Origin: an uncultured bacterium
GTDB taxonomy: Bacteria; Cyanobacteriota; Vampirovibrionia; Gastranaerophilales; Gastranaerophilaceae
NCBI GenBank assembly: GCA_949284155.1
Contig: CASDVD010000095.1
Location: 1-35,904, forward strand
Length of the DNA stretch: 35,904 bases
Direction of reading: 5' to 3'
This document shows positions 1 to 35,904 of the stretch, in pieces. The notes beneath the pieces were generated by a model, which saw only the letters and a list, made by a program, of their open reading frames with translations, was not told where the DNA came from and made no database searches. A program made the translations under genes and the position numbers. The stretch's first letter is position 1, and each line of letters starts with the position of its first letter.

Positions 1-26
1 GTTTCTTCGAAAACTCTTCGTTCCAT
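1..26 (-). CDS. Possible 5' end of a gene running off the window edge
   Basis: On the minus strand an ATG at 26-24 opens a frame of eight codons to the window edge (M-E-R-R-V-F-E-E). A GAGAAG motif lies just upstream but only about two bases from the ATG, too close for a good ribosome binding site. Nothing can be said about function. It may be chance. Confidence 0.2.
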
Positions 27-99
27 ATCTTCTCAGTTTCTTTGCATTTGAAAGATTTAATCATAATAAGATTGTAACATATAAATATCCTGTGAATAG

Positions 100-127
100 T
101 TGAAAATGCTGTAAAAAGGACTAAAAT
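100..127 (+). promoter_or_regulatory. Sigma70-type promoter of the structured RNA
   Basis: A TTGAAA -35 box (100-105) and a TAAAAT -10 box (122-127) are 16 bases apart. Transcription would start near 134, exactly where the structured, terminator-ended segment begins. No reading frame with a ribosome binding site follows. Confidence 0.6.
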
Positions 128-133
128 GTAATT

Positions 134-359
134 GATAGTCTGATACGGTAAATCTCCCTACCGAGCCAACTGGCGACAGAGGGATAGTCCGAGTCCTCAT
201 AATCAGGCTATTGTTTTATGGTATGAGGTCGTAAAATCTGCCTCGGACGACGTTTGGCTCAGCCATACGATGACGGGTTGGCAGTCCGTCCATACCGATT
301 TTTATAGTGTAAAGCTATAAATGCAAAAAATAAAAAAGACTCCATAAGGAGTCTTTTTT
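134..359 (+). ncRNA. Structured non-coding RNA, class unassigned (6S-like possible)
   Basis: This roughly 225-base segment lies between a good promoter and an intrinsic terminator and has no convincing reading frame. It folds into a long interrupted hairpin. GAGCCAAC (163-170) pairs with GTTTGGCTC (252-260, one bulge), GTCCGAG (187-193) with CTCGGAC (242-248), and CCTCATA (195-201) with TATGAGG (222-228). Side hairpins are GACGG/CCGTC near 272-290 and TTTATAG/CTATAAA near 301-320. It is more GC-rich than its surroundings. Size and one long irregular hairpin resemble 6S RNA. The AGTCCGAG stretch recalls the P4 strand of RNase P RNA, but the conserved 3' half of that RNA is absent. It does not match the SRP or tmRNA signatures I know. 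Confidence 0.6.
332..359. terminator. Bidirectional intrinsic terminator
   Basis: GACTCC/GGAGTC stem (338-343 and 348-353), with A-run on the left and T-run on the right, so the stem extends as A-T pairs. It can end the plus-strand RNA and also the minus-strand tRNA-Leu whose 3' end is at 361. Confidence 0.8.
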
Positions 360-360
360 A

Positions 361-445
361 TGGTGTCGATGGAGGGACTTGAACCCTCAAGGATTTCTCC
401 ACACGCCCCTCAAACGTGCGCGTATACCGATTCCGCCACATCGAC
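361..445 (-). tRNA. tRNA-Leu (anticodon GAG)
   Basis: An 85-base cloverleaf with a 7-bp acceptor stem (GTCGATG/CATCGAC), discriminator A and an encoded CCA end. The anticodon arm is CACGT-TTGAGGG-GCGTG, giving anticodon GAG (reads CUU/CUC Leu). The long variable arm is typical of tRNA-Leu. The T loop TTCAAGT is normal. Confidence 0.93.
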
Positions 446-470
446 ATATTATTAAATTTTCAATTTGTCT

Positions 471-536
471 GCGTATACCTCCCCTCTCGAAAAATGATAC
501 TTAATCATTTTTCTCGGCAGAGTGCCACATCGACAT
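471..536 (-). pseudogene. Broken tRNA-Leu 5' fragment interrupted by a hairpin
   Basis: Two blocks identical to the 5' part of the neighbouring tRNA-Leu(GAG) are present: 471-479 equals 420-428, and 524-536 equals 435-447. In the intact gene they are separated by 6 bases in the D arm; here by 44. The insert carries a perfect 10-bp hairpin (GAAAAATGAT 489-498, loop ACTTA, ATCATTTTTC 504-513). The anticodon arm and the 3' half are missing, so this cannot be a working tRNA. Confidence 0.6.
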
Positions 537-598
537 GTTTTATTTCTTTTAAAATAATAATATCATAAACAAAAATTTTTTATTATTATTTTAAAAAA

Positions 599-679
599 TG
601 CCGAAGAAGGGACTCGAACCCCCACGGATCGCTCCGCACGCACCTGAAGCGTGTGCGTCTACCATTTCGCCACTTCGGC
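599..679 (-). tRNA. tRNA-Leu (anticodon CAG)
   Basis: An 81-base cloverleaf with acceptor stem GCCGAAG/CTTCGGC and discriminator A. CCA is not encoded, unlike in the neighbouring tRNA-Leu(GAG). The anticodon arm CACGC-TTCAGGT-GCGTG gives anticodon CAG (reads CUG Leu). It has the long variable arm and a TTCGAGT T loop. Confidence 0.93.
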
Positions 680-704
680 ATTTTTTTTTGGTTTCAATGT
701 TCTT

Positions 705-732
705 TTGACGATTTGACGTCCTTTTCTATAAT
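705..732 (+). promoter_or_regulatory. Sigma70 promoter of the exported protein at 823
   Basis: TTGACG (705-710) and TATAAT (727-732) with a 16-base spacer form a near-consensus promoter. A second TTGACG lies at 713-718. A further extended -10 (TGTTATAAT, 786-794) sits closer to the gene and could give a short leader of about 22 bases. Both point toward the CDS at 823. Confidence 0.65.
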
Positions 733-822
733 AAATTCTTTTATCTCACACGTCAACAAATAATTTTTAATTTAAAAAATATTAATGTTATAATAGTATT
801 TGCGTTAATGGAGGAGATTAAT

Positions 823-1824
823 ATGCTAAATAACCGAATCATTAAGATTATATTTCTGCTGGTTCTAACTTTTTCTGTATTTTCTAACTTTTCCGCTGTT
901 AAAGCTGATGCAAAAGAAGATGTATGGGTCGGCACTTTTCAGATGGTGTGGAATGATTTGATGAATGAAGTAGTCAAAGGCCCGGTCTATTTTAAAGGTA
1001 GAACTCCCTCACTAGCTAAAGAATTGAATAAACAAAAATTTAATGCGGATATGATTTCTTCTGATTCTTACTATAAAATTTGTGCAAAGAAAACGAAATC
1101 TTTGAAGGCAAAAATTGAAAAAGATATCTATGAAAAATTTAAGGAAAAAAGCGATATTTTAGATAAATTTGAATGGAATGATACTCCCAATGACGTTTAC
1201 TTCCTATACGCAATGCTGGTAAAGAACTTTGAATTTGTCTCGCCTTTTAAAGTACTGCCTGCCGGCCGGTTCAAAAATTCTAAATTCAATGTTAAATATT
1301 TCGGTACGGATGATTCGTCCCCATATTTAATGAAAAAAAATATCAGAATTTTATTTTATGATTCCCGGAAAGAATATGCTGTTGCATTGAAAAGCAAGTC
1401 TAACGAAGAGGTTCTTCTTTATAGAACCGATAGCAATTTGGATTTTGATACTCTATATGAAAAATTAAAGAAAAAATCATCACAAAAAAATCTGAAATTT
1501 AAACAAAATGATACGCTAAAAGTTCCTTTTATAAGTGTTACTGAAGAAGTAAGCTATGATGAACTTTGTAATAAGGAGATTAAAAATACTGACAGACTGT
1601 TTATAAAGCAGGCACTCCAAACTGTTCAGTTTTATATGGATAATAACGGCGGAAAGTTAAAAAGCGAAGCGGGCATGGATATTTCTACAATGAGTCTGCA
1701 AATTGATAAAGGAAGGGATTTTAATTTTGATAAAGATTTTGTTCTCTTTATTAAAGAAGTGAATAAACCTGTGCCGTATTTTGCATTAAGAATTGATGAT
1801 ACAAAATATTTAGTGAAAGAATAG
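823..1824 (+). CDS. Exported protein of unknown function
   Basis: 333 residues. The start at 823 is chosen because GGAGGAG (810-816) sits six bases before it; an in-frame ATG at 808 overlaps that ribosome binding site and is unlikely. Residues 1-29 form a signal peptide (basic MLNNRIIK, hydrophobic core, cut near A-V-K-A-D-A). No lipobox Cys is seen. The mature protein is Lys/Asp/Phe-rich, soluble in character, without membrane segments or cysteine pairs that suggest a fold. I do not recognise the family. It is transcribed alone from strong promoters at 705-794. Likely periplasmic or surface-located. Confidence 0.8.
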   Translation: MLNNRIIKIIFLLVLTFSVFSNFSAVKADAKEDVWVGTFQMVWNDLMNEVVKGPVYFKGRTPSLAKELNKQKFNADMISSDSYYKICAKKTKSLKAKIEKDIYEKFKEKSDILDKFEWNDTPNDVYFLYAMLVKNFEFVSPFKVLPAGRFKNSKFNVKYFGTDDSSPYLMKKNIRILFYDSRKEYAVALKSKSNEEVLLYRTDSNLDFDTLYEKLKKKSSQKNLKFKQNDTLKVPFISVTEEVSYDELCNKEIKNTDRLFIKQALQTVQFYMDNNGGKLKSEAGMDISTMSLQIDKGRDFNFDKDFVLFIKEVNKPVPYFALRIDDTKYLVKE

Positions 1825-1837
1825 CAAAATAATTTAT

Positions 1838-1869
1838 GCCCCTTTTTTATATAAAAAAATGTAAGGGGC
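1838..1869 (+). promoter_or_regulatory. Hairpin covering the ribosome binding site of the next gene
   Basis: GCCCCTT (1838-1844) pairs with AAGGGGC (1863-1869); the interior is T/A-rich and can pair further. The right arm contains AAGGGG, the only ribosome-binding-like sequence before the ATG at 1881. No U-run follows the stem, so it is a poor terminator. It could limit translation of the following gene. Confidence 0.4.
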
Positions 1870-1880
1870 TTAAATATTAA

Positions 1881-2351
1881 ATGAAAAGTACACACGATAT
1901 AAGTTTTCACGGCTGGATCAGCGGCAGGACAGCGGAAGGAGCACAGACTTCCAAAGTTCATACTTGTATGAAAGGTGATTTGGCTATTATTAAACGGCTG
2001 AATGACACGATTGCCCAATTTCCGGGCCGTGCTTCAATTTCTGTTTATGACGGTTTTAGTAAAAAAGTTATTGTGGAAGTAGAAAAGGAGCAGTTGAACA
2101 AGAAGTTGAGGCTGCCATGGTTTGAGGCTTTGTACGTTCAATTACAAGGTGAACAAAAAAAGTTTCTGGAAAAATCTAATCTGGATAAAATGAAATCACT
2201 CATTTTTGAGATAGATGCGCAAGAAATTGAGTCACATAAGCAAAAAGCATTATTTCCTGTTGAAATTTCAAAAATAAAAAAATTTGAGGAAACAATAAAA
2301 AATCTGCTTACCGGTGAATCAAAGGAATGGTTTCTTAAGTATTTTTATTGA
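1881..2351 (+). CDS. Small cytoplasmic protein of unknown function
   Basis: 156 residues, no signal peptide or membrane segment. The N-terminal third contains short Gly/Ser/Thr-rich stretches (SFHGWISGRTAEGAQ) and one Cys; residues 50-80 look beta-rich (ASISVYDGFSKKVIVEVE); the C-terminal half is charged and helical. I do not recognise it. The only ribosome binding candidate (AAGGGG, 1863-1868) is about 12 bases upstream and lies in a hairpin stem, so expression may be weak or conditional. It is 18 bases ahead of the aminotransferase gene and is likely cotranscribed with it. The start could also be internal, at Met30. Confidence 0.6.
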   Translation: MKSTHDISFHGWISGRTAEGAQTSKVHTCMKGDLAIIKRLNDTIAQFPGRASISVYDGFSKKVIVEVEKEQLNKKLRLPWFEALYVQLQGEQKKFLEKSNLDKMKSLIFEIDAQEIESHKQKALFPVEISKIKKFEETIKNLLTGESKEWFLKYFY

Positions 2352-2369
2352 TTATGGTATTATCGCTTT

Positions 2370-3515
2370 ATGAATATTGATACTTTTAAAGTTGAAGAAT
2401 GGATGAATGAGTATGAAAAGTTCGCTTTATATGACATTGCCCAAACATGCGTGAATACTCTTTCATTGAGTGAGCTGGCTTTATTTGCCGGAATTTCTCT
2501 TGATGATTTTATAAAAGAATTTTCTAAAAAAAAATTAGGCTACGGGTATATACTCGGGCTGCCAAAATTTAGGCAGGGCGTATGCAAATTATATAAAGAT
2601 TTGGATATTGAAAATATAGTACCGGCTATCGGTGCTGCGGGGGCGAATCACCTTTTGTTTTATTCATTAATACAACCGGGAGATTCTGTTATTTCTGTTT
2701 TACCTGCGTATCAGCAATTATATTCCATACCTGCTTCTTACGGGGCAGAGGTTTCTATATTGCAGCTTAAACCGGGGAGTAAATTTTTACCGGATTTATC
2801 TGAATTGAAACGTTTTGTTAATAAGAATACAAAACTTATTTGTTTAAACAATCCGAATAATCCTACAGGTGCATTGATAAATGAGAGTGAACTTATTAAA
2901 ATTGTTGAAATAGCGAAATCTGTTAATGCATATATATTGTGCGATGAAGTATATAGAGGGCTTGGTGAAGATGGTGAGATTCCTTCTATTGTTGATTTAT
3001 ATGAAAAGGGTATAAGTGTTTCCAGCATGTCAAAGATTTTTTCTTTGCCGGGATTGAGACTGGGCTGGATTGCAGCAAAAGATATGCATATTATTCAAGA
3101 GTGTTTAAAACACAGAGAATATAACATGATTAGTTGTTCAATGTTTGATGAAGAAGTTGCTGCTCTTGCTTTAAGCATCAAGGATGTATTACTGGACAGA
3201 AATAAAAAAATTATACGTGAAAATTTACAGATTTTGGATGAGTGGGTCAGCAAAGAAAAACATTTTTCATATGTAAAGCCTCAGGCCGGGACGACTGCTC
3301 TTTTATATTATGATTTTGATATTCCTTCAAGAGATTTTTGTGATAAAGCGGCAAGACAGTATGGCGTTTTTCTTACACCCGGATATTGTTTTGAGTTGGA
3401 AAACTGCGTAAGAATAGGATTCGCCGGGGAAAAAGAAGTTCTGACCGGGGGGCTTGAAAAACTATCCGAATTTGCAAATAGTTTGCAGACGCAGATGCTG
3501 TCTAAACGTCAGTAA
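2370..3515 (+). CDS. PLP-dependent class I/II aminotransferase
   Basis: 381 residues, usual length for fold-type I aminotransferases. PLP-binding marks are in order: the Tyr-containing LPAYQQLY segment (111-118), NNPNNPTG (160-167, with Asn164 for the cofactor ring), CDEVYRG (191-197, Asp192 and Tyr195), and SMSKIFSLPGLRLGW (219-233) with Lys222 as Schiff-base lysine and Arg230 helping bind phosphate. The N-terminal pattern (WMNEYE, Q-T-C-V) resembles the subgroup annotated as capreomycidine synthase/VioD-like, but such annotation is loose and the substrate cannot be told. It probably transfers or eliminates from an amino acid. No clear ribosome binding site; it may depend on translation of the gene just upstream. 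Confidence 0.88.
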   Translation: MNIDTFKVEEWMNEYEKFALYDIAQTCVNTLSLSELALFAGISLDDFIKEFSKKKLGYGYILGLPKFRQGVCKLYKDLDIENIVPAIGAAGANHLLFYSLIQPGDSVISVLPAYQQLYSIPASYGAEVSILQLKPGSKFLPDLSELKRFVNKNTKLICLNNPNNPTGALINESELIKIVEIAKSVNAYILCDEVYRGLGEDGEIPSIVDLYEKGISVSSMSKIFSLPGLRLGWIAAKDMHIIQECLKHREYNMISCSMFDEEVAALALSIKDVLLDRNKKIIRENLQILDEWVSKEKHFSYVKPQAGTTALLYYDFDIPSRDFCDKAARQYGVFLTPGYCFELENCVRIGFAGEKEVLTGGLEKLSEFANSLQTQMLSKRQ

Positions 3516-3526
3516 TGACTGATTTT

Positions 3527-4393
3527 TTAGTAATATACTTTGTATTTTTTTCTCGGGGTTATGACAGCTTGTCCTCCGGGCAGCACTCTAAGTAGCGGTA
3601 CAGCAAGTCCGAATAAAAATGGTGTTGTTGCCAGTTCTGCAAGTCCTATCCACGGAGCAAGCGTATATCCGCTGCTGTTGAGATTTCCTGACAGCTGTAT
3701 TCTTTTTCCGTCTGTTCCTATGACTTGAAATTTTTCTATTGTCATTTCAGCAGGTGCACCGCCCATTGCTCTGGGGGATACTTCCGCAATTTGGGCAATT
3801 ACTTTGCTGTCTTTAGGTATTACAACTTTTCCGTCTTTTTTTACATCTTTTATTACTTTGAACTCTACAATCTGCCCGAGTTCAGGAAGTGCAATTTTGT
3901 AGGCTTCTTTGGAATCGCTGATTTTTATTTTTGAGTTTTTGGTTCGTATTTTATTTACCGGTTTCAGAACTACTTCTATTCCTGTGTCTGTGCGTTCTAT
4001 GCCTGTATAGACAGGTTTTTTAAAATCTTTATTATTTTCTGTATAAACTATTTCTTCATCTTTAATAAATTCTTTTTTATATTTTTTCTTTCCGTATTTT
4101 TTTTGTTTTAAATTTTGGGGTAGTTCGTCACTTATTAAGTCGGGGGTGTATTGAATTTTATTATGTTCGTTTTTGTTTAATGCATTTGCCGCTTCATCTT
4201 CTATTATTGGAATAACAAAATCTTGCTTTTTTTTAAGTTGAGATTTTTTAGTATTTTTTTTGTGTGTGTAACTCACATTTCCGTAATAGATTTTTTTATT
4301 TTTTGATTTTTTTGCTAATGCAATTGCAGGTATATTTATGTTAATAAACCCGAAAGACACTACAATAAACAGGCTTAGGAGCTTTTTTATCAT
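3527..4393 (-). CDS. Exported protein with C-terminal domain shared with the SLH protein
   Basis: 288 residues. The signal peptide covers about residues 1-27, followed by a Lys-rich, low-complexity linker (30-120). The C-terminal part (about 165-288) begins with GQIVEFKVIKDV, then IPKDSKVIAQIAEVSPRA and a GG-A-MTIEKF core, a long hydrophobic stretch (about 250-275) and a VITPRKKYKVYY end. The same order appears in the C-terminal part of the SLH protein at 17620-19707. I infer a shared envelope domain of unknown function. The gene starts just after the stop of the M48-like gene (4395), so the two form a translationally close pair. Confidence 0.75.
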   Translation of the reverse strand: MIKKLLSLFIVVSFGFININIPAIALAKKSKNKKIYYGNVSYTHKKNTKKSQLKKKQDFVIPIIEDEAANALNKNEHNKIQYTPDLISDELPQNLKQKKYGKKKYKKEFIKDEEIVYTENNKDFKKPVYTGIERTDTGIEVVLKPVNKIRTKNSKIKISDSKEAYKIALPELGQIVEFKVIKDVKKDGKVVIPKDSKVIAQIAEVSPRAMGGAPAEMTIEKFQVIGTDGKRIQLSGNLNSSGYTLAPWIGLAELATTPFLFGLAVPLLRVLPGGQAVITPRKKYKVYY

Positions 4394-4394
4394 A

Positions 4395-5063
4395 TTATAA
4401 TTTCCCCTTTTGGGTTCGTTTAATACGTTCTTGCTGTATTTTTCTTATTTGGGCTCTGTCAGATTTGCTGGTGAAGAGGAAATGCTGGTAGGAATCATTT
4501 TTTAGATACTCATTATGAGCAAGATATTGAGGATATTTTTCGTAAATATGCTTATATATATAAGCCGCTCTTTCCGAGCCTTTATAATGAGAGTAATCAA
4601 TCAGACCTGTTTCAGGAACGGTTTTGCTGATTAGTGTTATCATTCCGATTGGATTGTAGCCTGCTTTTACCATATAATCAACGGCTTTTTTGTCAGATTT
4701 TTTGTCATACTTTAATGGTGAAAAACCCATTGTGCAAAGTCTGAAAAGGCTGTGTCTTTTATCCATTAAAAGTGCAATTTCTTTGCTCAATGCAGCTGCT
4801 AACTCATCTTCGTTTTCAATAAACGGAATTACTCCTTTATATGCACGTATAATTGAGTTGTGGCTATGTATTACCTTTACTTTATTTTCCGGAACATAGT
4901 AAAATATTACACGTTTTTCTATATTATTAGCATTTAGAATGCGGACACCTGTTTGCATGATTTTTTTTTGGTAGACAGATTCTTTATCAAGTATTAATTC
5001 TTCTGCAACGGCTGTTGTTGAAACTATTAAAAATACTATAAAAACCCAACAAACTCTTTTCAT
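4395..5063 (-). CDS. M48-like exported protein lacking zinc ligands (pseudo-peptidase)
   Basis: 222 residues from the ATG at 5063, chosen because GGGAG lies a few bases upstream; an upstream frame start at 5105 has no such site. Residues 1-20 are a signal peptide. The segment NEDELAAALSKEIALLM (84-100) matches the HExxH helix of M48 metallopeptidases (usual form E-L-A-A-V-L-A-H-E-x-x-H), but both His are replaced (Lys94 and Leu98). The downstream helix AVDYMVKAGYNPIGM matches the family's third-ligand helix, with Lys instead of Glu. The YKGSERAAYIYKH stretch corresponds to the family's S-E-R-I motif. So the fold is likely kept and zinc proteolysis lost. It pairs with the exported protein at 3527. 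Confidence 0.75.
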   Translation of the reverse strand: MKRVCWVFIVFLIVSTTAVAEELILDKESVYQKKIMQTGVRILNANNIEKRVIFYYVPENKVKVIHSHNSIIRAYKGVIPFIENEDELAAALSKEIALLMDKRHSLFRLCTMGFSPLKYDKKSDKKAVDYMVKAGYNPIGMITLISKTVPETGLIDYSHYKGSERAAYIYKHIYEKYPQYLAHNEYLKNDSYQHFLFTSKSDRAQIRKIQQERIKRTQKGKL

Positions 5064-5202
5064 TATCTGCTCCCGCTTAGTATATACAATTATAGCGTTG
5101 AGCAAATTGAGCTGTCAAATTGCTGAAACATCTTTAATTTATTCCTTTGTCCCGGGGTTTGGCGGATGTGCTTAAATAAAAATTATTATATTGTTTTTGT
5201 GA

Positions 5203-5211
5203 GGGGGGGGG
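5203..5211 (+). repeat. Nine-G homopolymer at the mdaB ribosome binding site
   Basis: A run of nine G lies directly upstream of the ATG at 5217, inside the ribosome binding region, in otherwise AT-rich DNA. Such tracts can change length by slippage and alter spacing to the start codon. Confidence 0.7.
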
Positions 5212-5216
5212 CGGTT

Positions 5217-5777
5217 ATGAATATATTAATTATCAATGGTCATAAATATTATCAATACGCACAGGGGCGGTTAAATAAAACTCTGTTTGATCAAATAGTC
5301 AAAACTCTTTCTTTTAGTAATGAGCTTCAAACTACTATAGTTGAAGACGGATATGTTATAGATGATGAGATAGAAAAATTCAAGTGGGCGGATTTAATTA
5401 TTTTTCAGACGCCGATTAATTGGTTTTCTGTTCCCTGGCTTTTAAAAAAATATATAGATGAAGTCTATTCTTACGGTATTTTTTTCGGCCAGTCGGAAGA
5501 ATATGGCAGAGGGGGGCTTTTTAAAAATAAATATTATATGTATTCATTAACCTGGAATACACCTTGTTCTGCTTTTAATGACAGTTATGGCTTTTTTGAC
5601 GGTCGAGATGTCGATGATGTTATTCTTGCGATGCATAAATTACAGGAATATTGCGGGCTGAAAAGAATAAAAACATTTTCCGTAAATGATGTAGTACACC
5701 ATCCAAATATTTCTGAGTATCTGGATAAATTAAAATTGCATTTAGAAAAGTATATCCTAAACGTTTCTTTTATTTAA
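5217..5777 (+). CDS. mdaB: MdaB-like NAD(P)H quinone oxidoreductase (flavodoxin fold)
   Basis: 186 residues from the ATG at 5217; E. coli MdaB has 193. The opening NILIINGHKYY and A-Q-G-R-L-N give the flavin phosphate-binding loop region. FQTPINWFSVPWLLKKYID (about 68-86) is the family's flavin-contact and dimer segment, and YMYSLTWNTP (about 109-118) matches the MdaB Y-M-L-S-L-T-W-N-A-P block. The C-terminal N-D-V-V-H-H-P also fits. The enzyme should reduce quinones with two electrons using FAD and NAD(P)H, protecting against oxidative stress. It stands alone on the plus strand; its stop overlaps the stop of the minus-strand gene at 5774 by four bases. Confidence 0.88.
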   Translation: MNILIINGHKYYQYAQGRLNKTLFDQIVKTLSFSNELQTTIVEDGYVIDDEIEKFKWADLIIFQTPINWFSVPWLLKKYIDEVYSYGIFFGQSEEYGRGGLFKNKYYMYSLTWNTPCSAFNDSYGFFDGRDVDDVILAMHKLQEYCGLKRIKTFSVNDVVHHPNISEYLDKLKLHLEKYILNVSFI

Positions 5778-6076
5778 CTTTTTTTTGCCAACGGGCAGTT
5801 TTCCGCATCTTTATAGGAGTCTGTAAGAATTGAAATCAAATCTGTCAACCACCAGATTCCGAATCCGCCGAGCGTTATGAGCTGAAGAAATCCAATACCT
5901 GTATATCCCGTGTAAAAACGATGTCCGCCAATAATACCTAAAAATATACATAGTAAAAGTGTTGTAGTTTTTGAATGTTTTCCCTGATGCCAGATTGAAG
6001 GGTCAAATGTGTGACCGCAGTTTGCACATTCACTTGTATATTCCAACAGCTGTCTTCCGCATTTTGGACAAAACAT
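5774..6076 (-). CDS. TM2-domain membrane protein with N-terminal zinc ribbon
   Basis: 100 residues from the ATG at 6076, preceded by AAGGAG; a frame start 18 bases upstream overlaps that site. The N-terminus holds two CxxC pairs (C-P-K-C at 3-6 and C-A-N-C at 17-20), a small zinc ribbon. Two membrane helices follow with the TM2 signature (GGHRFYTG, then GIGFLQLITLGGFGIWWLTD). TM2 proteins are widespread small membrane proteins with no settled role. Likely an inner-membrane protein with the ribbon in the cytoplasm. It follows the DivIC-like gene by about 34 bases. Confidence 0.88.
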   Translation of the reverse strand: MFCPKCGRQLLEYTSECANCGHTFDPSIWHQGKHSKTTTLLLCIFLGIIGGHRFYTGYTGIGFLQLITLGGFGIWWLTDLISILTDSYKDAENCPLAKKS

Positions 6077-6109
6077 AAATTTCTCCTTTTTCAATATTAT
6101 TTTAGTAGT

Positions 6110-6490
6110 TTATTTATTTTTCTTTTTAGATTTTGTTTTTACATTGGTTGTTTGTTGTTGAGGTTTATTAATGATGACAAGCACCTCATCTTCGCCTGCC
6201 ATTTTCAAGTTGTTTCTGGCAATGGCTTCCAGACTTTTCATTGAACTAAAATCTTCAAGTTCTTCTTTAAGCCGTTGATTTTCTGCATAAGCCTGTTTAT
6301 TGAGTTCTTTCATTTTTTTTATTTTTCCGTGATAGCTTATGCTTTTTGTTATGTTATTAAATGCGCTTATTCCTATTTGAGCAAGGCAAATTAACAAAAC
6401 AATTGTCAAAAATGAATAATAAAAACGAATTTTATTTTTTCGTTTATTATTCTTAGCCTGAGTTTTTTGAATTAAGTCAGGTTTTTGCAC
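6110..6490 (-). CDS. FtsB/DivIC-type septum formation initiator
   Basis: 126 residues with a GTG start at 6490 and AAAGGAAAAG upstream. The plan is that of FtsB/DivIC: a short basic cytoplasmic part, one membrane helix (about 25-45), then a periplasmic coiled coil (about 55-85), and the conserved end EAIARNNLKMAGEDEVLVI (about 89-107). A Lys-rich tail of about 20 residues is added. It should belong to the FtsQ/FtsL/FtsB-like divisome core. It lies upstream of the TM2 gene on the same strand. Confidence 0.87.
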   Translation of the reverse strand: MQKPDLIQKTQAKNNKRKNKIRFYYSFLTIVLLICLAQIGISAFNNITKSISYHGKIKKMKELNKQAYAENQRLKEELEDFSSMKSLEAIARNNLKMAGEDEVLVIINKPQQQTTNVKTKSKKKNK

Positions 6491-6583
6491 TGTTCTTTTC
6501 CTTTACCTTCCCCAGTTTGATGCTCCTGTTCAAAACACCATGATATTATAGCTTTAACATAAGGGTTTGTAAACCGAGCCGGG

Positions 6584-7321
6584 TTAACGGTCTTTTAGTT
6601 GTGCCAGTAATCTGAGAATTTCAAGATACAGCCATACCATTGTAACCATTAATCCAAAGGCGCCATACCATTCAAAGTATTTTGGCAGAAGGTTTTCTTC
6701 TCCTTTGATTATAAAATCAAAATCTAAAATCAAACTCAATGATGCGACTGCAACAATTACAATGCTTATTCCTATACCTATAGGAGAAGAGCTATACATA
6801 AATGTTAGCGGATGTCCGAATAACGATGCAACTAAGTTTATTAAATATAATGCCATAATTGAAATTAATGCGGTCATAATTATGCTTCTGAATCGCTGTG
6901 TAGCTTGTATAATTTTTGTTTTAAACAAGAACAGCATCACAAAAAGTGCTGCAAAAGTACCGGCAACAGCTTGTAATGCAATACCCGGATATTGCGCTTC
7001 AAACACCATAGAAACGCTGCCTAAAAAAGCTCCTTCCGCAAATGCATATATCGGCGACAGATAAGTTGCTGTTTTGGGTTTAAATGAGATTATTAATGCC
7101 AGAATAAAACCGGCAATCAGTCCAATAGTACCTACAAGCATTACTTTATTTGCATAACCCATGAAGGCCTCATATACTACAGCGGCTGCTGACACTGCAA
7201 GAATTGCAAATAAAATAAATGATTTGTTGATAGCACCTGAAACACTCATTGGCTCAGCACCTATCATTTGTGCGTTATCGAATCTGTCTTTGGATAAAAC
7301 AGGATTTGAACTTCTAAACAT
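6584..7321 (-). CDS. Bax inhibitor-1/YccA family membrane protein
   Basis: 245 residues with seven hydrophobic segments after a hydrophilic N-terminus (about 1-28, with the motif N-P-V-L). The segment order, YAFAEGAFLGSVS in the middle and DFDFIIKGEENLLPKYFEW near the end, matches the BaxI_1 branch of the TMBIM/BI-1 superfamily. The Asp pair in the sixth-seventh segment region is the pH/Ca2+ sensing feature of YetJ-like members. Inner-membrane protein; leak channel or stress role is known only from relatives. It has its own ribosome binding site (GAGGAG close to the ATG). Confidence 0.9.
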   Translation of the reverse strand: MFRSSNPVLSKDRFDNAQMIGAEPMSVSGAINKSFILFAILAVSAAAVVYEAFMGYANKVMLVGTIGLIAGFILALIISFKPKTATYLSPIYAFAEGAFLGSVSMVFEAQYPGIALQAVAGTFAALFVMLFLFKTKIIQATQRFRSIIMTALISIMALYLINLVASLFGHPLTFMYSSSPIGIGISIVIVAVASLSLILDFDFIIKGEENLLPKYFEWYGAFGLMVTMVWLYLEILRLLAQLKDR

Positions 7322-7379
7322 AGTTTACTCCTCTTTTTCTGTCATTAAATCTTTAACATATATCAGGGTAAAAATCAAT

Positions 7380-8138
7380 TCATCTTTCGTGTTCTTTTAA
7401 AAAGCAATCGATTATATAATATCCAATGTAATATCCTGCAACAGCAGGAACAAAAGGTGTTGAACCGGGGGTATATTTTTTGAATTCAAACTGTTGACCG
7501 TCTGATGTGTTTATATTTTCTTCCGCACATATTTTTTCAGTGCAAAACGGTGGTTCGTCACTTACAACTGCCGGTATGCCGTTTGTGATATTTTGTTTCT
7601 TTAGCCGGTAAAGTATATTCTTGCAAAACGTACATTTAGTCTTTTTTATTTCTGAAATGTCTGCCAGATAAAGTTTTGTCGGGTCATTTCTATTGCCTGC
7701 CCCCATTGATGTAATGACCGGTATATCATTGTTTTTACAGTATACCAGAAGGTCAATTTTGGAACGCATTGTGTCAATAGCATCAACAACAAAGTCAGGC
7801 TTAATGTTAAATATATCTTCGTTTAATCTTGAACTGTAGAAATTATCAATAATACGAAGGTTAATATTCTTGTTTATGTCCAGCAGTCTGTTTTTAAATA
7901 GTTCACACTTCTTGTTTCCGACTGTTGAATGAAGAGCGATTATCTGCCGGTTTATGTTGCTTTCGGAAACTTCATCAAAGTCTATTATAGTAAAGTTTTC
8001 AATCCCTGAGCGTGCCAAAGATTCCAAGGCATATCCTCCAACACCGCCAAGCCCGAAAACGAAAACATTTTTATTATGCAAAATGTTCTGCGCTTCTTTC
8101 CCCCAAATAAGTTCATTTCTGGAAAATTGTTCAGACAT
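7380..8138 (-). CDS. tcdA: TcdA-type tRNA threonylcarbamoyladenosine dehydratase (ThiF/E1-like)
   Basis: 252 residues, usual length for TcdA (CsdL). The ATP-binding Rossmann loop FGLGGVGG (28-35) is followed by IIDFDEVSESNINRQ, the Asp and Arg/Gln adenylation residues of E1-like enzymes, then DAIDTM and GAGNRNDPTKL, a TcdA hallmark. TcdA converts tRNA t6A37 to the cyclic form using ATP, cytoplasmic. A C-x-x-C near residue 170 recalls the cysteine region of E1-like folds. It starts one base after the stop of the upstream gene at 8140, so the two are cotranscribed. Confidence 0.92.
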   Translation of the reverse strand: MSEQFSRNELIWGKEAQNILHNKNVFVFGLGGVGGYALESLARSGIENFTIIDFDEVSESNINRQIIALHSTVGNKKCELFKNRLLDINKNINLRIIDNFYSSRLNEDIFNIKPDFVVDAIDTMRSKIDLLVYCKNNDIPVITSMGAGNRNDPTKLYLADISEIKKTKCTFCKNILYRLKKQNITNGIPAVVSDEPPFCTEKICAEENINTSDGQQFEFKKYTPGSTPFVPAVAGYYIGYYIIDCFLKEHER

Positions 8139-8139
8139 T

Positions 8140-8496
8140 TTAGTCCTTTACCGACATGCATAACCCTTCCATAACATTGATATAGTCAGCTTCCGGAAGT
8201 GTGGAAACAGTCTTCATCGCTACGGAAAGGTTTTTGTTTCTGTCATACCATCTTCTGTTCTGACCGGACTGATACAGGCCGAGAACTCTTTTTATTCCGA
8301 GGCTCAATGGAGTTTCTGAATTTTCTTTATTTATATTTTTTATTGCTGATGCAACATCAACTAAATCTTTTGAAATTTTTTTTTGTGCTTCGGGGTTTAG
8401 TTTTTTCAGTAAATTCAATGCACGTTGTGTTTCATTAAATTTGTCATACCATCGTTTATTATTCAAACTTTTTACTCCTGTTTTTGATAGCAACAT
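8140..8496 (-). CDS. Unknown small protein with two RWYD repeats
   Basis: 118 residues from the ATG at 8496 (an upstream TTG at 8523 is a weaker alternative). Two related halves are visible: NNKRWYDKFNETQRALNLLK near residue 13 and QNRRWYDRNKNLSVAMKTV near residue 79, each a N-x-R-W-Y-D motif leading into a helix ending L-N-P/L-P-E-A. The protein is basic, soluble and helical. I do not recognise the family. It is directly upstream of tcdA with a one-base gap, so it is probably cotranscribed. An intrinsic terminator at 8535-8563 separates it from the gene further upstream. Confidence 0.7.
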   Translation of the reverse strand: MLLSKTGVKSLNNKRWYDKFNETQRALNLLKKLNPEAQKKISKDLVDVASAIKNINKENSETPLSLGIKRVLGLYQSGQNRRWYDRNKNLSVAMKTVSTLPEADYINVMEGLCMSVKD

Positions 8497-8534
8497 TATA
8501 ACTTTTCTTTTCACAAAAGACAAAAATCATTTTG

Positions 8535-8563
8535 AATAAAAAAGAGCTGTTTTTCAGCTCTTT
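8535..8563 (-). terminator. Intrinsic terminator of the membrane protein gene at 8771
   Basis: AAAGAGCTG (8541-8549) and CAGCTCTTT (8555-8563) form a 9-bp stem around a five-base loop. Read on the minus strand it is followed by a T-rich tract, so it ends transcription from 8771-9724. Confidence 0.8.
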
Positions 8564-8770
8564 GATTTGGTTTTAGTCCAAATCTCCTCCCAATATATTT
8601 TCATAAAATTAGCAACTAAATTTATCTTGAAACTATTAAACCATTGAAATCCCGATTTGTGAAGACTTTTAAGGATGTTTTTTTGTAAAAAATATTTAAA
8701 GAATCATGGAATGTCAAATATAGACATGGTTTTGCATGTATTTATTTTGCGTAATATTTGTTTACAAAGT
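8564..8770. other. Non-coding stretch
   Basis: About 200 bases without a supportable gene. On the minus strand a GGGAGGAG motif near 8585-8592 has no ATG at a sensible distance; the nearest frames are under 20 codons. It is the long 3' tail between the stop of the gene at 8771 and its terminator. Confidence 0.5.
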
Positions 8771-9724
8771 TTATTTCATCTGCAAATTTTTTTCAATTTT
8801 GTTTTCTGCGTATTTTCCGATTCCCATTCCCGCTGCCATCCCTGCAAGAGTTGAAAATGCTATAAACGGATATCTGGCATAATCTTTCCACTGTCTGGTT
8901 ATTGCTGTGGCTATTGAGATAAAGAAGGTCGGCACTATTGCATTGGCAATCAGTGAATAAGATGTTCTTTTTATCTTGTCAGAGAATTCATTTATTCTGT
9001 TAATTTCAAATCCCTGTACGGCAGTCATCGGAAAATCCAATGCCCTCATTACGGGTAAGAAAGATATGGAAGCGAAAACTTTGTTCGCCGGGTCTTTAGA
9101 AAATTCTTTGTTTATATATTGAAAGTAGTTGTAATTGCTTTTTGATTCATTTGCGGCGGGCAGCTGCTGTACCGGTTCGGCTGCCGTTTTATTCATGTTT
9201 TCTTTTTTCTTTTCTATTTCATCTTTCCCTTTTTTTATTAGTGTTCTGCAAATAAGTTCATTGCCTCCAAATGCTGCCAGAATTGCGCTGATAGTAATAA
9301 ATGTTGCACTGATACATTCTTTTACCGCTTTTTCAATGTGGACTAATGAATTGTGCATTAGTTGGGGTTTTCGCCTGATCTTTTCTGTTTCTTTTGACTG
9401 TGGTTTTATTATTTTGCTGTAAATCGGTGCAATTTTTTCTTTAATGAACTTTTTGTTGCCAAGATTTTTTATTCCTTTAGTTATTAATTTTGTTATATTT
9501 TCCACTATCGGAATGTTAGGAATTTTTTTTAATATTGCAATAGATACTGCGTATCCCGCAGCGGAGGAGAGTAAAACAGTTGTATCTTTAATAAGCGTTT
9601 TGTTCTTTTTATCAGAATCTGCTGTTTTGTAATCTTTGTATGCCTTGCGCCCTCCTATGCCTATAAATACTACGGGCGCAAGAAATTTAGGTTTTGTTAA
9701 TGAAGATAGGTCTATCGGGTTCAT
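8771..9724 (-). CDS. Unknown multi-spanning membrane protein
   Basis: 317 residues from the ATG at 9724, chosen because GGAAAGA lies about seven bases upstream. Hydrophobic segments occur near residues 15-25, 45-65, 130-155, 265-290 and 285-305. The last two are Ala/Gly-rich (GMAAGMGIGKYAENKI). A charged Lys/Glu stretch around 160-180 joins the halves. Basic loops suggest an inner-membrane protein. I do not recognise a named family; it looks like a lineage-specific conserved protein. Monocistronic, with its own terminator at 8535. Confidence 0.75.
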   Translation of the reverse strand: MNPIDLSSLTKPKFLAPVVFIGIGGRKAYKDYKTADSDKKNKTLIKDTTVLLSSAAGYAVSIAILKKIPNIPIVENITKLITKGIKNLGNKKFIKEKIAPIYSKIIKPQSKETEKIRRKPQLMHNSLVHIEKAVKECISATFITISAILAAFGGNELICRTLIKKGKDEIEKKKENMNKTAAEPVQQLPAANESKSNYNYFQYINKEFSKDPANKVFASISFLPVMRALDFPMTAVQGFEINRINEFSDKIKRTSYSLIANAIVPTFFISIATAITRQWKDYARYPFIAFSTLAGMAAGMGIGKYAENKIEKNLQMK

Positions 9725-9879
9725 AAGCTGTCTTTCCGTGTATATAACGGCTCTCAATGTGAAAAATTGTATCTTTTGCAGGTCTTTTTAATAATAATTT
9801 ACATAAGCATATATTAAGAATTGTAAAACAAATCAAAAAGTCTGCAATTTTCTCTTTTATATATACTTTATATATATAC

Positions 9880-9996
9880 GAGACATAACAAAAGATTTGA
9901 AGTTTTTAAATAAGATGAGACTTTCACACTAACTACCTAACTTCCTACCTTCCCTTCCTATTAAAGTATTGCTCCAGAAAATGGAGCTTTTTTTTT
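9880..9996 (+). ncRNA. Candidate CU-rich small RNA
   Basis: An AT-rich block with several possible -10 boxes (TATACT 9862-9867, TATATA about 9871-9878) is followed by about 90 bases without a reading frame, then a perfect intrinsic terminator. Segment 9921-9960 is almost only C, T and A, with repeated CTACCT/CTTCCT units and no self-pairing partner. It would stay single-stranded and is complementary to Shine-Dalgarno sequences (AGGAAG, AGGTAG). The 5' end is not fixed. The idea that it represses translation is inference. Confidence 0.45.
9971..9996 (+). terminator. Intrinsic terminator of the CU-rich RNA
   Basis: GCTCCA (9971-9976), loop GAAAA, TGGAGC (9982-9987), then nine T. Confidence 0.85.
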
Positions 9997-10126
9997 ATGG
10001 ATTAGGCAGCTATGTGTTTTTTAGATGAAGCAGCTTAACAAATCTTCATAATAAATTAAAGTTTTTTCATAATCTGCCGATATATAAAACAAACAGGCAT
10101 AGATATAAAATCATGACCGGCGTAAG

Positions 10127-10459
10127 ATGATTATGATGGACACATATGACACAGATATTGAAGATAAAGAGCTAAAGAGCGTAGGACTTGAGTTAATGTT
10201 TTTGACTCCGGAGAAATATTCTCATGATGACGGTATTTCTGCTGTCGAATTATCAAAACTTCTACAAATGCCGATAGAAACTGTTAAAAAGAAATTGCGT
10301 ATACTTTATGAAAAAGGCATTATACGTGTAAGAGGAATAAATCCAAAATTGTGGAAGTTTGATGAGTATAATTTTCAAAGGATGGATGAAGATGATGAAG
10401 TCTACAGGCTTTTGTGCAGTTTTGACGATGTAGATTTTGACAGGTATTTTACTTATTAA
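10127..10459 (+). CDS. Small winged-helix-like protein
   Basis: 110 residues; the ATGs at 10133 and 10136 are equally possible starts, no strong ribosome binding site is visible. The middle part (ISAVELSKLLQMPIETVKKK, then LRILYEKGIIRVRGINPKLW) has the layout of a winged helix: helix-turn-helix, then a wing starting G-I-I-R-V-R. N- and C-terminal parts are very acidic (Asp/Glu). It may be a DNA-binding regulator or an acidic partner of one. A TATAAAAT box at 10104-10111 lies close upstream. Its stop overlaps the stop of the sigma-factor gene on the other strand by four bases. Confidence 0.75.
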   Translation: MIMMDTYDTDIEDKELKSVGLELMFLTPEKYSHDDGISAVELSKLLQMPIETVKKKLRILYEKGIIRVRGINPKLWKFDEYNFQRMDEDDEVYRLLCSFDDVDFDRYFTY

Positions 10460-11280
10460 ACAATACTTTGTCTCATCCGGTCTGTTCTGTTTGATGTAAG
10501 TATGTTCTTCAGCTTCATAATAGCCTGAGCATGAAGCTGGCAGACTCTTGATTCTGAAATTGAAATGGCTTCGCCTATTTCTTTAAGTGTCATGTTTTCG
10601 TGGTAGTAAAGAACCATTATCATTCTTTCCCGTTCGGGAAGTCTTCTCAGGGCTGTTTGTAATTCTTGTTTTACATCTTTGTCCACAAGCGCTTCTAATG
10701 GATTTACCAAATTGTCATCTTGTATTGTATCTATAATCTCAACACTTTCATCAGCAAGCCCTTTTTTATCATATATTGAAGAAACTGTAGCATCATCCGC
10801 CATAATAGTTTCAATCTTGTCTTTTTCCATTCCGCAGGCTTCTGCTATTTCTGTCGGGGTTGCCGGTCTTCCCAGTTTTTGCTTCATTTCGTCAGCTATT
10901 TGTTTTATTTCTTTTATTTTTTTTCTTGTGCTTCTGGGAATCCAGTCTTGTGAACGTATTTTATCTATAATTGCTCCTCTTATCCGCATCAGTGCATAAG
11001 TTTCAAATCTTGCACCTTTATCCGGCGTATACCTTTCAATGGAGGTAATCAGGCCTTCAACTCCGTAGCTTGTGATATCTTCCAGCGTGAATGTTTGGGG
11101 AAGATTCATTTTTATACGTCCTATAACGTAACGGGTCAGATAAATATATTGAACTATCAGTTTGTCCCGCAAGTCTTTTCTTGATTTGTCGAGCAAATAT
11201 TCATTCCATAATGTCTCAAGCTCACTGTCCGAGAGTCTTTTAATCTTATTATATGTACTGTATTCTAATTCTTCGCTCAT
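10456..11280 (-). CDS. fliA: RNA polymerase sigma factor, FliA/WhiG (sigma-28) type
   Basis: 274 residues from the ATG at 11280; a TTG at 11334 would add 18 residues (SGKIKIRPS...), and neither has a strong ribosome binding site. Sigma region 2 runs from LWNEYLLDKSRKDLRDKLI through LEDITSYGVEGLITSIERY and RFETYALMRIRGAIIDKIR, the last being the -10 recognition part. Region 3 has LGRPATPTEIAEACGM. Region 4 ends with LPERERMIMVLYYHENMTLKEI and ISESRVCQLHAQAIMKLK. No region 1.1. FliA-type factors drive late flagellar and chemotaxis genes, which fits the flagellar operon at 30-34 kb. It is alone here, with no FlgM visible. Confidence 0.9.
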   Translation of the reverse strand: MSEELEYSTYNKIKRLSDSELETLWNEYLLDKSRKDLRDKLIVQYIYLTRYVIGRIKMNLPQTFTLEDITSYGVEGLITSIERYTPDKGARFETYALMRIRGAIIDKIRSQDWIPRSTRKKIKEIKQIADEMKQKLGRPATPTEIAEACGMEKDKIETIMADDATVSSIYDKKGLADESVEIIDTIQDDNLVNPLEALVDKDVKQELQTALRRLPERERMIMVLYYHENMTLKEIGEAISISESRVCQLHAQAIMKLKNILTSNRTDRMRQSIV

Positions 11281-11403
11281 TAAAATATCCACAAACCGCC
11301 CAAGTGATGGTCTTATTTTAATTTTACCCGACAAGCTGATTTACAAATCATATATTCGTATGACTTTTAGTTTGTATTATTATAATTAAGTAAAGGAACC
11401 ATT

Positions 11404-12186
11404 ATGCTGATTGATACACATGCACATATTGATATGCAGAATTATTCAGAACAATTTGAAGAAATACTGAATAATGCAAAAAATAATTCTGTTGAAAAAA
11501 TAATTATCCCCGGTGTTGAACCGTTAGGGTTTAATCGGATTATAGAAATTATAGAAAAATATGATAATATTTACGGCGCACTCGGCGTTCATCCGAGTGA
11601 AGCGAAAACTTTTAATGACGATGTCTCTGACAGAATGCTTTTGCTCGGAACAAATAAGAAAATTGTTGCTGTTGGTGAAATCGGACTGGATTATTACTGG
11701 GATAAGAGTTTTGTTGAACTTCAAAAAGAGATTTTTATCAGGCAGATTGAAATCGCCAAAGAGTTAAGAAAACCTGTAATAATTCATGACAGGGATGCTC
11801 ATTCGGATACTTTTGAAATCTTAAAACTGACTAAAGCTAAAGATACGGGCGTTGTTATGCATTGTTTCTCTGGTTCTGCGGAATTTGCCATGCAGTGCGT
11901 ACAAGAAGGGTTTTATATCGCTCTGGGTGGTGTTGTAACATTTAAAAATGCAAAAAAGATGAAGGAAGTGGCTAAAATTGTGCCCATAGAAAAGCTGCTG
12001 CTGGAAACTGATTCACCGTATCTTACGCCGGAGCCTTTTCGTGGAAAAGAAAATCAACCGGCTTATGTAAAATATGCTGCGGAAGAAATTGCAAGACTCA
12101 GAGAGATTGATTTAGATGAACTGGCGCAAAGAACTTCTGAAAATGCTACGAGGGTTTTTAAGTTAAATAGGATTGATAATGGCTAA
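11404..12186 (+). CDS. tatD: TatD family metal-dependent DNase
   Basis: 260 residues, standard length. Metal-binding marks of the amidohydrolase-type barrel: DTHAHID at the N-terminus, GEIGLDYYW (Glu ligand, about residue 90), HDRDAH (about 128), MHCFSG (about 153), and ETDSPYLTPEPFRG (about 204-217, Asp ligand). It should be a cytoplasmic 3'-5' exonuclease or deaminase-like nuclease acting on DNA/RNA ends; the in vivo role in bacteria is DNA repair and quality control. AAAGGA lies upstream. Its end overlaps the tlyA start by eight bases. Confidence 0.93.
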   Translation: MLIDTHAHIDMQNYSEQFEEILNNAKNNSVEKIIIPGVEPLGFNRIIEIIEKYDNIYGALGVHPSEAKTFNDDVSDRMLLLGTNKKIVAVGEIGLDYYWDKSFVELQKEIFIRQIEIAKELRKPVIIHDRDAHSDTFEILKLTKAKDTGVVMHCFSGSAEFAMQCVQEGFYIALGGVVTFKNAKKMKEVAKIVPIEKLLLETDSPYLTPEPFRGKENQPAYVKYAAEEIARLREIDLDELAQRTSENATRVFKLNRIDNG

Positions 12187-12994
12187 GAAAGAACGGTTTG
12201 ATAAAATACTTGTTGATAAAGGCTTTTTTGAAACAAAAAATAAAGCGCAGGCTGCAATACTGGCTGGTGATGTGAAGCTTAACGGCGAAACGATAACCAA
12301 AGCCGGTCATCCCGTAGAGTGGAAGGACGATACAAAAATTGAGATAAAAAGCCTGCCGTTTGTATCCAGAGGCGGTTTGAAACTGCAAAAAGCGCTTGAT
12401 GAGTTTGGTATAGATTTAAAAGAAAAAATTTGTCTTGATGCAGGTGCTTCAACCGGCGGTTTTACTGATTGTATGCTTCAATATGGTGCTAAAAAGGTTT
12501 ATGCTGTTGATGTCGGATACGGTCAGATTGCCTGGAAATTACGCAATGACAGTCGTGTAAAAGTAGTTGAGCGTACCAATGTGAAGAATTGTATGCGCTC
12601 TGACATATACGATGAAAATGATATTTTGCCGGATTTTTGTGCAATGGACTTGTCTTTTATTTCAATTACCAAGGTGTTGGGCAATATAGTAAATCTGCTT
12701 TCAGATAAAGAAAAAAGTATAGCTGCATTAATAAAGCCCCAATTTGAGGCCGGAAGGGAATTTGTAGGAAAAAATGGTGTAGTCAGAGAAAAAAGCACAC
12801 ATATTAAGGTTATCAATGACGTTATAGATTTTGCCGGAGAATTAGCGTTGTATCCTGCTAAGTTTACGTATTCACCGATAAAAGGCCCTGCGGGGAATAT
12901 AGAATATTTAATATTGCTGAGTACGGTGAGTGTAGATTTTGACAGACAAAATGTTATAGATGTAGTTAATTTTGCTCACAATTCGGATTTTTGA
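12179..12994 (+). CDS. tlyA: TlyA-type rRNA 2'-O-methyltransferase
   Basis: 271 residues from the ATG at 12179, with AGGA just upstream, overlapping tatD by eight bases. An S4 RNA-binding domain (about 1-60; RFDKILVDKGFFETKNKAQA) is followed by a short linker with SRGGLKLQKAL and an FtsJ-like methyltransferase domain: SAM loop LDAGASTGGFTDCML, then VYAVDVGYGQIAWKL and CAMDLSFISITKVL, with Lys in LIKPQFEAG. TlyA homologues 2'-O-methylate C1409 in 16S and C1920 in 23S rRNA; the older name is hemolysin A. Coupled translation with tatD is likely. Confidence 0.92.
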   Translation: MAKKERFDKILVDKGFFETKNKAQAAILAGDVKLNGETITKAGHPVEWKDDTKIEIKSLPFVSRGGLKLQKALDEFGIDLKEKICLDAGASTGGFTDCMLQYGAKKVYAVDVGYGQIAWKLRNDSRVKVVERTNVKNCMRSDIYDENDILPDFCAMDLSFISITKVLGNIVNLLSDKEKSIAALIKPQFEAGREFVGKNGVVREKSTHIKVINDVIDFAGELALYPAKFTYSPIKGPAGNIEYLILLSTVSVDFDRQNVIDVVNFAHNSDF

Positions 12995-13097
12995 GAGAGA
13001 GTTAATATATAAATTATATAAAATATTGATGGGTAATTGCTAAATAATTATTTGTGTTGCTGCCTATTATCCTCGTAATCATTAGTCTTTGACTAGT

Positions 13098-13124
13098 ATG
13101 TAACGAAATGTAACGATATATACT
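13098..13124 (+). promoter_or_regulatory. Promoter with 10-bp-period direct repeat
   Basis: ATGTAACGA occurs twice in exact form at 13098-13106 and 13108-13116, one helical turn apart, in the place of a -35 box. A TATACT -10 follows at 13119-13124. The leader to 13202 is about 70 bases. This is the layout of an activator-driven or specially recognised promoter. A small TAGTC-TTT-GACTA hairpin (13083-13095) lies just upstream. Confidence 0.45.
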
Positions 13125-13201
13125 TTATATGAAATTTGTATATACAAAATGTTTTTATATATATGTAAGTGAAAAAATCGTAAATGTAAGGAGACGATAA
13201 A

Positions 13202-13819
13202 ATGGGTTTAGCAGCATCACAAGCAAGATTGTTACTCTTGACAGCGCGAAAATCAGATTTGGAATTAAGAGCCCAACAAATCACTAACACTGAAATGATT
13301 TTGGCAATGCAAACAGAAGCAATTGCAAAAGAATACTCCAATAAATTGTCTAACAAAGATTTGATGTTGATTACATCAGTTGGTGTATTGAACGGCGAAA
13401 GAACCCAAGAAGTCCCTGTATCATATGAATCATTGACAGAAGCAGGTTTCATTCCTTATGAAGGAAACAACCCTGTTCCTCAAGGTAAATATACTGCAGG
13501 TGCAATGCAAGAATTAATCAAAAGAGGAAAAATTGTTATAAGACCTGTTATAACTGATGAAGCCGGAAATGAAACAGTTGGCGACATAATCAATATCACA
13601 GGCAGTGAACAATTCTATGATACTTATTATACAGCTGATGACGGCCCGGCAACTGCTGAATATGAATCTAAAATGGCTGAAATCCAAACAAAAGAAAAAC
13701 AATTACAATTAGACCTTCAACAAGTAGAAACTCAACAAAAAGCTTGCGATACAGAAATCGATTCCGTTAAGAAGATTATGGATAAAAACATTGAAAGAAC
13801 ATTCAAAGTATTCGCTTAA
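13202..13819 (+). CDS. Coiled-coil protein with a GLAASQARLL N-terminus
   Basis: 205 residues with a strong ribosome binding site (AAGGAGA, eight bases before the ATG), its own promoter and terminator, and a biased codon set (CAA, AAA, AAC-rich), all signs of high expression. Residues 1-50 form a helix starting GLAASQARLLLLTARKSDLE. The central part (60-150) is beta/loop-like. The end (155-205) is a coiled coil ending VKKIMDKNIERTFKVFA. No signal peptide. Helical N- and C-termini around a variable middle recall subunits of flagellar or type III-type filaments. I recall similar N-termini in related gut bacteria but know no established function. Confidence 0.85.
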   Translation: MGLAASQARLLLLTARKSDLELRAQQITNTEMILAMQTEAIAKEYSNKLSNKDLMLITSVGVLNGERTQEVPVSYESLTEAGFIPYEGNNPVPQGKYTAGAMQELIKRGKIVIRPVITDEAGNETVGDIINITGSEQFYDTYYTADDGPATAEYESKMAEIQTKEKQLQLDLQQVETQQKACDTEIDSVKKIMDKNIERTFKVFA

Positions 13820-13891
13820 TAAGGTATAAATCAGACAAATTATAAATCAGACAAACGTATAAAGAGACTTGATGATGCAACCCAATTATTA

Positions 13892-13923
13892 AAAGCCGTT
13901 CCGTTTTTGGACGGCTTTTTTTT
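13892..13923 (+). terminator. Intrinsic terminator
   Basis: AGCCGT...ACGGCT stem with an inner TCC/GGA pairing and a T-rich loop, followed by nine or more T. It ends the transcript of the coiled-coil protein. Confidence 0.85.
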
Positions 13924-14002
13924 AGATAAAAATTTTTATGATGGCTAAATGAACCCCCTTGGAAACCTCTTGGAACCCCATTGAAAACATCCCGGAAAAT
14001 TC

Positions 14003-14030
14003 TTGTTAGATTCCATGATATTTTTATGCT
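14003..14030 (+). promoter_or_regulatory. Probable valS promoter
   Basis: TTGTTA (14003-14008) and TATGCT (14025-14030), 16 bases apart. The leader of about 35 bases is too short for a T-box riboswitch, which often controls valS in Firmicutes. Confidence 0.45.
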
Positions 14031-14070
14031 ATTTTATAGTCATTGAAAAATTAAAGAGGCTGTTAATACG

Positions 14071-16719
14071 ATGGAAACTAAGAATTTTTGCGACTTGCCG
14101 ACAACATATGACTCCGGCGCTACAGAATCAAATATTTATAAATTTTGGGAAGACAACAACTGTTTTAAAGCGGATGCGGACTCAAAAAAGCCTCCTTATT
14201 CAATAGTTATTCCTCCGCCGAATGTGACCGGAATTTTGCATATGGGACATGCTATAGATGAAACTTTGCAGGATTTGTTAATTCGTTATCACAGAATGTC
14301 CGGATATGAAGCTCTCTGGGTTCCGGGTACTGATCATGCCGGGATTGCAACTCAAAATGTAGTAGAAAAGAAATTAAGAGAAAAAGGTCAAAACAGACAT
14401 CAACTCGGCAGAGAAAAATTTTTGGAATTGACCTGGAAATGGGCAAATGAACACAAAGGAGCAATCCTTGATCAGTGTAAGCGTCTCGGTGCGTCTTTTG
14501 ACAGAACAAGAGAAAGATTCACGCTTGATAAAGGCTGCTCTGAAGCTGTTAAAGAAGTTTTTGTAAGACTGTATGAAAAAGGTTTGATATATAAGGGTGC
14601 ATATATTGTAAACTGGTGCCCAAGATGCCAGTCAGCCATATCTGATGTTGAAACTGAATATGAAACTGAGGCGGGTCATTTGTGGGAAATCAGCTATCCG
14701 TTAAAAGATGAACCCGGCGCAATTGTTATTGCTACAACACGTCCTGAAACTATGTTTGGTGATGTTGCAATTGCTGTTAATCCGTCTGACTATAAATATA
14801 AAGATTTAATAGGCAAGACGGTGTGCTTGCCATTAACCGGCAGAGAAATTCCTATTATTGCTGATGAATATGTGGATAAAAAATTCGGAACCGGCGCATT
14901 GAAAATCACTCCGGCGCATGATCCTAATGATTATGAAATCGGAAAACGTCATGATTTAAAACCGATATGGGTAATCGACGGTGAAGGAAAAATGAAAGCA
15001 TGTGCTGAAGTGCCTCAGGAACTGCACGGTCTTGACCGGTATGAAGCACGTGAAAAAGTAATAGGAATGTTAAAATATCACAACGATTTGGTTCGTATAA
15101 CAGACCATGAACACAATGTCGGTAAATGCCAGAGATGTCACACAACTATAGAACCGCTTCTTTCAGAACAATGGTTTGTGAAAATGGAACCTCTGGCAAA
15201 AGCTGCTATTGCTGCTATTGATAAAGGTGAAATAAAATTCGTTCCGGAAAGATGGACAAAGAACTATTTGGGATGGATGGAAAATATCAGAGATTGGTGT
15301 ATTTCAAGGCAGTTGTGGTGGGGACACCAAATTCCGGCTTATTATCATAACCAAACCGGTGAAATGGTTGTGGCAAAGGAAAATCCGGATCCTGAAAATT
15401 ATACTCAGGAAACAGATGTGCTCGACACTTGGTTTTCTTCAGGTTTGTGGCCTTTTTCTACAATGGGATGGCCAAATACTGATGCAAAAGATTTTAAAAA
15501 GTTTTATCCTACATCTGTTTTGGTTACCGGTTTTGATATTATATTTTTCTGGGTTGCCCGAATGATTACGATGGGATATGAATTTACTAAAAAAGCTCCT
15601 TTCCCGGTTGTTTATATTCACGGACTTATAAGAGATGAACACGGACAAAAGATGTCAAAATCTAAAGGCAATACTGTTGATCCGGTAGGTATAATAGAAA
15701 AATACGGTTGTGATGCATTGAGATTTACTTTAACCTCGTTGTGCACATACGGCGGGCAGGATATAAAAGTAAGTGATGAAAAATTTGAATACGGCAGAAA
15801 TTTTGCTAATAAAATATGGAATGCTTCACGTTTTGTTTTAATGAATCTTGAAGGCGTTGATGATAAAGATATGGATGAATCAAAATTAACAATTGCTGAC
15901 AAGTGGATTTTGCACAAACTTAACTGTACTGCAAAAGATGTTAATGAAAATATTAAAAATTACAGAATCGGTGAAACATCGCATATTTTATATGATTTCT
16001 TCTGGAATGATTACTGTGATTGGTATGTTGAGATTGCGAAGATACAGCTTAGAGATGAAAATTTAAAAGCCAATACTCAGCGTGTATTGAGATATGTTCT
16101 GGATATGACTCTGCGTATGCTTCATCCGATAATGCCCTTTATTACGGAATATATCTGGCAGATGATTCCGGGTGAGAAGAAGGAAATTGCAATAATGAAG
16201 AGTGATTTCCCGGTATACTCAAAAGAGTTCGATTATCCTGTCGAAAATACTGAAATGGAGCTGGTATTTGAAACAATTAAATCATTAAGAAACGTACGCC
16301 AGTCTTTAAATATTCCGGTTTCGACACAAATGGATATAGAAATTCATGCGACCGGTAAGGAAAAACCGGTTTTTGAAGCAGTAATTCCATATCTTCAACG
16401 TCTGGCTAAAGTTCAAAATATTACATTTGAATCTGAGGGAGCTGCTATACCTAAAAAATCCGCTTCTGCTGTTGTCGGTAATTCCAAAATAATAGTTCCG
16501 CTGGAGGGGCTTATTGATATAAATGAAGAAATTTCCAGACAAAACAAGAAGCTTGAAAAGCTTAATAAAGAAAAGTCAAGCCTTGAAGCACGAATAAATA
16601 ATGAAAAATTTGTTGCCAATGCTCCATCTGACGTGATTGAGCAAACAAAGGCAAGGATTGATGAATTGGATAAGCAGGGTTCTGCTATTTCGAGCCTGAT
16701 AAAATCATTAAAAGATTAG
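14071..16719 (+). CDS. valS: Valyl-tRNA synthetase
   Basis: 882 residues, the normal bacterial ValS length. The class I signature appears as PPPNVTGILHMGHAIDETLQ with HMGH at 57-60, and KMSKS is at 527-531. The editing (CP1) domain includes TTRPETMFGDVA and DEYVDKKFGTGALKITPAHD. The WWGHQIPAYY and DTWFSSGLWP blocks match ValS rather than IleS or LeuS. The anticodon-binding helical bundle is at about 620-780, and the C-terminal coiled coil specific to ValS at about 815-882. It charges tRNA-Val in the cytoplasm. AAAGAGG precedes the start. Its stop overlaps that of the minus-strand gene at 16716 by four bases. Confidence 0.97.
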   Translation: METKNFCDLPTTYDSGATESNIYKFWEDNNCFKADADSKKPPYSIVIPPPNVTGILHMGHAIDETLQDLLIRYHRMSGYEALWVPGTDHAGIATQNVVEKKLREKGQNRHQLGREKFLELTWKWANEHKGAILDQCKRLGASFDRTRERFTLDKGCSEAVKEVFVRLYEKGLIYKGAYIVNWCPRCQSAISDVETEYETEAGHLWEISYPLKDEPGAIVIATTRPETMFGDVAIAVNPSDYKYKDLIGKTVCLPLTGREIPIIADEYVDKKFGTGALKITPAHDPNDYEIGKRHDLKPIWVIDGEGKMKACAEVPQELHGLDRYEAREKVIGMLKYHNDLVRITDHEHNVGKCQRCHTTIEPLLSEQWFVKMEPLAKAAIAAIDKGEIKFVPERWTKNYLGWMENIRDWCISRQLWWGHQIPAYYHNQTGEMVVAKENPDPENYTQETDVLDTWFSSGLWPFSTMGWPNTDAKDFKKFYPTSVLVTGFDIIFFWVARMITMGYEFTKKAPFPVVYIHGLIRDEHGQKMSKSKGNTVDPVGIIEKYGCDALRFTLTSLCTYGGQDIKVSDEKFEYGRNFANKIWNASRFVLMNLEGVDDKDMDESKLTIADKWILHKLNCTAKDVNENIKNYRIGETSHILYDFFWNDYCDWYVEIAKIQLRDENLKANTQRVLRYVLDMTLRMLHPIMPFITEYIWQMIPGEKKEIAIMKSDFPVYSKEFDYPVENTEMELVFETIKSLRNVRQSLNIPVSTQMDIEIHATGKEKPVFEAVIPYLQRLAKVQNITFESEGAAIPKKSASAVVGNSKIIVPLEGLIDINEEISRQNKKLEKLNKEKSSLEARINNEKFVANAPSDVIEQTKARIDELDKQGSAISSLIKSLKD

Positions 16720-17105
16720 AAGTATTTTTTAATAATTTTGAAGGCTGTCTGTCTGCCTTTTTCGTCAAAAAAGAACGAAATCCAGTCCATGTCGAGAAAT
16801 TCGTAACCGAATTTTTCTAATTTTTGTGTCAAAATAAAGCGATTAGTTTGCGAGTTGCTTTGAGGATTTCTTACTTGATAGAGTCTCTGTCCTTTATAAA
16901 AATCTACTTTTTTTTCAACAATTCTATTTTTAATCTCTTTATATTGCTTGTTTCCGTTTCTAAAAATAACAAGTTCACTTGTTAGTTTTTTGGTTACTTT
17001 GTTGTATTTTTTGATTATTACATGTCCGTCTTTTCTTTCTAAAGTTTTTATGAAACCTTTTTGTGATGTGCTGTTAAAAGAAGGATTGAGAGCAGGTATT
17101 TTCAC
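16716..17105 (-). CDS. Small basic protein of unknown function
   Basis: 129 residues, Lys-rich, no signal peptide or membrane segment. The pattern is beta-rich, with alternating strands and turns (ERKDGHVIIKKYNKVTKKL, ELVIFRNGNKQYKEIKN). The N-terminus (KIPALNPSFNSTSQKGF) looks like a flexible tail. It ends with a Phe/Asp-rich block (FGYEFLDMDWISFFFDE). I do not recognise a family. A TGGAGA site lies about 11 bases before the ATG. It converges on valS with a four-base overlap of stops. Confidence 0.65.
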   Translation of the reverse strand: MKIPALNPSFNSTSQKGFIKTLERKDGHVIIKKYNKVTKKLTSELVIFRNGNKQYKEIKNRIVEKKVDFYKGQRLYQVRNPQSNSQTNRFILTQKLEKFGYEFLDMDWISFFFDEKGRQTAFKIIKKYF

Positions 17106-17177
17106 TTTATTTCTCCACTAATAGGCCGGTTGTATTTATTCAACAGAAATAAAAAATAAAAATAAAAATTTTTGCGC

Positions 17178-17206
17178 AAAAAATAAGAAAGCTTCCAGAC
17201 GGAAGC
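17178..17206 (-). terminator. Intrinsic terminator of the 51-aa gene
   Basis: GCTTCC (17191-17196) and GGAAGC (17201-17206) pair around AGAC; read on the minus strand a T-rich tract follows. It lies about 75 bases after the stop of the small gene at 17281. Confidence 0.65.
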
Positions 17207-17210
17207 ATAA

Positions 17211-17240
17211 AGATAGAATAAGGTAGAATAAGATAGAATT
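17211..17240. repeat. Three tandem 10-bp repeats
   Basis: AGATAGAATA, AGGTAGAATA and AGATAGAATT follow one another without gaps in the 3' untranslated part of the 51-aa gene. Confidence 0.75.
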
Positions 17241-17280
17241 TTAGAAACGTTTTCCCTATTGCTGCTAAGCTCTCCTTCGC

Positions 17281-17436
17281 TTATTTGACTGCAGCCAATT
17301 TTGATGCAATTCCCAAATCGGAATTTATCATTTTTGCACTGGCTATAGCCATAGATCTTCTTTTTCTTGCGCCTCTGAGCAAGAATGCAACTCCTTCAGA
17401 TATATTGCTTGTCGGTTTGTCTGCTTTTTTAATCAT
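17281..17436 (-). CDS. 51-residue basic helical protein
   Basis: ATG at 17436, stop at 17281; 51 residues. AAGAGG lies about nine bases upstream, and the transcript ends at a terminator (17178-17206). The protein starts MIKKADKPTSNISEG, then VAFLLRGARKRRSMAIASAK and ends NSDLGIASKLAAVK. About one residue in four is Lys or Arg, with regular Ala/Ile/Leu spacing, so an amphipathic helix that might bind nucleic acid or a membrane is likely. No cysteines. I recognise no family. The plus strand also holds a 70-codon frame here, without a ribosome binding site and with an unnatural-looking composition. The complete small transcription unit favours the minus-strand reading. Confidence 0.6.
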   Translation of the reverse strand: MIKKADKPTSNISEGVAFLLRGARKRRSMAIASAKMINSDLGIASKLAAVK

Positions 17437-17563
17437 TGTATTGAACCTCTTGTGCTCTTATATTATTTATATCGGCATTCTTTTGTGGAAACTTTAGCTT
17501 TTTGTCTTGTTTCTTTACAAACTGTTACAAATCAGGCTGTTATCTGAAGGAATAAAGTATAAG

Positions 17564-17595
17564 AAAAAAGCGTGATAAACTTACCACGCTTTTTC
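17564..17595. terminator. Bidirectional terminator after the SLH gene
   Basis: AAAAAGCGTG (17565-17574) pairs with CACGCTTTTT (17585-17594). The A- and T-runs make it usable on both strands; it follows the stop of the SLH gene at 17620. Confidence 0.75.
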
Positions 17596-17619
17596 TCTGT
17601 ATTAATAATGAAAGAGACA

Positions 17620-19707
17620 TTATTTATTGCAAGCTGAGCAGTTTGCATTGCCGAATGCAACGGTAATATGTTCTCTCGGGTTAATTTGAGCAACTTTATT
17701 TCCTTTAGGATCAACGATGTAGGCAACATCATCCATAGTAGTTTGGAATAAACCTGCGGTACCGGCCAGAGCGGTTCTAGTAGTGTCGATAGGTGCTTTT
17801 ACAATAGTTTTTACGCCATCGAATAAACTTCTGCCTGCTGCGGGGAGCTGACCTTGTAAAGTTTGTCCGAACATAAGACCTGTATCATCACCCACACGCT
17901 CTACAGCATTGCCTAATGCCATTACCGCACCGCCGACGGTTCTGCCGGTGATACCGACGAGGCTGCCTGCCCAGGTGAACGGAGCCGCAATAATTCTGGC
18001 AAGAGCATTAGGTTTCTTTTGTTGGTCGACCTGTGCGGTCAGAACTTGCTGCGGTAAATCAGCAGTGCATTTGCCGTTTTTAATTTTATTGAATGATAAT
18101 TTAAGTGCACCGCCGCAATTGTTGGTAGGTCTTTGAACTTCTGTTACTTTACCGTAAACGGTTGAACCTGCGGGGAAGTTTTGTCCGTTAATGCAGCACG
18201 GTTCACAAGTTTTTGCGGCAAATAACTGGTTCACATTTGCGTGTTTAGCATTAATTTCATCATTGAATTTTAATTTTAATGTAGGAATTTGTACTACATT
18301 ATCCTGGGCCATGAACGCTGCTCCGCCTGTGCAGCCGCAATCTGCGGTAGCTACATCTTTATTTGAATAGCCCATAGATATTCTTACCTGTTCAAGCATA
18401 TTGGCTATATCAGCACGGCTTGCATCTTTGTAAGCTTGTATTTCATTAGGATTCGGAGCATCTTTAAGTGCACCTGTTTCAATGGTTTTTGCTATAGGAA
18501 TTTTTGCCCAGGAAGGCACTTTGTCTCCGTCACAGAATTTGCTGAGAATTTGTTCTGCTTTGCAGGTGTCCATTTCACATGGTATTCCTTTGGCTAGTGC
18601 TGCCATTGCTTCAGCTCTTGAAACAGGTTCATTAGGTTTAAATGTATTATTCGGGTATCCTGCCATAATTCCGTTAGAAACGCTTACATTAATAGCCTGA
18701 TTGGCCCAGTGGCTTTTAGGTACATCTTTGAAAACATGAGCAGGACATTTTTCTTGAGAACGCAGGTTGAAACCGTTGACTAACATGCTTGCCAATTCAG
18801 CTCTTGAAACCGGCAGATTAGGTTTAAATGTTCTGTCGGGATAACCTGCAATAACTTTATTTTCTGCAAGCTTGTTAATTTCACAATTAGCCCAATATCC
18901 GGTCGGAACATCCTCAAAAGAGCATGCTAAAGGTGCAGCTCCGCCGGTAATAGGTGCGCTGAACGGTACAATAGTACGGTTTATCACGTCCATGCAAGAG
19001 CAGGTTGAAATATCTATTCCGCAAGGTTCAGGTGTAGCGCAAGAAGTACAAGCCGGTGCAGCATCACATCCGCATCCTGAAACAGGAGCGGCAGCGCCTG
19101 TTATGCAATCAAGAGACGGGCCTAAAACTGGAATTTCTGCAGGAGCGGCTGCACCTGTTATGCCATTGTCACACGGGCATCCGCATTGAGGTTTTACAGC
19201 GACGGGAACACCCGGCGTCGGGCATAATGTGCAGCCGCAACCTAGTCCTTCTCCAATGATAACATTATTTTCCGTAGTTCCGACTCTTTGGCTGTCAGAA
19301 AAAATTGAACTGGGATATGCATACAATTGTTTTGCTTCATATTTCCCATCGCATTTAGGCATTACAGTGGCTGATATAGAAGGCTCGCAGCAGGGTGCGG
19401 GGTCACAACATGGTGCAGCGGCGCCTGTGCATCCGCAAGGATCAGGTTCACATCCGCAAACGGGTGCGGGTTCGCATCCGCAAGCAGGAGCCGGCTCGCA
19501 TCCGCAATCGTTTTGGGGCAGATTGCAAGCTGGGCAAGCTGCATTGTTAGGCGTAACATCCGGTACGCAGCCGGAAACCGGACAAGCGGCAAGTTTCGCC
19601 ATATCTAAACCGGAAATATCGACATCACTTGCAATCCCCGAGTTAATTGTGCCTGCCATAAGCCCGATTGTTAAGGCCGTAGCAAGCGTTAGTTTGTTAA
19701 TTGTCAT
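17620..19707 (-). CDS. Cys-rich surface protein with SLH domains
   Basis: 695 residues from the ATG at 19707, preceded by AAGGAGGGA. Signal peptide about 1-27. Residues 42-110 and 156-240 are Cys-rich, with repeated C-G-C-E-P-A-P units. T-G-A-A-A-P/T-G-G-A-A motifs recur at about 94, 184, 203, 254 and 460. SLH domain 1 is at 263-310 (FEDVPTGYWANCEINKL, GYPDRTFKPN, SRAEL) and SLH 2 at 325-372; a weaker third is at 393-440. SLH domains anchor proteins to cell-wall polymers or peptidoglycan. The C-terminal region (about 510-690) shares a pattern with the exported protein at 3527. More than 40 Cys suggests disulfide crosslinking outside the membrane. Good ribosome binding site and leader hairpin point to high expression. 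Confidence 0.9.
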   Translation of the reverse strand: MTINKLTLATALTIGLMAGTINSGIASDVDISGLDMAKLAACPVSGCVPDVTPNNAACPACNLPQNDCGCEPAPACGCEPAPVCGCEPDPCGCTGAAAPCCDPAPCCEPSISATVMPKCDGKYEAKQLYAYPSSIFSDSQRVGTTENNVIIGEGLGCGCTLCPTPGVPVAVKPQCGCPCDNGITGAAAPAEIPVLGPSLDCITGAAAPVSGCGCDAAPACTSCATPEPCGIDISTCSCMDVINRTIVPFSAPITGGAAPLACSFEDVPTGYWANCEINKLAENKVIAGYPDRTFKPNLPVSRAELASMLVNGFNLRSQEKCPAHVFKDVPKSHWANQAINVSVSNGIMAGYPNNTFKPNEPVSRAEAMAALAKGIPCEMDTCKAEQILSKFCDGDKVPSWAKIPIAKTIETGALKDAPNPNEIQAYKDASRADIANMLEQVRISMGYSNKDVATADCGCTGGAAFMAQDNVVQIPTLKLKFNDEINAKHANVNQLFAAKTCEPCCINGQNFPAGSTVYGKVTEVQRPTNNCGGALKLSFNKIKNGKCTADLPQQVLTAQVDQQKKPNALARIIAAPFTWAGSLVGITGRTVGGAVMALGNAVERVGDDTGLMFGQTLQGQLPAAGRSLFDGVKTIVKAPIDTTRTALAGTAGLFQTTMDDVAYIVDPKGNKVAQINPREHITVAFGNANCSACNK

Positions 19708-19737
19708 CTTTCCCTCCTTAATAAGCAAATTTTTTTA

Positions 19738-19759
19738 TTAGATTTGCTCTCAAATCTAA
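19738..19759 (-). promoter_or_regulatory. 5' leader hairpin of the SLH gene
   Basis: TTAGATTT and AAATCTAA pair perfectly (8 bp) around a six-base loop, about 30 bases before the SLH start codon. It could stabilise the mRNA or mark a control point. Confidence 0.5.
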
Positions 19760-20020
19760 CTTTCGAGAATTAACATCTTATGTTGCATTATTACGGTGAA
19801 ACCTTTTAAAAATCATTACCATAAAAGGTTACCTTAACGGGCTATTTGAATTTATAAAACTACTCCAAAAGTTTCTAAGCACAGACTTGTATTCGGACAA
19901 TTGACGAAATTTTAATTTGTAAATTTTGTACAGAGAAATATACTCTTACAGTGCAGTTTTTTAGGAAAATTTTAATCTGTGAATCATAAATATTTATATA
20001 TGCTGATTATTTAAAGTATT
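19760..20020. other. Long intergenic region upstream of the SLH gene
   Basis: About 260 bases with no supportable gene. It must hold the SLH promoter on the minus strand; several AT-rich -10 candidates exist, none clearly best. An inverted repeat AACCTTTTA (19800-19808) / TAAAAGGTT (19822-19830) with a 13-base spacer is a possible operator or leader stem. Confidence 0.5.
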
Positions 20021-21553
20021 CTATTCGTTAAATCTGTATTTTTGATTAAGTACTGACGGTGTATCATAGCACTTTAAAAGAGATTTCGGAGAAATTATAC
20101 CTGTCTCATACAGAAGTTGAATCTGTGCTTTATTATAATCTATAGTTGAATTTATTAGTTTCATTCGAGCTTGTGTTTTTGTTTTTTGGGCTTCTATAAT
20201 ATCGATAAATGTATTATTGCCGACATCGAAACCGACCAGTGCAAATCGGACACCCTCATCTGCAGCTTCTACTTCCTTTTCTCCGGATTTTATTCTTTCT
20301 AAAGCAGAACTTGAATTGTAAATGGAATTCAGGATATATTGCTTTACATCTCCTTTTAGTCTTCTCAGTTCCAGTTCGGCTGTGTGTACTTTAGCTTCAT
20401 CTGCTTTTTCCTGGGTTATAGTGCCTGCGCCCAATTTTTTTCCAATAGGCATAACAACATTAAGGCTCCAGGTATGATTTGGCCGCAGTGAGCCCTCTCC
20501 TAATACTCCTGCTCTTCCGTATTCGTAGCTCAAACTTATCTGGGGGGCAAAATCAGCGTAATTCATATTTTTGAGATTAGATAGTGATTTGATTTCTCTT
20601 TGTTTTGCTTTAATATCCTCCCTTAAGCTCAGTGCTACATCATATAGGTTTTCAATCGTATATTTTTTTGATACAAGTTCTGTTGTTTTTATAGAATTTT
20701 CTATGGGATAAACGGCAATTGTTACATCTATTCCCATTGTGTCGGCAAGATTTGCCTGTCTTAACCTTAATGTATTTAGTGATGTAATTAATTCTTGTTT
20801 TGCTATTGCGAGTTCTGCTTCGGCTCTTAGGACATCAAATTTTGTTCCGACTCCGATTTCGTGTCTTGCTTGCATTAACCGGAGTTGTTCTTGTCTGTCT
20901 TTAAGATTTATTATTAAAACATCAATGTTCAATTTGGCTTGAAGAAGATCATAGTAATATTGAGCGACATTTAAAAGCAGGTCTTCTCTTGTTTGATTTA
21001 CTCTGTGACCGGCAGCTTTTAGGAGGTTATGCTTGCTGGCGGCTAAAAATATTTGCCTGGCATCGCCGAGAATAGGATAGCTGAATGTTACTCCGCTGTA
21101 TACCGGATTTGTTTCTATTCTTCTCGGCAAGATATCGCCGACAAGAAATTCACCTCTAAGATTTTGAATTTGGTATCTGTAGTAAACTTCCGGCAGCAAA
21201 AAGGTCATTGAGTTTGCGAACGTCCATTTTGCTTCATTTTTTTGAGATTTACTGATTTCGAGTGTAGTACTGTTTTTTAGGGCTATTGTTATGCAGTCTT
21301 CTAAATTAACGGGAAGAAGATTTATATCAAGAGCCTTTTTTATTTCTTCGTCCAGTTTGCGTTGTTTTTCTTGATTCTTTTTCGGGTCGTCTTCATTAAT
21401 GTATTCAAGAAATTTATCATTTTTGTACTCCCATATTAACCCGTCATCACATAAAGCAATAAGAGGAGTAAATAAGTTTATGGTTACGCATATACAAATT
21501 AACGTAATCTTTTTCTTGTTTTTAAATAAATTTGAAAACATATTAAAAAACAT
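20021..21553 (-). CDS. TolC family outer-membrane efflux protein
   Basis: 510 residues. An uncleaved-looking hydrophobic N-terminus (about 12-34, ending L-C-D-D) suggests a signal peptide. Two OEP repeats follow, with the typical long helices: VNLEDCITIALKNSTTLEISKSQKNEA at the first, LARAEAELAIAKQELITSLNTLR-like at the middle, and ENLYDVALSLREDIKAKQREI at the second. The sequence ends with D-I-I-E-A-Q-K-T-K-T-Q-A and DYNKAQIQLLYETGII, as in TolC-type proteins. It should form the trimeric outer-membrane duct of a tripartite exporter, so the cell is diderm. No inner-membrane partner is in the window. A second ATG four codons in is possible. Confidence 0.88.
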   Translation of the reverse strand: MFFNMFSNLFKNKKKITLICICVTINLFTPLIALCDDGLIWEYKNDKFLEYINEDDPKKNQEKQRKLDEEIKKALDINLLPVNLEDCITIALKNSTTLEISKSQKNEAKWTFANSMTFLLPEVYYRYQIQNLRGEFLVGDILPRRIETNPVYSGVTFSYPILGDARQIFLAASKHNLLKAAGHRVNQTREDLLLNVAQYYYDLLQAKLNIDVLIINLKDRQEQLRLMQARHEIGVGTKFDVLRAEAELAIAKQELITSLNTLRLRQANLADTMGIDVTIAVYPIENSIKTTELVSKKYTIENLYDVALSLREDIKAKQREIKSLSNLKNMNYADFAPQISLSYEYGRAGVLGEGSLRPNHTWSLNVVMPIGKKLGAGTITQEKADEAKVHTAELELRRLKGDVKQYILNSIYNSSSALERIKSGEKEVEAADEGVRFALVGFDVGNNTFIDIIEAQKTKTQARMKLINSTIDYNKAQIQLLYETGIISPKSLLKCYDTPSVLNQKYRFNE

Positions 21554-21661
21554 ATTTGAAAGCCTACTTGAAAGTTTAGGTCAAATTTTCATAATTCTTA
21601 TAGCCTTGTTGAGCTAATCAGGGGGACAAAATGATAGTGAAAATAAGATACTGTTGCCGGA

Positions 21662-21689
21662 TTGTATTTTTTATTAAGTTTCATATAAA
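21662..21689 (+). promoter_or_regulatory. Probable rimO promoter
   Basis: TTGTAT (21662-21667) and TATAAA (21684-21689), 16 bases apart. Transcription would start near 21696, which rules out the ATG at 21690. Confidence 0.5.
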
Positions 21690-21701
21690 ATGAGAGGAAA
21701 A

Positions 21702-23024
21702 ATGAAGGTAAATATGACAAAAGTAGCTTTAATAAATCATGGCTGTGCCAAAAATCTGGTTGACTCCGAGTTGATGCTGGGTATGCTCTCTGATGCGGGT
21801 ATTGATATTACTCTTGATGATAAAGATGCATCTATTGTGATAGTAAATACGTGTTCTTTTATACATGATGCGGAAAAAGAGTCAGTGCAGTCTATTCTTC
21901 AGATGGTAAATGAAGGGAAAAAGGTCATTATTACGGGTTGTTTGCCCCAGAAACATAAAGAGGAGCTGAAAAAGGTAATTCCGGAGATAGTTGCGATGCT
22001 CGGAACAACGGATATTCACAAAATTGTTGAAGTTGTTAAAAAGCTCGCAGACGGGCTGACTGACTATATTGAAGAAATTGCTGAAAAACCATTGTATATT
22101 TATCCTGAAAGCGTACACAGACAGCAGATTACAATTGGTTCCAGCTCTTATATAAAAATTGCTGACGGATGTAACTATCATTGCGGATATTGTATTATAC
22201 CTACATTACGAGGCGCTTATTCTTCAAGAACTATTGAAAATATAGTTGATGAAGCTAAAATGCTGGGGGAAAAGGGTGTCAGTGAAATTGTACTTGTTGC
22301 TCAAGATACGACAAGTTACGGTATAGATTTGTATAAAAAGCCTTCTTTAGCAAAGCTGCTGCGAGAATTGAATAAAATTGAATCGATTGAATGGATAAGG
22401 GTTATGTATACATATCCTTCAATGATTGATGATGATTTGATTGATGCTTTTAAAAATTGTGAAAAAGTTGTCAAATATATTGATATGCCGCTGCAGCATG
22501 CGAGCAGGACAATTTTAAAAGCAATGCGGCGTCCGGTTATGGATTACAGAGCTTTGATTTCAAAATTAAGAGAAAATATCCCTGATATTGCTATCAGAAC
22601 TGCATTTATTGTCGGATATCCGGGTGAAACAGAGGAAGAATTCAATGAATTGCGGGAATTTATAGAAGATATGAGGTTTGACAAGCTTGGTGTATTTGAG
22701 TTTTCAAAAGAAAAAAATACAGCTGCTTATGAACTTCCAAAACAGGTGCCGGCACGAATTAAACATCAAAGAAAAAAGGAGCTGCTTAGTTTGCAGCAAA
22801 GAATTTCTGCAGAAATTAACCAATCATTCACCGGCAAAAAGATTCCATGTATCATAGAGGCTGTTAGTGATGACTGTGGTATTATTGCCCGCTCTTATCG
22901 GGATGCTCCTGAAATAGACGGACTGGTTTATATAGATTCGCAAAGACCACTGGTACCCGGTGATATAGAGCTTGTTGGAATACAGCGTGCTGATGAATAT
23001 GATTTGTATGGTACTGTTGAATGA
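21702..23024 (+). CDS. rimO: Ribosomal protein S12 methylthiotransferase RimO
   Basis: 440 residues from the ATG at 21702 (AGAGG close upstream); the ATG at 21714, preceded by AAGG, is nearly as good. The UPF0004 domain begins VALINHGCAKNLVDSE, with conserved Cys for the auxiliary cluster (also NTCSF and TGCLPQ). The radical SAM triad CxxxCxxC is in DGCNYHCGYC, with Cys at about 157, 161 and 164. D-M-P-L-Q-H and AFIVGYPGETEEEF follow, and a TRAM RNA-binding domain is at about 375-440. The Asp-rich C-terminus typical of RimO (YRDAPEIDGLVYI) separates it from MiaB. It adds a methylthio group to Asp89 of S12 and needs two Fe-S clusters. Confidence 0.95.
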   Translation: MKVNMTKVALINHGCAKNLVDSELMLGMLSDAGIDITLDDKDASIVIVNTCSFIHDAEKESVQSILQMVNEGKKVIITGCLPQKHKEELKKVIPEIVAMLGTTDIHKIVEVVKKLADGLTDYIEEIAEKPLYIYPESVHRQQITIGSSSYIKIADGCNYHCGYCIIPTLRGAYSSRTIENIVDEAKMLGEKGVSEIVLVAQDTTSYGIDLYKKPSLAKLLRELNKIESIEWIRVMYTYPSMIDDDLIDAFKNCEKVVKYIDMPLQHASRTILKAMRRPVMDYRALISKLRENIPDIAIRTAFIVGYPGETEEEFNELREFIEDMRFDKLGVFEFSKEKNTAAYELPKQVPARIKHQRKKELLSLQQRISAEINQSFTGKKIPCIIEAVSDDCGIIARSYRDAPEIDGLVYIDSQRPLVPGDIELVGIQRADEYDLYGTVE

Positions 23025-23054
23025 ATAATGATTACATATAAATATTAAAAAATA

Positions 23055-23094
23055 ATTAACTTTTTTATAAAAAGGTTAATTTCAATGATATAAA
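23055..23094 (+). promoter_or_regulatory. groESL promoter region with near-perfect 26-bp palindrome
   Basis: Positions 23055-23080 read the same on both strands except one pair (61/74), with arms ATTAAC and GGTTAAT around an A/T core. A TATAAA -10 lies at 23089-23094, so the palindrome covers the -35 region. No T-run follows, so it is not a normal terminator of rimO. No CIRCE element (TTAGCACTC and its inverted copy) is found near groES. Confidence 0.5.
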
Positions 23095-23146
23095 AGAATT
23101 GTGATAGTGATGATAATTGTTTGAGATTAAACAAAGGAGGAAAATC

Positions 23147-23434
23147 ATGGCAATAAGACCGCTTTCAGACAGAATAGTAATTAAAGTTATTGATGATACA
23201 GAGCAAACTTCAGGAGGAATTTTTATTCCTGATTCAGCTAAAGAAAAACCTCAAAAAGGTGAAGTTGTAGCTGTCGGCCCCGGAAAAACTCTTGATGACG
23301 GTAAAAAAGAAGAAATGGAAGTTAAAGTAGGAGATATGGTGCTGTTTGCTAAGTATTCCGGAACTGATATTAAACTTAACGATGAAAACTTAAAAATTCT
23401 GTCTGTAAAAGATGTGCTGGGTGTATTGGAATAA
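23147..23434 (+). CDS. groES: Co-chaperonin GroES
   Basis: 95 residues from the ATG at 23147, with AAAGGAGG in front; an in-frame upstream start at 23117 overlaps this site and is not used. The GroES fold is seen in IRPLSDRIVIKV, the mobile loop (TEQTSGGIFIPDSAKEKPQK), GEVVAVGPGKT, and VGDMVLFAKYSGTDIKLNDE. The heptameric lid caps the GroEL ring and releases folded protein. It is the first gene of the operon with groL 68 bases downstream. Confidence 0.97.
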   Translation: MAIRPLSDRIVIKVIDDTEQTSGGIFIPDSAKEKPQKGEVVAVGPGKTLDDGKKEEMEVKVGDMVLFAKYSGTDIKLNDENLKILSVKDVLGVLE

Positions 23435-23490
23435 ATCCGGCAATTTTAAAACAGGCTAAAAAATATTTTGGCAAAGAAATGATTTCATAA

Positions 23491-25146
<1,656 letters not shown>

Positions 25147-25172
25147 TTATACGGCGTATAAGTTATATCTTT

Positions 25173-25201
25173 AAAAGGAGCTTCGTTGAAGCTCCTTTTT
25201 T
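25173..25201. terminator. Intrinsic terminator of groESL
   Basis: AAAAGGAGCTTC (25173-25184) and GAAGCTCCTTTT pair around a GTT loop, followed by more T. A-runs on the other side make it also usable for the minus-strand transglycosylase gene ending at 25211. Confidence 0.85.
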
Positions 25202-25210
25202 TATTGCTTT

Positions 25211-27214
25211 TTAATACATATTCAGGTAAATCCAATATGTGCGGTAGACTTTTTTTACATAGTTCTTGGTCTCTTCATAGGGAATATTTTCTATAAATTC
25301 GTCAAGATTGTTGTAATTAGACTTGTTTGTCCAGTTCTTTACTGCGTTAGGGCCTCCGTTATATGAAGCTACTGCCAGCAAATCATTATTATTCAATTGA
25401 TTTTTGGCATATCTAAGATATGCGCATCCAAGATTTAAATTGTTTTCCGGCGTCAATAATTCTTTTCTGTTGTAATAAGGGACACTTTCTTTGGCTGCAA
25501 TATAGCTGGCTGTTGACGGCATAATTTGCATTAAACCTCTTGCACCGGCTGAACTGACTGCTGACGGGTTGAAATAGCTTTCTTCTCTTACAAGTGCGGT
25601 AACAAGGTATGAGTCCAAATCAAACTTTTCTGCATATTTATTTATTAAATCAGAATAATGCAGCTGATAGGCCAATTTGTATACGCTGTCTGAAAAGTCA
25701 GGCTTTTCTTCCGTTTCTGCCAGTGCATCTCTTGCAAGTATTGCTGCTGTTGAATAGTTCCCTTCTTTGTAGTTCAGCCAGCTTTGTACAAATTTATTTT
25801 CTTTTTCTACGTCATTTAGAAGTTCATAGTCATCCAGTTTTAGTATTAAATTTATCAATGCGATATTGTCATCAGAAAGATTTGTATGGTTTAACGGGAA
25901 TTGAATATTTCCGGCATGTGCAGGCAGGTGTCTGTAGCTTCTTGTTTTCCAGGGTGAATTCCCGTCTAGTATTGACAGCTTTTTGTTCGCTCTATATGCA
26001 TAATAGTCATCCGGATATTTTTCAAGAATCCTTTGATAGAAGCCTTTTGCTTCATTTTTTCGACCTTGATTTTCTGAAATTTTACCCATCCAAAAGTTTA
26101 TTCTGGGAGCGGCTATTGTGTTCGGATAGTTTTTAATATGCATTCTTCCTATATTCGCTGCTTCTATATAATTTCTGTTTTGGTACTCAATCCAGAAAAG
26201 GTTAGATAATGCATCGGAAGCGAAGTTTCCGTCAGGATATTTTCTGAATATTTCTTTATAGAAGAATTCTTTTAGAGGTACTTCGACAAGTTTTGTCAGT
26301 CTGTACATTATAAAATCTTCACCTTTGGAATGGTTTGTCTTGGATATTTCCAGTGCTTTATACCATCCGGATTTTTCTCCTTCAGCTCTGGTTTGGGCAA
26401 AGTGTTCTATAGCTTTATAGAGTTCCTCTTCTTCAATTGCTCCCGAATAGTTTCCATATCCCGTATTAAAAATTTCTTCAGCTTTTTCTTTTTGTCCTGC
26501 GTTTTGATATATAACAAACAAATAATGCCAGGTTGTGCGCATGTCTGCTTTGCTTAAATAGTGCAGTGCATTTGTATAGAAGCTGTTTTGAAAATATGCA
26601 CGGCCGATGCAATTATTTTCATAATCAGATAGCTCAAGATTGAGCGCTTTTAATTCATTTATACAATTCAGAGCAAATCTTCCCTTGGGTGATTCTTTTA
26701 AATAGGAGATAAAGAAATTTTTTGCCCGGTCAGGATGTTTTTCTTTATTTATGAGTCCGAGATAGTAATTGGCTGCTATTGCATATTCTTTATCTACAGA
26801 ATTTTTTTTCAACGCTGAAAATATTTTCTCGGCTTTTTTTAATTCATTCTGTCTAAAATAATTTTGTCCGAGCGAGTAATATGCTTTAGCTGCGAACATC
26901 GAATCCGGAAACCGTTCAATAAAAAGGTGATATTTCTTTACGGCCGTTTCTGTATCTTTAAGTTCGTCTGCACAATTGGCTTCTCTTAGTAAGGCTATTT
27001 CATATAATTTTGAATTTCTGGAGATATTTGTAAAATTAAAATAGGCATTCTCGTAGTCTTTTTTTTGATAAAATTCCACTGCTGTTTTATATGTTTTGAA
27101 ATCTTTTTCAGTAACGCTGGTCATTGAATAGACTTTGCAAAAAGCAATTATAATAAGAGTTGCAAAAGCAGCTGTTATAAGGGAAAATTTTAAATTTCTC
27201 TTAAGGTTTTTCAT
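25211..27214 (-). CDS. Slt70-type lytic murein transglycosylase with TPR-like repeats
   Basis: 667 residues. An N-terminal membrane helix or signal anchor (about 10-31) is followed by TPR-like helical repeats from about 35 to 480 (e.g. AKAYYSLGQNYFRQNELKKA, NFWMGKISENQGRKNEAKGF). The catalytic SLT domain is at about 520-650: ALVREESYFNPSAVSSAGA with the catalytic Glu near 545, GLMQIMPSTA, the NLNLGCAYLRYAKNQ helix and AVASYNGGPNAVKNW. It cleaves peptidoglycan glycan strands to give 1,6-anhydro ends, in the periplasm. The helical doughnut plus SLT order is that of Slt70. It converges with groL and stops nine bases from its terminator. Confidence 0.92.
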   Translation of the reverse strand: MKNLKRNLKFSLITAAFATLIIIAFCKVYSMTSVTEKDFKTYKTAVEFYQKKDYENAYFNFTNISRNSKLYEIALLREANCADELKDTETAVKKYHLFIERFPDSMFAAKAYYSLGQNYFRQNELKKAEKIFSALKKNSVDKEYAIAANYYLGLINKEKHPDRAKNFFISYLKESPKGRFALNCINELKALNLELSDYENNCIGRAYFQNSFYTNALHYLSKADMRTTWHYLFVIYQNAGQKEKAEEIFNTGYGNYSGAIEEEELYKAIEHFAQTRAEGEKSGWYKALEISKTNHSKGEDFIMYRLTKLVEVPLKEFFYKEIFRKYPDGNFASDALSNLFWIEYQNRNYIEAANIGRMHIKNYPNTIAAPRINFWMGKISENQGRKNEAKGFYQRILEKYPDDYYAYRANKKLSILDGNSPWKTRSYRHLPAHAGNIQFPLNHTNLSDDNIALINLILKLDDYELLNDVEKENKFVQSWLNYKEGNYSTAAILARDALAETEEKPDFSDSVYKLAYQLHYSDLINKYAEKFDLDSYLVTALVREESYFNPSAVSSAGARGLMQIMPSTASYIAAKESVPYYNRKELLTPENNLNLGCAYLRYAKNQLNNNDLLAVASYNGGPNAVKNWTNKSNYNNLDEFIENIPYEETKNYVKKVYRTYWIYLNMY

Positions 27215-27292
27215 CTTTTTCTACTTCACCTGCGAATTATTACTTTAAGTATCCTCAAAAACAGTTAAAAGAGCAAGGACATTTCCCAATGT

Positions 27293-27317
27293 TGTTTACA
27301 TAGTATAGATGTAAACA
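27293..27317 (+). promoter_or_regulatory. Palindromic operator upstream of the 50-aa ORF
   Basis: TGTTTACAT (27293-27301), spacer AGTATAG, ATGTAAACA (27309-27317): a perfect 9-bp inverted repeat with a centre-to-centre distance of about 16 bases, fitting a dimeric repressor. It ends 15 bases before the ATG at 27333. No other gene start is near; the transglycosylase start at 27214 is 79 bases away on the other strand and could also be controlled. Confidence 0.5.
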
Positions 27318-27332
27318 TTTCGGGTGAGAGCC

Positions 27333-27485
27333 ATGCACAATCAACATATTACCTGTTTTGATTTAAATATCAAGAACTTTGAAATATTAAAGAAATATAA
27401 TTTAATAAAACCTTTGAAAAGTAAAGGAAGGGTTATAAAAAATTATATTTTTTATGAAGAGCCGGTGAAAATAACTGTTAATTAA
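27333..27485 (+). CDS. Possible 50-residue protein
   Basis: 50 residues, from an ATG preceded by GGTGAGAG (27323-27330, a close but usable site), to a TAA overlapping the last codons of the histidine-kinase gene on the other strand by eight bases. The sequence begins MHNQHITCFDLNIKNF, then EILKKYNLIKPLKSKGRVI, and ends YIFYEEPVKITVN. It is basic and mixed helix/strand, resembling a winged-helix piece, with one Cys. I recognise no family. The palindrome just upstream is the main reason to take it seriously; an autoregulatory DNA-binding protein is one guess. Confidence 0.4.
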   Translation: MHNQHITCFDLNIKNFEILKKYNLIKPLKSKGRVIKNYIFYEEPVKITVN

Positions 27486-28914
27486 GAAGTTTTAATTCTT
27501 TTTCACTTTTTGCGGGCAGGAGTATTTTGAATGTTGTCCCTTCGCCGAGAGTTGATTCTACTGTAATATCTCCGTTGTGTGCCTGCATTATTTTTTTAGA
27601 AATAAAAAGTCCCAGTCCGGAGCCTACTTTTTTGAATTTTTTTGCAGTTGTTTCATGTTCAATAAAAATTTTTCCTACTTCATCTTTAGGGATTCCCGGG
27701 CCGTTGTCGGTTATACTGATTAGCAAATCATTTTTTTTGTCTGTTATGCTAATATTAATAAACGAATTTTCCGGTGAATATTCTGATGCATTTGTTATAA
27801 CGTTATTCAATACTCTTGTGATTTCCAAGTCATCATACAGCAGGAATTCTGTTTCTGAATCGTTGTTGATTTTTAGTGTTTGGTTTTTGGCTTCCAGCAG
27901 ATATTTAATATTATCCGCACATTTTTGAACGGTTGATTTAATAGAGTTAAGTTCTTTATGAAGACAGATTTCTCCATTGTCTATTTTGTATCGGGTGAGC
28001 AGATTGTCGGTCATTTTCGCCATAAATTTTGAAGAGTTATAAATTTCTTTTACAATTTCCATTTGTTCATCTGAAAGTTTTCCGAAACTGCCTCCCATTA
28101 GTAGTTCAAGAGCTCTTGATTCAGCACGGATTGGGGTTTTTAGGTCATGAGTAAGTGTTGCAATGAATTGTTCTTTTAGATTAATTCTTCTGATATCTTC
28201 CGTAATATCCCGCAATACTATAAGATAGCCGGTCAGTATATTTTCAGCATCCATTATTTTGGATATTTTTGCGTTTGTAATCAAATCTTCTATTTGGATT
28301 CTGAAAGCTGTAGTTTTCTTTTCAGAATGGATGAACTCCGTTAAAATCTCAATGTTTTCATGCTGTTCATATTTATCTAAGATTTGGAAAAAATTGGAGT
28401 GTTCTTTGTATCCCCCTATGAAAATTCTGTGATTTTTCGAAATTATATCGAAATTTTTATCCGTCAAAATTATCTCATCACTTGAAAATTCAAAGATGTT
28501 ATCGAGCTGTTCTTTTGCATAGAACAGTTCATCCTGCAATGATTTTATTTTTAAAATTCTTGCTATTTGTGCACGAATTGTTTTTATTTTAAAAGGTTTT
28601 TCTATATAAGCAATAGAGCCGGCATTAAAGCCTTTAATTTTATTTTCATCGGAGCCATGTGCGCTTACGAATACCAACGGTGTATTAGGGTGGGTTTTTA
28701 AAAAACGCTCTGCAAGTTCAAAACCGTCAAGCTCCGGCATTACAACATCAAATAAAGCAAGATCGACTTTTAAATTTTTCGTTTCTTCAAGTGCAACTAA
28801 AGGGTTGCTAAAAGTAGAAACATTCATATTAAAGGGTTTTAGCGTCTCAACAAGCAAATCAATGTTAAGATTGTTATCATCTACTATTAACAAGTTGCCT
28901 TTCTTAGTGTTCAT
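27478..28914 (-). CDS. Histidine kinase with N-terminal receiver domain
   Basis: 478 residues after GAAGGAGA. The receiver domain (1-125) has the acid pocket VDDNN (11-15), phospho-acceptor Asp56 in LFDVVMP, Ser/Ala at VFVSAH and Lys106 in IEKPFK. A PAS-like region (about 130-240) ends in VLRDITED. The HisKA helix has His256 in ATLTHDLKTP, the HATPase domain has NNVITNASEYSP (N box), DNGPGIP (G1) and GSGLGLFISKKI (G2), and GEGTTFKILLP at the end. No membrane helices, so it is a soluble kinase. The receiver in front suggests it takes phosphate from another kinase and passes on. No separate output regulator is adjacent. It converges with the 50-aa ORF. Confidence 0.93.
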   Translation of the reverse strand: MNTKKGNLLIVDDNNLNIDLLVETLKPFNMNVSTFSNPLVALEETKNLKVDLALFDVVMPELDGFELAERFLKTHPNTPLVFVSAHGSDENKIKGFNAGSIAYIEKPFKIKTIRAQIARILKIKSLQDELFYAKEQLDNIFEFSSDEIILTDKNFDIISKNHRIFIGGYKEHSNFFQILDKYEQHENIEILTEFIHSEKKTTAFRIQIEDLITNAKISKIMDAENILTGYLIVLRDITEDIRRINLKEQFIATLTHDLKTPIRAESRALELLMGGSFGKLSDEQMEIVKEIYNSSKFMAKMTDNLLTRYKIDNGEICLHKELNSIKSTVQKCADNIKYLLEAKNQTLKINNDSETEFLLYDDLEITRVLNNVITNASEYSPENSFINISITDKKNDLLISITDNGPGIPKDEVGKIFIEHETTAKKFKKVGSGLGLFISKKIMQAHNGDITVESTLGEGTTFKILLPAKSEKELKLLN

Positions 28915-29148
28915 TTGTCTCCTTCCAATCTTTAAAATTTTAGGGTATTTTTCAGGTCTTCTTTTTTTAATCTGTAACTAACAGATTATGTTGAAGAAGA
29001 TATTTTTAGACAGTTGTTCAAGCCATTTAATCATATGCCCGATTCGTCACTCTACTGTAAATTTTGCTAAAACAGTGCGGCTTAAACAGATTTTAATATT
29101 AAAACTATTATTTAATATTTTTAATTAGCCAACTGGGTGATATTTTAT
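28915..29148. other. Intergenic region upstream of the kinase
   Basis: About 230 bases. It must hold the kinase promoter (minus strand). AATCTGT/ACAGATT form an inverted repeat (28969-28975 and 28981-28987). On the minus strand an 18-codon frame (ATG at 29034, stop at 28978; MIKWLEQLSKNIFFNIIC) could be a leader peptide but has only a weak ribosome binding site. No clear terminator for the permease gene is seen. Confidence 0.4.
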
Positions 29149-29973
29149 TTATTCTTTTATACTTCCTGCAAGAATATCATTAATAAAGTATTTTTTTCCG
29201 GCAAGAAATAATATGATAACAGGCACGGAAAGCACAACTGAACAAGCCATTAAGGCTCCCCAATCGGTTATCTCACGAAAACTTCCTTTAAAATGGGCTA
29301 GTGCAACGGGAAGTGTTGTTATACTTTCCGAATTAGTAACTATCAGCGGCCACATAAAACTGTTCCAGGCTGTGATAAAAGTGAAAATACCTAATGTCAT
29401 TATGGCAGGCAATGCAAGAGGCAGTGCGATTTTAAAAAATGTTTCATAAAGATTGCATCCGTCAATTCTTGCTGCATCTTCAATTTCACGGGAAAAACCG
29501 CTGAACCACTGCCTCATTAAAAATACCCCAAATCCTCCGAATATACCCGGCAAAATCAATGCCTGGTAAGTGTCTATCCAATTCAGTTCTCTCATTACAA
29601 AAAACAAAGGGATTATATTTACCTGAGGCGGAATCATCATTGTAAGCAAAAAAGCAAAAAATAAAACATCTTTATATTTAAATTTTGCTTTCGCAAAAGC
29701 ATAACCTGCCATAGCTGAAAATAAGACCTGAAAAATTGTTGTAGATGCGGCAACAAAAAGGCTGTTAAAGAAGTATTTAAAAACCGGCAATTGCGTAAAT
29801 ACGGCAGCGTAGTTTTTCATTGTTGCCGGATGAGGTATAAATTCAGGTGACGATGAAAAAACTTGAGATTCCTCCATAAATGATACGCCCAGCATCCATA
29901 TGAACGGCAGAATCATGGACAAAGCTCCGAGAGACAGCAGAATATAACCGATAATAACAGCTGTTTTTTTCAT
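29149..29973 (-). CDS. Sugar ABC transporter permease (MalG type), orphan
   Basis: 274 residues from the ATG at 29973; a TTG at 30009 would add 12. Neither has a clear ribosome binding site. Six membrane helices, with the loop SSPEFIPHPATMKNYAAVF after the first, typical of MalG/carbohydrate permeases of the CUT1 family. The EAA motif is EIEDAARIDGCNLYETFFKI, contacting the ATPase. The end TLPVALAHFKGSF and ITDWGALMA matches the family. MalF-type partner, binding protein and ATPase are not in the window. It comes last in the flagellar operon, four bases to about 40 bases after fliR depending on the start, so may be cotranscribed with it. Substrate unknown. Confidence 0.9.
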   Translation of the reverse strand: MKKTAVIIGYILLSLGALSMILPFIWMLGVSFMEESQVFSSSPEFIPHPATMKNYAAVFTQLPVFKYFFNSLFVAASTTIFQVLFSAMAGYAFAKAKFKYKDVLFFAFLLTMMIPPQVNIIPLFFVMRELNWIDTYQALILPGIFGGFGVFLMRQWFSGFSREIEDAARIDGCNLYETFFKIALPLALPAIMTLGIFTFITAWNSFMWPLIVTNSESITTLPVALAHFKGSFREITDWGALMACSVVLSVPVIILFLAGKKYFINDILAGSIKE

Positions 29974-30012
29974 AAATTTAATTGTAATGCCGTATATGTT
30001 TTTTCGCAATAA

Positions 30013-30795
30013 TTAAAAGATTTTTGCAAAAGACAGAAAGTAGTCTGTTATTACGTTGAATATAACAGGCATAATCCAAACAAGTATTGCTGCCCCCAGA
30101 ACGGGTTTAAAAAGGAAGCTTAGCTGAAATACATTGACCTGCGGAGCGGTTTTTGAAATTATTCCCAGAATCAAATCCTGTCCTAATGTTGCCAGAAGAA
30201 CCGGTGATGCAATTTGCAGTCCTACGTAAAGAACATTAGATGTGACTTTTACTAGATAATCTTTATTCACGAGCATTTCTATAGGAATAGCGGATGCGTA
30301 TATTGGAAATATGTCAAAACTTCTGACTAACGCATTAATTAACCAGTATATTCCCCCTACATGAATGAATAAAATTATAGCAAGTATTCCGAAAAGGTTT
30401 CCTACGATAGAAACCTGGCTTTGTGATGTCGGATCGAGAACCATTGCGGAAGAAAGTCCCATTTGCATATTAATCATGTCTCCTGCTGCTGCAATGGCAG
30501 CGGTGATACACTGGGCAACAAATCCGATTATGGCGCCTGTTACAAAATTTAAAAACAGTCCGAGAATTAATGAAGTGTCATGGGGTATGTTCTCCGGTTT
30601 CATTGCAAAACACAGTATAATCGTCACCATTAAAGCAAAAGATAATTTTACAAATCCCGTAATTTCTCTTCTGTTAAAAACCGGTGCAAACCTAATGAAC
30701 CCAAGCATTCTTGCAAATATAAATATACCTGCACCGAGTGCTTTATTTATTTCAGGAAAATATTTTGGAAATTCATTTATAATTGTGTCAATCAT
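30013..30795 (-). CDS. fliR: Flagellar export gate protein FliR
   Basis: 260 residues, the normal FliR length. Membrane-spanning throughout, with FARMLGFIRFAPVFNRREI near the N-terminus, FVAQCITAAIAAAGDMINMQMGLS in the middle (read as two runs, the FliR/SctT hallmark), and ISKTAPQVNVFQLSFLFKP near the end (the P-Q-x-N-x-F motif). FliR forms part of the FliP5-FliQ4-FliR1 gate in the inner membrane through which flagellar proteins leave. It begins one base after the stop of the gene at 30797. Confidence 0.93.
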   Translation of the reverse strand: MIDTIINEFPKYFPEINKALGAGIFIFARMLGFIRFAPVFNRREITGFVKLSFALMVTIILCFAMKPENIPHDTSLILGLFLNFVTGAIIGFVAQCITAAIAAAGDMINMQMGLSSAMVLDPTSQSQVSIVGNLFGILAIILFIHVGGIYWLINALVRSFDIFPIYASAIPIEMLVNKDYLVKVTSNVLYVGLQIASPVLLATLGQDLILGIISKTAPQVNVFQLSFLFKPVLGAAILVWIMPVIFNVITDYFLSFAKIF

Positions 30796-30796
30796 T

Positions 30797-31141
30797 CTAT
30801 GACTCCGGCGGTAAATCTATTTCAAAAACCTCGTTGCTGATGACTGGGTTTTGTTCAACTTTTACTTTTACTGTATATTGTTTCCCTTTGGCTGTGGTTA
30901 TTAATATGTCGCTGCATCCTGTTGAAAATGTTCTTATTACAATCTGGTGCGCAATATTGAACAAATCCGATGATTTTTGAACACTCAGAACATTTGGCTC
31001 CGTTACGTTCATCCGTACCGGATTTTCGTCTATAAATAACATATATGCCTCATTTTTTTTGAGTGTTAAATTACAGTCGTCAAATGCGAATGCTGTTAGG
31101 GGAAAAAGGAAGATAATCAAACCGAGGAAAAATTTTTTCAT
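30797..31141 (-). CDS. Exported protein with pilus/secretin N-terminal domain, inside the flagellar operon
   Basis: 114 residues with a signal peptide (about 1-19; KKFFLGLIIFLFPLTAFA). The rest is close to one small beta domain: LTLKKNEAYMLFIDENPVRM, then EPNVLSV, IVIRTFSTGCSDILITTA and YTVKVKV. This order matches the N-terminal domain found in CpaC/secretin-type pilus proteins (Pfam T2SS-T3SS_pil_N, PF13629), where it precedes the secretin. Here it stands alone with no secretin part. Two Cys (24 and about 76) could bond in the periplasm. It lies five bases after fliQ and one base before fliR, so it is in the export-gate transcript. Function with the flagellum is inferred only from position. 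Confidence 0.75.
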   Translation of the reverse strand: MKKFFLGLIIFLFPLTAFAFDDCNLTLKKNEAYMLFIDENPVRMNVTEPNVLSVQKSSDLFNIAHQIVIRTFSTGCSDILITTAKGKQYTVKVKVEQNPVISNEVFEIDLPPES

Positions 31142-31146
31142 AACTG

Positions 31147-31635
31147 TTACCTGCTCATTATTCTGTTTCTTTCTATAAGATTCGGACTGGGATTCGGCAT
31201 TCTGTCAGATGGATAGTGTTTGATTTTTTCATTATGATCAATAAACGGAATTTTTCCGGGATGTCTCATTATATCTCCAATTTCCTGTTTATTAAATCGT
31301 CCTTCTTTCATTTCTCCGGCGAAAGGTGAGGTATATCTATGGTAATTTGACGGTAGTACGTAGTTTCCGCTTGCGGGAATTTGATTGAACGCCAGCGCAT
31401 AACCTTCCTGGGTAAGATTTATGAGCAATCTGACATACCCGACTCCAAGTATCATCAGAACTAAAAATACCGCAAGAATTTTTGGGGCTGCAGCTATTGT
31501 TTGTTCCTGAACCTGTGTGACTGCTTGCAGTATTCCGACTACCAGACCTATTGCCGCTGCTACCAATACACACGGCATTGATATCAGAAGCATTGTCACA
31601 AAACCTTTACCCATATATTCAAGAAGTATTTCCAT
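31147..31635 (-). CDS. fliQ: Flagellar export gate protein FliQ with long C-terminal tail
   Basis: 162 residues; FliQ is usually about 89. Residues 1-86 are a normal FliQ: two membrane helices (TMLLISMPCVLVAAAIGLVV and ILAVFLVLMILGVGYV) separated by QAVTQVQEQTIAAAPK, the family signature. Residues 87-162 are an added hydrophilic tail (PASGNYVLPSNYHRY to NLIERNRIMSR) rich in Pro, Arg, His and Asn, with no membrane segment. The stop codon of the core is not misread; the frame is continuous and codon use is like the core. FliQ is part of the gate with FliP and FliR. AAGGAA lies before the ATG. Confidence 0.9.
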   Translation of the reverse strand: MEILLEYMGKGFVTMLLISMPCVLVAAAIGLVVGILQAVTQVQEQTIAAAPKILAVFLVLMILGVGYVRLLINLTQEGYALAFNQIPASGNYVLPSNYHRYTSPFAGEMKEGRFNKQEIGDIMRHPGKIPFIDHNEKIKHYPSDRMPNPSPNLIERNRIMSR

Positions 31636-31640
31636 AGATT

Positions 31641-31680
31641 TCCTTTTTAATTTCTTTTAATTTCTTTTAAGTTCTTTTAA
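31641..31680. repeat. Four tandem 10-bp repeats between fliP and fliQ
   Basis: TCCTTTTTAA, TTTCTTTTAA (twice) and GTTCTTTTAA follow one another. On the coding (minus) strand these are purine-rich AAAGAA units, the last giving the AAGGAA ribosome binding site of fliQ. Confidence 0.75.
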
Positions 31681-31681
31681 T

Positions 31682-32323
31682 TTAATTAAAACTTGTAACT
31701 AGCCCATGTACAATCATTGACCAGCCGTCAACCGCAATAAATATTAAAAGTTTAAACGGTAATGATATGATTGTCGGAGAAAGCATAAACATACCTAATG
31801 CAAGCAATACGTTGGCAACAACCAAATCTAATACTATGAAAGGTACAAATATTACAAAACCGATTTCAAAGGCTGTTTTTAATTCACTGACTATATAAGC
31901 CGGAGCAACCTGCCATATTGTTATATCATCAGGTGTTTTAGGCCGTTCTGCGCCGGATAGTTCAATGAAGAAAGTCATATCTTCCTGTCTTGTTTGTTTC
32001 ATCATGAATTCTTTGAGCGGTTTGGAGCCTTCTACTATAGCTCCGACCATATCGCCGTTTTTGGTATAAACCGGTTCGCCCATTTCCCACATTTTTTGAA
32101 AAACAGGATTCATTGTATAAATTGTCAAAATCATAGACAGGCCGACCAGCACAATAGCCGGAGGAACCTGCTGGGTTCCGAGTGCCTGTTTTAACATTGA
32201 AAATACAATTGTGTACCTTAAAAAACTGGTCATGCATGTAAATACTAACGGTAAAGCAGAAAATATCGTCATTACCAAAAGCATTTGTAATACAGGATTT
32301 AAGTCTTTTAAAATACTGTCCAT
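31682..32323 (-). CDS. fliP: Flagellar export gate protein FliP
   Basis: 213 residues. FliP marks are TSFLRYTIVFSMLKQALGTQ, QVPPAIVLVGLSMILT, ELKTAFEIGFVIFVPFIVLDL and VANVLLALGMFMLSPTIISL, with LPFKLLIFIAVDGWSMIVHG at the end. It lacks the cleaved signal peptide known from E. coli FliP, starting close to the first helix. Five copies form the gate core with FliQ and FliR, and FliO helps assemble them. GAGG precedes the ATG. It follows fliO by 14 bases. Confidence 0.95.
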   Translation of the reverse strand: MDSILKDLNPVLQMLLVMTIFSALPLVFTCMTSFLRYTIVFSMLKQALGTQQVPPAIVLVGLSMILTIYTMNPVFQKMWEMGEPVYTKNGDMVGAIVEGSKPLKEFMMKQTRQEDMTFFIELSGAERPKTPDDITIWQVAPAYIVSELKTAFEIGFVIFVPFIVLDLVVANVLLALGMFMLSPTIISLPFKLLIFIAVDGWSMIVHGLVTSFN

Positions 32324-32337
32324 TTTGAATATACCTC

Positions 32338-32772
32338 TTAAATGGTTTCTTTATATAATGCTGCTGTGTTGAGCTTTCTTAACATTTCTTTTAATACCGG
32401 CCCTTTGCTTTTGTTGACGGAGTTCATTACGTCTGTATAGTCAACAATTTTTTTGCTTTTTTCGGGTAAAATAGGTGCGGGTTCATCTTTTTGCGTAATC
32501 GATGTAACGACTTCTTCCGTGTCCATGTTAAGCTTAGAAAGAAAAGTGGTTCTTTCTGCGTCAGCCGCAATTAAAAATTTTTCATCTCCGGCTTTTATTA
32601 CATAAAGTGTTTTTCTTTGTGAAAGATTAAGTGCGTTTTCAATTTTGAGCTCACTGTCATTACCTGTACAGCGGCTGTTTACCATTGTTTTTTTGAAAAC
32701 AATAAGACATAAGAATATGGCTCCAACCATTGCCATTGTGTATATGCCGAATTGTATAAGATATGTACTCAT
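32338..32772 (-). CDS. fliO: FliO-like flagellar assembly protein
   Basis: 144 residues. One N-terminal membrane helix (about 8-27; IYTMAMVGAIFLCLIVFKK), then a cytoplasmic part with the FliO-type core LKIENALNLSQRKTLYVIKAGDEKFLIAADAERTTFL in split form (beta-rich K-T-L-Y-V-I and L-I-A-A-D), and an unstructured tail. FliO is the poorly conserved scaffold for assembling FliP in the export gate. The assignment rests on domain plan plus position right before fliP. GGAGAA lies upstream of the ATG. Confidence 0.82.
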   Translation of the reverse strand: MSTYLIQFGIYTMAMVGAIFLCLIVFKKTMVNSRCTGNDSELKIENALNLSQRKTLYVIKAGDEKFLIAADAERTTFLSKLNMDTEEVVTSITQKDEPAPILPEKSKKIVDYTDVMNSVNKSKGPVLKEMLRKLNTAALYKETI

Positions 32773-32795
32773 GTATGTTCTCCGGATTTTACTGT

Positions 32796-34019
32796 TTATA
32801 AATCTTCTTCATCTACGTCAAAGTCGCTGTAATCAAAATCTTCTTCTTTAAATTCACTGTCTTCTTGATTTTGCGGTTCTTCATTATATATTTCCTGCGG
32901 TTGAGTTTGCTGGGCCGGTGGAGCTGTTTGAACTGCTCCGTTTTGATAATCGGCAATTTGTGCATTTTCTGACGCATTATTTTTTTCTTCTGTAAATATT
33001 TCGTTTATTCTTACTCCATATCTATCATTTATAATGACCAATTCTCCGGAGGCAATAATTTTGTCCTCAACTTTTAAATCAATTTTATTGTTATAAACTG
33101 AGCCTATATCGACAACAAGCCCTTCAGAAATCTGTTTAAGTTCGCCGAGCGAAAGTTTGACTTTCTCAAATTCTGCACCGAGTTCGACTTGTATATTGTC
33201 CCACATGACATATAAATCGCTGCTGCTCATAGATGTGCCTCCATTATTTTCGTTTATATTAAAATCTATTATCAATGCCGGATTAGGGGCTATGCGGAAT
33301 TTTTTCTTTTGTCCGTCAAATAAAAGTATCATTTCATCGATATGGCTTCTTTCAAGCAGCACTACATCGTCTACTTCCATTTGTTTCAGGTCGCTTAATC
33401 TGATTCTTGTCCGCCCTACTTCAATATTTACGTCGGCTTTGTAAAATGTAAAATTATCTATAGAAAATTTTTCTTCTGTGAGCTGCATTGGCTCAGGTCG
33501 TATTGCAACTATCGGAATAGTTATTATAAGTTTTCCCAGGGATTGGAATTCATCTTCAAAAAAGTACGTTAAATTGCATTCATTGTAATTTGTATTGTTT
33601 TTTGGCAGCTCTGAGCCTTTAAGGATTAGGTCGGAAAATTTACTGTACAAATAATTATTAAATTCAGTTAGTATTGTGGCTTCAAGCTCTGTCAGCTTTT
33701 CTATGTTAAACGCTTTTCTGCTCATACCGAGGCAGCCTTCAAGAAGGTTTTGCACCATTTGTTTTGAAAGCCTTAAAAATACTGAAAGTTCTCTGTTTAA
33801 TCTTATTTGTGTAACAAAATATTCATCTGCTGCCGCAAGAACATTTACATTTTCATTCAGGGCAACCAGACGACAGTCCATTTCTTCATCCCAGAACTCT
33901 TTTGACCCTGCTGATATCTGCCGGGAAAAATTTGTGTCAAACCAGTTAAAAGTTAGCGGTAATTGTTGTGAAAATACCGATATTTCCTGTTCTTCTTCTG
34001 TAAAATCGCCTAAACGCAA
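32796..34019 (-). CDS. Flagellar C-ring protein with two SPOA domains (FliM/FliN-like)
   Basis: 407 residues with a TTG start at 34019 and GAGGG about seven bases upstream. The N-terminal 190 residues are unassigned, with a region like the FliM middle domain (L-S-R-x, YFVTQIRLNRELSVFL). SPOA domain 1 is at 196-262 (VNIEVGRTRIRLSDLKQMEV, VVLLERSHID) and SPOA 2 at 274-343 (IQVELGAEFEKVKLSLGELK, ISEGLVVDIGS, NDRYGVRINEI). Two SPOA domains in one chain are the SctQ/FliY-type arrangement, instead of separate FliM and FliN. A Gln/Pro-rich then acidic tail covers 365-407. It should form the cytoplasmic ring that sorts export cargo and, in flagella, sets rotation. It is first in this operon. Confidence 0.82.
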   Translation of the reverse strand: MRLGDFTEEEQEISVFSQQLPLTFNWFDTNFSRQISAGSKEFWDEEMDCRLVALNENVNVLAAADEYFVTQIRLNRELSVFLRLSKQMVQNLLEGCLGMSRKAFNIEKLTELEATILTEFNNYLYSKFSDLILKGSELPKNNTNYNECNLTYFFEDEFQSLGKLIITIPIVAIRPEPMQLTEEKFSIDNFTFYKADVNIEVGRTRIRLSDLKQMEVDDVVLLERSHIDEMILLFDGQKKKFRIAPNPALIIDFNINENNGGTSMSSSDLYVMWDNIQVELGAEFEKVKLSLGELKQISEGLVVDIGSVYNNKIDLKVEDKIIASGELVIINDRYGVRINEIFTEEKNNASENAQIADYQNGAVQTAPPAQQTQPQEIYNEEPQNQEDSEFKEEDFDYSDFDVDEEDL

Positions 34020-34274
34020 TTTTTAATCCCTCATCCCTAATGAAAATGTCTATTACATCTTCCCAAATATTATATTAGTAATCACGCAATGTTCTAACAT
34101 CATACATTCAGATTAGATTTTTTAAGTCTGTTTTATTATTCAATTTTGCGCTTTATTGTGCTTATGTATTGATTGCTTTTTTATTAAATAATTGTCCTAA
34201 AAAACATGGTTGCATCCTGATTTTTGAGTTAACATGTTTTGTGTAAAAAGTATTGTTAATAAAGGAATGATGAT
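34020..34274. other. Divergent promoter region between flagellar operon and nifU
   Basis: About 255 bases with no gene. It must hold promoters both ways. AAAACATG (34201-34208) and CATGTTTT (34233-34240) form an inverted repeat with a 24-base spacer; TTAACA (34229) and TATTGT (34251) could be boxes for nifU. No -24/-12 sigma-54 sequence or clear FliA-type promoter (TAAA N15 GCCGATAA) was seen. Confidence 0.4.
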
Positions 34275-35096
34275 ATGTGGGAATATACTGAAAAAGTAAT
34301 GGACCATTATAAAAATCCGAGAAATGTCGGAGAGATAAAAGATGCTGATGCTGTAGGCGAAGCCGGTTCGCTGGCCTGCGGGGATGCATTGAAGTTATAT
34401 TTGAAAGTCGATAAGAACGGAATAATTACCGATGCCAAATTTCAGACTTTCGGGTGCGGTTCTGCGGTGGCAAGCTCCAGTATACTGACTGAGATGGTAA
34501 TCGGAAAACATATAGATGAAGCGAAAAAAATTACAAATCAGCAAATAGCTGATGCTCTCGGTGGCCTGCCTCCCGAAAAAATGCACTGTTCTGTTATGGG
34601 CCATGATGCTTTAAACTCCGCTATTGCCAATTATTATGGCGAAGAATATCTTGAACCTGAGGATGACAAAATTCTCTGCCGGTGCTACCACGTAACTGAA
34701 AAACATCTGAGACAAATTATTGAAGAAAATCATCTTAAAGATTTGGAAGAAGTTATGAATTATGCAAAAGCCGGCGGTGCTTGCGGCCAATGCCATATGG
34801 TTATCCAAAAACTATTAGATGAATATAACATTGAAAAGCCTAAACCGGACATAAAAAACATGTCAGCTACGCAGCTCATTTTAAAGGTTAATAATGTTAT
34901 TGAAAAATATATTTCAAACGAACTTCGCAAAGACGGCGGTGATATTGAACTTATTGATGTTAAGGACAATAAGGTCTATGTTTCCTTAAAAGGAAGCTGC
35001 AAGTCCTGCAAATTCTCTTCAAATACATTGAAAAACTTTGTGGAGGCTTCTTTGAAAGAACATATTTCGCCGGATATAGAAGTTGTTGAGGTGTAA
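34275..35096 (+). CDS. nifU: Full-length NifU Fe-S cluster scaffold
   Basis: 273 residues in three domains, as in nitrogen-fixer and cyanobacterial-relative NifU. The IscU-like scaffold (1-125) has Cys35, Cys61 and Cys105 (EAGSLACGDALKL, FGCGS, HCSVMGH). The middle [2Fe-2S] domain (about 134-185) has Cys135, Cys137, Cys170 and Cys173 (CRCYHVTEKHL, GGACGQCHMVI). The C-terminal Nfu domain (about 198-273) has CxxC at 242-245 (GSCKSCKFSSNTL). NifU builds clusters with sulfur from NifS and passes them to target proteins. AAAGGA lies upstream. No other nif genes are visible, so it is likely the general Fe-S system here. nifS starts one base after its stop. Confidence 0.95.
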   Translation: MWEYTEKVMDHYKNPRNVGEIKDADAVGEAGSLACGDALKLYLKVDKNGIITDAKFQTFGCGSAVASSSILTEMVIGKHIDEAKKITNQQIADALGGLPPEKMHCSVMGHDALNSAIANYYGEEYLEPEDDKILCRCYHVTEKHLRQIIEENHLKDLEEVMNYAKAGGACGQCHMVIQKLLDEYNIEKPKPDIKNMSATQLILKVNNVIEKYISNELRKDGGDIELIDVKDNKVYVSLKGSCKSCKFSSNTLKNFVEASLKEHISPDIEVVEV

Positions 35097-35097
35097 A

Positions 35098-35904
35098 ATG
35101 TCAGAGAAAATAGTTTATTTGGATAATAACGCAACAACAAAAATTGACCCGATTGTTTTTGAAGCAATGGTGCCCTATTTTTGTGAATATTACGGCAATC
35201 CGTCAAGTACACATGAGTTCGGCGGGAAAGTTTCTTACGCTATTCGTGATGCCAGAGAGTCAGTCAAAGAACTGATGGGTGCTGCTGATATGAAAGAAAT
35301 TATTTTTACCGGCTCCGGTTCTGAAAGTGCAAACATGGCTATCAGAGGTGTTTTGGAAGCTAATAAAAATAAAAAACATATCATTACTACAAAAGTTGAG
35401 CATCCTTGTGTTTTGAATCTTTACAAATATTTTGAAAAACAAGGTTATGAGGTGACTTATCTCAGTGTGGACAGTGAAGGCAATCTCGATTTAAATGAAC
35501 TGAGTGAAGCTGTAAATGAGGACACTGCGCTTGTCAGTATGATGGCGGCTAATAATGAAACAGGAGTTATCCTTCCTTATCAGCGTGCTGCTTCTATTGT
35601 TAAAAGTAAAAATCCAAAAACAAAAGTCTTTGTTGATGCTGTTCAAGGTGCAGGTAAGATTCCGCTCGATGTCAAAAATACTGATGTTGATTTGATGGGT
35701 ATTGCCGGACATAAAATTCATGCGCCTAAGGGGGTAGGTGCTTTATATATAAAAACCGGAACACTTTTGCCCGCATTAATTATCGGCGGGCATCAGGAAA
35801 GAGGCAAGCGTGCCGGAACAGAAAATGTAACAAGCATAGTCGGGCTCGGTGTTGCTGCAAGGCTTGCAAAAGATGCACTAACAGATGAAGCTACCAGAGT
35901 TAAA
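35098..35904 (+). CDS. nifS: Cysteine desulfurase NifS (5' part, cut by window end)
   Basis: The 269 codons present show the NifS/IscS fold-type V transferase: YLDNNATTKIDP at the N-terminus, NPSSTHEFG, EIIFTGSGSESANMAIRG, VEHPCVLNL (His102), ANNETGVILP, VDAVQGAGK (Asp180, Gln183) and AGHKIHAPKGVGAL with PLP-binding Lys206. The start at 35098 follows nifU by one base, and GAGGTG is just upstream. The catalytic Cys loop lies beyond the window. It turns cysteine to alanine and hands sulfur to NifU. The N-terminal V-Y-L-D-N-N-A-T-T and the NifU pairing favour the NifS name over IscS, but the two grade into each other. Confidence 0.93.
   Translation, partial: MSEKIVYLDNNATTKIDPIVFEAMVPYFCEYYGNPSSTHEFGGKVSYAIRDARESVKELMGAADMKEIIFTGSGSESANMAIRGVLEANKNKKHIITTKVEHPCVLNLYKYFEKQGYEVTYLSVDSEGNLDLNELSEAVNEDTALVSMMAANNETGVILPYQRAASIVKSKNPKTKVFVDAVQGAGKIPLDVKNTDVDLMGIAGHKIHAPKGVGALYIKTGTLLPALIIGGHQERGKRAGTENVTSIVGLGVAARLAKDALTDEATRVK

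Follow-up and report, generated by a model that had tools for sequence, protein, structure and literature searches.

The RNA family known as skipping-rope (RF02924), reportedly first described by Weinberg et al. in 2017, has remained an orphan: it consists of RNAs of about 80 nt, found in both phages and bacteria, in which an outer stem encloses three hairpins (HP1, HP2, and HP3) and a pseudoknot joins HP1 to HP3. In the literature that we found, it serves only to illustrate a structure (PMC7779021) and makes up 1% of the phage ncRNAs of one data set (PMC8501573). No paper tying it to PBECR proteins was found in this search, whose coverage did not extend to the original description of the family. 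PBECR domains were predicted in 2017 to be phage-associated RNases of the BECR fold that occur either alone or fused to phage head proteins, and the accessible part of that study names no RNA partner for them (Iyer et al., PMC5512222), whereas an RNA neighbor was found here for one of them, PBECR3 (PF18812).

The closest functional parallel is provided by type III toxin–antitoxin systems, which include ToxIN, CptIN, TenpIN, and AbiF/RCd22. According to the accessible part of one source, they combine an RNase toxin with a structured or pseudoknotted RNA that has its own promoter and that, in some loci, is present in tandem copies (PMC12373285); the loci described below resemble them in a predicted RNase, in the RNA and its promoter, and, for some loci, in the tandem arrangement. 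In the AbiF/RCd22 pair of C. difficile, the RNA binds and neutralizes the toxin (PMC12373285, same part). A number of differences can nevertheless be noted. Type III toxins have the ToxN fold or a HEPN domain, instead of the BECR fold predicted here, and their RNA lies upstream of the toxin gene, in one operon and with a terminator in between, whereas the RNA studied here is a four-way junction of about 85 nt located behind the gene. Tandem RNAs of the skipping-rope kind are found in the window and at L129, L237, and L257, and a single copy stands beside most PBECR3 genes.

Two tandem RNA modules between a HigB-like gene and a tRNA gene

The window, i.e. the whole stretch of 35,904 nucleotides analyzed, comes from a member of the Gastranaerophilaceae. 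Near its beginning, the first-pass annotation had proposed a gene for a structured RNA of no assigned class, bounded by a promoter and a terminator of its own, and such a gene is indeed found at 100–359 on the plus strand. The promoter TTGAAA-16-TAAAAT is present, with a -35 box at 100–105 and a -10 box at 122–127 (10 of 12 matches), the latter ending 5–6 nt ahead of the first outer stem; as promoter-like matches are about equally common in shuffles of the region, this match alone is weak. The announced terminator, a GACTCC-ATAA-GGAGTC hairpin followed by TTTTTT, lies at 338–359. It is bidirectional, and thus listed on the minus strand by the scan, and it is common to the RNA and to the facing gene, a tRNA-Leu (GAG) identified with Rfam at 361–445 on the minus strand, convergent with the RNA. 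At gathering thresholds, Rfam reports two tRNA-Leu genes in the window and nothing else. The fold of 126–361 is better than that of 200/200 shuffles (z -4.8), and the minus strand of the same segment folds almost equally well (z -4.1). On the other side, a HigB-like toxin gene divergent from the RNA is cut by the contig end after 21 codons (2–64, minus strand; E 6e-9); an intact relative is a PF05015 HigB (E 8e-17). A 16-base copy of the tRNA-Leu end (435–450) recurs 89 bases further on, at 524–539, with 94% identity, and hints at a past integration of which it would be a possible attachment-site remnant.

The region had been taken for one long irregular hairpin made of nested complementary blocks. 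All three blocks exist, with edges at 163–169/254–260, 188–194/242–248, and 196–202/222–228, but they bridge two separate tandem modules of about 85 nt, hereafter modules A and B. Two modules are distinguished because the two parts of the stretch match relatives separately: the part that ends at about 205 has matches at several sites of other genomes, some of them tandem, and 209–309 match another genome of the genus (G002) by themselves. The minimum-energy fold of 133–301 gives the consensus helices of module A, which are backed by compensating changes in relatives, and the inter-module block 188–194/242–248 is complete in the window only (4 of 7 pairs, by a hand count, in the CUCCC/GGGAG allele described below). 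Since both modules have relatives in other genomes, the RNA gene is far more than a chance fold; the locus is real and, for all its ordinary size, informative.

Module A (133–213, plus strand; 93.9 bits with its own covariance model) was defined from an alignment of 41 distinct sequences as a four-way junction with an outer stem of 12 pairs (133–144/202–213), three hairpins (HP1, 146–149/160–163; HP2, 165–167/172–174; HP3, 179–182/195–198), and a pseudoknot between the loops of HP1 and HP3. The search pattern used to collect these sequences fixed HP1, whose invariance thus comes from the pattern, and two bases of the 5' arm of the pseudoknot. Loci whose outer stem had 5 or more pairs were kept (62 loci with 63 copies), at the cost of some true copies such as those at L029, L054, and L066; 7 loci were then dropped by eye as matches in coding sequences, and same-contig duplicates were removed. 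In the alignment, 96% of 943 cells are paired and 14 of the 23 pairs have changed on both sides, which provides the compensating changes sought in relatives; none of 500 shuffles was as good. Given this selection, HP3 and three pseudoknot pairs provide free tests of the structure, whereas HP1, the two remaining pseudoknot pairs, and some of the outer stem do not. Under a scoring that demanded a 3' arm ending in AG, the pseudoknot pairs fully (5/5) in 35 of the 41 sequences and with a 1-nt bulge in 5 more. Its alleles include CUUGC/GCAAG, CUCGA/UCGAG, CUCCC/GGGAG, CUCGG/CCGAG, and CUGGA/UCCAG. The window copy alone fails, with CUCCC (154–158) opposite CCGAG (189–193), as though two alleles had been mixed. 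As only 3 of 5 pairs form, this copy is possibly impaired, and two alleles might also have been joined by mis-assembly.

Copies of the HP1 pattern judged real by eye come mostly from metagenome-assembled genomes labeled Candidatus Gastranaerophilales, Melainabacteria, or Cyanobacteria, and thereby place the window in this lineage. With the covariance model, module A is found in 24 of 191 genomes of the family, belonging to 17 of 41 genera, and in 28 of 192 genomes of the order, 3 of these 28 being outside the family. This distribution is patchy, like that of mobile or conflict genes.

Module B (217–303, plus strand; 107 bits with its own covariance model) is a divergent skipping-rope RNA. Its segment 218–298 scores 32.4 bits with RF02924 (E 1.4e-5 in 800 bases), below the cut-off of 36.7, and another copy reaches 35.3 bits. 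It keeps the GAGGUCG start of the family and its architecture, with an outer stem (219–224/292–297), HP1 (228–232/247–251), HP2 (256–258/262–264), HP3 (272–276/286–290), and a pseudoknot between CUGCC (238–242) and GGCAG (280–284), followed by a U-run (299–303); the structure is derived from 8 similar sequences and thus shows little covariation. Its covariance model finds it in 7 of the 191 family genomes, in several of them after module A, and G002 has module B without module A but with its own TATAAT ahead. The second half of module B is replaced in L021, L096, and L103, and the module is truncated in L034, whereas the window copy looks intact. A BLAST search found no module B in phages, and RF02924 gave two weak matches only in 97 family genomes.

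Compared against Rfam, as had been suggested, module B thus gave a sub-threshold match to RF02924 and module A none, even at relaxed thresholds; the RF02924 model does not detect module A. Both modules nevertheless share with RF02924 the outer stem, the three hairpins, the HP1/HP3 pseudoknot, and a length of about 80 nt, and module A also shares its occurrence in phages and bacteria and its PBECR3 neighbor. They differ in the pseudoknot arms, which are CUNNN/NNNAG in module A and CUGCC/GGCAG in module B instead of the GGY/RCC seen by eye in RF02924 copies. The proposal of a new class in this lineage therefore holds in part, insofar as module A has no Rfam match and is mainly found in Gastranaerophilales. 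Given the distant RF02924 match of module B and the shared architecture and nuclease neighbor of module A, it is more fitting to regard the window RNAs as a new branch within an orphan kind that was already known.

PBECR3 genes beside skipping-rope-type RNAs

From Pfam and from fold comparison, PBECR3 is predicted to be an RNase with the RelE/BECR fold. The protein model is confident (pLDDT 92), and the solved structure that best matches its C-terminal half, albeit modestly, is BrnT (Z 6.2, rmsd 2.8 over 74 residues); RelE toxins rank below it (Z about 4.5). Foldseek alone returned nothing with E < 0.2. PADLOC gave no match for the four proteins submitted to it. Solo members from Gastranaerophilales score 17 to 31.5 bits against PF18812, one of them above the cut-off of 30 and the other tested ones below it, whereas members from Firmicutes score 68 to 91 bits. 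A direct profile comparison of the two groups is weak (P 0.057), and their presumed relationship rests on Pfam.

As the search pattern selects RNAs, the neighbor statistics of pattern-found copies were not used as the main test, which started instead from the nuclease. A protein profile search of 383 family genomes yielded 30 PBECR3-like loci in 25 genomes, and module A immediately adjoins 28 of the 30, in convergent orientation. Of the two others, L173 is a fragment of 42 aa, and at L188 the contig ends about 2 bases after the gene. The distances between module A copies and those between PBECR3-like proteins are correlated (Mantel r 0.82, n = 22, 0/2000 permutations), a high value that could come from co-inheritance alone, and the pseudoknot type follows the protein subtype. 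In a single phage record, Dulem virus 31, a similar protein forms the C-terminal part of a minor capsid protein, and module A lies directly behind this gene on the opposite strand. This genome (L198, PP511318.1) is filed as Microviridae, but it measures 35.8 kb, carries terminase, portal, and capsid genes, and looks like that of a tailed phage.

The same neighborhood is found with RF02924 itself. In viral contigs, a consensus pattern found 27 stretches, and all 15 of those scanned with Rfam match RF02924 above the cut-off. In 4 of these 15, the preceding gene encodes PBECR3; three were tested (E 4e-23 to 5e-26), and the fourth (L202) is 64% identical to a tested PBECR3. Conversely, PBECR3 relatives occur at 23 loci of viral contigs, and each of the 19 scanned has RF02924 on the same strand, 40–85 nt behind the PBECR3 match (50.9 to 79.6 bits); the 4 unscanned loci are on contigs that stop 21 nt after the match. 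PBECR3 genes are also present in 6 records of annotated phages, under the name spbA in five of them and located after the lysin gene where inspected; skipping-rope follows the PBECR3 gene in 5 of these records, and the sixth stops at the gene. Near-identical S. suis prophages are present in both samples, so that the 19 and 5 overstate the number of independent cases. No PBECR3 match was found in 8 of the 13 phage records with skipping-rope.

Only certain PBECR3 subfamilies show the pairing, because 12 further loci, found among 339 genomes from the phylum, lack both module A and RF02924, and some of them have another element. Eleven of the 12 are ORFs of 357–599 aa. At five (L269, L270, L279, L280, and L282, from two genomes outside the family of the window), a conserved, structured element with an outer stem and the core CGUCCGAAA lies just behind the long PBECR3 ORF. 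It has no match in Rfam and is possibly a third type of RNA paired with PBECR3.

Promoter patterns suggest that the RNA is probably transcribed separately from its neighbor. All 27 module A copies that are linked to PBECR3 and have 22 nt or more of upstream sequence carry a -10 box with at least 5/6 matches to TATAAT, 25 of them perfect (shuffles average 12, with a maximum of 20), and 26 of these 27 boxes end 6–8 nt ahead of the modeled start of the module. A -35 box with at least 5/6 matches to TTGACA is found in 25 of 28 linked copies, and a U-run follows the module in 26 of 27. In Firmicutes, similar promoter boxes were seen by eye between the PBECR3 gene and the skipping-rope RNA. The presence in 26/27 copies of an outer stem followed by a U-run, together with the position of the RNA just behind the gene in Firmicutes, would also suit a cis-acting 3' element or a terminator of the neighboring gene. 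This is very improbable, as the RNA has its own TTGAAA/TATAAT promoter, orphan copies exist, and module A is on the strand opposite to the gene in Gastranaerophilales and in Dulem virus 31. Indeed, RNA and nuclease gene are convergent in Gastranaerophilales but co-directional in Firmicutes, and this difference in gene order between lineages implies that the RNA should act in trans rather than as a cis-acting 3'-UTR element.

A probable antitoxin role and its alternatives

The genetic evidence that this RNA family partners a phage-type nuclease is strong. We consider it fairly probable that skipping-rope-type RNAs act together with PBECR3 RNases, most likely as their antitoxins, and that the pair in the window is an orphan. 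In the paired subfamilies, no intact nuclease was seen without the RNA, and RNA without nuclease is common. Viewed from the RNA side, 5 of the 28 module A loci in 191 genomes stand beside an intact PBECR3-like gene, 1 beside a remnant (by eye), 6 beside HigB, and 2 in HTH-RNA-RNA loci, with 14 left unclassified; no PBECR3-like match was obtained in 19 of the 24 genomes that carry module A, and contig G028:C60 keeps the module next to what appears by eye to be the last codons of such a gene. Most copies are thus orphans in this direction, and an RNA that outlasts the nuclease is the trace that an antitoxin would leave. As the profile search found no PBECR3-like match in the genome of the window either, its modules A and B are an orphan tandem pair, placed between the HigB gene and tRNA-Leu.

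A type III-like antitoxin role is therefore favored, with AbiF/RCd22 as a precedent. From the observed structure, promoter pattern, and linkage, we infer that the RNA would be transcribed in excess from its own promoter and would bind its cognate nuclease by its pseudoknotted face, thereby blocking the predicted RNase activity. If the promoter lost its activity or the RNA decayed faster, for instance when a phage shuts off its host, the nuclease would be released. The pair in the window could then be either a relic of such an RNA–nuclease unit or a resident antidote against nucleases from other elements. If true, the link between skipping-rope and PBECR would give both a testable function, and an orphan RNA family a role. 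It would reveal an RNA-controlled BECR nuclease carried by the phages and prophages of gut bacteria and streptococci, and toxins of the RelE-like fold would join those countered by RNA. The maintenance of small structured RNA arrays in gut bacteria, where no partner is obvious, could also be explained in this way.

The same linkage and co-variation data, as well as the large conserved loops of the RNA, would also be expected if the RNA were a working part of the nuclease, such as a guide, an activator, or a substrate-presenting component of an RNA–protein effector. This seems unlikely, since an activator is not expected to outlive its enzyme as the RNA does in 19/24 genomes, once beside a gene remnant, and no guide-like variable stretch was seen in the module A alignment. 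It is still less likely that RNA and nuclease are unrelated accessory genes that hitch-hike in one phage slot. The many orphan RNAs and the location of the Streptococcus copies between lysin and att would fit this explanation, but the two are adjacent in 28/30 loci with both misses cut short, the pair recurs with opposite gene order in two distant bacterial groups, and the RNA type tracks the nuclease type.

Two further explanations concern the window more directly. Its RNAs might serve the adjoining divergent HigBA module, given that HigB stands beside module A in 6 of 28 loci, that it has the broad RelE-like fold also predicted for PBECR, and that an orphan skipping-rope lies near a Gp49/HTH toxin–antitoxin pair in the satellite phage Javan99. 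We regard this as improbable, as HigBA has an HTH antitoxin gene of its own in intact relatives, the six HigB loci look like one inherited island, and A+B occurs without HigB at L141/L061 and with a broken HigB at L024. A 6S-like RNA, as the first-pass annotation had suggested, or another housekeeping RNA, can be set aside almost entirely: length and terminator are all that speak for it, whereas no covariance-model match to 6S (RF00013) was obtained in the window, another contig of the same genome has a separate 6S candidate (39.8 bits, below the cut-off of 46.4), and the occurrence of the modules is patchy.

Orphan arrays and other possibly toxin-linked RNAs

Orphan immunity-gene arrays are known to protect against rival toxins. 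A more speculative extension of the antitoxin reading, which we hold as tentative, is that skipping-rope-type RNAs form a superfamily of BECR nuclease antidotes and that orphan tandem arrays, such as A+B in the window or A+A', A+C, and A+D+E in its relatives, serve as resident poly-immunity loci. In such an array, the modules would disarm different nucleases arriving with phage heads or prophages. Module C, located downstream of module A at L050, L112, L156, and L157, has the same outer-stem and hairpin plan, with a GCCA/UGGC pseudoknot seen by eye, and modules D and E are found at L007 and L105; module A followed by such modules resembles small-RNA arrays.

Several loci associate these RNAs with other predicted nucleases or toxins. 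At L004 (from 1250, on G028:C6), a small HTH gene is followed by two tandem module A copies and a HEPN-like gene, and at L093 (from 2089) by two tandem module A copies and an NYN-domain gene, i.e. one RNA layout with two different predicted nucleases. At L025 (6423–7222), module A directly precedes a Gp49-like toxin gene and an HTH gene, and in Javan99 (L232, 1796–2674) the orphan skipping-rope does the same, so that one toxin/HTH arrangement is present in two unrelated hosts. Finally, in one viral contig (L214, 5703–6915), a skipping-rope RNA, a gene for a PemK-like toxin, and a tandem pair of drum RNAs (RF02958) lie near each other, and drum RNA may also be toxin-linked.
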